Positions 1 through 64,000 of a stretch of 64,000 bases of DNA are shown here, one piece after another. The notes under the pieces were generated by a model. It was not told the DNA's origin. It did no database searches and worked only from the letters and a program-made list of their open reading frames with translations. Each line of letters opens with the position of its first letter. Within the stretch, counting starts at the first letter, position 1. A program made the position numbers and the translations under genes. Origin of the DNA: Prochlorococcus marinus XMU1408 (GTDB lineage Bacteria; Cyanobacteriota; Cyanobacteriia; PCC-6307; Cyanobiaceae); contig NZ_QJUE01000002.1 in NCBI RefSeq assembly GCF_003208055.1, positions 1 to 64,000 of the forward strand. Direction: 5' to 3'.

Positions 1-648
1 TGGAGGAAAAGGTGGGCAAGGAGTCATACGAATTGCAAAGGACCTATGAATTGGGTTCCTGCACTGGAATGCAACTACATCTTCTCCAGAAGGAAGGTTT
101 TTTCTTACTTGAGCAGGAGTTTTACAATTAAACACTCTTGTAGGTAATTCCAACCCTTTTATCGAACCTCCCAAATAGTATTTTTTCCTTTCCATAGAAA
201 TCATTCTGACCGCAGGATGTTCTAAAGAAGTTGTTCCATAACAAGATTTGGCCTCTATTATCTTGTTGGGTTCCCATTTGTCTTGTATTTCAAAAATTGC
301 TAGATCTTGACCGTTATATCTAAGTAAAGCTGTATCTCCAGGATTTATATCCTCTCTATCTGTATCCATGACAATGGGTAGGCCAAAAAGCAAACCTGAT
401 TCGATTCGATTCTCTTGAACAACTGAGTTGTAATTTGCTTCGCTCATGAACCCTCTCAAAGGAGAAAAAGCACCAATGAGCAAAAGTTCAATATCACAAG
501 CATTTCTATCTGAACAACTTAAAACTTGAAATGAACTTTTTTTTACCTCGTTTTTTTCCTTATCTGATGCCATTAGGTTTATTAGCTCTCCGCCATAAGG
601 TTTTATCAAACCTTCAGAATTTTTATTAGAATTTTTTTTGATAATCAT
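1..648 (-). CDS. sat: ATP sulfurylase, partial and possibly truncated
   Basis: Sulfate adenylyltransferase makes adenylyl sulfate from ATP and sulfate, the first step of sulfate assimilation. Minus-strand reading from an ATG at 648 gives 202 residues typical of the family: PYGGELINLM near residue 17, GAFSPLRGFM near 59 and QCRNPIHR at 195-202, the start of the QxRNPxHxxH nucleotide motif. The family then continues HRAHYEL, but here the frame reads HRSFAIRMTPC up to the window edge, so the second motif histidine and all later similarity are missing from about position 45. The gene lies downstream of psbO behind a strong terminator. Family assignment is firm. Whether the gene is intact cannot be decided, because it runs off the window. 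Confidence 0.8.
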   Translation of the reverse strand, partial: MIIKKNSNKNSEGLIKPYGGELINLMASDKEKNEVKKSSFQVLSCSDRNACDIELLLIGAFSPLRGFMSEANYNSVVQENRIESGLLFGLPIVMDTDREDINPGDTALLRYNGQDLAIFEIQDKWEPNKIIEAKSCYGTTSLEHPAVRMISMERKKYYLGGSIKGLELPTRVFNCKTPAQVRKNLPSGEDVVAFQCRNPIHRSFAIRMTPCPPFPP

Positions 649-730
649 TTTCCCTTGAAGTAACCCGGCAAATTCTCCCAGACAAAGGGCCCATATTTGT
701 AATTTTGTTTTCTTCGAATTCAGCAAAGAA

Positions 731-764
731 AAAAGGGTGGGGGCAATACCCCCCACCCTTTTTT
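731..764 (-). terminator. Rho-independent terminator after psbO
   Basis: A nine-pair GC stem, GGGTGGGGG with CCCCCACCC, has a six-base loop and is flanked by A-run and T-run arms that extend the pairing. It lies 27 bases past the psbO stop. The A and T tracts on both sides mean it could work in either direction. It separates the strongly expressed psbO from the sat frame. Confidence 0.9.
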
Positions 765-791
765 CTTTTGTTGATGATGAATATTCTTTAT

Positions 792-1595
792 TTAGGCTTT
801 GCGACCATAAAAGATACCCTTGATTTGAACATCAACAGGATCTTTTGATCCAAGATCGTTGTCTGAAGGCTGGACAGCAACAAATTGGCCACCAAATTCC
901 TCAGTGTCGGCATCAACAGATTCGACAGTAAGTGTTATTTGACCTTTACCGCCAAGATCATCTTTAACATTTTCTCTTGCAAGATCCTCATCATCACCAC
1001 CAAGAGCAATGAGAGCCTGTGCATATTCAACACCAGTTGATTTTGCGCGACTCTTTGGATCAAGAAAGTCTGCAGATCTATAACTTGGTGTAGTTGTTGG
1101 ACCAGAGAACTCAGCTCCTGGCTCAATTGATTTTCCTTTCTTTGATTCAGCAACCATTTCTTTTACAGAAAAGGCAAAAGGAAATTCCTCTCCATTTGGA
1201 GCTAGAACTGTAATAAGAGAGAAGTCAATACCACCTTTTTCAGTGAATTTTCCTCCAGAAAGATCTCCATAAACTTCATCCAGGCTTGTGTTAAAGCGAG
1301 GGCTAATGATTTTTGCAATTGCAAAATCAGATTTATTTCGCTTGTTACCTGGAAGTTTTACTGAAACTTCTGTTGGCTGAAGGCATAAGCTTTTGAACTG
1401 ACCATCAGCATTAATAGAACCCGATGAACCAGCAGGTAAAACAGTGCAAGCATCTGCTTGGCCAGTATTTACAACGTTGCCAAATCGAGCATTACCTTGT
1501 TCGCGCCCTTTTAAAGCTGCAGATGCGCTAGATGGGAGAGTTGTAAAGGTGAGACAAAAAGCCAGCATCAAAGCCAGCAGAGGACGAAATCGCAT
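792..1595 (-). CDS. psbO: Photosystem II manganese-stabilising protein PsbO
   Basis: PsbO is the 33 kDa lumenal extrinsic subunit that stabilises the Mn4Ca cluster of photosystem II. The 267-residue product has a clear export signal (MRFRPLLALMLAFCLTF, then a cut near SSASA-A at residue 26). The mature chain has two early cysteines (ADACTVLP and KSLCLQPTEV) that form the conserved disulfide, and a beta-barrel-like sequence ending DVQIKGIFYGRKA. Length and motifs match the cyanobacterial family. It is transcribed away from coaBC after a 225-base gap holding a possible promoter, and a strong terminator follows. The ATG at 1595 is the only start that keeps the signal peptide intact. Confidence 0.97.
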   Translation of the reverse strand: MRFRPLLALMLAFCLTFTTLPSSASAALKGREQGNARFGNVVNTGQADACTVLPAGSSGSINADGQFKSLCLQPTEVSVKLPGNKRNKSDFAIAKIISPRFNTSLDEVYGDLSGGKFTEKGGIDFSLITVLAPNGEEFPFAFSVKEMVAESKKGKSIEPGAEFSGPTTTPSYRSADFLDPKSRAKSTGVEYAQALIALGGDDEDLARENVKDDLGGKGQITLTVESVDADTEEFGGQFVAVQPSDNDLGSKDPVDVQIKGIFYGRKA

Positions 1596-1646
1596 GAGAG
1601 GGCTAGATGACTGCGGTCGAAACCGCCCAATTAATTCAGTTGGGAT

Positions 1647-1676
1647 ATTACAGGTGTCAAATACTTCTTATCACAA
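1647..1676 (-). promoter_or_regulatory. Possible psbO promoter
   Basis: On the minus strand a TTGTGA hexamer (1676-1671) and a TGTAAT hexamer (1652-1647) are 18 bases apart, about 51 bases before the psbO ATG. The -10 matches the sigma-70 consensus at five of six positions and the -35 at four. This is a sequence match only; in AT-rich DNA such pairs also arise by chance. Confidence 0.3.
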
Positions 1677-1820
1677 GCATTTTGCAGCTCTATACAACCC
1701 GTAGCTTTTGCTTGGTCAGCCATGAGGTACTTATTTCCTTCAAAACCCTTTTGTAGCAAGCATTTACGGCATTAAGGCCCTGATTCTTGAAAAAAAACTA
1801 ATACAAAAAATATTTAAAAT

Positions 1821-3080
1821 TTAAGTTTTAAAATCTTGAATTTCATCTAAAAGTTGATGGGATATTGAAAGTTTTGTTGATAAAGGCAAGTTTTTAGCCA
1901 TTTTTTTTGGACCTAATAAAAAACCACTGTTGAAGTTTTTATCAAATCCCTGCCCATCTCTATCAATTGGATTGGCCATGAGAAGATCACACCCTTTTGA
2001 AATTCTTTTTTTCTCTCCCTTTTCTTTGATTTCCATATCACTTCCTGACTCAGCAGCAAAACCAAGGAAAATTTGATTTTCTAATTTCCTGCCAGTTAGA
2101 TCTTTAATTAAGTCAGGGGTTAGTTCAATATCATCAAAAATCGAATTTAGAAAAAGTTCTTTAGAGATTTTCTTTTTTGTTGGAATCTTTTTTTTGAAAT
2201 CTGATACTGCTGCAGCCATAACGATAACTTGTGCAAAGGATTTTAAATGTTCGATTTTTTCTCTCATCTCAATTGAGTTTCTGACTGAATAGGTATTGAG
2301 ACCTTCAAGAAGTTCTCTTGATACGCTTATTGGCCCATGTACTAGATCAACCTCTGCTCCTCTTAACTTTGCAGCTTGAGCTATCAAAATACCCATTCGC
2401 CCACTGCTTCGATTTGTTAGTTGTCTAGCCCCATCAAGATCCTCGACGGTCGGTCCAGCTGATACAAGAAACCTTATATTTTTTAGATCTTTGGTAAGAA
2501 ATTTATTTTGTGCACGGAAAATAAAGGCACTTTCAGCGGCTAATTCAATAACATCTAAACTAATCATTTTTCCATCACCAATTCTGTCGCAAGCTAAAAG
2601 TCCCTCGCTTGGTTCTAGGGTAATTACTTGGTCTATTTCCTTTAAGTTCTTCCAGTTATTTTTGACTGCTTGATTTGACCACATTGAAGTGTTCATTGCC
2701 GCAGCAACAACGATCTGCGATTCTGCTGCTAGGAGAGTGCTTGCTAAAAGTCCCTCTGCATTTCCATTGATAAATTTTGATAAAGATGTTGCACTCATTG
2801 GTGTAACGAGAACTAAATCTGCCCATTCAGCTAAAGCAATATGCAAAGGTTTTGTTTGGTAGTCCTGCCACTGATCTCTATCTTGGTAGCATTTATTTCT
2901 GCTTAAAGTAGATAAAGATAAGGGGCTAACTAATTTGGCTGCACTTTGAGTTATTACGCACTTCACTTCTGCCCCAGCTTTAATTAATCGACTAACTAAA
3001 ATTGGAGTCTTTACAGCTGCAATACTTCCTGTAACTGCAACTAATATTTTTTTTCCAGATACAGAAGTCGGATTATTCAT
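1821..3080 (-). CDS. coaBC: CoaBC, phosphopantothenoylcysteine synthetase/decarboxylase
   Basis: This bifunctional enzyme (also called Dfp) joins cysteine to 4'-phosphopantothenate and decarboxylates the product to phosphopantetheine for coenzyme A. The N-terminal flavoprotein half shows GKKILVAVTGSIAA near residue 9, HIALAEWADLVLVTP near 79 and the AAAMNTSMW substrate-clamp motif near 126. The C-terminal synthetase half begins about residue 204 with SAGPTVEDLDGARQ and NRSSGRMG. At 419 residues the two-domain architecture is complete. It is the upstream minus-strand neighbour of psbO, but the gap between them suggests separate promoters. Confidence 0.95.
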   Translation of the reverse strand: MNNPTSVSGKKILVAVTGSIAAVKTPILVSRLIKAGAEVKCVITQSAAKLVSPLSLSTLSRNKCYQDRDQWQDYQTKPLHIALAEWADLVLVTPMSATSLSKFINGNAEGLLASTLLAAESQIVVAAAMNTSMWSNQAVKNNWKNLKEIDQVITLEPSEGLLACDRIGDGKMISLDVIELAAESAFIFRAQNKFLTKDLKNIRFLVSAGPTVEDLDGARQLTNRSSGRMGILIAQAAKLRGAEVDLVHGPISVSRELLEGLNTYSVRNSIEMREKIEHLKSFAQVIVMAAAVSDFKKKIPTKKKISKELFLNSIFDDIELTPDLIKDLTGRKLENQIFLGFAAESGSDMEIKEKGEKKRISKGCDLLMANPIDRDGQGFDKNFNSGFLLGPKKMAKNLPLSTKLSISHQLLDEIQDFKT

Positions 3081-3281
3081 GATCAGTAGATTTTATATCA
3101 AGTAGGCCTTTAAAAAGATTTTTTCAAATTTTAAATAATATGGATTTTTTCTATATTAATGAAAATATGAGTTATTATTTACGTTCGATTTTGATTGAAA
3201 ATATTTTCTTTGCTTTATATTATCTTTCATTTATTATTATGTTGGTTGATAAATATAAAGTAATTTTTTTATCTTTTTCTT

Positions 3282-3623
3282 ATGCCTCAAAGAATGCAGA
3301 AAACAATTTTATATAAATCATCTGCAAAGATTATAGATAGGTTAGCGAATTGGGCTGCTAATCCTTGGAGAAGGTATTCATTATTAGTGATAATTTTTTT
3401 GTTTGGTTTTTTGATAGGAAGCTCTTTAGGTATGATTAATGGTGTACTTGCATTGATGGATCCAGTTGGAGCATTTATTACATTAATATTTTTGGAGATA
3501 CTTATCAAAGCTAGATTCTTTTTCCTAGAATCAAAAAAACCAATAATACTTATTAGAATATTTGATATGTTTAGGATTGGAATGGTTTATGGTCTTTTTT
3601 CAGAGGGCTTGAAACTTTTATAG
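3282..3623 (+). CDS. Ycf20-like (DUF565) membrane protein
   Basis: A 113-residue protein resembling the Ycf20/DUF565 family of cyanobacteria and chloroplasts; in plants a Ycf20 relative has been linked to thermal dissipation. An N-terminal basic segment (residues 1-30, with NPWRRYSLLV) is followed by two hydrophobic spans near 33-55 and 63-80 and a C-terminal hydrophobic tail. The GSSLGMINGVLALMDP stretch between the helices is the recognisable family feature. No clear ribosome site precedes the ATG, which lies in a T-rich stretch. It is convergent with pyrB, six bases away. A precise role in this organism cannot be stated. Confidence 0.65.
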   Translation: MPQRMQKTILYKSSAKIIDRLANWAANPWRRYSLLVIIFLFGFLIGSSLGMINGVLALMDPVGAFITLIFLEILIKARFFFLESKKPIILIRIFDMFRIGMVYGLFSEGLKLL

Positions 3624-3629
3624 ATATAT

Positions 3630-4649
3630 TTAATTATTTTTATTTAACCCTAGCAAATACAACAATGCCATTCTTGTAGGTATGCCATTTTCGACTTGTT
3701 TGCTAATAAGGTTGATTGAATTATCTTCTACTAACTGACTACTAATTTCAATACCTCTATTTACTGGTCCTGGATGAAGAACAGGAACTTTTTTTTCACA
3801 CCATTTTAAGCTTTGATGAGTTATGCCGTATGTTTCATGGTAAGTTTCAAGATCTGTAAGCATATTTTGCTTCATTCTCTCTTTCTGTAATCGAAGCGTC
3901 ATAACTGCATCAGCATTTTTTAATGCATGTTTTAGTGATCTTTCTATTGAAATAGAACCTCGCTTATTAATTGGATCAATTTTTTGCCCTGGCGGAGGAT
4001 TTAAAACAAAGTCAATGAATTCATTAGGTAGAAGGCTAGAAGGGCCGCAAAGTGTTACGTCTGCTCCACACGCAGTCAAGGACCAAAGATTTGACCTGGC
4101 GACTCGAGAATGAAGAATATCTCCAACTATTGTTATTCTTTTATTAATAAGACTATTCGTTGATGGTTCGCTTGGATTAAAAAAAGTGGCAAGAGTATAT
4201 AAATCCAATAGCCCTTGACTTGGATGACTGTGATATCCATCTCCTGCATTAAGAATTGATGTATTAATATTATTTTTGTCTACATAATTAGCTAAATCTG
4301 CGGGGACATTTGTTGACTCATGCCTAATTATTAAAATATCAGCCCCCATCGAGATATAAGTGAGAATAGTGTCTAGAGGAGTCTCTCCTTTGCTTAAAGA
4401 ACTTGCTGAGACAGAAAAATTTTGAACATCGGCAGAAAGCCTCTTCGCAGCAAGTTCAAAACTTGTTCTTGTTCTTGTACTTGGCTCAAAAAATAAGTTT
4501 GTAATTAAACGTCCTTGAAGCGCGGGAAGTTTTCTAGAACTTGATTTATGTACATCTTTAAATCTTGTAGTTAGTTCTAAAACTGTTTGGTAATCATCTA
4601 AAGAAAATGTAGACAGATCAAGAATGTGATTATGTTTCCAATTATTCAT
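3630..4649 (-). CDS. pyrB: Aspartate carbamoyltransferase catalytic subunit
   Basis: PyrB condenses carbamoyl phosphate with aspartate, the committed step of pyrimidine synthesis. The carbamoyl-phosphate loop [15 protein letters not shown] is near residues 53-67, [13 protein letters not shown] near 107, the HSRVARSN segment near 180 and the aspartate-side [11 protein letters not shown] near 292. Length (339) fits the family. No regulatory chain (pyrI) is adjacent, as is usual in cyanobacteria. The start overlaps the mpg stop by four bases in an ATGA arrangement, so the two are probably co-transcribed. Confidence 0.96.
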
Positions 4650-5251
4650 AATCCCTCATGTGAGGAAGGGTACCAACATTTATTTGTTGGAGGAATTTTA
4701 TCTCCTTTAACCCTTTTACTAACACTTCTACTACTTTCAAGATACCAGCGCCAAGGTATATCTTTAGCTTTAGATATACCAATTCTTGTTGTTTGAACAA
4801 TATTGCCCATTTTTTTGAAATCTTTTCTGTTTGTAAACCAAAAATTATTTTCTGGTGATAAGAGTAAATTGTCATGTTTTCTATTTAATCCAAATCTTTT
4901 CGCTAATAAGCCAGGTCCAGCGGCAATACGCTCATCTTCGTCTCTAATTGCTATCGATCTAAGGAGAACACCATTGGCCCAATTTTTCTTTCCAGTGACA
5001 ACATTTACGCAATGATAAATTCCGTATGAAATATATATATATAAATTACCAGGTTCACCAAATAGGGTTTCATTCCTTTTCGTTTTCCCCGAGAAGCCAT
5101 GGCATGAATCTTCTTCTTGTGAATAGGCTTCAGTTTCAACAATTACACCAGAAAGATTTTTGTTTTTTGAAACACGTTTATTTAAATAGCAGCCTATTAA
5201 ATCAGGTGCTACCAAATGGGATGGCCTAGAGAAGAATTCTTTTGTAAGAAT
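4646..5251 (-). CDS. mpg: DNA-3-methyladenine glycosylase (AAG family), noncanonical start proposed
   Basis: This base-excision repair glycosylase removes alkylated purines. Family features are [17 protein letters not shown], the substrate-pocket stretch [18 protein letters not shown] and [14 protein letters not shown]. The first ATG, GTG or TTG in frame is a TTG at 5215, but similarity starts earlier: the open frame before it encodes [18 protein letters not shown], which is the normal N-terminus. Between the upstream stop (5275-5273) and that point there is no ATG, GTG or TTG. An ATT at 5251 is preceded at eight bases by TAAGG, a plausible ribosome site, so initiation at ATT is proposed. It overlaps pyrB by four bases. 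Identity is well supported; the start is uncertain. Confidence 0.85.
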
Positions 5252-5404
5252 TGCGATTGCCTTACTGTTTATTCAGAACCTATATTACTAAATAATTATT
5301 TCTTTCAATTTTCCTGTTGGCCTAATTTCAATCCTTAGGATTTTGGAAAAAGGTCTTTATACTATTGATTTAGGTTCTTGAAAATTTTCTAACTAAACCA
5401 AACT

Positions 5405-5692
5405 ATGAGTAAAATTTCTAAATCAGATGTTCAGAAGGTTGCTCAGTTAGCTCGCTTAGAACTCCCAGATGATCAGATTGAAACTTATACATCTCAACTT
5501 GAAGAGATTCTTTCTTATGTTGATCAATTGCAAGAAATAGATACTAAAAACATTCCACCAACCACTAGAGCTGTAGAAGTAGTTAATGCTATGCGAGATG
5601 ATTTAGTCGAAGTTAATTGCTCAAGGGAGGATATCCTTAATCAAGCACCTCAAAGAGAAGGTGATTTTTTTAGAGTTCCAAAAATACTTTAA
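5405..5692 (+). CDS. gatC: Asp-tRNA(Asn)/Glu-tRNA(Gln) amidotransferase subunit C
   Basis: GatC is the small subunit that stabilises the GatA-GatB interface in the amidotransferase making Gln-tRNA(Gln) from misacylated Glu-tRNA. The 95-residue chain has the full family pattern: [16 protein letters not shown] near residue 9, [16 protein letters not shown] near 31, [15 protein letters not shown] near 51 and a C-terminal [10 protein letters not shown]. gatA and gatB are not nearby, which is normal for cyanobacteria. It is transcribed away from mpg and runs convergently into crtR with a 12-base gap. Confidence 0.95.
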
Positions 5693-5704
5693 ATTGATTA
5701 GTAA

Positions 5705-6739
5705 TTAATTTTTATTTTCTGTTCTAATAGTTGTTTGGTGTATTAATTTAATATATTTTTTTCTCCAATTATTTATAGGTAATATTCTTGCGATAGATCT
5801 CATTTTGCTCCTTCTTTTTTTATGACTTCTAATTCCAACTAGTACATCATAAAGAAAATTTAGACTATCTTTTTTAGTTTCAAAAATCCCCATCCTTTGA
5901 GGAGATCCCTTGTGGTCTAAAAGTGGTTTTGTTGTTTCATACGCTGGTTTATATTCAAACCAAGGAATAGAGGGCCATAAATGATGAACTAAATGATAAT
6001 TCTGCCCCATTATTAATAGATTCATTAATTTACTAGGATAAACCCTTGCATTTTTCCATCTATTTCTTGATTGAAAAGGTCTATGTGGAAGATAATCAAA
6101 AAATATTCCTAAAGTCACTCCAACCATTAATGCAGGTCCAAACCATAGATTATAAATAACATTCATAAAATTATATTTAATCCCTGCAATGACAATGCAT
6201 ATGAATATTCCTCTCTCAATTCCCCATTGCATAAGTTCAAACTTTCTCCAAAGTTTTCTCTCAAAGAAAAAATATTCATGATAAAAAAATCTTGGGGCAA
6301 TTAACCAAACAGGACCAAATGTGCTAACTATATGATCAGGGTCATTATTAGGGTCATTAACATATTTGTGATGCTCGAGATGAACTCTTGTGAAAACGGG
6401 GAAACTAAAACCTAACAATATTGCTGCTCCATGCCCCATGAACTGATTGATCCATTTATTGGGATGGGCAGCATTGTGGCATGCGTCATGGATAACTGTT
6501 CCCTCCATATGAAGAGCTAGAAAAGATAATGCAACTAAGATTGGTAAAGGCCAATTCCCTTGATACCACTGCCATATGCTTATTATTGCTAGACAATATC
6601 CGCCTAAGAAAAGCCCTAAAGTTACGTTTAAAGGCTTAGGGGGATCTAGATATTCCTGGATTTCATTTTGCCAGTCGCGTAATGATTTCAGCTTTTTGGT
6701 TGTTTCATTTTTGTCAGACCTCGGTAAGCACTGGGTCAT
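5705..6739 (-). CDS. crtR: Beta-carotene hydroxylase CrtR
   Basis: CrtR is a membrane di-iron hydroxylase that adds hydroxyl groups to beta-carotene on the way to zeaxanthin. Three histidine clusters of the desaturase/hydroxylase superfamily are visible: HDACHNAAH near residues 84-92, HLEHHKYVNDPNND near 119-132, and NYHLVHHLWP in the second half. Several hydrophobic spans surround them. Length (344) fits. The sequence resembles cyanobacterial CrtR more than the acyl-lipid desaturases because the HDACH box sits in the context GTVIHDACHNAAHP. It is divergent from nothing nearby, with a tRNA gene just upstream on the same strand. Confidence 0.9.
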   Translation of the reverse strand: MTQCLPRSDKNETTKKLKSLRDWQNEIQEYLDPPKPLNVTLGLFLGGYCLAIISIWQWYQGNWPLPILVALSFLALHMEGTVIHDACHNAAHPNKWINQFMGHGAAILLGFSFPVFTRVHLEHHKYVNDPNNDPDHIVSTFGPVWLIAPRFFYHEYFFFERKLWRKFELMQWGIERGIFICIVIAGIKYNFMNVIYNLWFGPALMVGVTLGIFFDYLPHRPFQSRNRWKNARVYPSKLMNLLIMGQNYHLVHHLWPSIPWFEYKPAYETTKPLLDHKGSPQRMGIFETKKDSLNFLYDVLVGIRSHKKRRSKMRSIARILPINNWRKKYIKLIHQTTIRTENKN

Positions 6740-6790
6740 TGCTTGATGTGAATGAGATTAGGTTAAACCTGTACAGCTTAAGTAATAAAT

Positions 6791-6871
6791 GCCCACCGGG
6801 AGACTTGAACTCCCACGACCGAAGTCACTGGTACCTAAAACCAGCGCGTCTACCAATTCCGCCAGGTGGGC
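6791..6871 (-). tRNA. tRNA-Leu (anticodon UAG)
   Basis: The minus-strand sequence folds into a class II tRNA. The acceptor GCCCACC pairs with GGTGGGC, the anticodon stem is CTGGT with ACCAG around the loop TTTAGGT (anticodon TAG), a long variable arm follows, and the T-arm carries GTTCAAGTC. The 3' CCA is not encoded. It lies upstream of crtR on the same strand. Confidence 0.95.
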
Positions 6872-7073
6872 CAAAGGCTTTCACCGATTGTCAATTAATT
6901 CTAGCAGCTCATTGATTGCTATTTAAAGACTATTTTTGATTCGTGATGGTAAAAAGATTAATGTGTTTTTAATATTTATCAATTAAGAATTTGGAATCTT
7001 CTTTGTTTTACTCACCATTTTTAGTTTTTAGGTAAGCCTCTATCAAGGCTTCACAAATACATATTGAAAAAAA

Positions 7074-7526
7074 ATGTTTATTTCTATTTTTGGTTACATA
7101 TTACTTTTTGTTGGATTTTTGATATTGGTTTTACCATTAATTCTTGTCGAATTAAGTAGACCCCGAGATTGGTTAATAAGCGGTCTTTTTTTATTTTTAG
7201 GTTTATTTCTTTTGGTGGAGAATGATCTTTTGAGAGGTTCAATAAATTTATTAATTATTTCTATGGTATTTTTGTACGGGAAAATGATGTCAGAAATCAT
7301 TCAAAACAGATGGAACCATCTTAGCGTAGAAGAAAAAAAACGGATAGGATCTTTCGATAGATGGTTTGAATCTTTTAAACAACTTGGTCAAATTTTTTCT
7401 CAACTTGGAAATAGCTTTTTAAATTTGTTTAAAAGCTCTATTAATCAATCTGAAAAACCTCTAAAGGAAAAGAAATGGGTTCATCCTAAATTGAAAGAGG
7501 AAATCAATAAGAAAGAAGCTGATTAA
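7074..7526 (+). CDS. Small membrane protein, Ycf66-like
   Basis: A 150-residue protein with hydrophobic segments at about residues 3-25, 36-50 and 57-72, then a charged amphipathic tail rich in lysine and glutamate (KKWVHPKLKEEINKKE). The pattern of an LSRPRDW motif between helices 1 and 2 and a GSINLLIISMVFLYGKMMSE stretch resembles the N-terminal part of cyanobacterial Ycf66 proteins, whose function is not established. It starts 42 bases after a T/A-rich stretch without a clear ribosome site and ends about 120 bases before ileS on the same strand. Treat the family name as tentative. Confidence 0.55.
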   Translation: MFISIFGYILLFVGFLILVLPLILVELSRPRDWLISGLFLFLGLFLLVENDLLRGSINLLIISMVFLYGKMMSEIIQNRWNHLSVEEKKRIGSFDRWFESFKQLGQIFSQLGNSFLNLFKSSINQSEKPLKEKKWVHPKLKEEINKKEAD

Positions 7527-7601
7527 TCTGATTTTCCTGATACCAATAACATTAGAAATCTAAAATTAACTCAAAAATGAATAGACTTCTTGATATGGTT
7601 A

Positions 7602-7618
7602 TAGTGCCTAAGGCACTA
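7602..7618. promoter_or_regulatory. Palindrome upstream of ileS
   Basis: Two perfect eight-base arms, TAGTGCCT and AGGCACTA, flank a single A. The element sits 26 bases before the ileS start. With a one-base centre it suits a DNA-binding site for a dimeric protein better than an RNA hairpin. No regulator is known to me for this site. Confidence 0.35.
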
Positions 7619-7643
7619 AGATGATTATTGAATATTTCTCCAA

Positions 7644-10547
7644 GTGAATAAGGTCAATAAAGGTTCTCAAAAGGATCGTTCCACTTACAAAGAGACTCTC
7701 AACCTTTTGCAAACTGAATTTGGTATGAGAGCAAATGCAACTCTTAGAGAACCTGAGTTGCAAGCTTTTTGGACTGAAAAAAAGATAGATTTTGAGCTGG
7801 GTTTGAAAAATGCAGGAGAGACTTTTACTTTGCATGATGGCCCTCCATATGCAAATGGAACTCTTCATATGGGCCATGCACTTAACAAAGTATTAAAGGA
7901 CATAATAAATAAATACAAAATAATGGAAGGTAAAAAAGTTTGTTACGTTCCCGGATGGGATTGCCATGGATTACCTATTGAATTGAAAGTCCTTCAAGCC
8001 TTAGATAAATCTCAACGAGCTGCTTTAACGCCTATTAAGCTGAGAAAAAAAGCTGCTGCTTATGCAAAAAAGCAAGTATCTAATCAAATGGATGGTTTTA
8101 AAAGATGGGGAATATGGGGTGATTGGGATAATCCTTATTTAACTTTAGATAAACAATTTGAATCCTCACAGATTAAATTGTTTGGAGAAATGGTGTTCAA
8201 AGGATACATATATCGAGGTCTAAAACCAGTTCATTGGAGTCCAAGTTCTCAAACTGCATTGGCTGAAGCGGAATTGGAATATCCCAATGGTCATGTAAGT
8301 CAAAGTGTTTACGTAGGATTTAAGGTTAATCAAATACCAAAAATTTTAGCCCAAGAAATATCTAACCAGGCTCCAGATTTATTTGACTCTGAAGGGATTT
8401 TAAAAGAAGTTAAACTCTTAATTTGGACTACTACTCCTTGGACACTCCCTGCAAATGAGGCTATATCGGTTAATAAAAAATTAGATTATGTAATTGCTGA
8501 AAGACCTGATAAGTCATTTGCAATTATGGCAAATGATCTTTTAGAAAAAGTATCTAATACTTTGGGAATTGACTTTAAAAAAAGATTATTAATTAAAGGA
8601 TCTTTGCTAGATGGAGTTATATATAATCACCCATTATATGATAAAAAAAGCCCTGTAGTTTTAGGAGGAGATTACATAACAATTGATTCAGGAACGGGAT
8701 TAGTCCATACTGCGCCAGGACATGGTGTAGATGATTTTAATACTGGAAAAAAATATAACTTACCGATTTCTTGCCCAGTTGATGAAAAAGGATTTCTCAC
8801 AAATGAAGCTGGTAAATTTAAAGGACTAAATGTATTAAAAGACGCTAATAAAATAATAATTGATGATTTAATTAATGAAGAAGCTTTGATTAAAGAAATT
8901 CCATACGAACATAGGTATCCATATGATTGGAGAACTAAGAAACCAACAATTTTCAGAGCTACAGAACAGTGGTTTGCTTCTGTTGAAGGATTTAGAGAAA
9001 AGGCACTATCAGCAATAAAAGATGTTACTTGGCTTCCTTTATCAGGAAAAAATAGAATTGACTCTATGGTAAGAGAAAGAGGCGATTGGTGTATTTCTCG
9101 TCAAAGGACTTGGGGTTTACCAATACCAGTATTTTATGAAAAGAATGGTAAGGATATTCTGCTAAATAAAGAAACTATTTCTCATATTGCAGATTTATTT
9201 TTAACTCATGGAGCAGATATTTGGTGGGAATATGAGGTATCTAAGCTTTTGCCTCCTTCTTATGTTAATGAAGCAGACAGATGGCAGAAAGGAACAGATA
9301 CTATGGATGTTTGGTTTGACTCTGGATCTAGTTGGTCCTCAGTTATTTCTAAGAAAAATAATTTTAATTACCCAGCAGATTTATATTTGGAAGGATCTGA
9401 TCAGCATCGTGGTTGGTTTCAATCTTCGCTATTAACATCAGTTGCAGTTAATGAACACGCACCTTTTAAAAAGGTTCTTACACATGGTTTCGCTCTCGAT
9501 GAGAATGGTAGAAAAATGAGCAAATCTTTAGGAAATATTATTGATCCTTTAGTAATAATTAATGGTGGTTCAAATAAAAAGTTAGATCCTGCATATGGAG
9601 CTGATGTTTTGAGGCTATGGGTTAGTTCAGTTGATTATTCTGCGGATGTCCCTATTGGATCAAATATACTCAAGCAAATTTCTGATGTTTATCGTAAGAT
9701 TAGGAATACTTCTAGATATTTATTAGGTAATATCTATGATTTTGACAAAAATAATGACGCCATTGATATTTCTGAATTGCCTTTGTTAGATAAATGGATG
9801 TTGAACAGAACAGCAGAGGTAATAGATGAAATTACTGATGCCTTTTCTAATTTTGAATTTTCGAAGTTTTTTCAAACTATCCAAAATTTTTGCGTAGTAG
9901 ATTTATCAAATTTTTACTTAGATATCGCAAAAGATAGATTATATGTCAGCTCTAAAAGTGATTTTAGAAGGAGAAGCTGTCAAACAGTTTTGTCCTTAGT
10001 GATTGAGACAATATCTGGTTTAATTGCACCTGTTTTATGTCATATGGCAGAAGATATTTGGCAGAACATTCCCTATAGTTTAGAAGAAATATCAGTCTTT
10101 AAAAGAGGATGGCCTAAAGCACCTGAAATTTGGAGAAATAACAGTCTTAATGAACATGTTGTTGAACTTCGTAAACTCCGAACAGTTATTAATCGTATGT
10201 TGGAGAGTTGCAGAAATAAGCAAGAATTAGGTTCCTCTTTAGAAGCATCAGTTAGAGTTGATATCACTGATGAAAAAGTTCGAACCGCGATTGAATGGTT
10301 ATCTGGATGCGAATCTAATAATGTTGATGTCCTTAGAGATTGGTTCCTTGTATCATCTTTACAAATTGGAGGTGAACCTTGGGCTGAGGTTTTAGTTAGC
10401 GAAGAAAGTGATATTGCTTCAGTCGATATTGCAAAAGCTAGAGGGTTCAAATGTGAAAGGTGCTGGCATTATGAAATTGAAATGAGTAATAATAAAATAC
10501 ACACAAACATCTGTAAGCGATGTGAAAAAGTAGTAATTGCTATTTAA
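7644..10547 (+). CDS. ileS: Isoleucyl-tRNA synthetase
   Basis: IleRS charges tRNA-Ile and edits mischarged valine. The class I signature HMGH is at residues 75-78 within [16 protein letters not shown], the [13 protein letters not shown] editing-domain motif follows in the first third, [14 protein letters not shown] is central, and KMSKS is at 624-628. The C-terminal zinc site has CERC at 937-940 and CKRC at 957-960. At 967 residues it is full length. The start is a GTG; the frame has no closer ATG that would keep the N-terminal helix. A palindrome lies just upstream. Confidence 0.98.
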
Positions 10548-10581
10548 ATATTTTCTAAATTGAATATTAGATAAATCTTTT

Positions 10582-11211
10582 CTAGAATTTACCTGCAAAT
10601 CGCCCATTTTTTGGTAATTGTACAATTAACCATTGAAATAAACCTGTTAAATATAATATTAAAGCTAAATATCCAAAAAATGTTGAAAGAACAGTAGTCC
10701 AATTTCCATCTAAAATAAATCTTATAATTATTTTTGTTGTAATAAATGAGTCGTATGGGATTTCTCTCCATGTGTCGCAATAGATTCCATTAATAGAATT
10801 TAAACACCTCCAACTAAATATATGTAGAATAGTATTTAATATACCCCAAAAAGATAAAGTCAATCTCCAAATTCTTGTAGTTAATGAAATGGGCCTGTAA
10901 ATATACATTTCTTCAATTTCTTCATTTAGATCAACCCAAAACCAAATAGAACCAACCATTAAGATGGGTGAAATCAATGAAAGTAATTGACCTACTTGAC
11001 TTTCACTACTAAGGAACAAAAGATTAATCGCGTAAAGACTAGAAACTTTCCAGTAAATTGATAGTAGTCGGTCAATAGCGCTTGAATTTGTGATTTTTGC
11101 CCAAATCAATAAGAACAATGGTAGTCCAAATGCGAAAGTAGCCGCAATTCGATATGAGAGCCAAACTAGAATTTGGAATTGAGGTTCAGTCAAGAAAAAA
11201 ATCTCATTCAT
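10582..11211 (-). CDS. DUF3177 family membrane protein
   Basis: A cyanobacterial membrane protein of unknown function. The ATG at 11211 (MNEIFFLTEPQFQ) is preferred over an upstream in-frame start at 11307, because the intervening 32 residues are low-complexity and lysine/asparagine-rich. The resulting 209-residue chain has about five hydrophobic spans. It contains LSYRIAATFAFGLPLFLLIW near the start and a W-rich middle (PILMVGSIWFWVDLNEE, RIWRLTLSFWGI), and ends in QWLIVQLPKNGRFAGKF. It runs convergently into ileS with a 34-base gap. No catalytic motif is visible. Confidence 0.65.
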   Translation of the reverse strand: MNEIFFLTEPQFQILVWLSYRIAATFAFGLPLFLLIWAKITNSSAIDRLLSIYWKVSSLYAINLLFLSSESQVGQLLSLISPILMVGSIWFWVDLNEEIEEMYIYRPISLTTRIWRLTLSFWGILNTILHIFSWRCLNSINGIYCDTWREIPYDSFITTKIIIRFILDGNWTTVLSTFFGYLALILYLTGLFQWLIVQLPKNGRFAGKF

Positions 11212-11476
11212 ATTTATTATCAACCTTAATGTATTCTTTTCATGCTTATTCTTAATTATTAAATAGTTTTCTCCATATTTAGAAAAAGTCTGTAATCTGA
11301 TGATCAAATTCCTTCAAAAGTTTTGTTGATCATTAGTAGTCCATCAAACAAAAAAATAATAATAAACTAGATTAATAAGTTTATTATAAATTGATTTCTT
11401 GTTTATATTTCCTTCTGAAACTTTGAATTAACTTGCTAATATAAAAATCTGATTTATCAATATCAGGCTTCATTCT

Positions 11477-12121
11477 GTGAGACAGCATGTAAATCCTTTA
11501 AGTCAATTTTTCCAACTACCTTTATCATTGCCTAGTAAGTCTATTCTTTTTAGGGATTCGCATTACCCAATTCATTTAGATATAGGATCTGCTAAAGGTG
11601 AATTCCTAATTGAATTAGCTTTAAAATATCCAAAGTGGAATTTTCTTGGGCTTGAGATAAGAGAACCTCTTGTTGCTTTGTCTGAAATAAAAAGAAAAAA
11701 ATTAGAATTGCAAAACTTAAAATTCCTCTTTTGCAATGTGAATGTAAGTTTAGACGAATGGCTATCTGATTTGAATCATGGTCAATTGAAAAGAGTTTCA
11801 ATTCAATTTCCTGACCCATGGTTTAAGAGAAAGCACTTTAAAAGAAGAGTTGTTCAGACAAGCTTGATCAATTCTATAGCTAGATCAATGAGTAAGGATG
11901 GAGAATTATTTATTCAAAGTGATATATTTAAGCTTATTAAAACTATGACTGATGTTATTGATAATAGTAGCTATTTTGATAGAAAGAAGTTAAATGGATT
12001 GCAATGGCTTGATAAGAATCCTTACGCTGTATGTACAGATAGGGAATTATTCGTTCTCAAGAAAAATTTGCCAATTTATAGAGCTATTTACATTAGAAAT
12101 AGAAGATTATCTATCGATTAA
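11477..12121 (+). CDS. trmB: tRNA (guanine-N7)-methyltransferase
   Basis: TrmB methylates G46 in the variable loop of tRNAs using S-adenosylmethionine. The SAM-binding loop LDIGSAKGEFLIELA is near residue 34, FLGLEIREPLV near 57, and the characteristic QFPDPWFKRKHFKRRVVQ stretch is near 112. Length (214) fits. The start chosen is a GTG at 11477 in the context CATTCTGTGAGA. A DUF3177 gene is divergent, and the 265-base gap between them probably holds both promoters. Confidence 0.93.
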   Translation: MRQHVNPLSQFFQLPLSLPSKSILFRDSHYPIHLDIGSAKGEFLIELALKYPKWNFLGLEIREPLVALSEIKRKKLELQNLKFLFCNVNVSLDEWLSDLNHGQLKRVSIQFPDPWFKRKHFKRRVVQTSLINSIARSMSKDGELFIQSDIFKLIKTMTDVIDNSSYFDRKKLNGLQWLDKNPYAVCTDRELFVLKKNLPIYRAIYIRNRRLSID

Positions 12122-12210
12122 TCAAATTGATAATTTCTACTATTAAATATTCTATTAAATAAAAAATTTTGTATATAATTAGTAAATTAGTTGTATGAAA
12201 ACAATCAATT

Positions 12211-12786
12211 ATGAATGATACAACAAATACAGATAAAGAGCTTAGTTTCTTGGAGAAATGTTTTTTGGTTTTTCTTAGTATTATTCTAGTTATTTCTTTA
12301 TTCTTTTTCCGTAGTGGGTTTAGGGCTAATGCAATTTTGGATGAATTGGCAAAAAACTCTCTTTTACCCGAAGTGGCCTTGTCAAATGGCAGACCTACAG
12401 TTTTTGAATTTTATGCAGATTGGTGTGAAGCTTGTAAGGAAATGGCTCCTGCAATGATTGATGCGAAAAAACAAAATCCAAACAAATTAGATGTTGTATT
12501 ACTAAATGTTGATAATCCTAGGTGGGTTGATTGGATTGATAAATATGATGTAAATGGTATACCTAAATTAATTTTCTTTGATGATAAAGGCGAACTTAAG
12601 GGCGTTTCTTTGGGTGTAAGAAAATTTAGTGAACTTAATGAGATCTTTTTTGCTTTAATAAATAATTCAGAATTACCTTCTTTTTCTAAATTATCAAATT
12701 CAAGTAATTTAACTTCTGAAACTTATTTAGAACAAAGAAATGTTAATAAGATTCTTAACTCTGTAAATCCAAGAGATCACAATTAG
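12211..12786 (+). CDS. txlA: Membrane-anchored thioredoxin-like protein TxlA
   Basis: A thioredoxin-fold protein tethered by one N-terminal membrane helix (about residues 16-34). The redox motif WCEAC has cysteines at 72 and 75 in FYADWCEACKEMAP, and the cis-proline loop is GIPKLIFFDDKGE. Cyanobacterial TxlA and its plant relative HCF164 pass reducing power across the thylakoid membrane to apocytochromes. The 191-residue chain matches that family. The C-terminal 40 residues are polar and serine/asparagine-rich. Its stop overlaps the stop of the convergent thyX by four bases. Confidence 0.85.
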   Translation: MNDTTNTDKELSFLEKCFLVFLSIILVISLFFFRSGFRANAILDELAKNSLLPEVALSNGRPTVFEFYADWCEACKEMAPAMIDAKKQNPNKLDVVLLNVDNPRWVDWIDKYDVNGIPKLIFFDDKGELKGVSLGVRKFSELNEIFFALINNSELPSFSKLSNSSNLTSETYLEQRNVNKILNSVNPRDHN

Positions 12787-13421
12787 GTTAACCAATTTAA
12801 GGCTCTTGATACGACAGGATATTCTTGTGAAAAAATATTTTTACATTCTTCTGCAATATTCATATGCTCTTTTTGTGTTCCATGCCCAGTTCTTAGATTT
12901 ATATAATGAATCCAGGAACGACAAGAACCTGTCATGTAAATTCTGGTAGGTGTAGCTAGTGGCAGTACAAACCTAGCACATTCTTTTGCTATACCAGCTT
13001 CTAGCATTTCTTCATAAAGTTGCTTATTTAGATTGAATTGGTGTTTGATTTTTTTATTAAATTCACTAACAAGTTTTTCAGATAAGTCTGAAATAGAATT
13101 TTGCCGATTTTTATTATCTTGCCTCCTTAATTCAGGTATAGGAATTTCTCCTAATTGTCTACTATCTGCATAACGTTGTGAGAATTCTTGAAAAGTAAAT
13201 GACCGATGTCTTAATATTTGTGCAGCAATCCCTCGAGTAGTTTCTATTTGTAAAGTCATATAAGCTTGTTCAAATACACTCCAATGTTCATTTTTTATGC
13301 AATATCCAATTAACTTAGTGAAGTCATTATTATCTTGATTCTTTGGATTACTAACCCTGGCAATATATGCCATGCTTTTTTCAGCATCTGGTGTAGAGGT
13401 TATTAATTTAACAAGACTCAT
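12783..13421 (-). CDS. thyX: Flavin-dependent thymidylate synthase
   Basis: ThyX makes dTMP from dUMP using methylene-tetrahydrofolate and reduced flavin, replacing ThyA. The diagnostic RHRxxSxxxxSxR-type motif is present as RHRSFTFQEFSQRY at residues 71-84, with threonine in place of the first serine position. FVLPLATPTRIYMTGS and the HYINLRTGHGTQKEH region follow. Length (212) fits. It begins two bases after the stop of dcd, so dCTP deaminase, which leads to dUMP, and thymidylate synthase are probably one transcript. Confidence 0.96.
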   Translation of the reverse strand: MSLVKLITSTPDAEKSMAYIARVSNPKNQDNNDFTKLIGYCIKNEHWSVFEQAYMTLQIETTRGIAAQILRHRSFTFQEFSQRYADSRQLGEIPIPELRRQDNKNRQNSISDLSEKLVSEFNKKIKHQFNLNKQLYEEMLEAGIAKECARFVLPLATPTRIYMTGSCRSWIHYINLRTGHGTQKEHMNIAEECKNIFSQEYPVVSRALNWLT

Positions 13422-13423
13422 AT

Positions 13424-14017
13424 TTAAACTTTAGCGAGAGTAACTTTCTCGGGTTGATGCTGATATTTACCTTTCCTATCACTGTAAGTTGTTTCACAAG
13501 GGTCACCTTCGAAAAAAAGTAATTGACAAATTCCTTCATCAGCATAAATCCTGCAATCAGCACCAGAGCTATTACTGAATTCAAGGGTAAGATGTCCCTC
13601 CCAGCTTGCCTCTGCAGGGGTTGTATTTACTATTATTCCTAAACGTGCGTAGGTGCTTTTCCCAAGGCAAATAACAGTAATATTAGGTGGAACCTTCATT
13701 TTTTCTAATGCAACTCCAAGGCCATAAGAGTGAGCAGGCAAAATAAAATATTTACCATCATTATCTTCTTTTAAATCTGTCGGTTCTAAATTTGCGGGAT
13801 TAAATTTTTTTGGATTCATCACTGTTCCTGGAACATGCCTGAAAATCAAAAACTCTTTTGAAGAAAGACGCAAATCGTATCCATATGATGAGCAACCAAA
13901 ACTTAAAACAGGGGATTTTTTGGATTCTGGTTCAAGATGTCTTATTAGCTTTTCTTGAAATGGTTCAAGCATTCCTAATGAAGCTTGCTCTGAAATCCAG
14001 CGATCGTTTTTTAACAT
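13424..14017 (-). CDS. dcd: dCTP deaminase
   Basis: Dcd converts dCTP to dUTP, the main route to dUMP for thymidylate synthesis in many bacteria. The FGCSSYGYDLRLS stretch near residue 40, LGKSTYARLGIIVNTTPAEASWEGHLTLEFSN region (split across 118-150) with its catalytic glutamate, and the C-terminal GKYQHQPEKV are all typical. Length (197) matches. It starts immediately after the cobO stop with no gap and ends two bases before thyX. Confidence 0.95.
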   Translation of the reverse strand: MLKNDRWISEQASLGMLEPFQEKLIRHLEPESKKSPVLSFGCSSYGYDLRLSSKEFLIFRHVPGTVMNPKKFNPANLEPTDLKEDNDGKYFILPAHSYGLGVALEKMKVPPNITVICLGKSTYARLGIIVNTTPAEASWEGHLTLEFSNSSGADCRIYADEGICQLLFFEGDPCETTYSDRKGKYQHQPEKVTLAKV

Positions 14018-14614
14018 TTAATTGCAGCGTAATTCCGTGATTTGATCAGCCATTTCCATTACTTTAGGAGGAATAGATGGTCCTGTAAGAATAATATCTG
14101 TAGATGAAGGACGATTATTGATCATAGAAATTAAATCATTTTCTTCAATGAAACCAAGGCTAATTGCCATTCCTATTTCATCAAGTACAATTTTATCTAA
14201 ATTTTTTTCAATTAAACGTTTCTTACAAAATTCCCATAGCTCTTTAATGGCTTTTTCTTCATATTTTTTTTTGAAAGATAAATCTTCTGCCAAGGATTGC
14301 TCAGGTAAGCATGTTTCAATAGCTGGTCTTAGCCATTCCAGACGCCCGCATAGATTTATGGCTCCATTTGGTCCTTGATTAACTCCACCTTTCAAAAATT
14401 GAGATACTAAAACGTTGCTTCCTAATCCTGCAGATCTTAGAGCCTCACTAAGAACAATAGAAAAACTGCCTCTAAAAGTAGAAGTGTGGATTTGAACTTG
14501 TCCTTGCGTTGTGACTAGCTGTAAAGGATTGCCATTGGGGACAGGCCGAAGCGAAGGCTCGTTAGGCGTTGATAAACCTCTTTGTTGAGCATTAATGCTG
14601 ATTTGTGCATTCAT
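14018..14614 (-). CDS. cobO: CobO/BtuR-like protein with a degenerate P-loop
   Basis: The protein aligns by eye with cob(I)alamin adenosyltransferases of the CobO/BtuR class: ALRSAGLGSNVLVSQFLKGG near residues 59-78, LDKIVLDEIGMAISLGFI near 139 (Walker B-like) and DIILTGPSIPPKVMEMADQI near 172, the counterpart of the family's TGR-type C-terminal motif. The Walker A loop, normally GNGKGKTT, is replaced by TSTFRGSF (residues 44-51), without the lysine that binds ATP phosphates. Picocyanobacterial relatives, as I recall them, share this change. Adenosyltransferase activity is therefore uncertain. It is the first gene of a tight minus-strand run with dcd and thyX. Confidence 0.7.
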   Translation of the reverse strand: MNAQISINAQQRGLSTPNEPSLRPVPNGNPLQLVTTQGQVQIHTSTFRGSFSIVLSEALRSAGLGSNVLVSQFLKGGVNQGPNGAINLCGRLEWLRPAIETCLPEQSLAEDLSFKKKYEEKAIKELWEFCKKRLIEKNLDKIVLDEIGMAISLGFIEENDLISMINNRPSSTDIILTGPSIPPKVMEMADQITELRCN

Positions 14615-14933
14615 CTCAATTTTGACCTTGTTGTCACTTTATTAATCTAGCGGGAGAAAAAATCTAATCAACCAAATAAACACTATCTGTGGTGTCTGAA
14701 ATAATAAAATCAAAATTTTTATTGCTTTTGAATAAATTAAAGCGGCCATAAGAAAAGATGAAAACAAATGAAACTTTTGATACTTTTTAAGAGAGTTTCA
14801 AACTTGAAGGCTTTAAAAGATAGAATTTTAGAGTAAGTAATTATTTAGTTGGTGACTTAGGGCTAAAAAAGTCGCCATGGCTACATATCGTTTTTTCTTA
14901 AGTAATTAATGTTCTTTGAACAATAAATTAAAT
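14615..14933. other. Intergenic region between cobO and ntcA
   Basis: This 319-base divergent gap should hold the promoters of cobO and ntcA. I see no GTAN8TAC NtcA box in it, although ntcA is often autoregulated. The only clear structure is an inverted repeat at 14851-14876 (GGTGACTT and AAGTCGCC around a 10-base loop). No open frame of note. Confidence 0.5.
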
Positions 14934-15665
14934 ATGGTCACTTCATATCGTGGCTTTACCCGTTTCAACCAACAGAGAAATAGCCAGATGGCTGTTAATT
15001 CATCATCTTCTTTGCCTCCAAACAAAACACTTTTGGATGTAATTAAATCTCTTGATGGAGTCTCTACTGAGATCGTTGATAGGTCAAAAACAATTTTTTT
15101 TCCTGGCGATCCTGCTGAAAGGGTTTATTTGATAAGGCGAGGAGCAGTTAGATTGAGTAGAGTTTATGAAACGGGCGAAGAAATAACGGTTTCTTTATTG
15201 AGAGAAAATAGTCTTTTTGGCGTTCTATCTCTATTGACAGGGCATAGATCTGATCGTTTTTATCATGCCATTGCTTTTACACGTGTAGAGCTTGTTGCGG
15301 CTCCAGCTGCTTCAGTGAAAAATGCAATTGAGCAAGATGCTTCAGTGGGATTACTTTTGCTTCAAGGTTTATCAAGTCGAGTACTTCAAACTGAAACGAT
15401 GATAGAAACCTTGACACACAGAGATATGTCTTCTCGTCTTGCAAGCTTTTTACTTGTTTTGTGCAGAGACTTTGGTGTCCCTGGGGAGCAAGGAGTAACA
15501 ATTGATTTAAGACTTTCTCATCAAGCTATTGCTGAAGCTATAGGTTCAACAAGAGTTACTATTACGCGATTACTTGGTGAGTTGAAAAGTTCCTCATTAT
15601 TAGCAATTGATAGAAAAAAAATAACTATATTTGATCCAATTGCTTTAGCAAAAAGATTTAATTGA
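14934..15665 (+). CDS. ntcA: Global nitrogen regulator NtcA
   Basis: NtcA is the CRP-family activator of nitrogen assimilation genes in cyanobacteria, responding to 2-oxoglutarate. The cyclic-nucleotide-fold domain carries [22 protein letters not shown] (split near residues 56-77), followed by the dimer helix with [19 protein letters not shown]. The C-terminal helix-turn-helix has [20 protein letters not shown], nearly invariant in the family. I chose the ATG at 14934 over an upstream TTG at 14916; a further in-frame ATG lies about 17 codons later. It probably binds the two boxes upstream of amt1 in this window. Confidence 0.97.
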
Positions 15666-15721
15666 AGCCCATTGCATACTAATGTTTAGGGGACTTGATT
15701 TAATTCTTCCTCTTTCTTTCT

Positions 15722-16651
15722 GTGACTGGTTGGCTTTTAATTTTCTCACTATTGATCCTAGGTGGGATACTTTCTACTTTGGGAGATCGTTTAGGAACAA
15801 GAGTTGGAAAAGCACGTTTAAGTATTTTTAAGTTAAGGCCTAAAAGTACAGCTGTTTTAATAACTGTTTTTACTGGAAGTATTATTAGTGCTATTTCATT
15901 CGCAATTATGGTTGCTTTTAATGGTCAGTTAAGGGTTGGATTATTTGAATTAGAGGATATTCAAGCAAAGATTTCGGAAAGGGAGTTGGAATTAAAAAAA
16001 TTAGAAAAAAATTTATATGCTTTAAGAAGTGGAGATGTGGTAATAAGTAGTGGACAATCGCTTTTAACTAAGACTATACAGATAGATAAAAATGATGATA
16101 TAAAAAAAGAGATTGAAACTATACTTCAGCAAGCAAACTTATATGCATTCAATTTAGCGAAAACTAATCAATCAAAGTATCGTAGAATACTTTTAGTAAG
16201 GAAAGATCATATTGAAAAACTTGAAAAAATAATTTCTGATAATAGGAGTTGGGTAGTCAGTATAAAATCAGCAGGAAATATACTTAGAGGTGAAAACTAT
16301 GTGTATGCTTTCCCTGAGATTACATTAAATAAAAATATTACTAAAAAAGGAGAAGTTATTGCTAAAGAATATATATATTTAGCTCAATCTAATTCAGATT
16401 CGATAAGAAAAAAGATTAAACTTTTACTTGCTTCTACTTTAGCAGAGGTTAAGAGGCGAGGGTCTTTAAGCTCTGAGTTGAAAATCAATGCTAATCAGAT
16501 TAACAATTTAGGCAAAAACTTAGTTAGTAGAAAATATGGAGATTTCCAAATTATTGCGAAAGCTTTAGACAATAGTCAAAGTGCAGATAAGGTTGCAATA
16601 TCATTAGAGTTACAAGCTTTAAAGAAAGTTTATAGAAAAGACACAAAATGA
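15722..16651 (+). CDS. DUF3084 family protein
   Basis: A cyanobacterial protein of unknown function. The GTG-started 309-residue chain has a hydrophobic N-terminus (GWLLIFSLLILGGILSTLGD, then GDRLGTRVGKARLSIFKLRP), a second membrane span at about 45-66, and a coiled-coil region near 75-100 (AKISERELELKKLEKNL). The remainder is soluble, with a SGDVVISSGQ-type motif near 105. The DRLGTRVGKARLS signature is what identifies the family. It overlaps the following gene by four bases, so the pair is co-transcribed. Confidence 0.75.
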   Translation: MTGWLLIFSLLILGGILSTLGDRLGTRVGKARLSIFKLRPKSTAVLITVFTGSIISAISFAIMVAFNGQLRVGLFELEDIQAKISERELELKKLEKNLYALRSGDVVISSGQSLLTKTIQIDKNDDIKKEIETILQQANLYAFNLAKTNQSKYRRILLVRKDHIEKLEKIISDNRSWVVSIKSAGNILRGENYVYAFPEITLNKNITKKGEVIAKEYIYLAQSNSDSIRKKIKLLLASTLAEVKRRGSLSSELKINANQINNLGKNLVSRKYGDFQIIAKALDNSQSADKVAISLELQALKKVYRKDTK

Positions 16652-17085
16652 GTGTATTTGTATCTATAGATCCTGGAAAGAATAAGTGCGGCTTGATAAT
16701 AGCTGATATCAAATCTGGAAATGTTATTGAAGCAGGAGTATCTTCATTAAATAGATTTTCTGACTTGGTTTCACTTTGGAATGAAAATTACCAGATTAGT
16801 AAAATAATCATTGGTAATGGAACAAATTGTAAGTATATAGAAAATGAATTAAAAATGAAAAATATTTTTAACTTTAACTATGTTAACGAAAGAGGATCAA
16901 CAATAAGAGCAAGATTTAGATACTGGGAGATTTGGCCACCAAATTGTTTGATTCGCTGGCTTCCAAAAGAAATACTTTTTCCTCCTGAAAATCTTGATCC
17001 TATTGTGGCATTGATTTTGTTGGAAGATTTTTCAAAACATACGTTGACTTGGCCGAATACATTAGATATTAAAATTTGGACCTAA
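16648..17085 (+). CDS. RuvC/YqgF-like RNase H-fold protein
   Basis: A 145-residue protein with the start of an RNase H-like fold: VFVSIDPGKNKCGLII at residues 3-18 gives the first acidic residue and glycine pattern of RuvC/YqgF-type nucleases, and IIIGNGTNCKYIE near 53 is the second strand. A late acidic pair occurs at LDPIVALILLEDF. Cyanobacterial relatives are often labelled resolvase or pre-16S rRNA processing factor; activity is unproven. It overlaps the DUF3084 gene by four bases, and its 3' end overlaps the convergent DUF3146 gene by 17. Confidence 0.6.
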   Translation: MSVFVSIDPGKNKCGLIIADIKSGNVIEAGVSSLNRFSDLVSLWNENYQISKIIIGNGTNCKYIENELKMKNIFNFNYVNERGSTIRARFRYWEIWPPNCLIRWLPKEILFPPENLDPIVALILLEDFSKHTLTWPNTLDIKIWT

Positions 17086-17326
17086 CTGTAAAAATGTAAT
17101 CTCCACCAGATTCAAGTTTATAATCTGCTTTAACTAAATAGCGTTCTAACGCATCTTTTATTAGAGCTCTCCCTAGAGGGGGTTCGACAAATAGTTGTCC
17201 CTGATTGAAAGCCCAAATAAAGTTCCATTCAAAATCTCCTGCACGTACTATGCCCTCTAATTTTTTTTGATTAAAGCATTGTTTATGAATCTGCAGATAG
17301 GCAGTAGTTGATGGCTTATGATACAT
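17069..17326 (-). CDS. DUF3146 family protein
   Basis: An 85-residue soluble protein of a family found in cyanobacteria, function unknown. The recognisable stretch is GIVRAGDFEWNFIWAFNQGQL followed by EPPLGRALIKDALERYLV, near residues 25-66. No membrane span or catalytic motif is seen. It lies three bases downstream of pth on the same strand, so it is probably co-transcribed with it, and its end overlaps the convergent RuvC-like gene. Confidence 0.7.
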   Translation of the reverse strand: MYHKPSTTAYLQIHKQCFNQKKLEGIVRAGDFEWNFIWAFNQGQLFVEPPLGRALIKDALERYLVKADYKLESGGDYIFTVRSKF

Positions 17327-17329
17327 TTT

Positions 17330-17947
17330 CTAAAGTTGTGAATTTTCTGGTTTATAAGAATTTAGTCGAGTAGTTATCTTTTCCCAATTATTCTGAGTGA
17401 TTGACTCAATACAATTCATTACTTCCTTAATGATGAAATTTATTATTTCATATTCTTCTTTTGAAAATCTTCCTAAAACATGAGAAACAGTTTTAGACTT
17501 TCTTTCTTTTTGAATATCACTTGGTGCGCCTATTCCAATTTTTAGTCTCTTAAACTCTGTAGTACCAAGATGATTGATAATGCTTTTTAATCCATTATGA
17601 CCTCCTGAACCTCCTTGAGAACGTACTCTTATTTTTCCTAAAGGAAGATCCATATCATCTACTAAAACTAACAATTGATCGTTTTCAAAATTAAACCAAT
17701 CTTTTGCGGATCGCACTGATTTTCCGCTTTCGTTCATATATGTGTTAGGCATTAAAAGCCGCGTTTTATTAAGACCTGAGCCAATTTCGCAAGTTTTTCC
17801 ATAGAGCTTTTTATTTTCACGAAAGGTGCAATTATTTTGTCTCGCTATTTCTTCTAGAACCATAAATCCTACGTTGTGACGAGTTTTCATATATTCATCC
17901 CCAGGATTACCTAAGCCAACTAATAATTTCAATTCATCAGAAACCAT
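17330..17947 (-). CDS. pth: Peptidyl-tRNA hydrolase
   Basis: Pth releases peptides from tRNAs that dropped off ribosomes. The active-site pattern is complete: LVGLGNPGDEYMKTRHNVGF near residues 9-28 with the catalytic histidine, LVLVDDMDLPLGKIRVR near 91 with the catalytic aspartate, and GGSGGHNGLKSI near 112. Length (205) fits. It lies between tatA and the DUF3146 gene on the minus strand, with 64 bases separating it from tatA. Confidence 0.96.
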   Translation of the reverse strand: MVSDELKLLVGLGNPGDEYMKTRHNVGFMVLEEIARQNNCTFRENKKLYGKTCEIGSGLNKTRLLMPNTYMNESGKSVRSAKDWFNFENDQLLVLVDDMDLPLGKIRVRSQGGSGGHNGLKSIINHLGTTEFKRLKIGIGAPSDIQKERKSKTVSHVLGRFSKEEYEIINFIIKEVMNCIESITQNNWEKITTRLNSYKPENSQL

Positions 17948-18011
17948 ACCGATGCAAAAGAATCATTGTTGATTCTAGTAGTGAGATATAACTAATTTAG
18001 TTTTGGAGTAA

Positions 18012-18227
18012 TTAATTTTCTTTGTCCACAATGTTTTCATTTGCAGACTCGTCTTCAGACATTGCATTTTTGATTTCACGCTCAAATTCTGTCGAGGCGC
18101 TTTGAAGACCTTTGAGTGTTTTTCCAATTGTTCGCCCAAGTTCAGGTAGACGTTTTGGACCAAAAATAACAAGTGCTAATCCAGCAATAACTGCTATTTC
18201 TGGCAAACCAACCCCAAAAATATTCAT
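18012..18227 (-). CDS. tatA: Twin-arginine translocase subunit TatA
   Basis: TatA forms the translocation element that moves folded proteins across cytoplasmic and thylakoid membranes. The 71-residue chain has the single short N-terminal membrane helix with the family signature (GLPEIAVIAGLALVIFGPK, residues 7-25), then PELGRTIGKTLKG as the amphipathic helix and a charged C-terminal tail. Only one TatA/TatE-type gene is visible and no tatC is present in the window. It follows psbH by 33 bases on the same strand. Confidence 0.93.
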   Translation of the reverse strand: MNIFGVGLPEIAVIAGLALVIFGPKRLPELGRTIGKTLKGLQSASTEFEREIKNAMSEDESANENIVDKEN

Positions 18228-18260
18228 GGGCGAACCTTAACTAATCAGAATTTAATCAAT

Positions 18261-18458
18261 TCAGCCATTCCAGTCGACTGAAAAGCCTTGCAAAAGAAGT
18301 GATTGGTTATAAATTTGGAGCATAATGACTAAAAAGACCAGTAGTAAAATGCCAATAAATGCCATTACTGGTGTTGCTCCCCAACCTGGTACAACCTTTC
18401 CTTGTCCAGAATTGCCGATAGATTTCAGCAAAGATCCAAGTGCTGTTTTTTGTCCCAT
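18261..18458 (-). CDS. psbH: Photosystem II protein PsbH
   Basis: PsbH is a one-helix photosystem II subunit that helps stabilise bicarbonate and QB binding and docks CP47 assembly intermediates. The 65-residue chain begins [14 protein letters not shown], continues [16 protein letters not shown] and has one membrane helix (about residues 30-50), ending QGFSVDWNG. All of this is typical of picocyanobacterial PsbH. It heads a minus-strand run with tatA. The usual divergent neighbour psbN is not found upstream. Confidence 0.96.
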
Positions 18459-18830
18459 GTCGTTTTTCTAAGCTCAGATTTGTATGAGTCAAGATATTGT
18501 ATGAGAACTTGTCCAAAAGAAGAAGATACTGTAGAAACTTGTGATGGAATGTCCTAAAAAATAATGATAATTGGAAAAAATTTTCTGAAATAGTTCGAAA
18601 AAAGAAGTGATTTATGAAAAAAAAAAAAAAAAGTTAAGATTTTTGGGGATTTTAATTAGAAAAAAATCTGATCTTTTCATCGATACTCCTTGATTTCATT
18701 GGTTTTTGTTTGGATCTCTATGTAAAAATCTATTTTTCTATTTCCAAAAGTCTGTAACACCTTTGATTTTCTGATTGGAGTTATTGACTTTATAGGATAG
18801 GTTTATTCTCTAATTAGTTAGTTCGTATTC
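18459..18830. other. Intergenic region between psbH and psbI
   Basis: A 372-base divergent gap. I checked all six frames for a PsbN-like peptide (short, one helix, with a TAFGxPS-type motif) and found none. The longest plus-strand frame starting at ATG is 18 codons. A run of 16 A residues lies at 18617-18632. The promoters of psbH and psbI must be here, but no pair of hexamers is convincing. Confidence 0.6.
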
Positions 18831-18959
18831 ATGCTTGCCCTCAAGATTTCCGTCTATACGGTCGTCTTTTTCTTTGTCGGGATCTTTTTATTTGGTTTCT
18901 TGGCTAGTGATCCAACAAGGACACCAAATAGAAAAGATTTGGAAAGTCCTCAGGACTAA
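18831..18959 (+). CDS. psbI: Photosystem II reaction centre protein PsbI
   Basis: PsbI is a one-helix subunit beside D1 in the photosystem II reaction centre. The frame encodes 42 residues: [19 protein letters not shown], a helix to about residue 25, then the family signature [18 protein letters not shown] and a short SPQD tail. This matches PsbI rather than PsbN. It is divergent from psbH across a 372-base gap and is followed by the LptD-like gene in the same direction. Confidence 0.95.
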
Positions 18960-19040
18960 TAATGACACGCTAATTACTGGACTAAGCAACCTCCTGTAAT
19001 TGCTTTATTCAGTATCATTCCTTTCGTCGGCTTAACTGAT

Positions 19041-21074
19041 TTGGCGGCGAAAGAAAAATATATGTATTTGCTAAGCCTTGGATTTCTGGGGTTAGTTAAT
19101 TTTTTGTCGATATTCGATGCTGCTATTGGAAAAGAGAATTTTTATAGGATTTTAAATAAGGATGAAAATTACAATTTTTCTGTTGGCTCTCTAGCTATTA
19201 CCTCTCAAAATTTAACTAAAGAAAATTTAAAACTAGAAAACAAAGAAAATATATTTTTGACCTTGAAGGTTTTATCTGATAAGCAATACGACTATGATCA
19301 AGATCTTTATCTGGCTGAGGGTAATGTTAAGGCTATAATTAATGGTGGAATTTTAAGATCTGATATATTAAGTTATGAAAAATCAACGGGGATCTTATTC
19401 GCAGAGGGTAATATTAGATTTATTAAAGGTGGACAATATTTTAGAGGTGAAGAATTTAGATTTAATTTATTAAAGAAAGAAGGAACTATTAAAGATTCAT
19501 ATGGAATATTAGATATTGAAAATGTATTAGATGATTTAACAATTCATTCAAATAGAGAAATAACAATTGAAAATAATAGATCTATAAACAAATTAAAATC
19601 AGAAGAAAAAACTACTTATAAGGATGGACTAGAGTTTAGTCTAGGAAATATAAAAGTACCGCAAAATAAAATCACTAGATCTAATAAATCAATAGGTGCA
19701 ATTAATAACTGGAGATTTAAATCAGATTTAATAAGCATTAAAGAAAACGGTTGGAAATCTAATAAAATTATTTTTACAAATGATCCATTTGATCCACATC
19801 AAATTTCTTTTGAGGGAATAGATGTTATTGCAGAAGAAGATGATGAAAAATTAATTATTACATCTTCTAAAACTAATTTAATTCTCGAGAGGAGAACCAA
19901 AATCTATCTTGGTAAAAGAATATTTGGACGGGAGAAAAGTAAGAAAAATAAATTTCAATTAATCTTAGATTCTCAAGATCGAGATGGACTGGTTTTAATA
20001 AGAAAAAGTAATTCGACAGAAATTAATAATAATATACAATTTGAATTTCAGCCTCAGTTTTTAATCAATCGAGCTATTTTAGGCAAGACTAATAGTTATA
20101 GAAGCACTCAAAGTGAAGATAATAAAAGAATTAATTTTTTCGATTTATTTGGTTTGAATATGAAAATATATGGAAATTATAAAGATTGGAATTTCGAAAG
20201 TTTAAATGATTTTAGTACATTAAATACAAATAGGATTTTAAAAGGAATCAGACATTCTTCATCTATTAGAAAATATTTTAAAATGCCTGTTATGGATGAT
20301 TCAAGTTTTAATATTTTTACTACTTATAGATCTAGAGCTTGGAATGGAACAATTGGTGAGACCGAAATCAAATCTGCATATGGAGGCTTTATTGAAAAGT
20401 CTCGCTATTTTAAAGTTGGTGAACTAAGAAATAACTTTAATCTGAAATTCGGAATAGCTAATTATGAAGCAGAGAAACTTAGTAACACTGAAATGATTAG
20501 TCTTTGGCGATCTAGCATTTTTTCTTCTTTAGATAGTGAATATGAAATGTGGAAGCCTGATCACAATAATCTTTCTCAAAATAATGAGATTAGTTTCTCT
20601 CCTGTTTTAATTAATCCTGAATTAGTTTTTAGAAGTAATATTAATTCAGCTTATTATAAGTATGAAGATGGTAGAGATCAGATTTTTATTAAGTTCAGCA
20701 TTGGACCTGAGATTAGATTAGGTAAATTAGAGAGAAAATTTCTCGATTATACAAAACTATCTATTATGCCAGGTGTAAAAATTAAAGCTGGAAATAGTCC
20801 ATTTAAATTTGATAATGCGATTGATTTGAAGACACTAAATATAAGTTTTATGCAGCAAGTATATGGCCCTTTGATTTTTGATATTGATTCAAATTTAAAT
20901 ATCGATAAGAATTCAAAAAATTATGGAGAATATTATGATACAAAATTAGGTCTTATATTGCATAAGAGAGCATATGAATTTGGAATTTATTATCACCCTA
21001 ATAATGAGGCAGGTGCTTTATACTTTCGTTTAAATGGATTTAATTTTGATAATTCTGTTAAAGCAATTTTTTAG
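19041..21074 (+). CDS. LptD-like outer-membrane protein (DUF3769)
   Basis: Probably the cyanobacterial counterpart of LptD, the beta-barrel that inserts lipopolysaccharide into the outer membrane. The N-terminal third resembles OstA-like jellyroll repeats (DLYLAEGNVKAIINGGILRSD and GILFAEGNIRFIKGGQYFRG, near residues 92-140). The C-terminal half alternates polar and hydrophobic residues like a barrel and ends in phenylalanine (NSVKAIF). The start is unclear: TTG at 19041 or ATG at 19062, and the frame stays open upstream through a hydrophobic stretch with no ATG or GTG. The 677-residue size is near that of other DUF3769 proteins. It is convergent with leuD, two bases apart. Confidence 0.7.
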   Translation: MAAKEKYMYLLSLGFLGLVNFLSIFDAAIGKENFYRILNKDENYNFSVGSLAITSQNLTKENLKLENKENIFLTLKVLSDKQYDYDQDLYLAEGNVKAIINGGILRSDILSYEKSTGILFAEGNIRFIKGGQYFRGEEFRFNLLKKEGTIKDSYGILDIENVLDDLTIHSNREITIENNRSINKLKSEEKTTYKDGLEFSLGNIKVPQNKITRSNKSIGAINNWRFKSDLISIKENGWKSNKIIFTNDPFDPHQISFEGIDVIAEEDDEKLIITSSKTNLILERRTKIYLGKRIFGREKSKKNKFQLILDSQDRDGLVLIRKSNSTEINNNIQFEFQPQFLINRAILGKTNSYRSTQSEDNKRINFFDLFGLNMKIYGNYKDWNFESLNDFSTLNTNRILKGIRHSSSIRKYFKMPVMDDSSFNIFTTYRSRAWNGTIGETEIKSAYGGFIEKSRYFKVGELRNNFNLKFGIANYEAEKLSNTEMISLWRSSIFSSLDSEYEMWKPDHNNLSQNNEISFSPVLINPELVFRSNINSAYYKYEDGRDQIFIKFSIGPEIRLGKLERKFLDYTKLSIMPGVKIKAGNSPFKFDNAIDLKTLNISFMQQVYGPLIFDIDSNLNIDKNSKNYGEYYDTKLGLILHKRAYEFGIYYHPNNEAGALYFRLNGFNFDNSVKAIF

Positions 21075-21076
21075 AC

Positions 21077-21691
21077 TTATTGATTAAAATTATTCAGATA
21101 AGGTAAACTTTTAACTGTTTTCATAATTCTTTCTCCTTCATCTAGTAGTTGAGAAGTTGCATCCCATTTGCCTGAGTCAAGCATCTTGTATGCTCCTTCT
21201 TCAAGGCTCAGTTGTATAAGTTCTTTTTGATTAGTAATTGTCAGATCATTAAGATTGAAAAACCAAATTTGTTTAGGATTTTCATCAACTAAGTTTTGTA
21301 ATTTAGTAATTTCTTTCTTTGATGCTGTTAGACAAGGTATCCCGAGTGCAAGGCAATTCCCAAAGAAAATTTCTGCGAAACTTTCTCCCACTATTAATCG
21401 TATCCCCCATCTCATAAGCGCTTGTGGTGCATGTTCACGACTTGAACCACAACCAAAGTTATCATTAACAATCAGTATATTTGCTCCTTTATTTTGACCA
21501 AGATCAAACGGGTGACTACCTTTGAGTTCTTTTCTGTCATCTGCAAATACTTGTTCTCCTAAAGCGGAAAAACTTACACATTTGAGAAATCTTGCAGGAA
21601 TTATTCTATCGGTATCAATATCGTCGCCTTTAATGACAAAGCCGCGACCTTTGATTGATTTGATTTCACCTTTTGGAAAGTCTTGTTTCAT
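21077..21691 (-). CDS. leuD: 3-isopropylmalate dehydratase small subunit
   Basis: LeuD and LeuC together isomerise 2-isopropylmalate to 3-isopropylmalate in leucine synthesis. The 204-residue chain has GDDIDTDRIIPARFLK near residue 17 and the substrate loop NFGCGSSREHAPQALMRWG near 78, both typical of the aconitase swivel domain. It lies 23 bases downstream of leuC on the same strand, at the end of the glyA-cinA-leuC-leuD run. Confidence 0.96.
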   Translation of the reverse strand: MKQDFPKGEIKSIKGRGFVIKGDDIDTDRIIPARFLKCVSFSALGEQVFADDRKELKGSHPFDLGQNKGANILIVNDNFGCGSSREHAPQALMRWGIRLIVGESFAEIFFGNCLALGIPCLTASKKEITKLQNLVDENPKQIWFFNLNDLTITNQKELIQLSLEEGAYKMLDSGKWDATSQLLDEGERIMKTVKSLPYLNNFNQ

Positions 21692-21714
21692 CTAAAGATA
21701 AGTTTATTTGGGTT

Positions 21715-23124
21715 TTAGTCTTTGAGTAGTTTTCGGACATCAGTAATCTTCCCATTTATGGCAGCGGCTGCAACCATTGCTGGACTCATTAATAAAGTTC
21801 TACCATTGGCCGAGCCTTGCCTGCCTTTGAAATTTCTATTACTAGAACTAGCACTTATTTGTCTCCCCTCTAATTTGTCTGGGTTCATTGCAAGACACAT
21901 AGAGCAACCTGGTTCTCTCCATTCAAAACCGGCCTTAAGGAATATCTTGTCAATTCCTTTTTGTTTAGCCTCTTTCGCAACTTTTTGAGAACCAGGAACA
22001 ACAAATGCTCTAATCCCAGTAGCTACTGTATGACCTTTGACAATTTTAGATGCCTCTTGGAGATCACTTAATCTTCCATTGGTACAGCTACCTATAAAAC
22101 AAACGTCAATGGATGTTCCTTCTATTGGTTTGTCTGGCGTTAGATCCATATATTTGCATGCGTCTTTAGCTATTTGTTGTTCATTTTGTGGAAGTAACTC
22201 AGGGTTAGGAATTTTTTCTTTGATTGAAATTCCTTGACCAGGAGTTATGCCCCAAGTAACTGTAGGTTCTATTGATGATCCATCTAATTGAATCTCATCA
22301 TCGAATTTAGCTTCTGAATCACTAGCTAAACTTTTCCACCAGGTAATAGCTTTATCCCACTCGTGAGCTTTGGGAGAATATTTTTTCCCTTTTAGATATT
22401 GAAAAGTAATTTCATCTGGATTGATATAACCGCATCTAGCACCTCCCTCGATGGCCATATTGCATATAGTCATTCTTCCCTCCATTGAAAGTTTCTCTAT
22501 AGCAGGACCAGCAAATTCATAAGCAAATCCAACCCCTCCTTTAACTCCAAGATGGCGAATTATGTGAAGAATGAGATCTTTTGCATAAACTCCCTTTTGC
22601 AATGAGCCATCTACCCAAATTCTTCTTACTTTTAATTTTTTCATTGCCAAACTTTGACTGGCTAAAACATCTCTTACCTGACTTGTTCCAATACCAAATG
22701 CAATTGCTCCAAATGCTCCATGGGTTGATGTATGTGAATCTCCGCAAGCAACCGTCATTCCAGGTTGGGTTAATCCTAATTCTGGTGCCATAACATGAAC
22801 TACTCCTTGAGAATTGCTCCCAATTCCATGAAACTTAATTCCATGATGTGCGCAGTTTGCTTCTAAAGTAGAAAGCATTTCTTCAGCAAGAGGATCAGCA
22901 AAAGGACGCTGCTGGTTAGATGTTGGAACTATATGGTCAACAGTTGCAATTGTTAGATTAGGAAATTTGACTTTAAGATTTTTCTCATGAATGGCTGAAA
23001 AAGCTTGTGGGCTAGTTACTTCGTGAATTAAATGAAGGCCAACAAAAAGTTGCGTTGATCCTCCAGGTAGTTCTTTTACCCTATGGAAGTTCCAAACTTT
23101 GTCGTAGAGCGTTCCAGAACTCAA
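21715..23124 (-). CDS. leuC: 3-isopropylmalate dehydratase large subunit
   Basis: The catalytic subunit of isopropylmalate isomerase, an aconitase-type enzyme with a 4Fe-4S cluster. The three cluster cysteines are visible in [10 protein letters not shown] (about residue 345) and [12 protein letters not shown] (about 408). [21 protein letters not shown] near 125 is also a family signature. Length (469) fits. leuD follows directly, and cinA precedes it with a 23-base gap. Confidence 0.97.
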
Positions 23125-23147
23125 TTTAAAAATCCAATAATAGTGAC

Positions 23148-24440
23148 TTAGCTTTTCATGAGTATAGATAAACGTAATCTATCAAGAGCATTTATAACGC
23201 TTAATTTTTGAATATCTTCTCTTGTCTTATTAGATCCAAATTTTTCTTCCCAAGTTAAAAGTGTTTTTGGACCTTTAATACAAAAATTGACTAAACCAAC
23301 TGGTTTGATTTTGGTTCCCCCAGTAGGACCTGCAATTCCACTAACTGATATGGCCCAATTGACTTTGAATTTTTTTTGTACACCTTTGGCCATTAATTCA
23401 ACTACTTCCTTTGAGACTGCTCCATATGTATTAATTACTTCTTCAGGGACATCTAGTATCTCTTGCTTAATTAAATTACTGTATGCGATTACACCACCAT
23501 AAAAAATTTTTGAAGACCCAGGAATTTTGGTGAGTGTAGAGCCTATACCACCTCCAGTACACGATTCTGCGACAGCAACTGTTTCCTCTCTTTGTAGTAG
23601 TAATTTAAATACTGATTCTTCAAGAGTATCATTATCTACTCCAAAACATTTTAATCCATTTAGTTGAATTAATTCTTTTTCAACAGGTGCTATAAATCTA
23701 TTTGCTTGATCTAAATCCTCTCCTTTTGCTGTGATACGTACTTTTACTTCTCCAGTGCTAGCATAAGTTGCAATAGTAGGATTATTTTTTCTAAGTAAAT
23801 GAGGAATTTTATCTGCCAATGTTGACTCACTAATGCCAGTAAAGTGCAAGACTTTACTAGAAATAGTTTTTTTTGAAGAATTATTATTAATTAACCATTT
23901 TGATCCTTCATTCAGCCACATTTCCTTTAATTCACTAGGCACTCCTGGGAAAGTTAGTATTGTAAAACCATCCTTAGGACTCCAGATAATACCTGGAGCT
24001 GTCCCATATTTATTATTTATAACTATGGATCCCTTTGGGACAAAAGATTGCTTTTTTTGACTTTCAGATAATTTTGGATACTTATTTTTTAATTTTGCTT
24101 TTAGATCAAGCAAAATCTCACTTCTTTGTTCCAGGGGTGTATTAAAAGATTTAGCAATTACCTGAGTTGTTATATCATCTGGAGTTGGTCCAAGCCCACC
24201 AGTTGTGATCAAGAACTCAGCTCGATTAGATGCTTCTATAATTGCTTCTTCCAGTCTTATAGTATTATCTCCAATTACAGTTTGTCGGAAATGAGATATG
24301 CCTAAAATTGCCAATTGATCTGCCAACCATCTGGCATTCGTATTGACAATATTTCCAAGAAGTAATTCACTTCCAATGCACAGAATCTCTGCACCGTAGT
24401 TATTTTTATTATCAGTAATATTTTCTTCAGATATTTTCAC
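23148..24440 (-). CDS. cinA: CinA-like protein (nicotinamide-nucleotide amidase type)
   Basis: A two-domain protein. The N-terminal MoaB/MogA-like domain has [20 protein letters not shown] (residues 17-36) and [16 protein letters not shown] near 79. The C-terminal PncC domain, known as an NMN deamidase, has [16 protein letters not shown] near 287 and [18 protein letters not shown] near 367. Length (430) is full. The start is a GTG at 24440 that overlaps the glyA end by 14 bases, so translation is probably coupled. Roles in NAD recycling are known for the family. Confidence 0.92.
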
Positions 24441-25683
24441 TGTATAAAGGAAATCTATTGCAAAGTTCAGATACTTTTTTGATTGATTTTTCCTTTATTT
24501 CATCATCATTAGGATTAAGAAGTCTATTCGCAATAATATTACCAACATCTTTAAATGCTTCGTCATCAAACCCTCTAGTAGTAAGGGCTGCTGAGCCTAG
24601 CCTTAGACCGCTAGTAACAAATGGGGATTCAGGGTCAAAAGGAACAGTGTTTTTGTTGGCTGTTATTTTAATGTCACTAACCAATTGATCAGCAATTTTA
24701 CCTGTCATACCAATGCTTCTTAAATCAAGAAGAACTATGTGGTTGTCAGTTCCTTTGCTCACAATGGATATACCTCTTTTTTGAAGTTGATTAGCTAAAG
24801 CTTGTGCATTAGAAATTACTTTTTGACAATAAAGCTTGAATTCGGATTCTGAAGCTTCTTTGAATGCCACTGCCTTGGCAGCTATTACATGTTCTAACGG
24901 ACCTCCTTGTGTGCCTGGGAATATTGCTTTATCAAGCTTTTTCCCTAGCTCTTCGTTTTTCGAGAGAATCAGTCCACCTCTAGGGCCTCTAAGGGTCTTA
25001 TGGGTCGTAGTAGTAACTACGTCACAATATGGAATGGGGTTTGGGTGAAGTCCACTGGCAACTAAACCAGCAATATGAGCAATATCAGCTAGTAAGAAAG
25101 CATTGACTTCATCAGCAATTGATCTGAAAGCCTGAAAGTCAATTTTCCGTGGATAAGCTGAGAATCCACAAATTATTAGTTTAGGTTGATTTTCAATAGC
25201 TTTTTTTCTAATCGCGTCCATATCGAGCATTTCGGTTTCTTTATTAACTTCGTAGTGGCATGTCTTAAACCACTTACCACTAACATTTACGGGAGAGCCA
25301 TGCGTGAGGTGACCACCGTGGGATAGGTCCATTCCCATAATCGTGTCACCTGGCTTTAGAAGGCTTAGGAAAACGGCAAAGTTTGCTTGAGCCCCACTAT
25401 GCGGCTGGACATTTGCCCAGTTTGCATTAAAAAGTTTTTTTGCTCTTTCGATTGCTAGCTTTTCAATTTCATCGATATACTCACATCCTCCGTAATAACG
25501 TTTGCTTGGAAGACCTTCAGCATATTTGTTTGTTAGTACTGACCCTTGAGCCTCCATCACTGCATTGGAGGCAAAATTTTCACTTGCAATAAGTTCTAAA
25601 TGAGTTTCTTGTCTTGATAATTCGTTTTTTATTAATTTTGCAACACTAGGATCACATTCCACCAAAGAAGATTTAATAGTCAC
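24427..25683 (-). CDS. glyA: Serine hydroxymethyltransferase
   Basis: GlyA interconverts serine and glycine while loading tetrahydrofolate with one-carbon units, using pyridoxal phosphate. Key stretches are [20 protein letters not shown] near residue 33, [14 protein letters not shown] near 60 and the PLP-lysine loop [16 protein letters not shown] near 222. The 418-residue length is standard. The start is a GTG at 25683. It is the first gene of the run with cinA, leuC and leuD. A 14-base palindrome 28-41 bases upstream may be an operator. Confidence 0.97.
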
Positions 25684-25710
25684 TTTATACCTTTATTTAT
25701 GTTGTGATAG

Positions 25711-25724
25711 TAAACATATGTTTA
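25711..25724. promoter_or_regulatory. Palindrome upstream of glyA
   Basis: TAAACATATGTTTA is a perfect 14-base inverted repeat lying between tRNA-Arg and glyA, about 28 bases before the glyA GTG. The position suits a repressor or activator site for the glyA-cinA-leuCD run. No regulator is identified, and a 14-base palindrome made of AT-rich sequence can be chance. Confidence 0.35.
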
Positions 25725-25786
25725 GTCTAATGAGGGAAAAATTTCTCTTATTTTCTGAATATATAAGGATTTACATATTTTTAAAA

Positions 25787-25860
25787 CGCGCCTGGAGAGA
25801 TTCGAACTCCCGACCCTCTGATCCGTAGTCAGATGCTCTAATCCGCTGAGCTACAGGCGC
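25787..25860 (-). tRNA. tRNA-Arg (anticodon ACG)
   Basis: The minus-strand sequence folds into a standard cloverleaf. The acceptor GCGCCTG pairs with CAGGCGC, the D-arm has GCTCAGCGGAT, the anticodon stem TCTGA/TCAGA holds the loop CTACGGA (anticodon ACG), and the T-arm contains GTTCGAATC. The 3' CCA is not encoded. It lies upstream of glyA on the same strand. Confidence 0.96.
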
Positions 25861-26032
25861 ACAAAAAAACAATATCAGATTAACTCCCTAAGAATAGAAA
25901 AATATCTTTTATCTAGGCTTTAAAAATTCATTAAAATATGAATGTGAACCACAAGCAAGTTTTTCTGCCTTCATTTTTAGACAATAGCCAATCTCTATCT
26001 AAGGTCTTTATTAATGATAAAACTTTGATTTC

Positions 26033-26329
26033 ATGTCCACTTCTAATGATTCATCTCAAATTCGTGAGCTAACGATTTCAATAGCTGATCGATTATTTAT
26101 TAAAGTAGGAAATTGGAATCTTTATTTGGGTGATGCTGGCCTTGCTAAGGATTTAGCTATCGAATGTCAGGCTTATTTTTCACAAGGTTCAAATGTTGCA
26201 GCTAGAAAGGGTCTTGAAGCTATTCAAGTCAAACTTGGTGGCGGCGAAACTAGATTGCCGCTATCAAGATTAATTCCATCAAATCAACTTTTTGACCTTG
26301 AGGAAATTTTAGAACCATATTGCAGATAA
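26033..26329 (+). CDS. DUF3181 family protein
   Basis: A 98-residue soluble protein of a cyanobacterial family of unknown function. The recognisable stretches are ELTISIADRLFIKVGNWNLYLGDAGLA near residues 11-37 (a helix, then WNLYLGDAGLA) and QVKLGGGETRLPLSRLIP near 65. It starts at an ATG in an AT-rich region, and the next small gene begins about 25 bases after its stop, so the two may be co-transcribed. No catalytic motif is seen. Confidence 0.72.
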   Translation: MSTSNDSSQIRELTISIADRLFIKVGNWNLYLGDAGLAKDLAIECQAYFSQGSNVAARKGLEAIQVKLGGGETRLPLSRLIPSNQLFDLEEILEPYCR

Positions 26330-26354
26330 AATTTGAGCAATTGCTTTAATATTC

Positions 26355-26618
26355 TTGTTAATCATCCAGGTTACTAATGCTCGAGAGGTTGTAAGACAGC
26401 GTATTGGTCGATTAGGTGAAAGACTTATTGGTAAAGTAGCCGATGCTGAAGCTCAGGTCGAAAAGGAATTAATGAAAGAAATGGAAATTGCTTTTCAGGA
26501 GTTTGGTATCGAAGCAAGAATTCTTTCAGTAAGTGGAGTTAAAACTGATCAATCTAATTGTTTAGAAATTCCACTGAAAGTTAGATCAGAAAAAGATGTA
26601 TTACTTAAAGAGAAATAA
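26355..26618 (+). CDS. Small conserved hypothetical protein
   Basis: An 87-residue frame with a charged, helical look: NAREVVRQRIGRLGERLIG near residue 8, a glutamate/methionine-rich helix (EAQVEKELMKEMEIAFQEFG), and a beta-like ending (ILSVSGVKTDQSNCLEIPLKV). I do not recognise a named family, although the composition and codon use look real. The start is a TTG; no ATG precedes the conserved-looking N-terminus and the frame is closed by a stop shortly upstream. It overlaps the convergent murJ end by 14 bases. Confidence 0.55.
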   Translation: MLIIQVTNAREVVRQRIGRLGERLIGKVADAEAQVEKELMKEMEIAFQEFGIEARILSVSGVKTDQSNCLEIPLKVRSEKDVLLKEK

Positions 26619-28212
26619 ATCTTTTTTTTAAAGACTTATTAATTTCAAAAATACCATCAATTTTAAGAATAATTGCTAGATAATTAAATATAAGAAGACT
26701 CATTCCAGATGATATTAAAATTTTGAAAAATAAAAAAATGAATCCATAAGGTAAATTAATTATATTAAAAATAAAAAATGAGTTGGTTCCACAAATAAAA
26801 CCTATAAAAATAATTCTAAGATTTTGATAGAGTATTTTAACTAAGTTGAGATTATTCAATATTTTATTTAATTTTAATAATAAAAGTATACAAGCAAAAA
26901 AGTTAACGAATGTAGTTGAAAATACTAATCCATTTACACCTAGATTTAGAGGCGATAGATCGCCCCATGGACTTGGGCCTCCTATTAGAAACCAATCAAA
27001 GAAAAAATTTAGTACTATTGCTATAATTGATATTCTAAATGGTGTTTTTGCATCTTCTATTCCATAAAAAATTCTAACTAAAAGATCTCTTATTAGATAA
27101 AAAGGCATACCTATACCATAAGCAATTAAAAGTTGACTTACCACATCTATTGCATTCTGATTAAAGGAACCCCTTCCATATATTAATATTACTATTGGGG
27201 TAGAAAGTGAAACAAATATAGAGCCTAAAAATACCATCGAAGTTGAAGAAAGAAAGAATCCCTGATGGATTTTTTTGATCAGTTTTGGATGGTTTTCTCG
27301 AGACCTTAAACTAACAAAAACTGGTAATAATGGAATTAAAATTGTATTTGATATTATTCCAAGAGGAGCTTGTATGAGAAAGTTAGCGTAACTTAGAGCA
27401 GCTGCGGCACCTATAATTTTTGATGCGAAAAATAAATCAGTAAAAACATTAATTTGCATCATTCCTGAAGAAAGTGATGCAGGAGCAATCATTTTCCAGG
27501 CTCTTTTTAGTTCTGAATATTTTGTTTGTATTGAGAAACGTATAGAAAATATTCCTTTGTTGATTAGGAATGGTATTTGAATTAAATATTGAGAGAGAGC
27601 TCCAATAAATGTTGCCTTGGCTAGAATAACGCCTCCCTTAATATCTAATTCAGATAGGTCTGTTGTATTTCCTTTGTTTAGCCAAAAGTCGGCAATAGCA
27701 ATGATAATTATTAAGCTTGAAATTAAAGGTGATATAGAGGGAATAAAAAACTCTTTTTTGGCATTAAGTGATCCAAATCCTAGGCCTATTAAACCTGATA
27801 TAAATACGATTGGAGACATTATTTTTAATTGAGAGGATGCCATCTCTTTGACTTCAGCAGTTAAACTAGGCCCTACTAAATTGATAAAAAAGTCTGACGA
27901 AAAGAAAATAAAAACACTTACTAGTAATAATAATAGAGTTAATATAGTATTTATTGAAGTTATAAATAATTTACTCTCAACTTTATTTTTATCTGCTAAG
28001 AGAGTAACCATTGAGTTATGAAATGGTCCATTAACGCCTCCTAAGAGAACTAAGAAAAAGCCAGGTATAATATAAGCATAATTATATGCATCATATGAAG
28101 CGCTAATTCCAAAAGCACCAGCAATAACCAATTGTCTTGCCATGCCTCCAAATTTGCTGAATAAAGTTCCTAAAGTTACAATGAAAGCAATTTCTTTTAT
28201 TGTTTTCGTCAT
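26605..28212 (-). CDS. murJ: Lipid II flippase MurJ
   Basis: MurJ (MviN) flips the peptidoglycan precursor lipid II across the cytoplasmic membrane. The 535-residue chain is almost wholly hydrophobic, with about 14 membrane spans. It shows the family's early FSKFGGMARQLVIAGAFG (residues 19-36), the central SYANFLIQAPLGIISNTIL region near 270 and LVRIFYGIEDAKTPFRISI near 380. It is divergent from sfsA with a 73-base gap. Codon use and composition match neighbouring genes. Confidence 0.93.
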   Translation of the reverse strand: MTKTIKEIAFIVTLGTLFSKFGGMARQLVIAGAFGISASYDAYNYAYIIPGFFLVLLGGVNGPFHNSMVTLLADKNKVESKLFITSINTILTLLLLLVSVFIFFSSDFFINLVGPSLTAEVKEMASSQLKIMSPIVFISGLIGLGFGSLNAKKEFFIPSISPLISSLIIIIAIADFWLNKGNTTDLSELDIKGGVILAKATFIGALSQYLIQIPFLINKGIFSIRFSIQTKYSELKRAWKMIAPASLSSGMMQINVFTDLFFASKIIGAAAALSYANFLIQAPLGIISNTILIPLLPVFVSLRSRENHPKLIKKIHQGFFLSSTSMVFLGSIFVSLSTPIVILIYGRGSFNQNAIDVVSQLLIAYGIGMPFYLIRDLLVRIFYGIEDAKTPFRISIIAIVLNFFFDWFLIGGPSPWGDLSPLNLGVNGLVFSTTFVNFFACILLLLKLNKILNNLNLVKILYQNLRIIFIGFICGTNSFFIFNIINLPYGFIFLFFKILISSGMSLLIFNYLAIILKIDGIFEINKSLKKRFISL

Positions 28213-28285
28213 GTTAAATCTGAAAATAGAGAGCTTTCATTTCTTGAATTATTTTGAGTTTTTTGTTCTATTGGATGTTAATTAA

Positions 28286-29050
28286 GTGATTGAAATTGGA
28301 AAAACCATTATTAAGTTTCCTCCTCTTAGAGAGGGAATTTTAATTAAGAGATATAAGAGATTTTTGGCTGATGTTGAGCTTGATGATGGAGAAATTGTTA
28401 CTGCCCATTGTGCAAATACAGGTCCAATGAAAGGGGTTTTGTGGCCTGGGGGTCGAGTCAGGCTTAGGTATTCTCCTTCACCTAAACGTAAATTAGATTG
28501 GTCTTGGGAGCAAGCTGAGGTACCTAGTTATATCGAGAACAAAAAATGTTGGGCAGGTGTTAATACATCTTTGCCAAATAAGTTGATTAAGCATTTAATT
28601 GAGGCAAATGGTTTAGAGAAAGAATTGGGTGCAATATCCATAATCAAACCTGAAGTGGTTTATGGCAAAGGAGGTAAAAGTAGAATAGACCTATTGCTTG
28701 AGCCAGAAAATAGCAATTTAGATCTTAGGAAGATATATGTTGAGGTTAAAAATACGACTTGGTGCGATAAATCATTAGCATTGTTCCCAGATACAGTTAC
28801 GACAAGAGGTCAAAAACATCTGAAGGAATTAATGGATGTTTGCCCTGATTCAAGAGCAGTTTTAATTCCCTGTATTAGTCGAAAAGATATGGAAATTTTT
28901 GCACCTGGTGATTCTGCTGACCCTCGATATGGAGAACTATTCAGAGATGCCTTAATTAAGGGTTTAGAGGTAATTCCTTGTTCTTTTGGCTTTTTTCATG
29001 ATCGCATCTCATGGGAGGGGATTAAACCCTTTAGGGAATTCCAAAAATAA
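28286..29050 (+). CDS. sfsA: SfsA-type sugar fermentation stimulation protein homologue
   Basis: SfsA proteins have an OB-fold N-terminus and a nuclease-like C-terminal domain; their function is not settled, although a DNA-binding or regulatory role was proposed in E. coli. The 254-residue chain shows AHCANTGPMKGVLWPGG near residue 40, YVEVKNTTWCDKSLALFPDT near 150 and TTRGQKHLKELMDV near 170, all standard. The start is a GTG at 28286. The 271-base gap that follows carries the amt1 control region. Confidence 0.92.
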   Translation: MIEIGKTIIKFPPLREGILIKRYKRFLADVELDDGEIVTAHCANTGPMKGVLWPGGRVRLRYSPSPKRKLDWSWEQAEVPSYIENKKCWAGVNTSLPNKLIKHLIEANGLEKELGAISIIKPEVVYGKGGKSRIDLLLEPENSNLDLRKIYVEVKNTTWCDKSLALFPDTVTTRGQKHLKELMDVCPDSRAVLIPCISRKDMEIFAPGDSADPRYGELFRDALIKGLEVIPCSFGFFHDRISWEGIKPFREFQK

Positions 29051-29178
29051 GGCTGGAATCACTAAATCTTAAAGGTTTTATTTATATTTGGACTAGATGG
29101 TATATCTTATAGTTCATGTGTCAAAACTTTTTTTTCAGAAGAATTAAGTAATAAGTTCTTTAATGAACACAAAAAAAA

Positions 29179-29262
29179 GTATCAACTAATACAATTCTTA
29201 GGTATTAAAGTTTTTTTTTGTATAAACACGTACATCTTTTGTATCTATGTTGCGTGCATATT
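29179..29262 (+). promoter_or_regulatory. NtcA-type promoter with two boxes upstream of amt1
   Basis: Two perfect GTAN8TAC sites are present: GTATCAACTAATAC at 29179-29192 and GTATAAACACGTAC at 29220-29233. They are 41 bases apart, close to four helical turns. Downstream of the second site, after 23 bases, is CATATT (29257-29262), a fair -10 element, so the second box would be centred near -41.5, as in known NtcA-activated promoters. The predicted start lies roughly 55 bases before the amt1 ATG. NtcA itself is encoded in this window. Confidence 0.75.
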
Positions 29263-29321
29263 CATAAATGTATAAATTTTGGATTAACCATCCATTTCTT
29301 TTTTCGCAGTAAGCATCATTT

Positions 29322-30812
29322 ATGACCACTGCTTTGCAATCGCCTCCAAGGCGAACTACTTCTCGTCTTCAAGACGCAAGTCTTTTAAACGGGCCAATGC
29401 TTCTACTGAGAAGCATTAAAGGTTTTAGAAGAAGTCAGTCTTGGGCATGGCTTGCCTCTGTCCCATTGGCGCTTTTGGGATTAGGTGTATTCACTTTCTC
29501 TGCACGCGCCGAGGTCGCTCTTTCAGATTTAACTGGACCTCAGGCAGCTGCATTCTTAGCCGACAACCTTTGGTTATTTATTGCCACAATCCTCGTTATT
29601 TTTATGAACGCAGGATTCGCAATGGTTGAAGCTGGTATGTGCCGTCAAAAAAATGCGGTAAATATTTTAGCTAAAAACCTATTCGTTTTTGCTCTTGCTG
29701 TTACTGCCTATTGGGTAATTGGATATTCCCTTATGTATGGCGGTTCAGTCATTGATGGTTGGCTTTATTTCCAGGGCTTATTTGTTGATCCTGACCCTTC
29801 TGGCGCATTAGAGTGTGCTGCCGCTGGTGATACTGGTTGTCTTGTCCCAGCTGTAGATTTCCTTTTCCAATCTGCTTTTGCTGGTACTGCTGCAACTATC
29901 GTTTCTGGTTTGGTGGCTGAAAGAGTCAAATTTGGAGAATTTGTTGTTTTCTCTATTGTTCTAACTGCATTCATCTACCCAATTGCTGGTAGCTGGCAGT
30001 GGAATGGAGGTTGGCTTTCTGAACTTGGCTTTATTGATTTTGCTGGTTCATCTATTGTCCACTCAGTAGGAGGCTGGGCTGGTCTTGTTGGAGCGATGCT
30101 TCTTGGACCCCGTATTGGCAAATTTGTAGATGGCAAGGCCCAAGCTATGCCTGGTCATAATATGGCTATTGCCACTTTAGGAGCACTAATCTTATGGATT
30201 GGTTGGTATGGATTTAATCCTGGCTCCGAATTGGCTATGGATCAATATGTTGCTTATGTAGCAGTAACAACAACTCTGGCTGCAGCTGGCGGTGCAATTG
30301 CAGCTACAGTTTTATCTACAATTACTTCCGGAAAGCCTGATTTGACAATGATCATTAATGGCATTCTTGCTGGACTAGTAAGCATTACTGCTGGTTGTGG
30401 CAACATGACTTTCGCTGGCTCTTGGCTTGCTGGAGCAGTGGGTGGATTAATCGTAGTAGTTGCAGTAGCTGCTTTAGATTCTGCAGGTATTGATGATCCA
30501 GTAGGTGCGTTCTCAGTTCACGGTGTTTGTGGGGTTTGGGGAACTATTGTTATCGGCCTTTGGGGCGTTGATGGTATGGATCCAGGCGCTGCTGGAATTG
30601 GTCTTCTCAATGGAGGAGGTATAAACCAATTCTTTATTCAAGCATTAGGTGCAGCTGCTTATGGTATCTGGACTGTTGTTACATGCTGGATCGCTTGGCA
30701 AATTATTGGTGGCTTCTTCGGAGGTATCAGAGTTAGCGAAGCAGAGGAGATTCAGGGTCTTGATATTGGAGAGCATGGAATGGAGGCTTATCCTGACTTT
30801 GCTTCTAGCTAA
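29322..30812 (+). CDS. amt1: Ammonium transporter Amt1
   Basis: A high-affinity ammonium channel of the Amt/Mep/Rh family. The 496-residue chain has an N-terminal signal-like segment (about residues 38-62, ending SARAEVALSD) and then about 11 membrane spans. Family features include VIFMNAGFAMVEAGMCRQKNAVN near 95, FQSAFAGTAATIVSGLVAER near 185, DFAGSSIVHSVGG near 244 and FSVHGVCGVWG near 400, with the pore histidines in the last two. G+C content is higher than in neighbours, as is common for highly expressed genes. Two NtcA boxes precede it and a strong terminator follows. Confidence 0.96.
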   Translation: MTTALQSPPRRTTSRLQDASLLNGPMLLLRSIKGFRRSQSWAWLASVPLALLGLGVFTFSARAEVALSDLTGPQAAAFLADNLWLFIATILVIFMNAGFAMVEAGMCRQKNAVNILAKNLFVFALAVTAYWVIGYSLMYGGSVIDGWLYFQGLFVDPDPSGALECAAAGDTGCLVPAVDFLFQSAFAGTAATIVSGLVAERVKFGEFVVFSIVLTAFIYPIAGSWQWNGGWLSELGFIDFAGSSIVHSVGGWAGLVGAMLLGPRIGKFVDGKAQAMPGHNMAIATLGALILWIGWYGFNPGSELAMDQYVAYVAVTTTLAAAGGAIAATVLSTITSGKPDLTMIINGILAGLVSITAGCGNMTFAGSWLAGAVGGLIVVVAVAALDSAGIDDPVGAFSVHGVCGVWGTIVIGLWGVDGMDPGAAGIGLLNGGGINQFFIQALGAAAYGIWTVVTCWIAWQIIGGFFGGIRVSEAEEIQGLDIGEHGMEAYPDFASS

Positions 30813-30844
30813 TTTCTTTGTTTGATTCTCTTACATTAAATTTA

Positions 30845-30873
30845 AAAAAGCCCGGAATTTATCCGGGCTTTTT
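30845..30873 (+). terminator. Rho-independent terminator after amt1
   Basis: The stem AAAAAGCCCGGA pairs perfectly with TCCGGGCTTTTT around a five-base loop, 33 bases after the amt1 stop. It isolates amt1 from ispH, which begins 57 bases further on. Confidence 0.93.
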
Positions 30874-30929
30874 AGTGTGGTTTAATATTGATGAGAATCC
30901 TATCAATTTTTTTTAACTTTGTAATTGAA

Positions 30930-32135
30930 ATGGATACTCAAGCCTTCAAGCAAACTCTTCATAAATCTGATCGTTATAACCGCAGAGGATTTGGCTCTGC
31001 AAATAAGCGAGCTCAGGCACTTGCAGAGGCTTATCAAAGTGGATTAATTGGATCTATCAGAGAAAATGGAAATCTTTTAGAGCATGGAAGATTAAAAGTA
31101 AAACTTGCAGAAGCTTTTGGTTTTTGTTGGGGGGTAGAAAGATCAGTAGCAATGGCTTATGAGACGAGGAAGCATTATCCAAATGAAAGAATATGGATCA
31201 CTAATGAAATTATTCATAACCCTTCTGTGAATGACCATTTAAGAAAAATGAATGTCCTGTTTATTTCTGAAGAAAAAGGTATAAAGGATTTTTCAGCTGT
31301 TAAAGATGGAGATGTAGTGATTCTTCCTGCATTTGGAGCAACAGTGCAAGATATGCAGCTTTTACACGATAGAGGTTGCCATATTATTGATACTACTTGT
31401 CCTTGGGTATCAAAAGTTTGGCACACAGTTGAAAAGCATAAAAAACATACATTCACATCAATTATTCATGGCAAATATAAACATGAAGAAACACTAGCTA
31501 CTAGTTCTTTCGCAGGGACTTATCTAGTTCTATTTGACCTTGAGGAGGCAAAATATGTCGCTAATTACATTCTAGGAAAAGGAAATAGAGAAGATTTCTT
31601 AAGGCGTTTTTCAAAAGCATCATCTAAAGGTTTTGATCCAGATAAAGATTTGCAAAAAGTTGGAGTTGCTAATCAGACGACAATGTTAAAAAGCGAAACT
31701 GAGGAAATAGGAAGATTGTTTGAAAAAACTATGTTGAAGAAATATGGCCCAGCTCAATTGAACGAACATTTTTTAGCTATTAATACTATTTGTGATGCTA
31801 CCGAAGAAAGGCAAGGAGCAATGTTTTCTCTTGTTGATGAACCTCTTGATCTTATGGTCGTAATTGGTGGATACAATTCTTCTAATACAACTCATCTTCA
31901 AGAAATTGCAGTTAGTAGAGGTATTCGTTCATTTCATATTGATACTCCAGAGCGAATTGGGGAGGAAACTAATACAATTACCCACATGCCACTTGAGGGA
32001 GAAGAATTGATAACAGAAGAAAGCTTTCTCCAAAAGGGAAATATTAGTGTAGGCATTACTTCGGGGGCTTCAACTCCTGACCGTGTAGTTGAACATGTCA
32101 TTCAGAAGCTAATGAAATTAAGCGAAAAATTTTGA
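30930..32135 (+). CDS. ispH: 4-hydroxy-3-methylbut-2-enyl diphosphate reductase
   Basis: IspH (LytB) is the last enzyme of the MEP pathway, making IPP and DMAPP with a 4Fe-4S cluster. The three cluster cysteines are visible in [24 protein letters not shown] and [11 protein letters not shown] chose the ATG at 30930 ([20 protein letters not shown]) because the long plant/cyanobacterial form starts this way; an upstream in-frame TTG at 30888 would add 14 atypical residues. The 401-residue chain is the long form that acts with ferredoxin. It feeds carotenoid, phytol and quinone synthesis. Confidence 0.95.
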
Positions 32136-32197
32136 TAAGAAAAAAACACAATTTTGCCCCAATCTCTCGTAGGATAGTTATTAGTTTTTAGTAGAAG

Positions 32198-32731
32198 ATG
32201 GCTCAATCAAAAAATTCTAATCTTAATGATCCTGATTCTCAGAAGGTTGAAGTCGTTGTTCAGAGTCCAGAGGGTGAAGTTAATATTCTTGGAGAACTAT
32301 CGATATTTGTACTCAGGATTAGTTTTAGTTTGTTGATGGTTCACCACGGTTTGGAAAAATTAAGTGATCCAGGAGGATTTGCAGAATTTGTAGTTGGTAA
32401 ATACTTCAGCTTTCTTCCAGGTGATCCTGTGATATGGACATATATGGCTGCGGTAACCCAAATAGTTTGTCCTATTGGATTAGCAACAGGTGTTTTGGCA
32501 AGATTATCTTCCTTAGGTCTTTTATCAACTATGGTGTTTGCTTTGTATTTTCATTTTATAGATACTGGTTTAGAAGGATTTCCTTTTGCGGTAGTTGAAA
32601 ATCACAATTACATATTTGAATTGTCAGCTATTTATGCAGCCATATCATTTTATTTCTTATGTGCTGGCCCTGGAAGATTATCACTTTTTAGAAAATCGAA
32701 TAAAATAACTTACTATCCAAAAGGAACATAA
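32198..32731 (+). CDS. DoxX family membrane protein
   Basis: A 177-residue protein with a polar N-terminal 30 residues, then about four membrane helices. The DoxX-type pattern is in SFSLLMVHHGLEKLSDPGGFA (near residues 46-66, the first helix and loop) and TQIVCPIGLATGVLARLSSLG near 93. DoxX proteins are poorly characterised; some take part in thiol or oxidative-stress responses. It follows ispH by 62 bases and is convergent with purH after a 60-base gap. The specific role here is unknown. Confidence 0.75.
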   Translation: MAQSKNSNLNDPDSQKVEVVVQSPEGEVNILGELSIFVLRISFSLLMVHHGLEKLSDPGGFAEFVVGKYFSFLPGDPVIWTYMAAVTQIVCPIGLATGVLARLSSLGLLSTMVFALYFHFIDTGLEGFPFAVVENHNYIFELSAIYAAISFYFLCAGPGRLSLFRKSNKITYYPKGT

Positions 32732-32791
32732 AATATATCATCCCAAATTAAAAAATTAGTCTGTCAACCTAACAAATAACTTAAATTTATA

Positions 32792-34348
32792 TCAATGTAA
32801 AAAGTGTCTTTTTCCTGTGAAAACCATTTTTATACCTAAGTCATTACATGCACTAATTGAGTCATTGTCTCTTATACTTCCGCCTGGTTGAATAATTGAG
32901 GTGATTCCATAATCTGCTGCCATCTTAACTGTGTCGTCGAAAGGGAAAAAACCGTCACTTGCTAAAACAGCCCCTTTTGATTTTATACCAGCAGCCTCTA
33001 AAGCAAGTTTTGCTGAGCCTATTCTATTCATTTGACCAGCTCCAATTCCTAAACTTTGTCCATTAGATGCAACTGCTATTGCATTTGATCGTATATGTTT
33101 AACAATTTTCCAAGCAAAAGATAAGTCATTTAATTCTATTTCGTTTGGAATTAAGTTTGTAACATTTTTCCATTCTTTTTTATCTACATCGGGTTCATCT
33201 GAATCCTGAATTAATAAACCACCAAGAATGCTTCTTATATGTTTTTTAGCCGCTTTTTGGATAGACTCAGCTTTTAATTCTAATAGCCTTAGATTTTTCT
33301 TTTTTGACAGTATTTCTTGGGCCTGATTATCAAAACATGGTGCAACAATACATTCAATAAATATATTTTCAAGTTCTTTCGCAGCAGCTTCGTCGACTGT
33401 GCAATTGATTGCAATAATTCCACCAAAAGCACTAACTCTATCGCCATCCAATGCTCTTTTTATAGCTAAGTAAGGAGTATCTCCAGTGGCGACGCCACAA
33501 GGATTTGTATGTTTAATTACTACTGCTGCTTTTTGGTATGAATCTATATTTGTAGTATTTTCATATCCAAATTCACGCAGAGTAGATAATGCAGCTTCCA
33601 GATCTAGGAGATTATTTGTACTTAATTCTTTGCCTTGTAATTGATTAGCCCCACTCCATCCTTTTTCAGGCTCTCCATACCATGAGGCTTTTTGATGTGG
33701 ATTTTCTCCATACCTAAGTTTTTGTTTTAATGGTACGGCTTGCAACCATGAAGCTTTTTTTGAAGGGATTTTATTGGCAATCCATTTACTTATTGTGAGG
33801 TCGTAAATGGCAGTATGCTCAAAAGCCTTCTGTGAATAGATTTTCCGTAATTCATTAGTTATTGTTTTTAATCTATATGCATCAATTAAGTCTGGGTATT
33901 GATTTGGATTAGTTACAACAAGAACATCCTGATGGTTTTTTGCTGCTGCTCTAATCATTGCTGGACCTCCGATATCAATATTTTCGATAGCCTCTTCCCA
34001 GGAAACATTTTTTTTTGAAATTGTTTGTTCAAATGGATATAAGTTAACAACCACCAAATCTATGGGATTGATGTTTTGTTCATTTAAATCATTTAGATGA
34101 GATTTTTTATCTCTTCTAGCCAAAATTCCTCCATGGATTTTGGGATTAAGTGTTTTCACTCTTCCTTCTAGAATCTCTGGAAATCCTGTGTAATCAGCTA
34201 CTCGGGTCACAGGTAGATTTTCACTCTCTATTAACTTTGCAGTCCCTCCACTTGAAATAATTTTGAAACCAAAGTCATTAACTAATGCTTTAGCTAATGG
34301 AATTAAGCCAGTTTTATCTGAGACACTCAGAAGTGCTATCGGTGACAT
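32792..34348 (-). CDS. purH: Bifunctional AICAR formyltransferase/IMP cyclohydrolase
   Basis: PurH carries out the last two steps to IMP. The N-terminal cyclohydrolase domain has [18 protein letters not shown] (residues 4-21), [11 protein letters not shown] and [19 protein letters not shown] near 62-80. The formyltransferase domain has [15 protein letters not shown] near 210, [15 protein letters not shown] near 272, and the C-terminal [22 protein letters not shown]. At 518 residues it is full length. It is divergent from the esterase gene, 60 bases apart. Confidence 0.97.
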
Positions 34349-34408
34349 CTTTATTCTTAAGGTCGATTCTTTTGAATAACCTACGCATTCAATTGAAATA
34401 TTGCATTC

Positions 34409-35017
34409 ATGATGACTGAACTAATCTCCTTAAATTCTGAATCCGCAACAAATAGATTAGTTTTACTTCATGGTTGGGGCGCTGACGCACAGGATTTATT
34501 GCCTGTTGGAAAATTATTAATTGAAGGGTTTAAAGATCGTTTTGAAATTCTTTCTCTCTCTGCTCCTCAGACGCATCCAAGCGGTATAGGAAGGCAATGG
34601 TATCCTTTGTATCCTCACGAATGGGATAAGGTCCCTAGTGCAGTATTAGATTTGGAAAAGCGTTTAAATACCATTTGCTTTGAAAAGATACCATTAAATA
34701 AAACATTGCTTTTAGGCTTTTCTCAAGGAGGAGCTATGGCGCTAGATATTGCTAAAAAAAATAAATTTGAAGGAGTTTTTGCACTTAGTTCTTATCCGCA
34801 TCCTGAGTGGGAACCATTAAAAGATATGCCTCCTGTATTCCTTTGTCATGGGTCTATGGATCAGGTAGTTCCTAAAGAAGCTTCTCAAAAGAGCTTTAAT
34901 CTCTTGAGAAAGAATGGAATTGAATCGGAATTATATTTATTTGAAGGGGGGCACGAAATAAACAAAGATCTAATTGATCATTGCAGAGGAATAATTAAAC
35001 AAAAATTTCTAAGTTAG
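34409..35017 (+). CDS. Alpha/beta hydrolase, carboxylesterase/phospholipase type
   Basis: A serine hydrolase of the short carboxylesterase group. The catalytic triad is visible: serine in [16 protein letters not shown] near residue 108, aspartate in [12 protein letters not shown] near 151 and histidine in [13 protein letters not shown] near 185. The oxyanion stretch [14 protein letters not shown] is near residue 19. Length (202) fits this family. Substrate is not predictable. Its stop overlaps the stop of the convergent DUF3155 gene by four bases. Two ATG codons in a row open the frame. Confidence 0.85.
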
Positions 35018-35382
35018 ACAAAAGCGTATTCATACTCTTCGATTTCTTCCCAGTCATCTGCAGTAAGCTCTAATCCTGCGAAAATTTTATCTTCACCAAG
35101 AAATTCAACAATTATCCTTAAAGAAGGAAAAAGAAAGTGATTTTCCTCAGCGTACTGAGCGCTAAACAGACCTTTTTCTCCCCAGAAGAAGCGATCAGTA
35201 GTGTGCTCATTACGGCGTACATTTAGTATTGCTGGGGCAAATAAACCCTCTTCAGCAATAAATCGTCTAGCTGCAGTTACTGGTTTGTGTTGTCCAGTTC
35301 CTAAATGAAAAATAGGAACATGGGACATAACACGCTGACCCGCGAGTCTTCGTCTGCTAATTCTTTTACGCTTTTTTGACAT
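35014..35382 (-). CDS. DUF3155 family protein
   Basis: A 122-residue cyanobacterial protein of unknown function. The N-terminus is strongly basic (MSKKRKRISRRRLAGQRVMS), followed by SHVPIFHLGTGQHKPVTAAR and an acidic C-terminus ([15 protein letters not shown]). The basic start could bind nucleic acid, but this is inference. Upstream lies a 318-base gap without other genes. It is convergent with the esterase gene. Confidence 0.75.
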   Translation of the reverse strand: MSKKRKRISRRRLAGQRVMSHVPIFHLGTGQHKPVTAARRFIAEEGLFAPAILNVRRNEHTTDRFFWGEKGLFSAQYAEENHFLFPSLRIIVEFLGEDKIFAGLELTADDWEEIEEYEYAFV

Positions 35383-35700
35383 GAAAAAACTACCTTTTTA
35401 TTTGAGAGTGTGAGTTAGAAGTTTCGCTTTTTATTAGCTCTGGCTGAGGCTAGAGGCTTTTTTTTAGAAAATTAGAGTTGATACTGAAGTGGAAGGTTTT
35501 TTCTGAAATTAATTAAAAGTCGACTACAGAGGTTACCCATCAATCTCTGCCGTAGCCTAAAAGTCACTCTAAGTGCTCACTTTTGAATCAATTTTGAGAT
35601 AACCTCCTAAGTAGTTGTCTAAAATCTTTATTAACATCTTAATACTTTTTTCAAATTTATCAAGTTTTTGAATGCTTCGTTTTTTATCTAGGATTTCATA
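35383..35700. other. Intergenic region before the Hik2-like kinase gene
   Basis: A 318-base divergent gap without a credible open frame. It holds two adjacent weak inverted repeats: CTACAGAG (35524-35531) with CTCT..GTAG (35545-35555), and AAAAGT (35559-35564) with ACTTTT (35579-35584). They could form RNA hairpins in a leader or a small RNA on the plus strand, but no promoter is clear. Confidence 0.4.
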
Positions 35701-36822
35701 ATGAGCTCAATGAAGTATTCAGAAAGGTTTTTAAATTTTGTTCAACAGCAGTTGGTTGGCTTTCAAGCTGATCAAAAATTAGAACATGTTGTTGTTTATG
35801 TAGCAAGATCTGGAGATAGTGGTTCCCCTACGCTAGAAGTAGTAGGACAGTGGCCGAAGTCAGAAAAAGTATTACAACCAGTTGAAACTGATAAAGCCCT
35901 TCGTACACCATCATCCAACAGAAGATGGTATCCCTTGCAAGAAGGGTCAATATTGTTAGGTGTTATTCGTGCGGAGAGAATTCCCTCTGAAGAAGATTGG
36001 CCTGAGAATCTAGATCATCGCTTGCAATCAATGTCAATTTCTCTCGCAAACTCACTTGCTTCTGAACTTGATAGGAAAAGGTTGCTAGATCAATTAGATG
36101 ATCAAAAAGAGCAGATTTCTTTAATGGTTCACCAGCTAAGGAATCCATTAGCAGCTTTAGGAACTTATGCAAAACTTCTATTGAGAAAAATAGGCCCTGA
36201 AAGTGAACATGAAAATCTTGTAAAAGGTCTTATGACTGAACAAGCACAAGTTAATAAGTACTTGACTGCACTTGATCAACTTAGTCAAGTCAAATTACCT
36301 CAATCTGATGATGGCTCAAATAGATTACTTTTGCCTCCTCTTTTACCTAATGAGACTTCTATAAGCGTGAAAAGCTTAATAGAGCCATTGATTGAGAGAG
36401 CCAAAGCCAGAGCTAATTTACAAGGAAGAAAATGGTTTAGTCCTTCGCAATGGCCAACTTGGATGGAATCAAGATCCATTTCAGAGGGTGTTATTGCTGA
36501 AATTGTGGCAAATCTTTTAGAAAACGCTTTTCGTTATAGCCCTCCTCAATCCCCCATTGGAATAGAAGTCACTGAAGAGGGAATCTGTATTTGGGATGAG
36601 GGCATACCAATAAATGAGGAAGAAAGAGAAAAGATTTTCAAGAAAGGTTTTAGAGGTGAAAGTGGTTCAAAAATGTCTGGAAGTGGGATAGGTCTTGCTC
36701 TAGCTAGAGATTTAGCTAGACAAGTAGGTGGAGATTTAAAATTAGTAGTTAATCCAAGCCTATTTAAAAAATCGTTACCTGAATCAGGTAACGCTTTTGT
36801 TTTTAATTTGGAAATAAAATAA
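35701..36822 (+). CDS. Sensor histidine kinase, Hik2/CSK-like
   Basis: A soluble kinase with an N-terminal GAF-like sensor region (about residues 1-120), a short coiled segment, and the dimerisation box LMVHQLRNPLAALGTYAKLL with phospho-acceptor His144. The ATPase domain has the N-box LLENAFRYSP and the G-box GSGIGLALARDLARQVGG. The HQLRNPL box and the GAF-like start resemble Hik2 of cyanobacteria and the chloroplast sensor kinase, which link photosynthetic redox state to transcription. Length (373) fits. No response regulator is adjacent. The 3' end overlaps the convergent cobS by 20 bases. Confidence 0.75.
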   Translation: MSSMKYSERFLNFVQQQLVGFQADQKLEHVVVYVARSGDSGSPTLEVVGQWPKSEKVLQPVETDKALRTPSSNRRWYPLQEGSILLGVIRAERIPSEEDWPENLDHRLQSMSISLANSLASELDRKRLLDQLDDQKEQISLMVHQLRNPLAALGTYAKLLLRKIGPESEHENLVKGLMTEQAQVNKYLTALDQLSQVKLPQSDDGSNRLLLPPLLPNETSISVKSLIEPLIERAKARANLQGRKWFSPSQWPTWMESRSISEGVIAEIVANLLENAFRYSPPQSPIGIEVTEEGICIWDEGIPINEEEREKIFKKGFRGESGSKMSGSGIGLALARDLARQVGGDLKLVVNPSLFKKSLPESGNAFVFNLEIK

Positions 36823-37582
36823 TACTTAAAATTAATAAATTAATCGTTTCTGTTATTACTAAGACTGCTCCATAGCTATCACCACTAAGTCCTTTTAAAT
36901 ATTTATTTAAAAAGTATGGGATTAATATTGAAGTAATTAAACCTGATAAAACACAATTTATCAAAAATAAGCTATTAGTTAAATTTATTTGATTTAAAAA
37001 TAAAAAAAATGTTATTCCTAAGCAAATGATTATTAAAGAAGGTCTTATTTCATACGATATTCCTTTCCAGTATTTTTGATGAAAAGACTTTGATTCTTTC
37101 TTAAATATGTATTCATAATTTCCTATAGCAAAAATTTGTGAGATTCTTCCCCAGAAGGCAGCCAAAGGAAAGGCAAAAGGTGCATAAAAACCAAGTTTGA
37201 TTATTGCTGATATTTGAAGGATTAAAATGACTACTAAACTTTGCACTCCTATTGCCCCAACTCTGCTATCTTTCATTGCCGCAATTCGTTTTAATGGCCC
37301 TGCACCAATACCATCTGCAGTATCCATTAAGCCATCAATATGAAGACCACCAGTAAGGACTATGCTAATTGCAATTGATATCAAGGCGATAGAACTAATC
37401 GGCCAATTAAAGTAATTCAATAAAAGCCAAAAAAATGATTGTAAAAAGCCAATGAAAATCCCTATCAAAGGAGCAAAACGTGCAATCCTTTTGAATTCAG
37501 GTTTAATTATTGGCCATTGAGGTAAAATCGTATAAAAAACCCATGCACCTGCAAGGTCATTTAGCCAGTTTTTAAAAATCAG
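36803..37582 (-). CDS. cobS: Cobalamin synthase CobS, noncanonical start proposed
   Basis: CobS joins GDP-cobinamide to the lower-ligand riboside in the last part of (pseudo)cobalamin synthesis. Family motifs are GGLHIDGLMDTADGIGA, KDSRVGAIG near the middle and GRISQIFAIG; the chain has about six membrane spans. The first usual start is a TTG at 37468, yet the frame upstream encodes a normal CobS N-terminus (NDLAGAWVFYTILPQWP and FKRIARFAPLIG). No ATG, GTG or TTG occurs between the stop before it and that region. CTG at 37582 or ATT at 37585 are the candidates, with GAGG at 37594-37591 as ribosome site. Identity is sound; the start codon is uncertain. Confidence 0.85.
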   Translation of the reverse strand: MIFKNWLNDLAGAWVFYTILPQWPIIKPEFKRIARFAPLIGIFIGFLQSFFWLLLNYFNWPISSIALISIAISIVLTGGLHIDGLMDTADGIGAGPLKRIAAMKDSRVGAIGVQSLVVILILQISAIIKLGFYAPFAFPLAAFWGRISQIFAIGNYEYIFKKESKSFHQKYWKGISYEIRPSLIIICLGITFFLFLNQINLTNSLFLINCVLSGLITSILIPYFLNKYLKGLSGDSYGAVLVITETINLLILSIILFPN

Positions 37583-37612
37583 AATTACAACCTCAACTGT
37601 TTCTTAGGTCTC

Positions 37613-37634
37613 AAATTAGTTATATAACTAATTT
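37613..37634. promoter_or_regulatory. Perfect 22-base palindrome between cobS and tgt
   Basis: The arms AAATTAGTTAT and ATAACTAATTT are exact inverse complements with no spacer. The element lies in the divergent gap, about 30 bases before the proposed cobS start and 24 before the tgt start. The centre contains TATAAC on each strand, so it could be a shared -10 region for two divergent promoters, or an operator for both genes. This is inference from symmetry and position. Confidence 0.5.
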
Positions 37635-37658
37635 AAGTAATTGAATATTTAGGAATAA

Positions 37659-38789
37659 TTGAAAAATCCCTTCTTTGATTTCCAAATAAAAAACAGATGT
37701 AATACGACATTAGCTCGTGTTGGTTCTTTTAAAACACCAAACGGAGTCGTAAATACTCCTAGGTTTATGCCAGTAGGGACTTTAGGAACAGTCAAGGGCG
37801 TTACATCTGAGCAGCTTAAGAAAACAGGAGCAGAGATGATTCTTGCAAATACTTTTCATCTTCATCTGCAACCTGGAGAAAAGATTGTTCAAGATGCAGG
37901 GGGACTACATGAATTTATGTGTTGGAATAAGCCAATACTTACTGACTCAGGAGGCTTTCAAGTCTTTAGTTTGGCAAAGTTAAATAAAATTGATGATGAA
38001 GGAGTTTCTTTTCAAAGTCCCAGAGATGGTAAACATATTTTTTTGAGTCCTGAAAAAGCTATTGAAATTCAAATGGCTTTAGGTTCAGATGTCGCCATGG
38101 CTTTTGATCAATGCCCCCCTTACCCTGCTAGTGAATCAGATGTTGAGGAGGCTTGTAAAAGGACTCATCACTGGTTGGAGAGATGTATAAATGCACATAC
38201 CAAAAATGATCAAGCAGTTTTTGGAATAGTTCAAGGTGGGTGCTTCCCTCATTTGAGGAAATTAAGTGCAAAAATTGTCTCAGGATTCGATTTGCCTGGG
38301 ATTGCTATCGGAGGAGTAAGCGTAGGTGAACCAATAAATCAAATGCACAAAATTGTCCGGGAAACCTGTCCTTTATTACCCCATGATCGACCTAGGTACT
38401 TAATGGGAATTGGAACCTTAAGAGAAATGGCAATAGCAGTAGCAAATGGTGTAGATCTGTTTGATTGTGTAATCCCCACGCGCTTGGGAAGACATGGGAG
38501 CGCATTAGTAAATGGGGAGACATGGAATTTAAGAAATTCTCGTTTTAAAGACGATTACAGACCGTTAGATTCATCATGTAACTGTGAAGCTTGTACTGGA
38601 TATACAAGGGCATATATTCATCATTTAATTCGCAACAAAGAATTACTTGGTCTGACACTTTTGAGTCTGCATAATCTCACGCATTTGATCCGTTTTACAG
38701 GTGCTATGAGGCAAGCAATTATTGAAGGTTGTTTTTCAGAGGATTTCGCTCCGTGGCAGAGTGACTCTAAAGCGCGTCATACGTGGTAG
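37659..38789 (+). CDS. tgt: Queuine tRNA-ribosyltransferase
   Basis: Tgt swaps guanine 34 for a queuine precursor in tRNAs with GUN anticodons. The catalytic stretch [20 protein letters not shown] is near residues 102-121, [13 protein letters not shown] near 188, IPTRLGRHG near 272, and the zinc site [18 protein letters not shown] near 307. The 376-residue length is standard. The start is a TTG with AGGA six bases upstream. psbK follows after 34 bases. Whether the cell makes or imports the queuosine precursor is not shown here. Confidence 0.96.
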
Positions 38790-38823
38790 CGTGCGTGCTT
38801 AATACGTCCATTATTTCTTAGGG

Positions 38824-38967
38824 ATGGCACTGTTTAATCTCGACTTACTAGCTGAACTTCCGGTTGCTTACCAGGCTTTTGCACCAACAGTGGATGTACT
38901 TCCGCTTATACCTCTTTTCTTCTTTCTGCTTGTTTTTGTTTGGCAAGCGGCAGTTGGTTTTCGTTAA
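38824..38967 (+). CDS. psbK: Photosystem II protein PsbK
   Basis: PsbK is a one-helix subunit associated with CP43. The frame encodes 47 residues; the mature part KLPEAYxxFxPxVDxxPxxP of the family is visible as [19 protein letters not shown], followed by the helix [17 protein letters not shown]. The first nine residues are a short cleaved leader. A GGG just before the ATG may serve as ribosome site. It lies 34 bases after tgt and is followed by a terminator. Confidence 0.95.
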
Positions 38968-39027
38968 AAACGAAGTTTTTCTTCTGAACTTTTTAAAAAA
39001 TTAAGTAATCGATTAAAGGTTCTTAAT

Positions 39028-39076
39028 AAAATAAAACTTTTTCTCGAAATAAAAAATCGGGAAAAGTTTTATTTTT
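39028..39076. terminator. Bidirectional terminator between psbK and the oxidoreductase gene
   Basis: A 14-pair AT-rich stem (AAAATAAAACTTTT with AAAAGTTTTATTTT), extended inward by CGA/TCG across a small internal loop, ends in a T-rich tract. It sits between convergent genes and has T tracts on both strands. Confidence 0.65.
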
Positions 39077-39100
39077 ATTTTTATTTTTATTTTTATTTTT
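39071..39100. repeat. (ATTTTT)5 tandem repeat
   Basis: Five exact copies of ATTTTT follow the terminator stem and lie just past the end of the convergent oxidoreductase gene. Such a hexamer run can vary in length by slippage. It supplies the T tract of the terminator on the plus strand. Confidence 0.95.
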
Positions 39101-39112
39101 GAACTTGCTTAT

Positions 39113-40135
39113 TTATATCCCTTTTCCCAGTGAAATGTCTTCACTTGGCATAGATACTGCTTTTTCAATTAAATCAGCTAGATGAAGCGCTCTTGATGCT
39201 TGAAGTCCTCCAACAGCAGGTTTCTCCTTGCCTCTAACGCATTGCAAAAAATGCTCCAGCTCTGCATACAACGGCTCGATAGAAGTTGTACTTACTTCTT
39301 CAATAAAACCATCGTTCCGATAAAGTAATTCACCATGATCTGCTGAATACCATTCATGAGCCTTTCTATGGATGTGAATATTGTGATTTAGGAAATCTGT
39401 TTCTATAAGACTTTGTTTGCAATGAGCGCTCAAACTTCTGATTTTTTTGTGACTCATTTTGCTCGCCGTCAGACTTGCAACGACCCCATTTTGAAATCCT
39501 AGTGTCGCGTTAACATAATCCATAGGACCATCTCCACTACATCCTCCAACTGCAGCAAGTCTGATCACTTTTGAATTTGCAAGTTCAATAACTAAATCAA
39601 TATCGTGAATCATTAAGTCCAAAACAACTGAAACATCGTTAGCTCTCTCGGGATGAGGGCTATGCCTTCTTGCTTCAAGAACTACAACTTCTTCATTAGC
39701 AACTACTTTTGTTAATTCTCTAAAAGCAGGATTAAACCTTTCTATATGGCCAACTTGTAACAACTTTTTGGCATTATTTGATGCATTAATCAATGATGAG
39801 GCTTCGTCTTTATTTGCGGCTATAGGCTTTTCAATAAGAACATGTTTACCTGAACTTAGACATTCTAGACCTACTTTATGGTGAAATAATGTAGGTACAG
39901 CAATACAAACAGCTTCTACTTGATTTAATAAATCCTTGTAATTTTTATACCAAGTACAATTAAATTGCTCCATAGCCAATCTTCCTCGTTCTTCGTCTAA
40001 ATCTGCTACTCCTATTAGCTCAGCATCTTTGAGAAGACTAAGTACTCTCGCGTGGTGCCACCCCATATTTCCAATTCCTATTACCCCAACTTTTACAGGA
40101 ATAATATTTTCGTTGGTCTTGGAGATGGTTTTCAT
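39113..40135 (-). CDS. Gfo/Idh/MocA family NAD(P)-dependent oxidoreductase
   Basis: A Rossmann-fold dehydrogenase. The nucleotide loop VGVIGIGNMGWHHARVL is near residues 17-33, the EKPIAANKDEA motif with its catalytic lysine is near 97, and HDIDLVIELANS near 178 contains a conserved aspartate/histidine pair. Length (340) is standard. Substrates in this superfamily are usually sugars or inositols, but biliverdin reductase also belongs, and the substrate cannot be told from sequence. The ATG at 40135 is preferred to a TTG two codons earlier. The CBS-domain gene lies just upstream on the same strand. Confidence 0.85.
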   Translation of the reverse strand: MKTISKTNENIIPVKVGVIGIGNMGWHHARVLSLLKDAELIGVADLDEERGRLAMEQFNCTWYKNYKDLLNQVEAVCIAVPTLFHHKVGLECLSSGKHVLIEKPIAANKDEASSLINASNNAKKLLQVGHIERFNPAFRELTKVVANEEVVVLEARRHSPHPERANDVSVVLDLMIHDIDLVIELANSKVIRLAAVGGCSGDGPMDYVNATLGFQNGVVASLTASKMSHKKIRSLSAHCKQSLIETDFLNHNIHIHRKAHEWYSADHGELLYRNDGFIEEVSTTSIEPLYAELEHFLQCVRGKEKPAVGGLQASRALHLADLIEKAVSMPSEDISLGKGI

Positions 40136-40172
40136 ATTCAATTTATTATTAATTAATAGACCTGTTAATAAA

Positions 40173-41441
40173 TTATTTAGGAAGGGTTATTTTAACTTTG
40201 TTTATTCTTGGCCCTTTCATGGAGATAACTTCAAATACAATTTCATTATGAACGAACGTTTCTCCTGTATTGGGAATTTCTTGGAGTTTTTCTAAAACAA
40301 ATCCAGCAAGAGTGTAATGATCATCAGCCTCTGGCAATTCTAGTTTAAGTTCTCTATTTAGTTCTATTACTTCAATGTCTCCAGAAGTAATCCATATTTT
40401 TTTTAAGTCATCAATAGGTCTTAGTTCAGATTCTTTATTATCAAATTGAATCTCATCACCAACAATTTCACCTGTTAAGTCTGCTGATGTTATTAAGCCT
40501 TCAGTTCCTCCATATTCATCAACAACCAACAGTAATGGGTTCCCATTTTTTATGAGGGGTAATAATTCAGCCAAAGTAGAGGTTTCTAACACACGAACAA
40601 CTGGTTCTATATAAGGTTCTAAAGAAGTGTTGGCTTGCATTTTCCCTTTGGCTATTGGATCAGCAAGTTGCCTTAAATCTAAAACTCCAAGAACACTATC
40701 AAGTGAATCATCAATTACTAAGTATCTTGCATGACGAGTTTTATGAACTTCTTCCATCATTTGAGTGAAGGAAACCTCTTTAGGAAGAGTAACCATCCCT
40801 GACCTGGGAACCATTACTTCTCTGACTTGTGTATCTCTTAAAGCAAAAACACCTTCAAGTATGTTTCTCTCATCAGGTTTTAATCCTGTTACGCCACCAG
40901 TCTCAATTAATTTTTCTAATTCTCCTGCAGAGAATGCAGCTGTAGTAAGACTTTCTGATTTGGTATTGAGTCCAAATAACCTAAGAATTAATAAAGCAAC
41001 TCCTTCTAGTAAAGAAAGAAATGGTGACATCCATTTTATTGCTGCTTCAATAAGAGGAGATAATTTGAGGGCAAAAGTCTCTGGTTGATTGAGAACAAGT
41101 GCTTTTGGAAGAAGGCCAGATATAAGAGTTGCTAAAAGTACAAAAGTGATAAAGAGTCCTAGATCTAAAAAATAGTTAATTGAAGCTATGTTCCCCCACC
41201 ATTGACTTGCAAAATTTTTGCAGATCCAACCAATTGAAATTAATGAAATAGTTATTCCTAACTCTGCTATTAAAAGGGTTCTTCTTAGCCTTTTCTGCAG
41301 ACGAATTATGGAATTCGAACCAGGTAGTCCATCTTCAACTAGTCTTTGGACCTTAGTTGAACGAAGTCGCAAAATAGCAAATTGACCTGCATTGAAAAAT
41401 GCTGGTATTACAAGCAATATACAAAGAAGTAATAAACTCAT
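40173..41441 (-). CDS. CorC/HlyC-type CBS-domain membrane protein (DUF21)
   Basis: A CNNM/CorB-type protein. The N-terminal DUF21 domain has about four membrane segments (residues 1-150, including FFNAGQFAILRLRSTKVQRLV). Two CBS domains lie at about 200-330 (EVMVPRSGMVTLP and NGNPLLLVVDEYGGTEGLIT), and a C-terminal CorC_HlyC domain at about 345-420 carries YTLAGFVLEKL. Relatives are linked to magnesium or cobalt homeostasis. Length (422) is complete. The tRNA gene upstream is on the same strand, 15 bases away. Confidence 0.9.
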   Translation of the reverse strand: MSLLLLCILLVIPAFFNAGQFAILRLRSTKVQRLVEDGLPGSNSIIRLQKRLRRTLLIAELGITISLISIGWICKNFASQWWGNIASINYFLDLGLFITFVLLATLISGLLPKALVLNQPETFALKLSPLIEAAIKWMSPFLSLLEGVALLILRLFGLNTKSESLTTAAFSAGELEKLIETGGVTGLKPDERNILEGVFALRDTQVREVMVPRSGMVTLPKEVSFTQMMEEVHKTRHARYLVIDDSLDSVLGVLDLRQLADPIAKGKMQANTSLEPYIEPVVRVLETSTLAELLPLIKNGNPLLLVVDEYGGTEGLITSADLTGEIVGDEIQFDNKESELRPIDDLKKIWITSGDIEVIELNRELKLELPEADDHYTLAGFVLEKLQEIPNTGETFVHNEIVFEVISMKGPRINKVKITLPK

Positions 41442-41455
41442 TAATAATTTTTCTA

Positions 41456-41528
41456 TGGGGGTGGCGAGGATCGAACTCGCCTAAGGCGAATTATGAGTTC
41501 GCTGCATTCACCAGATTGCTACACCCCC
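41456..41528 (-). tRNA. tRNA-Met, elongator type (anticodon CAU)
   Basis: Minus-strand cloverleaf with GGGGGTG pairing to CACCCCC, anticodon stem GCGAA/TTCGC around loop CTCATAA (anticodon CAT), and T-arm GTTCGATCC. The anticodon stem lacks the three GC pairs of an initiator, so it is elongator Met. A tRNA-Ile with a lysidine-modified CAU anticodon cannot be excluded. Confidence 0.9.
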
Positions 41529-41638
41529 AAAAAAGCAGAATTAAAAACTTTTTTTGATAATAGTTAATTTGTTTGCCTAAAGTAAATATATATCTAATCC
41601 CACCAAGATGTTTAATAATTAAACTTGCATATAAAGAT

Positions 41639-42217
41639 ATGACCCCATTGAATCCCTCATTAGATGAAATAAAAGAAAATCTTTTAACTTTGTTAGCTAA
41701 AAAAGCTTATAGGTTTGGCGATTTTTCTTTGGCTTCCGGTAAAAAAAGTTCTCATTACGTCAATTGCAAGCCAGTCTCTCTCTCAGGGCCAGGTTTATTG
41801 TCGATAAGTTCATTATTTCTAAAACAAATAAATGAAAGTGATAGTGGTGTGGCTGGCTTGACATTGGGTGCTGACCCTCTTGTTAGTGGCGTTGTAATGT
41901 TGGCAGCTCAATCAGGCATTGATTTGAGCGGTTTAATAGTAAGGAAAGAAGCTAAAGGTCATGGAACTGGAGCATGGTTAGAAGGGCCTTTGCCTCCTAA
42001 GGGCTCAGTGATTACGGTCCTAGAGGATGTTGTTACTACTGGTGGATCTTCTTTAAAAGCTGTTGATAAACTTAGAAATCAAGGGTATTTAGTTAACCAA
42101 GTACTAGCAATAGTCGATAGAGAAGAAGGAGGCTTGGATGCCATGTCTAAAGCTGATTTAAATTTAAATAGTCTTTTCTTTTTAAAAGAGATTATTGAGA
42201 GAGCTAAAAGCTTGTGA
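41639..42217 (+). CDS. pyrE: Orotate phosphoribosyltransferase
   Basis: PyrE joins orotate to PRPP to give OMP in pyrimidine synthesis. The PRPP loop [19 protein letters not shown] is near residue 125, with [18 protein letters not shown] near 29 and [12 protein letters not shown] near 77. I chose the ATG at 41639 ([13 protein letters not shown]), giving 192 residues; an upstream TTG at 41573 would add a low-complexity stretch. The stop shares bases with the ygfZ start, so the pair is coupled. pyrB is in the same window but is not linked. Confidence 0.95.
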
Positions 42218-43065
42218 TGACAGAGACAAAATCATTGATTTGGGATGAAACATTCCCTTCATTACTTCTAAAAGGGGAGGGGTGTGCAACTTTTTTACAT
42301 GGTCAAACGACTGCAGATATTTACACTCAGAAACAACTAGAAAGTATCTTCTTGAGCTGTTGTTTATCAACTAAGGGAAGTTTGAAGGCTTTATTGGAAA
42401 TTCGAATTTCCAATGATATGGCTGAAATAGTTATAATAGCAGGTGAAATTAATTCCATAATTAACGGATTTGAATCAGTTATATTTCCTGCCGATAAAGT
42501 AAATCTAGAAGTTTTAGACCCAATAAGAAGAATACAAAAAATAAATAACTATCAATCTTGGAAGAAATCAACTCCTTTATGGATAAGTAATAATGATTTA
42601 ATTGAAAATGAAATTTATGATTATACTAGAGCAACAAAAGAAGAGTTGGAAATATGGAAAATAAGACAAGGAATACCTGGACTTGATAAAGAAATAAATG
42701 GAGAAACAAATCCCTATGAATTGGGTTTAGGAGATATTATAAATCTTGATAAAGGTTGTTATTTAGGCCAGGAAGCAATTGCAAGATTTTTTAGATCTAA
42801 ATCTTTAAAACATCAACTTCGTTATTGGGAAGCTTATGGGGATGCTGATGATTTTGATATTGGTAAAAAAATTTTGAAAACTAATCATAAAAATGAATTG
42901 AATCAAAAAGTAGGATTTATTACATCTTCAATTAAAACTAACGATAATTTTCTTTGTGGACTTGCATTAATCAAAAATAATTTTATTAATAAGGATATTT
43001 ATTTTTCCGAAAAAGAGGAATCTATGACTATAAAAAAGCCAATCTCGTTCACTCAGCCTTTTTGA
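42217..43065 (+). CDS. ygfZ: YgfZ/GcvT-like iron-sulfur cluster repair protein
   Basis: A folate-binding protein of the YgfZ (IBA57) group that helps maintain certain 4Fe-4S enzymes. The diagnostic motif K-G-C-Y-x-G-Q-E is visible in LDKGCYLGQEAIARFF near residue 178, and LLKGEGCATFLHGQTTADI near 17 matches the N-terminal family pattern. The 282-residue chain starts at ATG 42217, sharing bases with the pyrE stop (TGATG). The C-terminal third is lysine/asparagine-rich and less conserved. Confidence 0.88.
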   Translation: MTETKSLIWDETFPSLLLKGEGCATFLHGQTTADIYTQKQLESIFLSCCLSTKGSLKALLEIRISNDMAEIVIIAGEINSIINGFESVIFPADKVNLEVLDPIRRIQKINNYQSWKKSTPLWISNNDLIENEIYDYTRATKEELEIWKIRQGIPGLDKEINGETNPYELGLGDIINLDKGCYLGQEAIARFFRSKSLKHQLRYWEAYGDADDFDIGKKILKTNHKNELNQKVGFITSSIKTNDNFLCGLALIKNNFINKDIYFSEKEESMTIKKPISFTQPF

Positions 43066-43081
43066 TATAGTATGATATTTT

Positions 43082-44536
43082 TTAATCTTGATCTATTAAC
43101 CATTTTGCGATCATTAAAGTAGCAATACAATCATCACGATTATATTTAAAGATTGAGTTTAAATTTTTAGAGTAAATGTTATTTAATCTACGCGATTCTT
43201 TCCATTGCCTCCACCATAAAAGAGCTCTAGCCCCATCAATATTGGACTGTTCCCATTCGAATCCTATGAATTCTGCAATTGATTTAAGTCCATAATTCCT
43301 TACAGGAAGGAACCAGGATTCTCTAATTAATAAATGTATGTCAATAAATCTATTTTTTATCGCATCAATTTCATTAGGACTCGCCCCTTGCCTTAATCCT
43401 AGCTTTATTAGAGATATTGGCTCTGTTTCTCCGTAATGGAGTATTGGGAAACCTTCATGATGATTTAATTTTCTCTTAATTCTCTTCCATAGGTAATTTT
43501 CTGTATCCTTTTCAAGATTAAGCAATGGTGAATATTTGATTTTTTTTAAATCTATCTCTTTATATATATTGCTTGGTATTCGAATGAAACCGTGTAAAAA
43601 ATCATGTTTAATATCTGGGTCAGATTCAATATCATAAATCAAAAAACCTTTTGCTTTTTTTAGGTTAGTAAGTTTTTTTGCTGAATTTAGCTTGATGGCC
43701 TTATTTGTTATTTGCGATTGTGATTGTAAAATAATTTTCTTAGAAATATCACCATGCTGTGTGCCAAATTTATCAAGCTTTTCCTTTAATTTATAATGCT
43801 TTATTTTTGCTAATTCCTCTATATTATTTATACCAATCTTGTTTAATAAAATTTCTCTTTTTGCTCCAATGCCACTAATTTCACTCAGATTCCCTTCTTT
43901 AATAGCGACAGTATCACAAACTTTTCTCCAAGAACATATTGTGCATTTCTTTCGATTCGAAGTTATTGGTGGAGGTATTTTGGATTGAATATCTCTCTCA
44001 AGATTTAATAATACATCTATTAATTCTGTGTTCATATTATCGGTTAATCTTATCTTTTCGACTTTTATAATATCATTATCTTTGTGGAGGATTAAACCTT
44101 TTTTAGGTTGATATTTTTGTAAATTATTTATCAATAAACTTGTCATAGAAAGTATTAATCTGTGCTCTCTTGTGACTTTTTTACCTTGCCTGGCTAAGAC
44201 AGGTTGGTAAGAAAAATTTCCCCAAATACTATCTCCTGATGTCTTTCTTAATATGGGTAAATTTCCTTTGAGAATTCTATTTTTTATTAAAGGAAATTTA
44301 AGTCTGATTCCATAAGCTATATTTTTACCCTCTTCACAAGCTTTAATTCCTATCCCATAACTTTCTTGTGAGAGATTATGAAAGCAGTCGATTTGATGAT
44401 TTAATTGAAGTGTGCTATGAGCTGTCCACAATTTTTTTTGTTTATCACCATAAATTTCAAGCCAAGCTTTTCTTCTGCATCGAATCCAACTCCTTAAAAG
44501 GTGATCGTTAATTGGTTTGGATTTATTCCATTTCAT
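43082..44536 (-). CDS. TM0106-type RecB-like nuclease fused to an RNase H-like domain
   Basis: The N-terminal half looks like a Cas4/RecB-type PD-(D/E)XK nuclease: LRSWIRCRRKAWLEIYGD at residues 14-31, then a cysteine cluster KCTICSWRKVCD near 202 that would hold an iron-sulfur cluster. A helix-hairpin-helix-like stretch (ISGIGAKREILLNKIGINN) follows near 224. The C-terminal part begins FLIYDIESDPDIKH near 303, with LHYGETEPISLI and YNRDDCIATLMIAKWL near the end, as in DEDD exonuclease-like domains. At 484 residues it matches the TM0106 family. Function is unknown; no CRISPR array or cas gene is nearby. Confidence 0.8.
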   Translation of the reverse strand: MKWNKSKPINDHLLRSWIRCRRKAWLEIYGDKQKKLWTAHSTLQLNHQIDCFHNLSQESYGIGIKACEEGKNIAYGIRLKFPLIKNRILKGNLPILRKTSGDSIWGNFSYQPVLARQGKKVTREHRLILSMTSLLINNLQKYQPKKGLILHKDNDIIKVEKIRLTDNMNTELIDVLLNLERDIQSKIPPPITSNRKKCTICSWRKVCDTVAIKEGNLSEISGIGAKREILLNKIGINNIEELAKIKHYKLKEKLDKFGTQHGDISKKIILQSQSQITNKAIKLNSAKKLTNLKKAKGFLIYDIESDPDIKHDFLHGFIRIPSNIYKEIDLKKIKYSPLLNLEKDTENYLWKRIKRKLNHHEGFPILHYGETEPISLIKLGLRQGASPNEIDAIKNRFIDIHLLIRESWFLPVRNYGLKSIAEFIGFEWEQSNIDGARALLWWRQWKESRRLNNIYSKNLNSIFKYNRDDCIATLMIAKWLIDQD

Positions 44537-44588
44537 ACTTAGAGAATAATCTGCATTTCTTTAAGAACAAAGTTTTTCCAGCATAAAG

Positions 44589-46049
44589 ATGAAAAAGAAA
44601 AAGTTGAATTTAACTAAGGAGAAAATTTCTTTCGGAACAGATGGTTGGAGAGGGATATTAGGAGTTGATTTCACTTTGGAAAGATTGCTTAAAGTAGCTG
44701 CTGCTGCGGCTCAAGAGCTTGCTTATGTAAAGGAGAAAAAAAATAATAAAATAATTATTGGTTATGATCGACGTTTCCTTGCAGAGGAGATGGCTGAGGC
44801 GGTTGCCTCTGCGGTTAGGGGAATAGATTTGGTACCTTTGCTGGCATCTTCATCACTGCCAACTCCCTCTTGCAGCTGGGGGATAGTCGAGGAAAGTGCA
44901 CTTGGCGCACTAGTCCTAACAGCAAGTCATAATCCATCAGAATGGTTGGGTTTGAAAATAAAAGGTCCTTTTGGTGGCTCAGTTGATAGCGCTTTCACCG
45001 ATTCTGTTCAAAAAAGATTAGACGCTGGAGGGATATCAATTCCAATCGAAGGCGACACTGAGAGAATTGATTTTCGAAAACAACATCTAGTGGGGATTGC
45101 TCAGAAATTTGACATACCTTTTATTTCTAATGGTTTGAGAAAATTAGGTGTGAAAATATTTGTCGATCCAATGCATGGATCTGCTTCGGGCTGCATGTCT
45201 GAATTATTTGGCTCTGATAGTCATGAACTTATTTATGAAATAAGAACTGAAAGAGACCCATGTTTTGGTGGGAAACCTCCAGAGCCCATGGAAGCTTATC
45301 TATCGCAATTAATAGAAGAAGTTCAGCTTGCATCCCAGGAAGGTCAGTTATCGATGGGCTTGGTTTTTGATGGAGATGGAGATCGAATTGCTGCCATAGA
45401 TGAAAAAGGTAGATATTGCAATACACAGTTAATAATGCCTGTTCTGATAGATCATTTAGCAAGAGTCAGAAATATGGCAGGCTGCGTTGTTAAAACTGTA
45501 AGTGGTTCGGACTTAATGAGATTGGTTGCGGAGGATTTGGGGAGAGAAGTGCTAGAAAAGCCAGTTGGATTTAAATATATCGCTGAAGAAATGCTTTCTA
45601 GACAAGTTCTCATTGGAGGAGAGGAGTCAGGGGGAGTTGGATTTGGACATCACCTGCCAGAACGCGATGCTTTGTTTACCGCTTTGCTTTTGATGGAGTC
45701 AATAGTTGCAGATAATAAATGTTTAGGAGAAAAAATAGATTCCCTTCATGCTCGTTTTGGTAAGAGTCATTTTGAACGTATTGATTTAACTCTCAAAGAT
45801 ATGGAAATGAGAAGGGACTTGGAAAATTTTTTGAAGCATAGGACCCCATCCTCAATTGGTCATAAATCAGTTTTAGAGGTTATTTCAACTGATGGAATAA
45901 AACTTGTATTTGATAAAAGTTATTGGCTGATGTTCCGTTTTTCTGGAACAGAGCCTCTTTTAAGAATTTATTGTGAAGCCCCATCAAGAGAAGAAGTTAC
46001 TTCAACTTTGTATTATGCAAAGCAACTTATAGATAATAGTTTTGGATAA
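44589..46049 (+). CDS. Phosphoglucomutase/phosphomannomutase family protein
   Basis: An alpha-D-phosphohexomutase. The phosphoserine loop LTASHNPSEWLGLKIK is near residues 116-131, the metal loop VFDGDGDRIAAID near 258, the sugar-binding GGEESGGVGFGHHLPERD near 343 and the phosphate-binding RFSGTEPLLRIY near 455. Length (486) fits. Whether it acts on glucose- or mannose-phosphate is not clear from sequence. Its end overlaps rdgB by eight bases, suggesting coupled translation. Confidence 0.93.
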   Translation: MKKKKLNLTKEKISFGTDGWRGILGVDFTLERLLKVAAAAAQELAYVKEKKNNKIIIGYDRRFLAEEMAEAVASAVRGIDLVPLLASSSLPTPSCSWGIVEESALGALVLTASHNPSEWLGLKIKGPFGGSVDSAFTDSVQKRLDAGGISIPIEGDTERIDFRKQHLVGIAQKFDIPFISNGLRKLGVKIFVDPMHGSASGCMSELFGSDSHELIYEIRTERDPCFGGKPPEPMEAYLSQLIEEVQLASQEGQLSMGLVFDGDGDRIAAIDEKGRYCNTQLIMPVLIDHLARVRNMAGCVVKTVSGSDLMRLVAEDLGREVLEKPVGFKYIAEEMLSRQVLIGGEESGGVGFGHHLPERDALFTALLLMESIVADNKCLGEKIDSLHARFGKSHFERIDLTLKDMEMRRDLENFLKHRTPSSIGHKSVLEVISTDGIKLVFDKSYWLMFRFSGTEPLLRIYCEAPSREEVTSTLYYAKQLIDNSFG

Positions 46050-46632
46050 TCTCCCTCTAGTAATTGCTAGTAGCAATGAAGGTAAAATTCGGGAATTTCA
46101 AAAACTTTTGGCCGATTTCCCATTCGATTTATTGACTCAACCTGTTGGTTTTGAGATTGAGGAAACAGGAAAGACTTTTATGGAAAATGCAAGAATCAAG
46201 GCAATTGCTGTTAGTAAAGCAACGGGCCAATTGTCTCTTGCAGATGACTCTGGACTAAGTGTTGAGGCTCTGGGAGGGGCTCCAGGTATTTATTCTGCTA
46301 GGTACGCAAAATCAGACAATGAAAGGATTGAAAAATTATTAGCCGAGTTAAAACCTTTTTCAAATAGAAAAGCCAAATTTGAGTGCGCATTATGTATAGC
46401 TAGTGGAGAAAATGTGTTGATAGAAGTGTCAGGTTTTTGCGAAGGCCTAATAACTTTTTTCCCAAAAGGGGAAAACGGGTTTGGTTATGATCCGATTTTT
46501 GAAGTGGCTAAATCAGGTGAGACTTTTGCAGAAATGGAGCACGAGAAAAAGAAGCAAATTGGTCATAGGGGGAGCGCTTTCAAATTGCTTAAACCTGAAT
46601 TGAAAAAGCTATTGACTTCTATAAGAAAGTAG
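46042..46632 (+). CDS. rdgB: RdgB/HAM1 XTP/dITP pyrophosphatase
   Basis: A housecleaning enzyme that hydrolyses noncanonical purine triphosphates such as dITP and XTP. Motifs are SSNEGKIREFQKLL near residue 9 and LADDSGLSVEALGGAPGIYSAR (split near 66-87). FGYDPIFEVAKSGETFAEM near 148 and HRGSAFKLL near the end complete the family pattern. Length (196) is typical. The start is a TTG at 46042 inside the end of the mutase gene. Confidence 0.94.
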   Translation: MDNLPLVIASSNEGKIREFQKLLADFPFDLLTQPVGFEIEETGKTFMENARIKAIAVSKATGQLSLADDSGLSVEALGGAPGIYSARYAKSDNERIEKLLAELKPFSNRKAKFECALCIASGENVLIEVSGFCEGLITFFPKGENGFGYDPIFEVAKSGETFAEMEHEKKKQIGHRGSAFKLLKPELKKLLTSIRK

Positions 46633-46635
46633 TTT

Positions 46636-48129
46636 TTAGTTTTCAACCCAGCTTCCGTGTAATCCATGGGGTATAGAAATAGGAACTTCAAGAACAGCTT
46701 TTTCAGTAAGATTTTTAGAATCAAGGATTATTAAATCAGTTCCAGATCTAATGCTATTCCAAACCAATACAGCAACCCACCCATTGTCTTCTTGAGATTT
46801 TGATTCTTGGGAAGGAATAAATATTGGCTCACTAACAAAACCTCTTGGGGCGGCACTCCAACTAATCTCTTTATTGCTTGCCAAGTCGATTTTTTTTATA
46901 GCTTGGAGTGGGCCATTACCTTCCTTTTGTTCTGCAGTTGCCATCCAACTGAAGCGTGCCCTTAGTCCTTCAAAATGAGGGTTGACCATTGCAAATTCAC
47001 AACATTGATTGCTTATGGTTGAGCAGGTAAATGAATTATCTATTGGGTTGATTTCACTTCTTTTTAAAATTCCTTCTGGTAAAAGATCAAAATCTATTTC
47101 TCTGAAATTATCCTCTGGACCAATACTAGGAAAATCATCATAAAAAATACTTTCAATATTGATTTTTTCACCATCTTCCCAAGCATTTAGATGATGGAAA
47201 ACAAAACCCTTTGGTGCATCAACTGATTTTGGAGGTTGACCAGCAAATTTCCCACAATCCCTTGGAATTAATAAGAATTTTGGAGTCCCATCAGATTTAG
47301 AAGCTAAACATTGTGCTGCTCCTTTTTGTCCAAGAAGGAATGGGAGAGGATTAAAATTTATCGCATTTTGGAGAAATATTGCCCAGTTTGGTGTGATGGC
47401 AAAATCATGCAAAAAAGCAAATCCATTAAAAGAATCTTTTCTATCGCTTAAAAGAGAGCCAATATTTTCCCCTTCATTAGAGAATTCCATCAATCTAATT
47501 GTGCTTTTAGGACCAGTAGATACTCCAAAAGTAACCATTCTTTGATCTTTGTGATGGCCAGGGTCGAATCGAGGATGAGCACTAAATGCTTCTCCTTTTT
47601 TTAAAACTCCTTTTAAATCAGATAAGCCATTGGTTTCTAGAGTATTTGGATTGAGTGAATATGGACTAGATGCTTCCCATAGCGCTAATAGGTCATTCCC
47701 GAGTTTTATTACGTGAGTATTGGCAATATTTTTGAGCCTTACATCAAAAGCATTAGCTAAGACGCCGCCTTCTTTTTGAGTTCCAAATACACCTCTATAT
47801 AGAAATTTCTGGGATTTTTCCTCTTCTACCCATTCCTTTGTACGAACAAAACGATTAGTCAGGTTTATTTTCCCGTTTTCAAATTGAAAAGCAGCAATCA
47901 TCCCATCTCCATCAAATGGATGGTGTACCCATCTTCCGCCTCTTTCAAGTCTTCCTGGCCCGTTTCGATAAAAGGTACCAGAAATTTGTTTAGGAATAGA
48001 TCCTTTTACAAGTTTTAGTTCAGCATGATCTAATTCTTTTTCAACATTGCAATATGCACTTGACCAATCCTCTTTGCTGAAGATTGTTTGCTGTGGTGAT
48101 GTTTCTCTTTTTAAATAACTAACAGCCAC
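46636..48129 (-). CDS. Carotenoid cleavage oxygenase (RPE65 family)
   Basis: A non-heme iron dioxygenase that splits carotenoids or apocarotenoids. The four iron-binding histidines are visible at about 185 (FSAHPRFDP), 241 (AFLHDFAITPN), 312 (VFHHLNAWEDG) and 488 (IPHGLHGSW). FYRNGPGRLERGGRWVHHPF near residue 53 and FDGDGMIAAF are also standard. The 497-residue length fits the cyanobacterial apocarotenoid oxygenases that can yield retinal. The substrate is not known here; no rhodopsin gene lies in the window. It is convergent with rdgB, three bases apart. Confidence 0.9.
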   Translation of the reverse strand: MAVSYLKRETSPQQTIFSKEDWSSAYCNVEKELDHAELKLVKGSIPKQISGTFYRNGPGRLERGGRWVHHPFDGDGMIAAFQFENGKINLTNRFVRTKEWVEEEKSQKFLYRGVFGTQKEGGVLANAFDVRLKNIANTHVIKLGNDLLALWEASSPYSLNPNTLETNGLSDLKGVLKKGEAFSAHPRFDPGHHKDQRMVTFGVSTGPKSTIRLMEFSNEGENIGSLLSDRKDSFNGFAFLHDFAITPNWAIFLQNAINFNPLPFLLGQKGAAQCLASKSDGTPKFLLIPRDCGKFAGQPPKSVDAPKGFVFHHLNAWEDGEKINIESIFYDDFPSIGPEDNFREIDFDLLPEGILKRSEINPIDNSFTCSTISNQCCEFAMVNPHFEGLRARFSWMATAEQKEGNGPLQAIKKIDLASNKEISWSAAPRGFVSEPIFIPSQESKSQEDNGWVAVLVWNSIRSGTDLIILDSKNLTEKAVLEVPISIPHGLHGSWVEN

Positions 48130-48218
48130 TATTTTCCTTAGATTAGAATTTGATTTTCGCTTAAAATTCTGATTTTTGCGAGCTCCAGCTCAAAAATATT
48201 TGTTTGAATATGTCGCTT

Positions 48219-48830
48219 TTAACCACCAGCTTGTTCAAGAACTCCTTTACTGCTGGGAATTTGACTTGATCTTCTTGGGTCAATTTCAGTAGCCATGCGA
48301 AGAGCTCTTGCAAAAGATTTGAAAGTAGCCTCTATTATGTGATGAGTATTATTTCCCGCAAGTTGTCTTATGTGGAGAGTTAAACCACCATTGCTGACAA
48401 CAGCACCAAAGAATTCTTTAACCAACTCTGTATCGTAAGTTCCAACCTTTTGAGAAGGAATATCTAAATTAAAACTCAAATGTGGTCGCCCGGAGCAATC
48501 AACCACAGCTTGAATAAGAGCCTCATCAAGAGGAGCTAAAAAATGACCAAAGCGTTTTATTCCAGCTCGATCACCTAATGCCTTTGATAAGGCTTGTCCA
48601 ATTGCAATTCCAACATCTTCATTCGTGTGATGATCGTCTATGTGAGTATCTCCATTTGCTTTTACCTCAATATCAAATAATCCATGACTAGATAATTGTT
48701 GGATCATATGGTCTAGAAAACCTATACCTGTATTTGCGATGCATTTGCCAGAACCATCAAGATTAATTTGGACAAAAACGTCTGTTTCCTTAGTTATCCG
48801 GCTAATTTCTCCTTCTCTGGTTTTCTTCAT
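48219..48830 (-). CDS. hisB: Imidazoleglycerol-phosphate dehydratase
   Basis: HisB dehydrates imidazoleglycerol phosphate in histidine synthesis. The 203-residue chain is the monofunctional form without the phosphatase domain found in E. coli. Metal-binding motifs are [16 protein letters not shown] near residue 36, [16 protein letters not shown] near 61 and [18 protein letters not shown] near 159. It follows fabI on the same strand after 30 bases and is probably co-transcribed with it. Confidence 0.96.
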
Positions 48831-48860
48831 ATTTAATTGGTAATTTGAATTGGCTTAAAA

Positions 48861-49643
48861 TTACATACCGTTGATGCAATAACCTGCATCAACATAAACT
48901 GTTTGTCCTGATATACCACTCGAAAGATCGCTAAGCAAGAAAGCGGCAGTATTACCTACTTCGATTTGAGTAACAGTTCTCCTAAGCGGAGCTTTTTCCT
49001 CAACATTATGAATCATATCTAGAATTCCTCCAATAGCTGAACTGGCGAGAGTCCTTATTGGCCCAGCACTGATTGCATTAACTCGAACCTGGTTTTCAGG
49101 ACCAAGTTCCTCCGAAAGATATCTAACTGATGCCTCCAAAGCTGCTTTAGCAACTCCCATTACGTTGTAATTAGGAATTGCTCTTTCTGCTCCTAAATAA
49201 GTCAAGGTGACTACGCCTGCACCTTTGCTAAAAAGAGGTTTTGCATATTTACATAGTGGGGCGAGTGAGTAAGCGCTAATTTCTAGGGCTCTTGAGAATC
49301 CCTCTGAAGAAGTTGCACTGTAATTTCCTACTAATTCTTCTTTCCCTGCAAAGGCTAAACAGTGAACTAAGCCGTCAAGCTGTCCCCATTGATTTTTAAT
49401 GGTTTCAAAAACTTCTTCAATTTGAGAAGAGTTTTGAACATTAAGTGGCAAAAACAAGCTTGGATTTAAAGGAGAAGTAAGTTCTTTTACTTTCGCTTCA
49501 AATCTACCTTTTTCATCGGGCAAGTATGTAATTCCTAATTCGGCTCCAGCTGCTTTTAACTGTTGTGCAATGCCCCAGGCAATTGATCTGTTGTTTGCTA
49601 TTCCTGTAACAAGGATTTTTTTGCCACTAAGATCGAGAAGCAT
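48861..49643 (-). CDS. fabI: Enoyl-[acyl-carrier-protein] reductase (NADH)
   Basis: FabI does the last reduction of each fatty-acid elongation round. The atypical short-chain dehydrogenase pattern is clear: GKKILVTGIANNRSIAWGIA at residues 7-26 for the nucleotide site, the catalytic Tyr-x6-Lys in PNYNVMGVAKAALEAS near 157, and ISAGPIRTLASSAI near 192. The chain ends GYCINGM. Length (260) is typical. The neighbouring hisB starts 30 bases downstream. Confidence 0.96.
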   Translation of the reverse strand: MLLDLSGKKILVTGIANNRSIAWGIAQQLKAAGAELGITYLPDEKGRFEAKVKELTSPLNPSLFLPLNVQNSSQIEEVFETIKNQWGQLDGLVHCLAFAGKEELVGNYSATSSEGFSRALEISAYSLAPLCKYAKPLFSKGAGVVTLTYLGAERAIPNYNVMGVAKAALEASVRYLSEELGPENQVRVNAISAGPIRTLASSAIGGILDMIHNVEEKAPLRRTVTQIEVGNTAAFLLSDLSSGISGQTVYVDAGYCINGM

Positions 49644-49760
49644 CTTTCGGACTCATTTGGTTAGTATTACTAATTGTCCCCTATTTAGGGCTAAGACTCA
49701 TAGTTAAATGAATATATACTTAAAAGTTCTGTAATCCATTACCCCCCAATTATAAGAATC

Positions 49761-50381
49761 ATGGTTCGAACAGCCTCAACAATGCTTCCATTAGGAACTC
49801 CATTACCTGATTTTGAGTTGGGTGTGGTTTCAGGCTTGAACCTTTATCCGAATGATTCTTTAAAAGACCTTAGTCAAATTAGAAGTTTTGATTTAATAAA
49901 AAGACCATTGTTTTTGATGGTTATATGCGCTCATTGTCCATTTGTTAAACACGTAGAAAGTGGAATTACAACTTTGTTTAATTCTTTTGGTGAGCATGTT
50001 CAATTTTTGGCTATTTCTAGCAATAGCGTTATCACACATCCGCAAGACTCACCAGAATTCTTAGCCTCTCAAGCTAATAAACTTGGATGGAAGTTTCCAT
50101 ATTTATATGATGCTGATCAAAAATTAGCAAAAGCGCTTAAAGCGGCATGTACTCCCGATTTTTATATTTTTTGGCCTTCTCCAGATGGAGAATCAAAATT
50201 GAGATACAGGGGACAAATGGACGGAAGTCGACCTGGCAATGAAATACCTGTTTCTGGTGATGATATTCGTCTGGCACTCCGATCATTATTAAAGGGAGAA
50301 GATATTTCAGCTAATCAAAAACCTTCTATTGGTTGCAACATTAAATGGCATCCTGGTATGGAGCCTGAGTGGTTTGGATGA
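49761..50381 (+). CDS. Thioredoxin-fold protein, AhpC/TSA-like
   Basis: A soluble thioredoxin-fold protein with a redox-type CxxC in VICAHCPFVKHVE near residues 56-68 and a cis-proline loop at ACTPDFYIFWP near 133. The N-terminus (GTPLPDFELGVVSG) resembles peroxiredoxin-like proteins. Relatives in cyanobacteria are annotated as AhpC/TSA-family or thiol-disulfide interchange proteins; no reaction can be assigned. Length is 206 residues with no signal peptide. A further cysteine lies in KPSIGCNIKWHPG near the C-terminus. It is divergent from fabI. Confidence 0.8.
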   Translation: MVRTASTMLPLGTPLPDFELGVVSGLNLYPNDSLKDLSQIRSFDLIKRPLFLMVICAHCPFVKHVESGITTLFNSFGEHVQFLAISSNSVITHPQDSPEFLASQANKLGWKFPYLYDADQKLAKALKAACTPDFYIFWPSPDGESKLRYRGQMDGSRPGNEIPVSGDDIRLALRSLLKGEDISANQKPSIGCNIKWHPGMEPEWFG

Positions 50382-50433
50382 ATTAATGAGTGTATTTTTA
50401 ATTTTTCATCGTTGCAACTTAATTTAAATAGTT

Positions 50434-51603
50434 ATGCAAATACCTCCTTTTAGCCTTGAAGCTCAAATTTCTGAAATAGGAGAAGAGATTGAAGAAGCTT
50501 TAATTAAAGTTTTTAGAAGCGGAAAATATATTGGTGGAGAGGAAGTAGCTTCATTTGAAAAAGCTTTTGCATTAGCTATAGAAACTTCTTACTCAGTTAG
50601 TTGTAATAGTGGAACAGATGCATTAATTCTTGCCTTAAGGTCGCTAAATATTGGTCAAGGTGATGAGGTGATCACCTCATCATTTAGTTTTTTTGCTACT
50701 GCAGAAGCAATTACCAGCGTTGGTGCTAGGCCTGTATTTGTAGATATTGATCCTGAAAACTACCTTATGGATCTTGGTCTAATTGAAAACGCAATAACTT
50801 CTAGAACAAAAGCTATTTTGCCTGTGCATTTGTTTGGTCATCCTCTAGATATGGATAAAGTAATGGCAATCGCTAAAGAAAATAATCTAAAGGTGGTAGA
50901 AGATTGTGCTCAGGCGGCTGGTGCCCATTGGCGAGGTAAACCCGTAGGAAGTTATGGAGATGTAGGTTGTTTTAGTTTTTTTCCTACTAAAAACTTAGGC
51001 GCAGCAGGAGATGGAGGAGCTATCACTACTAATGATTTTGATTTGGCAAAAATAATTAGGGAATTAGCTCTTCATGGAAGTCCAAAGAGATATTTCCATA
51101 CAAATATTGGATATAATAGTAGACTTGATTCATTACAGGCTGCAATCTTAAATGTTAAATTAAACCGATTAAACAAATGGATAGAGCAAAGAAAGACAAT
51201 AGCAATTAATTATATAAATAATCTATCAATGATAGAAGGAATTAAATTGCCATCTAATACTTTGATCAATAAATCTGGTCATTCTTGGAATCAATTTGTA
51301 ATAAGAATAATCGACAATTCTTTTTTTGAAAATATAGAATCTGCATCAGAGAATGTTTGTAAAAATTCAAATAGAGATCTATTTAAAACTGAACTTTATA
51401 GACTTGGAGTTAATACAATTATTTATTATCCGATACCTATACATCTTCAACCAGCATATAAAGATTTAGGGTATCAAGAAGGTTCTCTTCCTATTACTGA
51501 AAAAATATGTAGCCAGGTAATTAGTTTACCAATTTTCCCTGAATTTAAATCTATTCAGCAATCATATGTTATTGATAAAATAAAAGAAATATTTAGAAAA
51601 TAA
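50434..51603 (+). CDS. DegT/DnrJ/EryC1-family aminotransferase
   Basis: A PLP-dependent sugar aminotransferase. Visible features are YSVSCNSGTDALILALRSL near residue 53, VVEDCAQAAGAHWRGKPVGS near 155 with the PLP-ring aspartate, and the PLP-lysine in FFPTKNLGAAGDGGAI near 186. The 389-residue length fits. Such enzymes make amino sugars for lipopolysaccharide O-antigen or glycans; the product here is unknown. It lies 52 bases after the thioredoxin-like gene and runs convergently into the photolyase gene. Confidence 0.9.
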   Translation: MQIPPFSLEAQISEIGEEIEEALIKVFRSGKYIGGEEVASFEKAFALAIETSYSVSCNSGTDALILALRSLNIGQGDEVITSSFSFFATAEAITSVGARPVFVDIDPENYLMDLGLIENAITSRTKAILPVHLFGHPLDMDKVMAIAKENNLKVVEDCAQAAGAHWRGKPVGSYGDVGCFSFFPTKNLGAAGDGGAITTNDFDLAKIIRELALHGSPKRYFHTNIGYNSRLDSLQAAILNVKLNRLNKWIEQRKTIAINYINNLSMIEGIKLPSNTLINKSGHSWNQFVIRIIDNSFFENIESASENVCKNSNRDLFKTELYRLGVNTIIYYPIPIHLQPAYKDLGYQEGSLPITEKICSQVISLPIFPEFKSIQQSYVIDKIKEIFRK

Positions 51604-51604
51604 T

Positions 51605-53086
51605 CTAATTAATACTTGAATATAATTCTTTGAAGATTGATGTTTGATTTTTGTGGTTTATAATAGGGTTTGGATAGCCTTTTCTCTCCGCAGAAGTTAT
51701 TTCGCCGGAAAGTAAATTAGGTGTTGAGACATGTGTTAACTCTGGTATCCATTTTCGGATATAGTTGCCATTTTCGTCGAATTTAGAAGCTTGTCTATAA
51801 GGATTAAATATTCTCATAGGTTTTGGATCCATTCCACTGCTAGCACTCCATTGCCACCCTCCGTTATTTGATGCTAAGTCACCATCAACTAAGCTTTTCA
51901 TGAAGAAAAGTTCTCCCCATCTCCAATCAATTAAAAGGTCTTTTACTAGAAAAGAGGCAACAATCATTCTGCATCGATTATGCATCCATCCAGAATACTT
52001 AAGTTGTCTCATCGCAGCATCAATTATTGGGATACCAGTTAATCCGGTCTCCCAGGATTTAAACCACTCAGGTTTATTTTGCCATGGAAACTTTAACCAT
52101 TTTTCTCTATATGGACCTTTCTCTAGCTCTGGAAAATTAATGAGAGCATTTTGATAAAACTCTCTCCAAGCAAGTTCTTTTATCCATGTATCAATAGAAT
52201 TTATTTGGTATTCATTATTCGCCATTTTTTTTGATATTTGAGCCCCATTCCAAACCGCCCTACAACTTATTGTCCCTAAACTTAACGCCGCACTTAGAGT
52301 AGAAGTTGATTCTAAAGATGGAATATCTCTTGCTTGGCTATATGAATTTATACTTCCTGAATTTATGAAAAAGTTTAATTGATTTATTGACTCTGATTCT
52401 CCTGGTTTGCAAGGACAGAGGTTAGTATTCTTAAATCTATTTGAAATAAGTAAATCATAAATAGGTTTGCTTTCTTTGGAAATACAATAGTTTAAATCAG
52501 AGTTTTTAATTGATAATAATTCTCTCTCATTAAAACCTCTAATCTTTTCAGGCATTCTTGATATTTCTATTAGATTATTAGTTAATATTTTGGTCCTATT
52601 GATTATGTTAATCCATTTATGATAAAAAGGTCCATATACCTTGTAAGGGTCATTATTGTTCGTTTTGATATTACTTGGATTAACAATTAATTGATCTAAA
52701 AATGTAAATATTTTCCTTTTATCTTTTGATAACTGTTCTTTAATTTTTTTGTCTCTATTGATTTCATAAGGTTCAATATTTTCGTTCCAGTAAATACATT
52801 CAGCTTTAACTAAGTCCGCTAATTTAGAAATTAATTTAATAGGATCTCCATTCAATATTAATAACCTACTTCCTCTTCTTTCCCAATTCTTTTGAAGTTC
52901 TAAAAGGCTTTCGCCCAAAAACCAATTTTTCGCTTCAGATGTAGTTCTGCTGAGATTTAAAAGATTTGGATCTAAAACATAAACTCCAATTAAATTTTCT
53001 GAAGTTTTAGATGCTTCAGATAGGCCTATATTGTCTTCTATTCTTAAATCTCTTCTATGCCAAAATATTGATCGAAACTTAGTCAT
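51605..53086 (-). CDS. phrA: Deoxyribodipyrimidine photolyase
   Basis: A class I CPD photolyase that repairs UV pyrimidine dimers with blue light. The N-terminal antenna domain starts IFWHRRDLRIEDN, and the FAD domain carries GLTGIPIIDAAMRQLKYSGW near residue 344 and MHNRCRMIVASFLVKDL, then DGDLASNNGGWQWSASSGMD (split near 410-429) and FNPYRQASKFD. Length (493) is complete. The nucleoside of the antenna pigment cannot be told. It overlaps the upstream Nudix gene by four bases, so the two are co-transcribed. Confidence 0.94.
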   Translation of the reverse strand: MTKFRSIFWHRRDLRIEDNIGLSEASKTSENLIGVYVLDPNLLNLSRTTSEAKNWFLGESLLELQKNWERRGSRLLILNGDPIKLISKLADLVKAECIYWNENIEPYEINRDKKIKEQLSKDKRKIFTFLDQLIVNPSNIKTNNNDPYKVYGPFYHKWINIINRTKILTNNLIEISRMPEKIRGFNERELLSIKNSDLNYCISKESKPIYDLLISNRFKNTNLCPCKPGESESINQLNFFINSGSINSYSQARDIPSLESTSTLSAALSLGTISCRAVWNGAQISKKMANNEYQINSIDTWIKELAWREFYQNALINFPELEKGPYREKWLKFPWQNKPEWFKSWETGLTGIPIIDAAMRQLKYSGWMHNRCRMIVASFLVKDLLIDWRWGELFFMKSLVDGDLASNNGGWQWSASSGMDPKPMRIFNPYRQASKFDENGNYIRKWIPELTHVSTPNLLSGEITSAERKGYPNPIINHKNQTSIFKELYSSIN

Positions 53087-53661
53087 TTTTTATTCAAGAC
53101 TTGGCATGCTCTGAACCATGCCGTAATAGTTTTCCCATCAAGTGATTCTTCTCCACTTGCAATAATTTCATTTAATTTTTTGGGCGCAATTTTTAATACT
53201 TCAATATCTTCATCTGCATCGCCTTCAGGCTTCTTTTCAAGTTTAGTTAAATCTCTTGCAAGGAAAAGATGAATTTTTTCATCTGAATATCCTGGACAGG
53301 GAAGCATTTCTCCCAGATCGTGCCATTCTTTTGCAGAGTAGCCACTTTCTTCTTGAACTTCTCTTTTAATTGATTCAAGTGGGCTTTCACCTGTTTCTAG
53401 AGTTCCAGCTGGAAACTCTAGAATTCTTCTTGAGCAAGCAAATCTGTATTGACGAAGAATAATTACATCTCCTGAATTTGTTATTGGGACTGCCAAGGCA
53501 GCGCCTGGATGACGAATAACCCCAAACTCGCCCTCCATTGAATTAGGTAAAAGAAACTTATTAATTTCAAAACGAATTTTTTTTGCATCAAGACAAGCTT
53601 TTGTCTCGATAATTTCTGAGGGTTCAGGTCCTGGAATAGACATACTTTTTTTTCTATTCAT
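53083..53661 (-). CDS. Nudix hydrolase, ADP-ribose pyrophosphatase type
   Basis: The Nudix box GX5EX7REUXEEXGU is present as GTLETGESPLESIKREVQEE followed by SGY, around residues 92-114. The surrounding ADPR-hydrolase-type context includes IILRQYRFACSRRILEFPAG just before it and LPCPGYSDEKIHLFLARDL after it. That context suggests activity on ADP-ribose or related sugars, which remains inference. Length (192) fits. It precedes the photolyase gene with a four-base overlap. Confidence 0.88.
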   Translation of the reverse strand: MNRKKSMSIPGPEPSEIIETKACLDAKKIRFEINKFLLPNSMEGEFGVIRHPGAALAVPITNSGDVIILRQYRFACSRRILEFPAGTLETGESPLESIKREVQEESGYSAKEWHDLGEMLPCPGYSDEKIHLFLARDLTKLEKKPEGDADEDIEVLKIAPKKLNEIIASGEESLDGKTITAWFRACQVLNKK

Positions 53662-53711
53662 ATAGGATGGCTGATTTTTTTAGAAAAGGTTGGTGATTTT
53701 TGTTACGAGTT

Positions 53712-54293
53712 TTATTCAGGCCAAATGTTTGGAGAATGGATTTGTTTCGGTTTCCCTTGAGCTTTTGATAAAACTTCTGCAAGCGGAATTAAAACAAAGT
53801 TTCTTTCACTTAATCTGGGATGAGGCAAAATTAGAGTTTCTGTATTTATCTGAAGTCCTCCCCAGGAAATGAAGTCAATATCTAAAGATCTTGGCCCCCA
53901 AAAAACTTTTGTATTTTCTCTTTCCCTCCCTGCGATTTTCTCTAAGTCTAAAAATTTTTTCATTAAACACATAGCTGCTTTTTTATTTGGGGTTACTGAG
54001 CTAAAATTCTTTCCCTCTACAACCAGTACTGTATTTATAAATTTTGGTTGATCAATTGGCCCCCCTAAAGGTTCAGTCTCAAATAAAGGCGCCCATTGAA
54101 AAGATAAAGACTTATCAATATTTTGAGAGTCGATTTTTGGACGATTTAAAGCAACATTCCACTCAAGTATGCTTTTTTCAATTTGCGGCCTCATGGCAGC
54201 TATTGTTTTTATGGGATCTCCAAGAATGCCAGGGATATTTGCGCCTATTGAGATGACTAGTTTCAATTTTGTTTTTTGTTTTGCATAAGTCAT
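53712..54293 (-). CDS. folK: 6-hydroxymethyl-7,8-dihydropterin pyrophosphokinase
   Basis: FolK (HPPK) transfers pyrophosphate from ATP to the pterin in folate synthesis. Family motifs are VISIGANIPGILGDPIKTI near residue 13, FETEPLGGPIDQPKFINTVL near 71, and the signature WGPRSLDIDFISWGG near 131, with LPHPRLSERNFVLIPLAEV near 155. The 193-residue length is typical. It is divergent from chlD, the two starts being 47 bases apart, so the promoters overlap or face away in a very small space. Confidence 0.94.
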   Translation of the reverse strand: MTYAKQKTKLKLVISIGANIPGILGDPIKTIAAMRPQIEKSILEWNVALNRPKIDSQNIDKSLSFQWAPLFETEPLGGPIDQPKFINTVLVVEGKNFSSVTPNKKAAMCLMKKFLDLEKIAGRERENTKVFWGPRSLDIDFISWGGLQINTETLILPHPRLSERNFVLIPLAEVLSKAQGKPKQIHSPNIWPE

Positions 54294-54340
54294 GCGAATA
54301 TTAAAAGACTTTTAAAAATTTGCTTGATTTATCCAACCCT

Positions 54341-56488
54341 ATGGTTTCCAGTGGATTGAATAACAACAATATGTCTTCGCCTTCAAAAGACACTGCTGTA
54401 ATGGATAGAGCTAATCGTTCTTTCCCTTTGGCTGCAATTACAGGCCATGGAACTTTAAAGCTAGCTTTAATGCTTGCCGCAGTTGATCCAGGTTTGGGAG
54501 GTGTAATAATTGCTGGTGGTCGTGGTACTGGTAAATCTGTTTTAGCTAGAGGTTTACATGCTCTTCTCCCTCCGATTGAAATAATTGATTTAGAAAAATT
54601 AGCTAACAATGATGATGATTCATTGATTTATCCAGCCGGTAGAAATTTAGATCCTTCTTTTTCAGGAGAGTGGGATGATTTAACTAAAAAACTATTTATA
54701 AAAAATATAGGAAGTCTGGAAAATATTAATGACTTAGAAAATATCCCTAAGAAAGTTGTTTCCGCTCCTTTTATTCAGGTTCCCCTAGGTGTAACAGAGG
54801 ATAGGCTTGTTGGTGCTGTTGATGTTGCTGCTTCATTATCAAGTGGAACGCCAGTATTTCAGCCAGGGTTACTAGCCGAAGCTCATAGAGGAGTTTTGTA
54901 CATAGACGAATTGAATTTGTTGGATGATGGCATTGTTAATCTTCTTTTGGCTTCAGTGGGCGCAGGAGAGAATAGAGTTGAACGAGAAGGTTTGAGCCTT
55001 AGTCATCCATGTCGACCTTTATTGATTGCGACCTATAACCCAGAGGAGGGAGCACTAAGGGACCATCTTTTGGACAGATTTGCAATTGTTTTGTCTGCAG
55101 ATCAATTGATAACAAATGAACAAAGAGTTGAGATTACTCAATCTGCTATTGCTCATGGTCAATCTAGTGAAACTTTTTCTAAGAAATGGGCTGAAGATAC
55201 GGAATCTCTTTCAACTCAATTGCTTTTAGCAAGACAATGGCTGCCAGATGTTCAAATTACTGCTGAGCAAATTGAGTATTTAGTTTTAGAAGCCATTCGT
55301 GGAGGGGTAGAAGGTCATAGGTCAGAGCTTTATGCAGTAAGAGTTGCAAAGGCTCATGCTGCTTTATGCGGAAGAGATTCAGTAGATGCAGAAGATTTGA
55401 AGGCTGCAGTGAGACTAGTAATCGCTCCGAGGGCTATGCAAATGCCTGCAGAAGATGAGATGGAGCCTCCTCCTCCAGAAGATCAACAGGCACCTCCCCC
55501 GCCTCCTGAGGACTCAGAGGAAAATAACGATCAAGAAGAGGAACAAGAAGAGGAACAAGAAGAGGATCAAGATCAAGAGTCATCTCCTCCCATACCAGAA
55601 GAATTTATGCTTGATCCTGAAGCATGTGCTGTTGATCCTGATTTATTATTGTTTTCATCTGCTAAATCGAAGAGTGGAAATAGTGGAAGTCGATCAGCTG
55701 TTTTAAGTGATAATCGAGGGAGATATGTAAAACCAATCCTTCCAAAAGGTCCTGTTAGAAGAATTGCAGTAGATGCAACTTTAAGAGCTGCAGCTCCTTA
55801 TCAAAAAGTTAGAAGAGAAAGAGAGCCCAATAGAAAAGTAATTGTCGAGGAAGGTGATTTGCGTGCAAAATTGCTGCAGCGTAAAGCAGGTGCCTTAGTA
55901 ATTTTCTTGGTTGATGCAAGTGGTTCTATGGCTCTCAATAGAATGCAAAGTGCAAAAGGAGCTGTTATTCGATTGCTAACAGAAGCTTATGAGAACAGAG
56001 ATGAAGTTTCTCTTATTCCTTTCCGAGGAGATCAAGCAGAAGTGCTACTTCCTCCGACAAGATCGATCACTGCAGCAAAGAGAAGACTTGAGGCAATGCC
56101 ATGTGGCGGTGGATCTCCACTTGCTCATGGTTTGACTCAAGCTGCAAGGGTAGGAGCAAATGCTTTGGCGACTGGAGATCTAGGTCAAGTAGTTGTGGTA
56201 GCTATTACTGATGGGAGAGGGAATGTTTCATTAAGCACTTCATTAGGTCAACCAGTTCTTGAGGGTGAAGAACCTCCTGATTTGAAACAAGAAGTCCTTG
56301 ATGTTGCTTCTCGCTACCGATCACTAGGTATTAAGTTGCTTGTCATTGATACAGAAAGGAAGTTTATTGCAAGTGGAATGGGTAAAGATTTAGCTGAAGT
56401 ATCAGGAGGCAAATATGTTCAATTACCCAAGGCCAGTGATCAAGCGATCGCTTCAATTGCAATGGATGCAATAAATAGTGTCACATAA
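54341..56488 (+). CDS. chlD: Magnesium chelatase subunit ChlD
   Basis: ChlD works with ChlI and ChlH to insert magnesium into protoporphyrin IX for chlorophyll. The N-terminal AAA-like domain has [20 protein letters not shown] near residue 57 and [19 protein letters not shown] near 187. A proline-rich then very acidic linker (about 380-425) has an imperfect DNA repeat. The C-terminal integrin-I (VWA) domain has the MIDAS motif [15 protein letters not shown] near 522 and [13 protein letters not shown] near 588. I chose ATG 54341 over TTG 54320. At 715 residues it is full length. chlI and chlH are not in the window. Confidence 0.96.
55532..55567. repeat. 12-base tandem repeat in the chlD linker
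   Basis: Three copies of a 12-base unit, CAAGAAGAGGAA twice and CAAGAAGAGGAT once, lie in frame and encode the acidic QEEE/QEED repeats of the ChlD linker. Gain or loss of a unit would change linker length by four residues without a frameshift. Confidence 0.9.
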
Positions 56489-56499
56489 AATTGTTGTTT

Positions 56500-57345
56500 T
56501 TAAGGATATATTTCATCAAATAATTTACTCAAACCTATAGTTACTCTTTTAAGTGCATCTACAAGTTCTTTGTCTTCCATGATCTTTCCCATATCTGAAC
56601 TCATTTGGTCTATTTTCTTAGTTAAAGAACTAGAAGTTGAGGCAAGTTCCTGAATATCTTTAAGGGTCTTAGGATTGTCTAAGCTTTCAAGAATATTATT
56701 TAAATGATATGAAGCTTTTGTTAATTCAGTAATTATTGGTTTCGCTCTTAAAAGTTCTGATTTAGATAACAAAACAAGTTCATCAAGATTGGCTTGAGTT
56801 CTGTCAAATTGCTTAATAGATTCTGATAATTTTTTTACTATTGCTTGTCTATCAGCTTGATCAATAATTGAATCTAAACCCTCTGTTAAGGTAGATATAC
56901 TAATCATTTCTACTCCTTTTATTTTATCACCACTACATAAGATTTTTTTATTCGGGCAATTTTTATTGACTGTATATACTTTCTTTTCTTGTAATGGTTT
57001 ACCTAATGAAATTAGTGATAATTGAGCATCTCCTCCGAGTACAGAGCTTGTAACTATTTTTGCAATAACAGGTTTTGGTAAAATTAGATTATTATTATTT
57101 AATTTGATTTTTGTTTGGACAGTGTTTGGAGTGAAATTTATTTTTTGAACAGAGCCTACAATAATTCCTCGATAAGTAACAGGAGACATTTTTGCAAGAC
57201 CACTTGCATCTTTGAAGTTTGCGGATATCTCCCAGCTTTTAGAACCTAAACGGAAATCTCTTAACCAAAGCATTGCTCCTGAAAAGATAATTACTCCACC
57301 TAAAAGTGAAAAACCAACAAATGCATCACGTAAACTTCTACGCAT
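56500..57345 (-). CDS. MCE-domain lipid transport protein (MlaD/Ycf22-like)
   Basis: A membrane-anchored MCE protein, probably the substrate-binding part of an ABC lipid transporter. One N-terminal helix (about residues 7-28, FVGFSLLGGVIIFSGAMLWL) is followed by the MCE domain (about 38-120) with ANFKDASGLAKMSPVTYRGI and ASSVLGGDAQLSL-like strands. The rest is a long helical region (DSIIDQADRQAIVKKLSE) that may form a coiled coil. It follows the ABC ATPase gene by four bases on the same strand. A matching MlaE-type permease is not in the window. Confidence 0.82.
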   Translation of the reverse strand: MRRSLRDAFVGFSLLGGVIIFSGAMLWLRDFRLGSKSWEISANFKDASGLAKMSPVTYRGIIVGSVQKINFTPNTVQTKIKLNNNNLILPKPVIAKIVTSSVLGGDAQLSLISLGKPLQEKKVYTVNKNCPNKKILCSGDKIKGVEMISISTLTEGLDSIIDQADRQAIVKKLSESIKQFDRTQANLDELVLLSKSELLRAKPIITELTKASYHLNNILESLDNPKTLKDIQELASTSSSLTKKIDQMSSDMGKIMEDKELVDALKRVTIGLSKLFDEIYP

Positions 57346-57349
57346 AAAT

Positions 57350-58135
57350 TTATAAGTCCTCTGGTTGCATGGGGCCTTGAAGATTGCCTGTGCGAAATTG
57401 TTTTACATAGGCATTTTCACTTTGTTTAAATTGATCTATTGATCCATCCCATTGAAACTTACCGTCATAAAGCAAAATAACTCTATTAGCTGTTCTCTCA
57501 ATTGTACTTGAAACATGACTTACTACAATTGAACACCCTTGGGCTACATCAGTTGTTTTAATAATTAGATCTTCAATTCGAGTACAAGCTATTGGATCAA
57601 GTCCTGCTGTTGGCTCGTCATATAGAAGAAGAGGAATTGAGTCTGATTCTTTTTTGGAGTCACTTATTAAAGCTCTCGCAAAACTTACTCTTTTTTGCAT
57701 TCCTCCACTGAGTTGATTTGGAAATTTTTCTGCAACATCGTATAAGCCAACTTCTTGCAAACAATGTATAATTTTTTTTTGAATAATTTGCTCAGAAAAA
57801 ATTTTCTGTTTTTCAAGTAAAAAACCTACATTTTCTCTTACTGTTAACGATGCTAATAATGCAGGATTTTGAAAAACTAATCTCACATCTGGGGGATCGT
57901 TTTGATCAAGTCTTAAATATTTTTGTTCAATACCTGATATTTGAAGATTTCCATTAGAAGGCAAAAGCAATCCAGCTAGTAGGCGAAGTATTGTTGATTT
58001 GCCTGAGCCAGAAGGACCAACAATTGCAAGTCTCTCTCCTGCACACATGGCAAGATTGACTTTATTGAGAACTTTTTTTGATCCCAGTTCTACACTGAGA
58101 TCTTTCATCCACATCACATGAGTGCTTTTTGGCAC
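57350..58135 (-). CDS. ABC transporter ATPase, MlaF-like
   Basis: The ATPase of an MCE-type lipid transporter. Walker A is AIVGPSGSGKSTILRLLAGL near residue 37, the Q-loop RLVFQNPALLASLTVREN near 85, the ABC signature LSGGMQKRVSFARAL near 142 and Walker B LLLYDEPTAGLDP near 169, with SIVVSHVSSTIERTA as the H-loop. The insertion ISDSKKESDSIP between signature and Walker B is a small unusual feature. Length is 261. It abuts the MCE protein gene. A short inverted repeat lies upstream at 58161-58179. Confidence 0.88.
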   Translation of the reverse strand: MPKSTHVMWMKDLSVELGSKKVLNKVNLAMCAGERLAIVGPSGSGKSTILRLLAGLLLPSNGNLQISGIEQKYLRLDQNDPPDVRLVFQNPALLASLTVRENVGFLLEKQKIFSEQIIQKKIIHCLQEVGLYDVAEKFPNQLSGGMQKRVSFARALISDSKKESDSIPLLLYDEPTAGLDPIACTRIEDLIIKTTDVAQGCSIVVSHVSSTIERTANRVILLYDGKFQWDGSIDQFKQSENAYVKQFRTGNLQGPMQPEDL

Positions 58136-58250
58136 ACTCTCTCCTAATGTTTGGTTACCTATCTCATTTTGTATGAGATGTCTGAATTGGGAAGTTTAAT
58201 TAGAGTTTATATGAATAAATTATTTAGGTTTCATTGAAAATTTATCTAAC

Positions 58251-59657
58251 TTGAATCCATTGAAAAAAAGAAGAAAAAGAAAATTAAGAAGATCTTCTTT
58301 GCGTAAAAGTTTTTTCGCAAGTTTGTCTTTTCAGCTTTACTCACGTTTTAAAAGAGCTATTAGATGGCTTTTACCTGGGCTAGTGGTTAAAAGATGGCTA
58401 ATGACATCTGGATTAGGTTTATTAATTGCTTTAATAGGGGCATCAATCTGGGCTGATCTTAGGCCTATATATTGGGTTGTTGAAATACTTTTTTGGTTTT
58501 TAGGATTCATAACTACTTTTTTACCTAGAACTATTTTTGGACCAATAGTTTTTCTGATAGGAATATCTTTGTTGATTTGGGGGCAAGGGAGAAGTTTTGA
58601 ATCAATTAAGCAAGCTTTAGGCACAAAAAAAGATACTTTTTTAGTTGATGCATTAAGAGCTAAACAAAGATTAAATAGAGGTCCAAATATTGTTGCTATA
58701 GGTGGTGGAACAGGTTTATCTTCATTATTAAAAGGTTTAAAAAGATATAGCAGTCGAATTACAGCAATAGTTACTGTCGCAGACGACGGAGGAAGTAGCG
58801 GGGTTCTCAGGAGAGAACTTGGTGTTCAGCCTCCTGGTGACATAAGAAATTGTTTGGCAGCCTTAGCAACGGAAGAACCACTTATAAAGGGGCTTTTTCA
58901 GTATCGCTTTTCTTCAGGAAGTGGACTTGAGGGACATAGCTTTGGCAACCTTTTTCTTTCTGCTTTAACTGCAATAACTGGAAGCTTAGAGACAGCAATT
59001 ACTGCTTCGAGTAGGGTTCTTGCTGTTCAGGGGCAAGTTGTACCAGCAACTAATGTAGATGTCCGATTATGGGCAGAGCTTGAAAATGGTGAACGGATAA
59101 ATGGAGAATCAGCTATTGGTAAAGCACAACTTCCAATAGTAAGAATCGGTTGCCACCCTTCTCAACCTCCAGCTTTGCCAAGAGCGCTAGAGGCTATAAA
59201 AAATGCAGAAATTATATTAATTGGCCCTGGAAGTTTATACACTTCAATTCTTCCAAATTTACTTGTACCTGAAATAGTCGAAGCAATTGAAAGAAGCAAT
59301 GCTCCCAAATTGTATATATGTAATTTGATGACTCAGCCAGGAGAAACTGATGGACTTGATGTAACTGGTCATGTGAGAGCTATTGAGGCTCAATTAGCTA
59401 CCAGAGGAATCACTAGAAAAATATTTAGTTCAATTCTTGCTCAAGGCGAATTGCAACCCTCACCATTGTTGGATTACTACAAGTCAAAAGGAGCTGAACC
59501 AGTTAAATGTAATAAGAATGACCTTCTAGCAAGAGGTTATAAGGTTTATCTGGCTTCACTTCAAGGCTCAAAAGCTACTCCAACTTTGCGACATGATCCT
59601 AGAAGTCTTGCTTTAGCAATAATGAGATTTTATCGGAGGTACAAAAGAGGTAAATAA
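58251..59657 (+). CDS. YvcK/CofD-like protein
   Basis: A protein of the YvcK (gluconeogenesis factor) group. Residues 1-120 are a basic start plus about two membrane spans, and the CofD-like domain follows with NIVAIGGGTGLSSLLKGLKR near 146, VADDGGSSGVLRRELGVQPP near 176 and DIRNCLAALAT near 197. YvcK binds UDP-sugars and acts in cell wall or carbon control in Bacillus; its role in cyanobacteria is not established. Length is 468. The start is a TTG at 58251 followed by a run of lysine and arginine codons. Confidence 0.85.
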   Translation: MNPLKKRRKRKLRRSSLRKSFFASLSFQLYSRFKRAIRWLLPGLVVKRWLMTSGLGLLIALIGASIWADLRPIYWVVEILFWFLGFITTFLPRTIFGPIVFLIGISLLIWGQGRSFESIKQALGTKKDTFLVDALRAKQRLNRGPNIVAIGGGTGLSSLLKGLKRYSSRITAIVTVADDGGSSGVLRRELGVQPPGDIRNCLAALATEEPLIKGLFQYRFSSGSGLEGHSFGNLFLSALTAITGSLETAITASSRVLAVQGQVVPATNVDVRLWAELENGERINGESAIGKAQLPIVRIGCHPSQPPALPRALEAIKNAEIILIGPGSLYTSILPNLLVPEIVEAIERSNAPKLYICNLMTQPGETDGLDVTGHVRAIEAQLATRGITRKIFSSILAQGELQPSPLLDYYKSKGAEPVKCNKNDLLARGYKVYLASLQGSKATPTLRHDPRSLALAIMRFYRRYKRGK

Positions 59658-59659
59658 TT

Positions 59660-60181
59660 TTAGTAAGCATCTTGCAGTTCATAAAAATCTGGCTGAATAT
59701 AATCTTTTCTCAATGGCCATCCCTTCCAATCTTCAGGCATTAAAAGTCTTTTTGGATGTGGGTGGCCCTTAAAATTTACACCATACATGTCAAACGTTTC
59801 TCTTTCTTGCCAATCTGCACCTCTAAAAAGGCTATATACGCTAGGAACAGTTAAGTCACCATTGCGACTTAAAAATACTTTTAATCTTACTTCGCGAGGA
59901 GAAATATCTTGTTTAAATTCATTCATTTCGATTAAGTTATAAAAGCAAACAATGTCTAGTCCAGGACCTTCATCGTATCCACCTTGACATTGAAGATAAT
60001 TAAATCCATCATTTTTTAACGCCTCAACTATTGGTAAAAGATTTGTTGGATTGACTTTAATAACCTCAATACCAAGATGGTCCTCTGAGAGAGATATATT
60101 TTCAAATCCATTTTGAGAAAGCCATTCGCTTACCGGACCAGAGTTTTTTTTGTCTTCTATGATTTCAGATTCTTTTGTCAT
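59660..60181 (-). CDS. ndhJ: NDH-1 subunit J
   Basis: A peripheral-arm subunit of the cyanobacterial NDH-1 complex used in cyclic electron flow and respiration, homologous to the NuoC 30 kDa subunit. The signature [20 protein letters not shown] is near residues 125-144, followed by [20 protein letters not shown]. Length (173) is typical. It is the last gene of the ndhC-ndhK-ndhJ run, 17 bases after ndhK. ndhJ is convergent with yvcK, two bases apart. Confidence 0.95.
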
Positions 60182-60198
60182 GGATTTAAAAAGGGTGA

Positions 60199-60948
60199 TT
60201 AATTACTTGAAAGTTCTTCAGATATTTTTTGAACCTCTTTAAGAGACTGGTCAAATTCTTCTGATAGTGAAGGGTTTAAGGCTATTAATTGTGATTTTGC
60301 ATTGAGATATTGGCCATTAACTTTTGGATCAACTCTTTTCATTTTATGTGGAATAGTTATGTATCTATGTGTTTGAGTTATTTTCGACCTTTCTGATATT
60401 GATTCATTTGCAACTTTTTTTCTTAATTTAATTACAGCATCAAATATTGCCTCTGGTCTAGGAGGGCATCCAGGAAGATAAAGATCAACTGGAATTAATT
60501 TGTCAACACCTCTTACTGCTGTAGTCGAATCGGCACTGAACATTCCGCCAGTAATTGTGCAAGCTCCCATTGCAATTACGTATTTTGGATCAGGCATTTG
60601 TTCATAAAGTCTTACAAGAGCAGGTGCCATTTTCATTGTGACCGTTCCAGCAACTATTAGTAGATCTGCTTGTCTGGGAGAACTTCTAGGTACTAATCCG
60701 AATCTATCAAAATCAAATCGTGATCCAATTAGGGCGGCAAATTCAATAAAACAGCAGGCAGTTCCATACAAAAGAGGCCATAAACTGCTTAATCTTGCCC
60801 AGTTATGAAGATCTTCAAGGCTCGTGAGAATTATATTTTCGCTTAAATCATTCGTTATTGATGGAGCGCCAACTGGACCACATGTAGCCTCTCTGAGACT
60901 TCTTACGGTTTCGGTTGCGGGAGAGTTGTTCAAGGGATTTAACTCCAT
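60199..60948 (-). CDS. ndhK: NDH-1 subunit K
   Basis: The subunit holding the N2 iron-sulfur cluster, homologous to NuoB. Cluster ligands are visible in [12 protein letters not shown] near residue 61, [11 protein letters not shown] near 131 and [12 protein letters not shown] near 157. The 249-residue chain is the longer cyanobacterial form with a charged C-terminal extension (after about 180). Its start overlaps the ndhC end by 10 bases, so the two are translationally coupled. Confidence 0.96.
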
Positions 60949-61301
60949 TCAAGGGCACCTTTTCTCCATGCATATGCTAGTGCCACAACCAGTATTGTGA
61001 TAAAAACAAGTGCTTCTATGAATGCTAATAATCCAAGTCTGTGAAATGCAACCGCCCATGGGTAAAGGAACACCGTTTCAACGTCAAAGATAACGAAAAC
61101 AAGCGCAAACATGTAGTAACGAATATTAAATTGTATCCATGCTCCTCCAATAGGCTCCATACCTGATTCATAGGTAAGTTGCCTTTCCCCAGCTTTGCTT
61201 TTTGGTGCTATGAGTTTATTTGTAGTAAGAGCAAGAATAGGAACTGCTCCTGAAATAAGAAGAAATCCTAAAAAATACTCATAACCCTGTAGGGAAAACA
61301 T
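60939..61301 (-). CDS. ndhC: NDH-1 subunit 3 (C)
   Basis: A small membrane subunit of NDH-1, homologous to NuoA. Three hydrophobic spans are near residues 6-26, 62-85 and 91-112. The family-specific loop [25 protein letters not shown] (split near 40-64) contains the conserved YESG and R-Y elements. Length (120) matches. It is the first gene of ndhC-K-J, divergent from rubA, with 84 bases between the proposed starts. Confidence 0.96.
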
Positions 61302-61385
61302 GAACTAATTACTGATTTCAATATCAGTTTGACAGTCATTTTCTAGATTAGTGCCATAGAGTTGTTTTATGTGAAAGTGAAAACT

Positions 61386-61811
61386 GTGAGTGAAAACATC
61401 AAAACAGAATCAAATGCTTTGAAAAATTTGAATTCTGATGAACAACAAAAGCAAGTTTTTTCATTAGAACAAAATGACAAAACCATGGAATTTGATTCAA
61501 AATTCAATCGCTTCGAATGCATGAGCTGTGGCTTTATTTACGATCCTGATGAGGGCATAAAAAAGCTAAGTATTAAGCCAGGAACTGCTTTTCTGGATAT
61601 AGATAAAGAGAAGTTTAGATGCCCTGTCTGTCGAGTAGGATTTGGTGGATACAAGGATATTGGACCTAAATCAAAGCCTAGTGGATTTGAAGAAAACCTA
61701 ACTTATGGCTTTGGGTTTAATAAACTTCCTTCAGGCCAGAAAAACGTACTAATTTTTGGAAGCCTGGCTTTAGCTGCTGCCTGTTTTCTCTCTCTTTATT
61801 CCTTGAAATGA
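61386..61811 (+). CDS. rubA: Membrane-anchored rubredoxin RubA
   Basis: RubA is a rubredoxin needed for photosystem assembly in cyanobacteria. The iron site has CMSCGFIYDPDEG and RCPVCRVGFGGYKDIG around residues 45-95, and one membrane helix lies at the very C-terminus (NVLIFGSLALAAACFLSLYS). The N-terminal 40 residues are polar and low in complexity. The start is ambiguous: GTG at 61386 (VSENIKTES) is preferred, with GTG 61371 or TTG 61362 as alternatives. The stop overlaps ycf48 by four bases, and psbE, psbL and psbJ follow. This is the classic rubA-ycf48-psbEFLJ layout. Confidence 0.93.
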   Translation: MSENIKTESNALKNLNSDEQQKQVFSLEQNDKTMEFDSKFNRFECMSCGFIYDPDEGIKKLSIKPGTAFLDIDKEKFRCPVCRVGFGGYKDIGPKSKPSGFEENLTYGFGFNKLPSGQKNVLIFGSLALAAACFLSLYSLK

Positions 61812-62824
61812 AAAGTCTGTTTTCTAATCTCATTAATTTGACTCTTGCTTTAATAATTGGAGTAGCTCTGAGCGGATGCACTGTTAGCAATGCATCTATG
61901 GGTTCATCCAGTCCATGGTCACCAGTAGATCTTGATACTGATGCAAATCCTCTAGATATTGACTTTGTTGATGACAAAAATGGTTTTCTAGTTGGAACAG
62001 ATAGATTAATTCTGGAGACAAATGATGGAGGAATTACCTGGAATGAAAGGAATTTGGATATCCCTAGCGAAGGTAACTTTCGCTTGATAAGCATTGATTT
62101 CAAAGATCAAGAGGGCTGGATCGCAGGCCAACCAGGTTTAATTCTTCATACAACTGACGGAGGAAAAAATTGGACTCGTCTCGATCTAGGAAATAAGTTA
62201 CCAGGAGACCCTTATTTGATTACCACAATTGATTTTGATTCTGCTGAATTGGCAACCACTGCGGGAGCAATTTATAAAACTACAGATGGAGGTGCAAACT
62301 GGGAAGCATTGGTTGTTGATACTTCTGGATCTGGAGGTATCAGAGAATTAAGACGAACAACTAATGGAGGATATGTCAGCGTAAGTAGTCTTGGGAATTT
62401 TTTCTCAGTTCTGAGTTCAGATAGGGAGACTTGGAGTCCTCATCAGAGAGCAAGTAGTAAAAGAGTACAAAGTGTTGGTGAAATGCCAAATGGAGATTTA
62501 TGGATGCTTTCTAGAGGAGCTGAAATCAGATTTAATGAAGATTCAGATAATATTGACGCTTGGTCTAAGCCCATAATCCCAATAGTTAATGGCTATAACT
62601 ATCAAGATCTTGCTTGGGATCCTGCTAAGTCAATTTGGGCCGCAGGAGGAAATGGGACTTTATTAATCAGTAATGATGATGGGAAAACTTGGGAACAAGA
62701 CCCTGTTGGTGATTCTGTGCCGACAAATTTCATTAGAATTCTGTTTATGGACGATTTAAATAGTGTCAGTACAAAGGGATTTGTATTTGGCGAAAGAGGG
62801 AATTTATTGAGATGGCAGGGTTGA
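61808..62824 (+). CDS. ycf48: Photosystem II assembly factor Ycf48
   Basis: Ycf48 (HCF136) is a seven-bladed beta-propeller that binds D1 and aids photosystem II assembly and repair. The N-terminus is a lipoprotein-type signal with the lipobox LSGC at about residues 20-23 (MKSLFSNLINLTLALII before it). Repeats of the form TNDGGITWNER, TTDGGKNWTRL, TTDGGANWEAL and SNDDGKTWEQD mark the blades. Length (338) fits. It overlaps rubA by four bases and precedes psbE by 108 bases. Confidence 0.96.
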   Translation: MKSLFSNLINLTLALIIGVALSGCTVSNASMGSSSPWSPVDLDTDANPLDIDFVDDKNGFLVGTDRLILETNDGGITWNERNLDIPSEGNFRLISIDFKDQEGWIAGQPGLILHTTDGGKNWTRLDLGNKLPGDPYLITTIDFDSAELATTAGAIYKTTDGGANWEALVVDTSGSGGIRELRRTTNGGYVSVSSLGNFFSVLSSDRETWSPHQRASSKRVQSVGEMPNGDLWMLSRGAEIRFNEDSDNIDAWSKPIIPIVNGYNYQDLAWDPAKSIWAAGGNGTLLISNDDGKTWEQDPVGDSVPTNFIRILFMDDLNSVSTKGFVFGERGNLLRWQG

Positions 62825-62932
62825 AATCATTAAATTTTGATGATTTCCGTGACTCTGTGTAACCAGCTTGCAACAGAGATCCATTCTTTTGATTTTCGCT
62901 TGATAAGATCACTGAGCTGATTAAGTGAGGCT

Positions 62933-63181
62933 ATGGCTGCCGGCTCTACCGGGGAACGCCCGTTTTTTGAGATCATTACTAGTGTCCGCTATTGGATTAT
63001 CCATGCGGTAGCACTTCCTGCGATCTTCGTTGCAGGTTTTCTATTTGTGTCTTCTGGGCTTGCCTACGACGCTTTTGGAACTCCTAGACCAGATACGTAT
63101 TTTCAGGCTGGAGAAAGCAAAGCTCCTGTTGTAGTTCAGCGCTTTGATTCGAAGGCTGAACTTGACACGCGTCTGAAATAA
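62933..63181 (+). CDS. psbE: Cytochrome b559 subunit alpha
   Basis: PsbE is the alpha chain of cytochrome b559 in the photosystem II reaction centre. The heme-ligand histidine is in [19 protein letters not shown] near residue 23, and the lumenal part has the signature [14 protein letters not shown]. Length (82) is normal. The GAGG at 62926-62929 precedes the ATG by three bases. In other cyanobacteria psbF follows immediately; here the next gene, 29 bases away, is psbL. Confidence 0.97.
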
Positions 63182-63210
63182 CCAAATTTCATCTGATTGC
63201 TTTTTTATCC

Positions 63211-63330
63211 ATGCAAGTCAATCCAAATCCAAATAAGGTTCCGGTTGAACTAAACCGAACAAGTCTTTATCTTGGACTCTTACTTGTTTTTGTAATGGGA
63301 ATTCTTTTTTCCAGCTACTTCTTTAACTAA
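63211..63330 (+). CDS. psbL: Photosystem II protein PsbL
   Basis: PsbL is a one-helix subunit at the photosystem II dimer interface. The frame encodes 39 residues: [20 protein letters not shown], then the helix [19 protein letters not shown]. The [14 protein letters not shown] stretch is diagnostic. Its ATG has no clear Shine-Dalgarno site. It follows psbE directly, with no psbF between, and psbJ starts 11 bases after its stop. Confidence 0.96.
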
Positions 63331-63341
63331 ATCTCTTTATC

Positions 63342-63539
63342 ATGAGCAAATTAAAAGGACCTGATGGACGAGTAGGAGATCGTCTACCCGATGGCCGTCC
63401 TGCAATCTCCTGGGAAAGACGGTGGACAGAAGGGGCACTTCCTTTGTGGTTAGTAGCTACTGCAGGTGGAACAGCTGTGATTTTTGTTCTTGGTATTTTC
63501 TTCTACGGTTCATATACTGGTATTGGAAACGCTGGTTAG
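63342..63539 (+). CDS. psbJ: Photosystem II protein PsbJ
   Basis: PsbJ is a one-helix subunit that affects forward electron flow from QA. The 65-residue chain is the longer picocyanobacterial form: an N-terminal extension ([20 protein letters not shown]) precedes the helix [20 protein letters not shown] and the family ending [13 protein letters not shown]. It is the last gene of the psbE-psbL-psbJ cluster and is followed by a strong terminator. Confidence 0.95.
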
Positions 63540-63576
63540 TTTTAACTAGAAAAATACTATTTTCCAAATTAATTTC

Positions 63577-63613
63577 AAAACCAGGTGACATTTTTTTATG
63601 TCGCCTGGTTTTT
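63577..63613. terminator. Terminator after psbJ, shared with mtnP
   Basis: A 15-pair stem with one wobble pair, AAAACCAGGTGACAT with ATGTCGCCTGGTTTT, has a seven-base T loop and ends in T residues. It lies 38 bases after psbJ and three bases before the convergent mtnP stop, with A/T tracts suiting both directions. Confidence 0.9.
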
Positions 63614-63615
63614 AA

Positions 63616-64000
63616 TTAAAGCCAATATTTATTAGTAAATAATTGAATTCTGCTTTTAGTTGTTTCTGGGACATGTTCTTTAGGAGTTACTAAGGCATCT
63701 TTTAGTGAATTATGAAAAGAGCTTGATGGCCTTGATAATGAAATTCTTTTTGCAGCAGCAGAAATTATTGATTTTGCAAAACTTGCATTTTCTTTGAGAT
63801 TGTCAATCACCATCTCTACAGAAACACTTTCGCAATTCTGCTTCCAACAATCATAATCAGTAACCATAGATAAGCTTGAATAAGAAATTTCGGCTTCTTT
63901 TGCCAATCTGGCTTCTGTGTGATTTGTCATTCCTATTATTGAGCATCCCCAATCTCTATATAATTTTGATTCTGCCCTTGTTGAAAACGCTGGTCCTTCC
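63616..64000 (-). CDS. mtnP: S-methyl-5'-thioadenosine phosphorylase, partial
   Basis: MtnP cleaves methylthioadenosine to adenine and methylthioribose-1-phosphate in methionine salvage. Only the C-terminal 128 residues are in the window. They include GPAFSTRAESKLYRDWGC at the cut edge and the family signature IIGMTNHTEARLAKEAEISY with SMVTDYDCWK after it, which carry base-recognition residues of the purine nucleoside phosphorylase fold. The gene is truncated at its 5' end by the window boundary. It is convergent with psbJ across a shared terminator. Confidence 0.9.
   Translation of the reverse strand, partial: EGPAFSTRAESKLYRDWGCSIIGMTNHTEARLAKEAEISYSSLSMVTDYDCWKQNCESVSVEMVIDNLKENASFAKSIISAAAKRISLSRPSSSFHNSLKDALVTPKEHVPETTKSRIQLFTNKYWL

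Follow-up and report, generated by a model that had tools for sequence, protein, structure and literature searches.

A probable two-site NtcA promoter upstream of amt1

The region at positions 29179-29262 of the window (the whole 64,000-nucleotide stretch of Prochlorococcus marinus XMU1408 DNA that was analysed) is likely to be an NtcA-activated class II promoter of the ammonium transporter gene amt1, with a second NtcA dimer bound upstream near -82.5. The gap between sfsA, which ends at 29050, and amt1, which starts at 29322, is 271 nt long, and both genes lie on the plus strand. Two perfect GTAN8TAC boxes are found within it, with a start-to-start spacing of 41 nt (Table 1). A first-pass annotation of this DNA had reported this pair and, 23 nt past the proximal box, the hexamer CATATT; the boxes were confirmed by sequence reading and pattern search, and the hexamer lies where it had been placed. 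NtcA is itself encoded in the window, where a match to TIGR03697 at 15087-15659 scores 365.2 bits against a cut-off of 244.95. The boxes, their spacing, their conservation and the presence of NtcA can all be read directly from the DNA.

Table 1. Positions of the amt1 promoter elements and associated genes in the window
Feature	Position	Strand	Basis or remark
ntcA, presumed regulator	14934-15665	+	Start codon uncertain; frame open from TTG 14916
Distal NtcA box GTATCAACTAATAC	29179-29192	+	Sequence reading and pattern search; predicted centre about -82.5
T-tract	29211-29219	+	Directly 5' of proximal box; possible RNA polymerase alpha-CTD contact region (inferred role)
Proximal NtcA box GTATAAACACGTAC	29220-29233	+	Sequence reading and pattern search; predicted centre about -41.5
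Putative -10 element CATATT	29257-29262	+	23 nt between proximal box and hexamer
Predicted amt1 transcript start	29268	+	Predicted by adding 41.5 to the box centre, and from the -10 hexamer
Leader hairpin TGGAT-TAACC-ATCCA	29280-29294	+	Between predicted start and ATG
amt1, ammonium transporter, 496 aa	29322-30812	+	PF00909, TIGR00836

Among the features looked for in a class II NtcA promoter, the GTAN8TAC box and a genome that encodes NtcA are both present. The third, a TAN3T -10 element about 20-24 nt past the box, is matched in spacing but not in sequence. The earlier description of CATATT as -10-like thus holds for the spacing and for A2 and T6, which are kept, but T1 is not kept and the strict TAN3T form is absent. 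CAN3T does occur among the predicted NtcA promoters listed in PMC9430850. The amt1 promoter would therefore act in the manner of class II NtcA promoters without having the strict canonical form. That the proximal box is centred near -41.5, as the annotation had it, is correct only if CATATT is the -10 element; if TATAAA at 29271-29276 were used instead, the start would shift about 14 nt downstream.

The surroundings of the promoter were also examined. A strict scan of the sfsA-amt1 gap returned zero intrinsic terminators. After amt1, at 30850-30874, there is a strong terminator-like hairpin (GCCCGG...CCGGGC) with a T-run, which suggests that amt1 forms a single-gene transcript. In the region upstream of ntcA (14600-14933), no GTAN8TAC was found by pattern search; NtcA autoregulation, if it exists, would thus depend on a relaxed site.

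From this layout we infer NtcA binding, the transcript start, a two-dimer mechanism and an effect on induction. The proximal dimer would serve as an ordinary class II activator, replacing a -35 element, and would be assisted by the second dimer, placed 41 bp further upstream, or about four turns of the helix. The two boxes had been placed on the same face of the helix, which is roughly so; at 41/10.5 = 3.9 turns, the phasing is only approximate, and it is near enough to helical phase for the distal box to be a candidate second site of a class III-like tandem arrangement. The upstream dimer might contact or sandwich the alpha-CTD of RNA polymerase along the T-rich DNA that separates the two boxes; alternatively, it might raise the occupancy of the proximal site. 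Tandem CRP sites (class III) work by such second-dimer help. Under nitrogen shortage, high 2-oxoglutarate together with PipX would load both sites, and the response of amt1 would then be stronger, or would set in when less active NtcA is present.

Chance expectation

The window contains 11 occurrences of GTAN8TAC, compared to 6.15 (sd 2.48) in shuffled sequences. On such counts, one GTAN8TAC box alone is weak evidence. The whole genome has 235 occurrences in 1,795,147 bases, and from this rate at least two boxes would fall in the sfsA-amt1 gap by chance with a probability of about 5.6e-4, and any one box would have a second no more than 60 nt away in about 1.6% of cases. Chance as the origin of the amt1 pair is therefore unlikely by the genome rate, and it is contradicted by the conservation described below.

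Conservation in relatives

The window's genus, which is probably the low-light I clade of Prochlorococcus, was represented by amt1 homologues from 34 of 41 genomes; the other seven had no amt1 match at E 1e-100. With identical loci counted once, and with L009/L105 left out since the contig begins 29 nt before amt1, 33 loci with readable upstream DNA remained, the window included. A wider set consisted of amt1 homologues from 80 genome contigs (the best 80 of 583 loci), in which 63 loci outside the genus had enough upstream DNA; L028, with only 21 nt, did not. Three of these matches (L044, L057, and L076) begin at query residue 7, and a GCG lying 18 nt further upstream was taken as their start, which is unreliable; they are counted among the 6 of 63 outside loci without a proximal box.

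The proximal box is present in all 33 genus-mates, 32 times in perfect form, and in 57 of the 63 other marine picocyanobacterial loci, where 51 are perfect (best 80 of 583). CATATT is found at the same spacing in 30/33 genus-mates and CAAAAT, the commonest form elsewhere, in 31/60 other loci (best 80 of 583); on account of this conservation, CATATT is probably a real -10 element. Additionally, columns -4 and -3 before the proximal box, within the T-tract, are T in 33/33 genus-mates.

For the distal site, the pattern GTN10AC was used, to which the NtcA site has been redefined in the literature (PMC6166021). It is present in 29 of the 33 genus-mates, at an offset of -41 from the proximal box in 23 and of -40 in 6, and the next commonest GTN10AC offset, -65, is found in 6. 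The site is a perfect GTAN8TAC in 8/33 (the window, L007, L008, L014, L016, L017, L018, and L097) and has a relaxed form close to TGTGTAAATAAGAACA in 21/33; at this place GTN10AC is absent from 4/33 (L015, L019, L022, and L111). Outside the genus, none of the 57 loci with a proximal box has GTN10AC at -41 or -40 (best 80 of 583), which bears out the view in the first-pass annotation that other amt1 promoters usually have a single box. The comparison across clades that it had proposed shows a second site at this distance to be near genus-wide and usually relaxed in form, and not special to one strain. With a site at the distal place in 29/33 genus-mates, the pair is ruled out as an oddity of the window alone.

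Signs of selection and ancestry of the distal site

All eight perfect distal boxes differ in their inner eight bases, while GTA/TAC and the spacing are constant, as is expected of a selected binding site. In a column-wise comparison, columns -41, -40, -29, and -28 stand out from most of their neighbours, and the adjoining A-rich columns beside the distal site are also well conserved. The NtcA ChIP consensus from Anabaena favours inner T4, C5, A10, and A11 (PMC3898017). By this consensus, the window's distal box has four of the four inner bases and its proximal box one of the four; the mean score out of 4 is 3.25 for the perfect distal boxes (n = 8) and 1.85 for the proximal boxes (n = 33).

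Parsimony on the amt1 gene tree places a perfect distal box in the ancestor of the genus, with 7 changes; 500 shuffles of the labels on the same tree needed 11.9 on average and never fewer than 8. The perfect box thus looks ancestral, not newly gained, which is to be taken as a lead only: the tree is of one gene and some inner nodes are weak, with a support of 0.39 for one group. That the site appears to have been kept by descent argues for a function. Nevertheless, descent could also enter into an explanation without function, by which the distal box is a chance match that has been inherited. The genus-mates are related, so that 29/33 does not represent 29 independent cases, and the AT-rich gap easily yields GT and AC. 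However, GTA/TAC and the 40-41 nt distance stay while the inner bases turn over and the flanks change freely on the tree, and other GTN10AC offsets are not kept. A functionless box is therefore very improbable. The second amt1 site, whose distance is constant in nearly all of the genus, probably takes part in the working of the switch.

The regulator that binds the distal site could be other than NtcA. A second CRP-family protein, a 224-aa ORF at G000:C2 near 501,600 (L126 1429-2103, minus strand), has a CRP-type HTH above the Pfam cut-off, and each of the seven genomes searched has one such hit. Its recognition stretch, IGSTRVTSTRL, is nearly that of NtcA, with IGSTRVT-TRL common to both, and it may be that this protein, or both proteins, bind the distal site and that the promoter reads two signals. 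The relaxed form TGTGTAAATAAGAACA retains the T before GTN10AC that is elsewhere taken as the sign of a CRP-like regulator (PMC6166021), but the distal box of the window has no such T (AGTATC...) and agrees fully with the ChIP consensus for NtcA. At E 0.001 the second protein also gave no match to a cNMP-binding domain, and its identity to NtcA is only 39% over 56 residues. Binding by this protein is, on balance, unlikely.

The distal box might also tune amt1 expression down, as a decoy or an operator, or might serve some other upstream or antisense transcript. NtcA can repress from other positions, according to two reports (PMC6166021 and PMC6316151), and a sigma-70-like match is found on the minus strand at 29124-29097. 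However, the promoter scan gave one match where shuffles gave a mean of 2.0, which is fewer than in shuffles; sfsA runs in the same direction as amt1 and ends at 29050, so no divergent gene needs the distal site; and it is the spacing to the proximal amt1 box that is conserved. We consider such a role quite improbable, and an assisting NtcA dimer remains the preferred reading of the distal box.

Tandem NtcA boxes at other genes

A genus-wide scan was made for two strict boxes lying 26-56 nt apart; the figures on relatives given here are among the matches listed (to G020). The genome of the window has four such pairs, all of them just upstream of a gene: amt1 (41 nt apart), nirA (34 nt), a porin gene beside ureC (32 nt), and a second porin gene (36 nt). 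ureC was named from its sequence by eye, and the second porin is just below the Pfam cut-off. If boxes were independent, about 0.95 pairs would be expected in the genome, and the probability of at least four is about 0.016; the backwards control pattern also gives four pairs, from 411 single sites as against 235 (1.75 times as many).

Six near-complete relatives (G001-G006) have 22 listed pairs, of which 20 were examined. Fourteen precede a recognisable gene: a circularly permuted ATP-grasp gene (4), nirA or a nirA-like gene (4), a porin gene (4), or a nitrate/nitrite transporter gene (2). The gene names rest on first residues compared by eye with domain-scanned proteins. Two of the remaining pairs are inside genes and four are without a clear target. 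In a relative, the gene of a NarK-type nitrate/nitrite transporter is preceded by two perfect boxes 50 nt apart, and relative G013 has three perfect boxes before urtA (L122 1464-1549), 41 and 31 nt apart. The other tandem promoters examined have spacings of 31-54 nt, and 41 nt occurs only at urtA of one relative.

Some of these pairs were noted in more detail. The pairs before the two porin-like genes of the window's genome are at L119 1474-1519 and L121 1498-1547, one of them adjoining ureC, and the porin pair with a 32-nt spacing recurs in relatives with altered inner bases (among the matches listed). A 50-nt pair stands before the circularly permuted ATP-grasp gene at L124 1420-1483 (PF14403) and at L129, L143, L145, and L146. 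Judged by these boxes, the ATP-grasp gene is possibly an unrecognised nitrogen-regulated gene.

A broader proposal would be that paired boxes are a habit of the genus, at amt1, nirA, urtA, nitrate/nitrite transport genes and porin genes, with a spacing specific to each gene, and that they make a steep switch dependent on the dose of NtcA; at amt1 this would be stacked on an older layer, a leader hairpin that tunes the transcript after initiation. We put this forward as a doubtful generalisation.

A hairpin in amt1 leaders

Taken alone, the leader hairpin of the window is unremarkable (z -0.48). In a set of 19 dissimilar leaders from across Prochlorococcus and marine Synechococcus, 18 exceed their shuffles in stability and the mean z is -1.27, although the leaders are not independent. 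The best hairpin averages -7.1 in energy, with -2.9 for shuffles, and the position of its apex varies by 4.5 nt compared to 9.7 nt; 0 of 200 shuffled sets reached the observed energy or apex scatter. In these representatives (L015-L052), the hairpin lies at a near-fixed distance past the proximal box across Prochlorococcus and in some marine Synechococcus. The stem sequences are unrelated between clades, and several clades have a U-run after the hairpin. Additionally, (T)TGCAG or TCGCAG recurs in many otherwise dissimilar leaders, at a distance of about 15-25 nt ahead of the start codon of amt1 (about 29305-29309 in the window).

A glutamine riboswitch in the amt1 leader was considered and rejected, since RF01739 and RF01704 gave no match at 28900-29600 even at E 10; both are absent window-wide at the gathering threshold, and no Rfam family matches at the place of the hairpin in the window.

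Implications for regulation

Prochlorococcus draws its nitrogen mainly from ammonium, and the arrangement bears on how a streamlined regulator set yields graded responses. The clade with two sites and its sister clades with one provide a natural comparison for promoter architecture. Similarly, closely related amt1 promoters whose distal site is perfect, relaxed or absent offer a direct way to measure what a second NtcA dimer does. A search that allows for a single GTAN8TAC in each promoter, or that accepts the strict form alone, would miss part of the regulon.

Comparison with known systems

The canonical class II NtcA promoter has GTAN8TAC near -41.5 together with TAN3T (PMC3898017 and PMC9430850). 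The amt1 promoter shares with it a perfect proximal box, a hexamer spacing of 23 nt, a nitrogen-scavenging gene and a genome that encodes NtcA. In contrast, it has CATATT and a second box 41 nt upstream, and its start is a predicted one.

Work by Olmedo-Verd in 2008 is said to have found that the ntcA promoter of Anabaena works with two NtcA sites. For Anabaena gifA, NtcA sites at -28.5 and -77.5 are described in PMC6316151, the one at -77.5 being thought to activate. Both promoters are like that of amt1 in having two NtcA sites before one gene, and in gifA the upstream site that is thought to be activating lies at a similar distance. Unlike either of them, amt1 has both sites at predicted activating positions, with a spacing that is kept across the genus.

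Enterobacterial class III CRP promoters are alike in having two CRP-family dimers in helical phase, one of them near -41.5. The best-known tandem CRP spacings are somewhat longer than 41, and the activator at amt1 would be NtcA. In the open-licence literature searched, neither tandem NtcA boxes at Prochlorococcus amt1 nor the leader hairpin was found to have been described, and the same holds for a pair of boxes fixed in place at amt1 throughout a genus. Promoters with more than one NtcA site are themselves familiar, so the amt1 pair belongs to a known kind.
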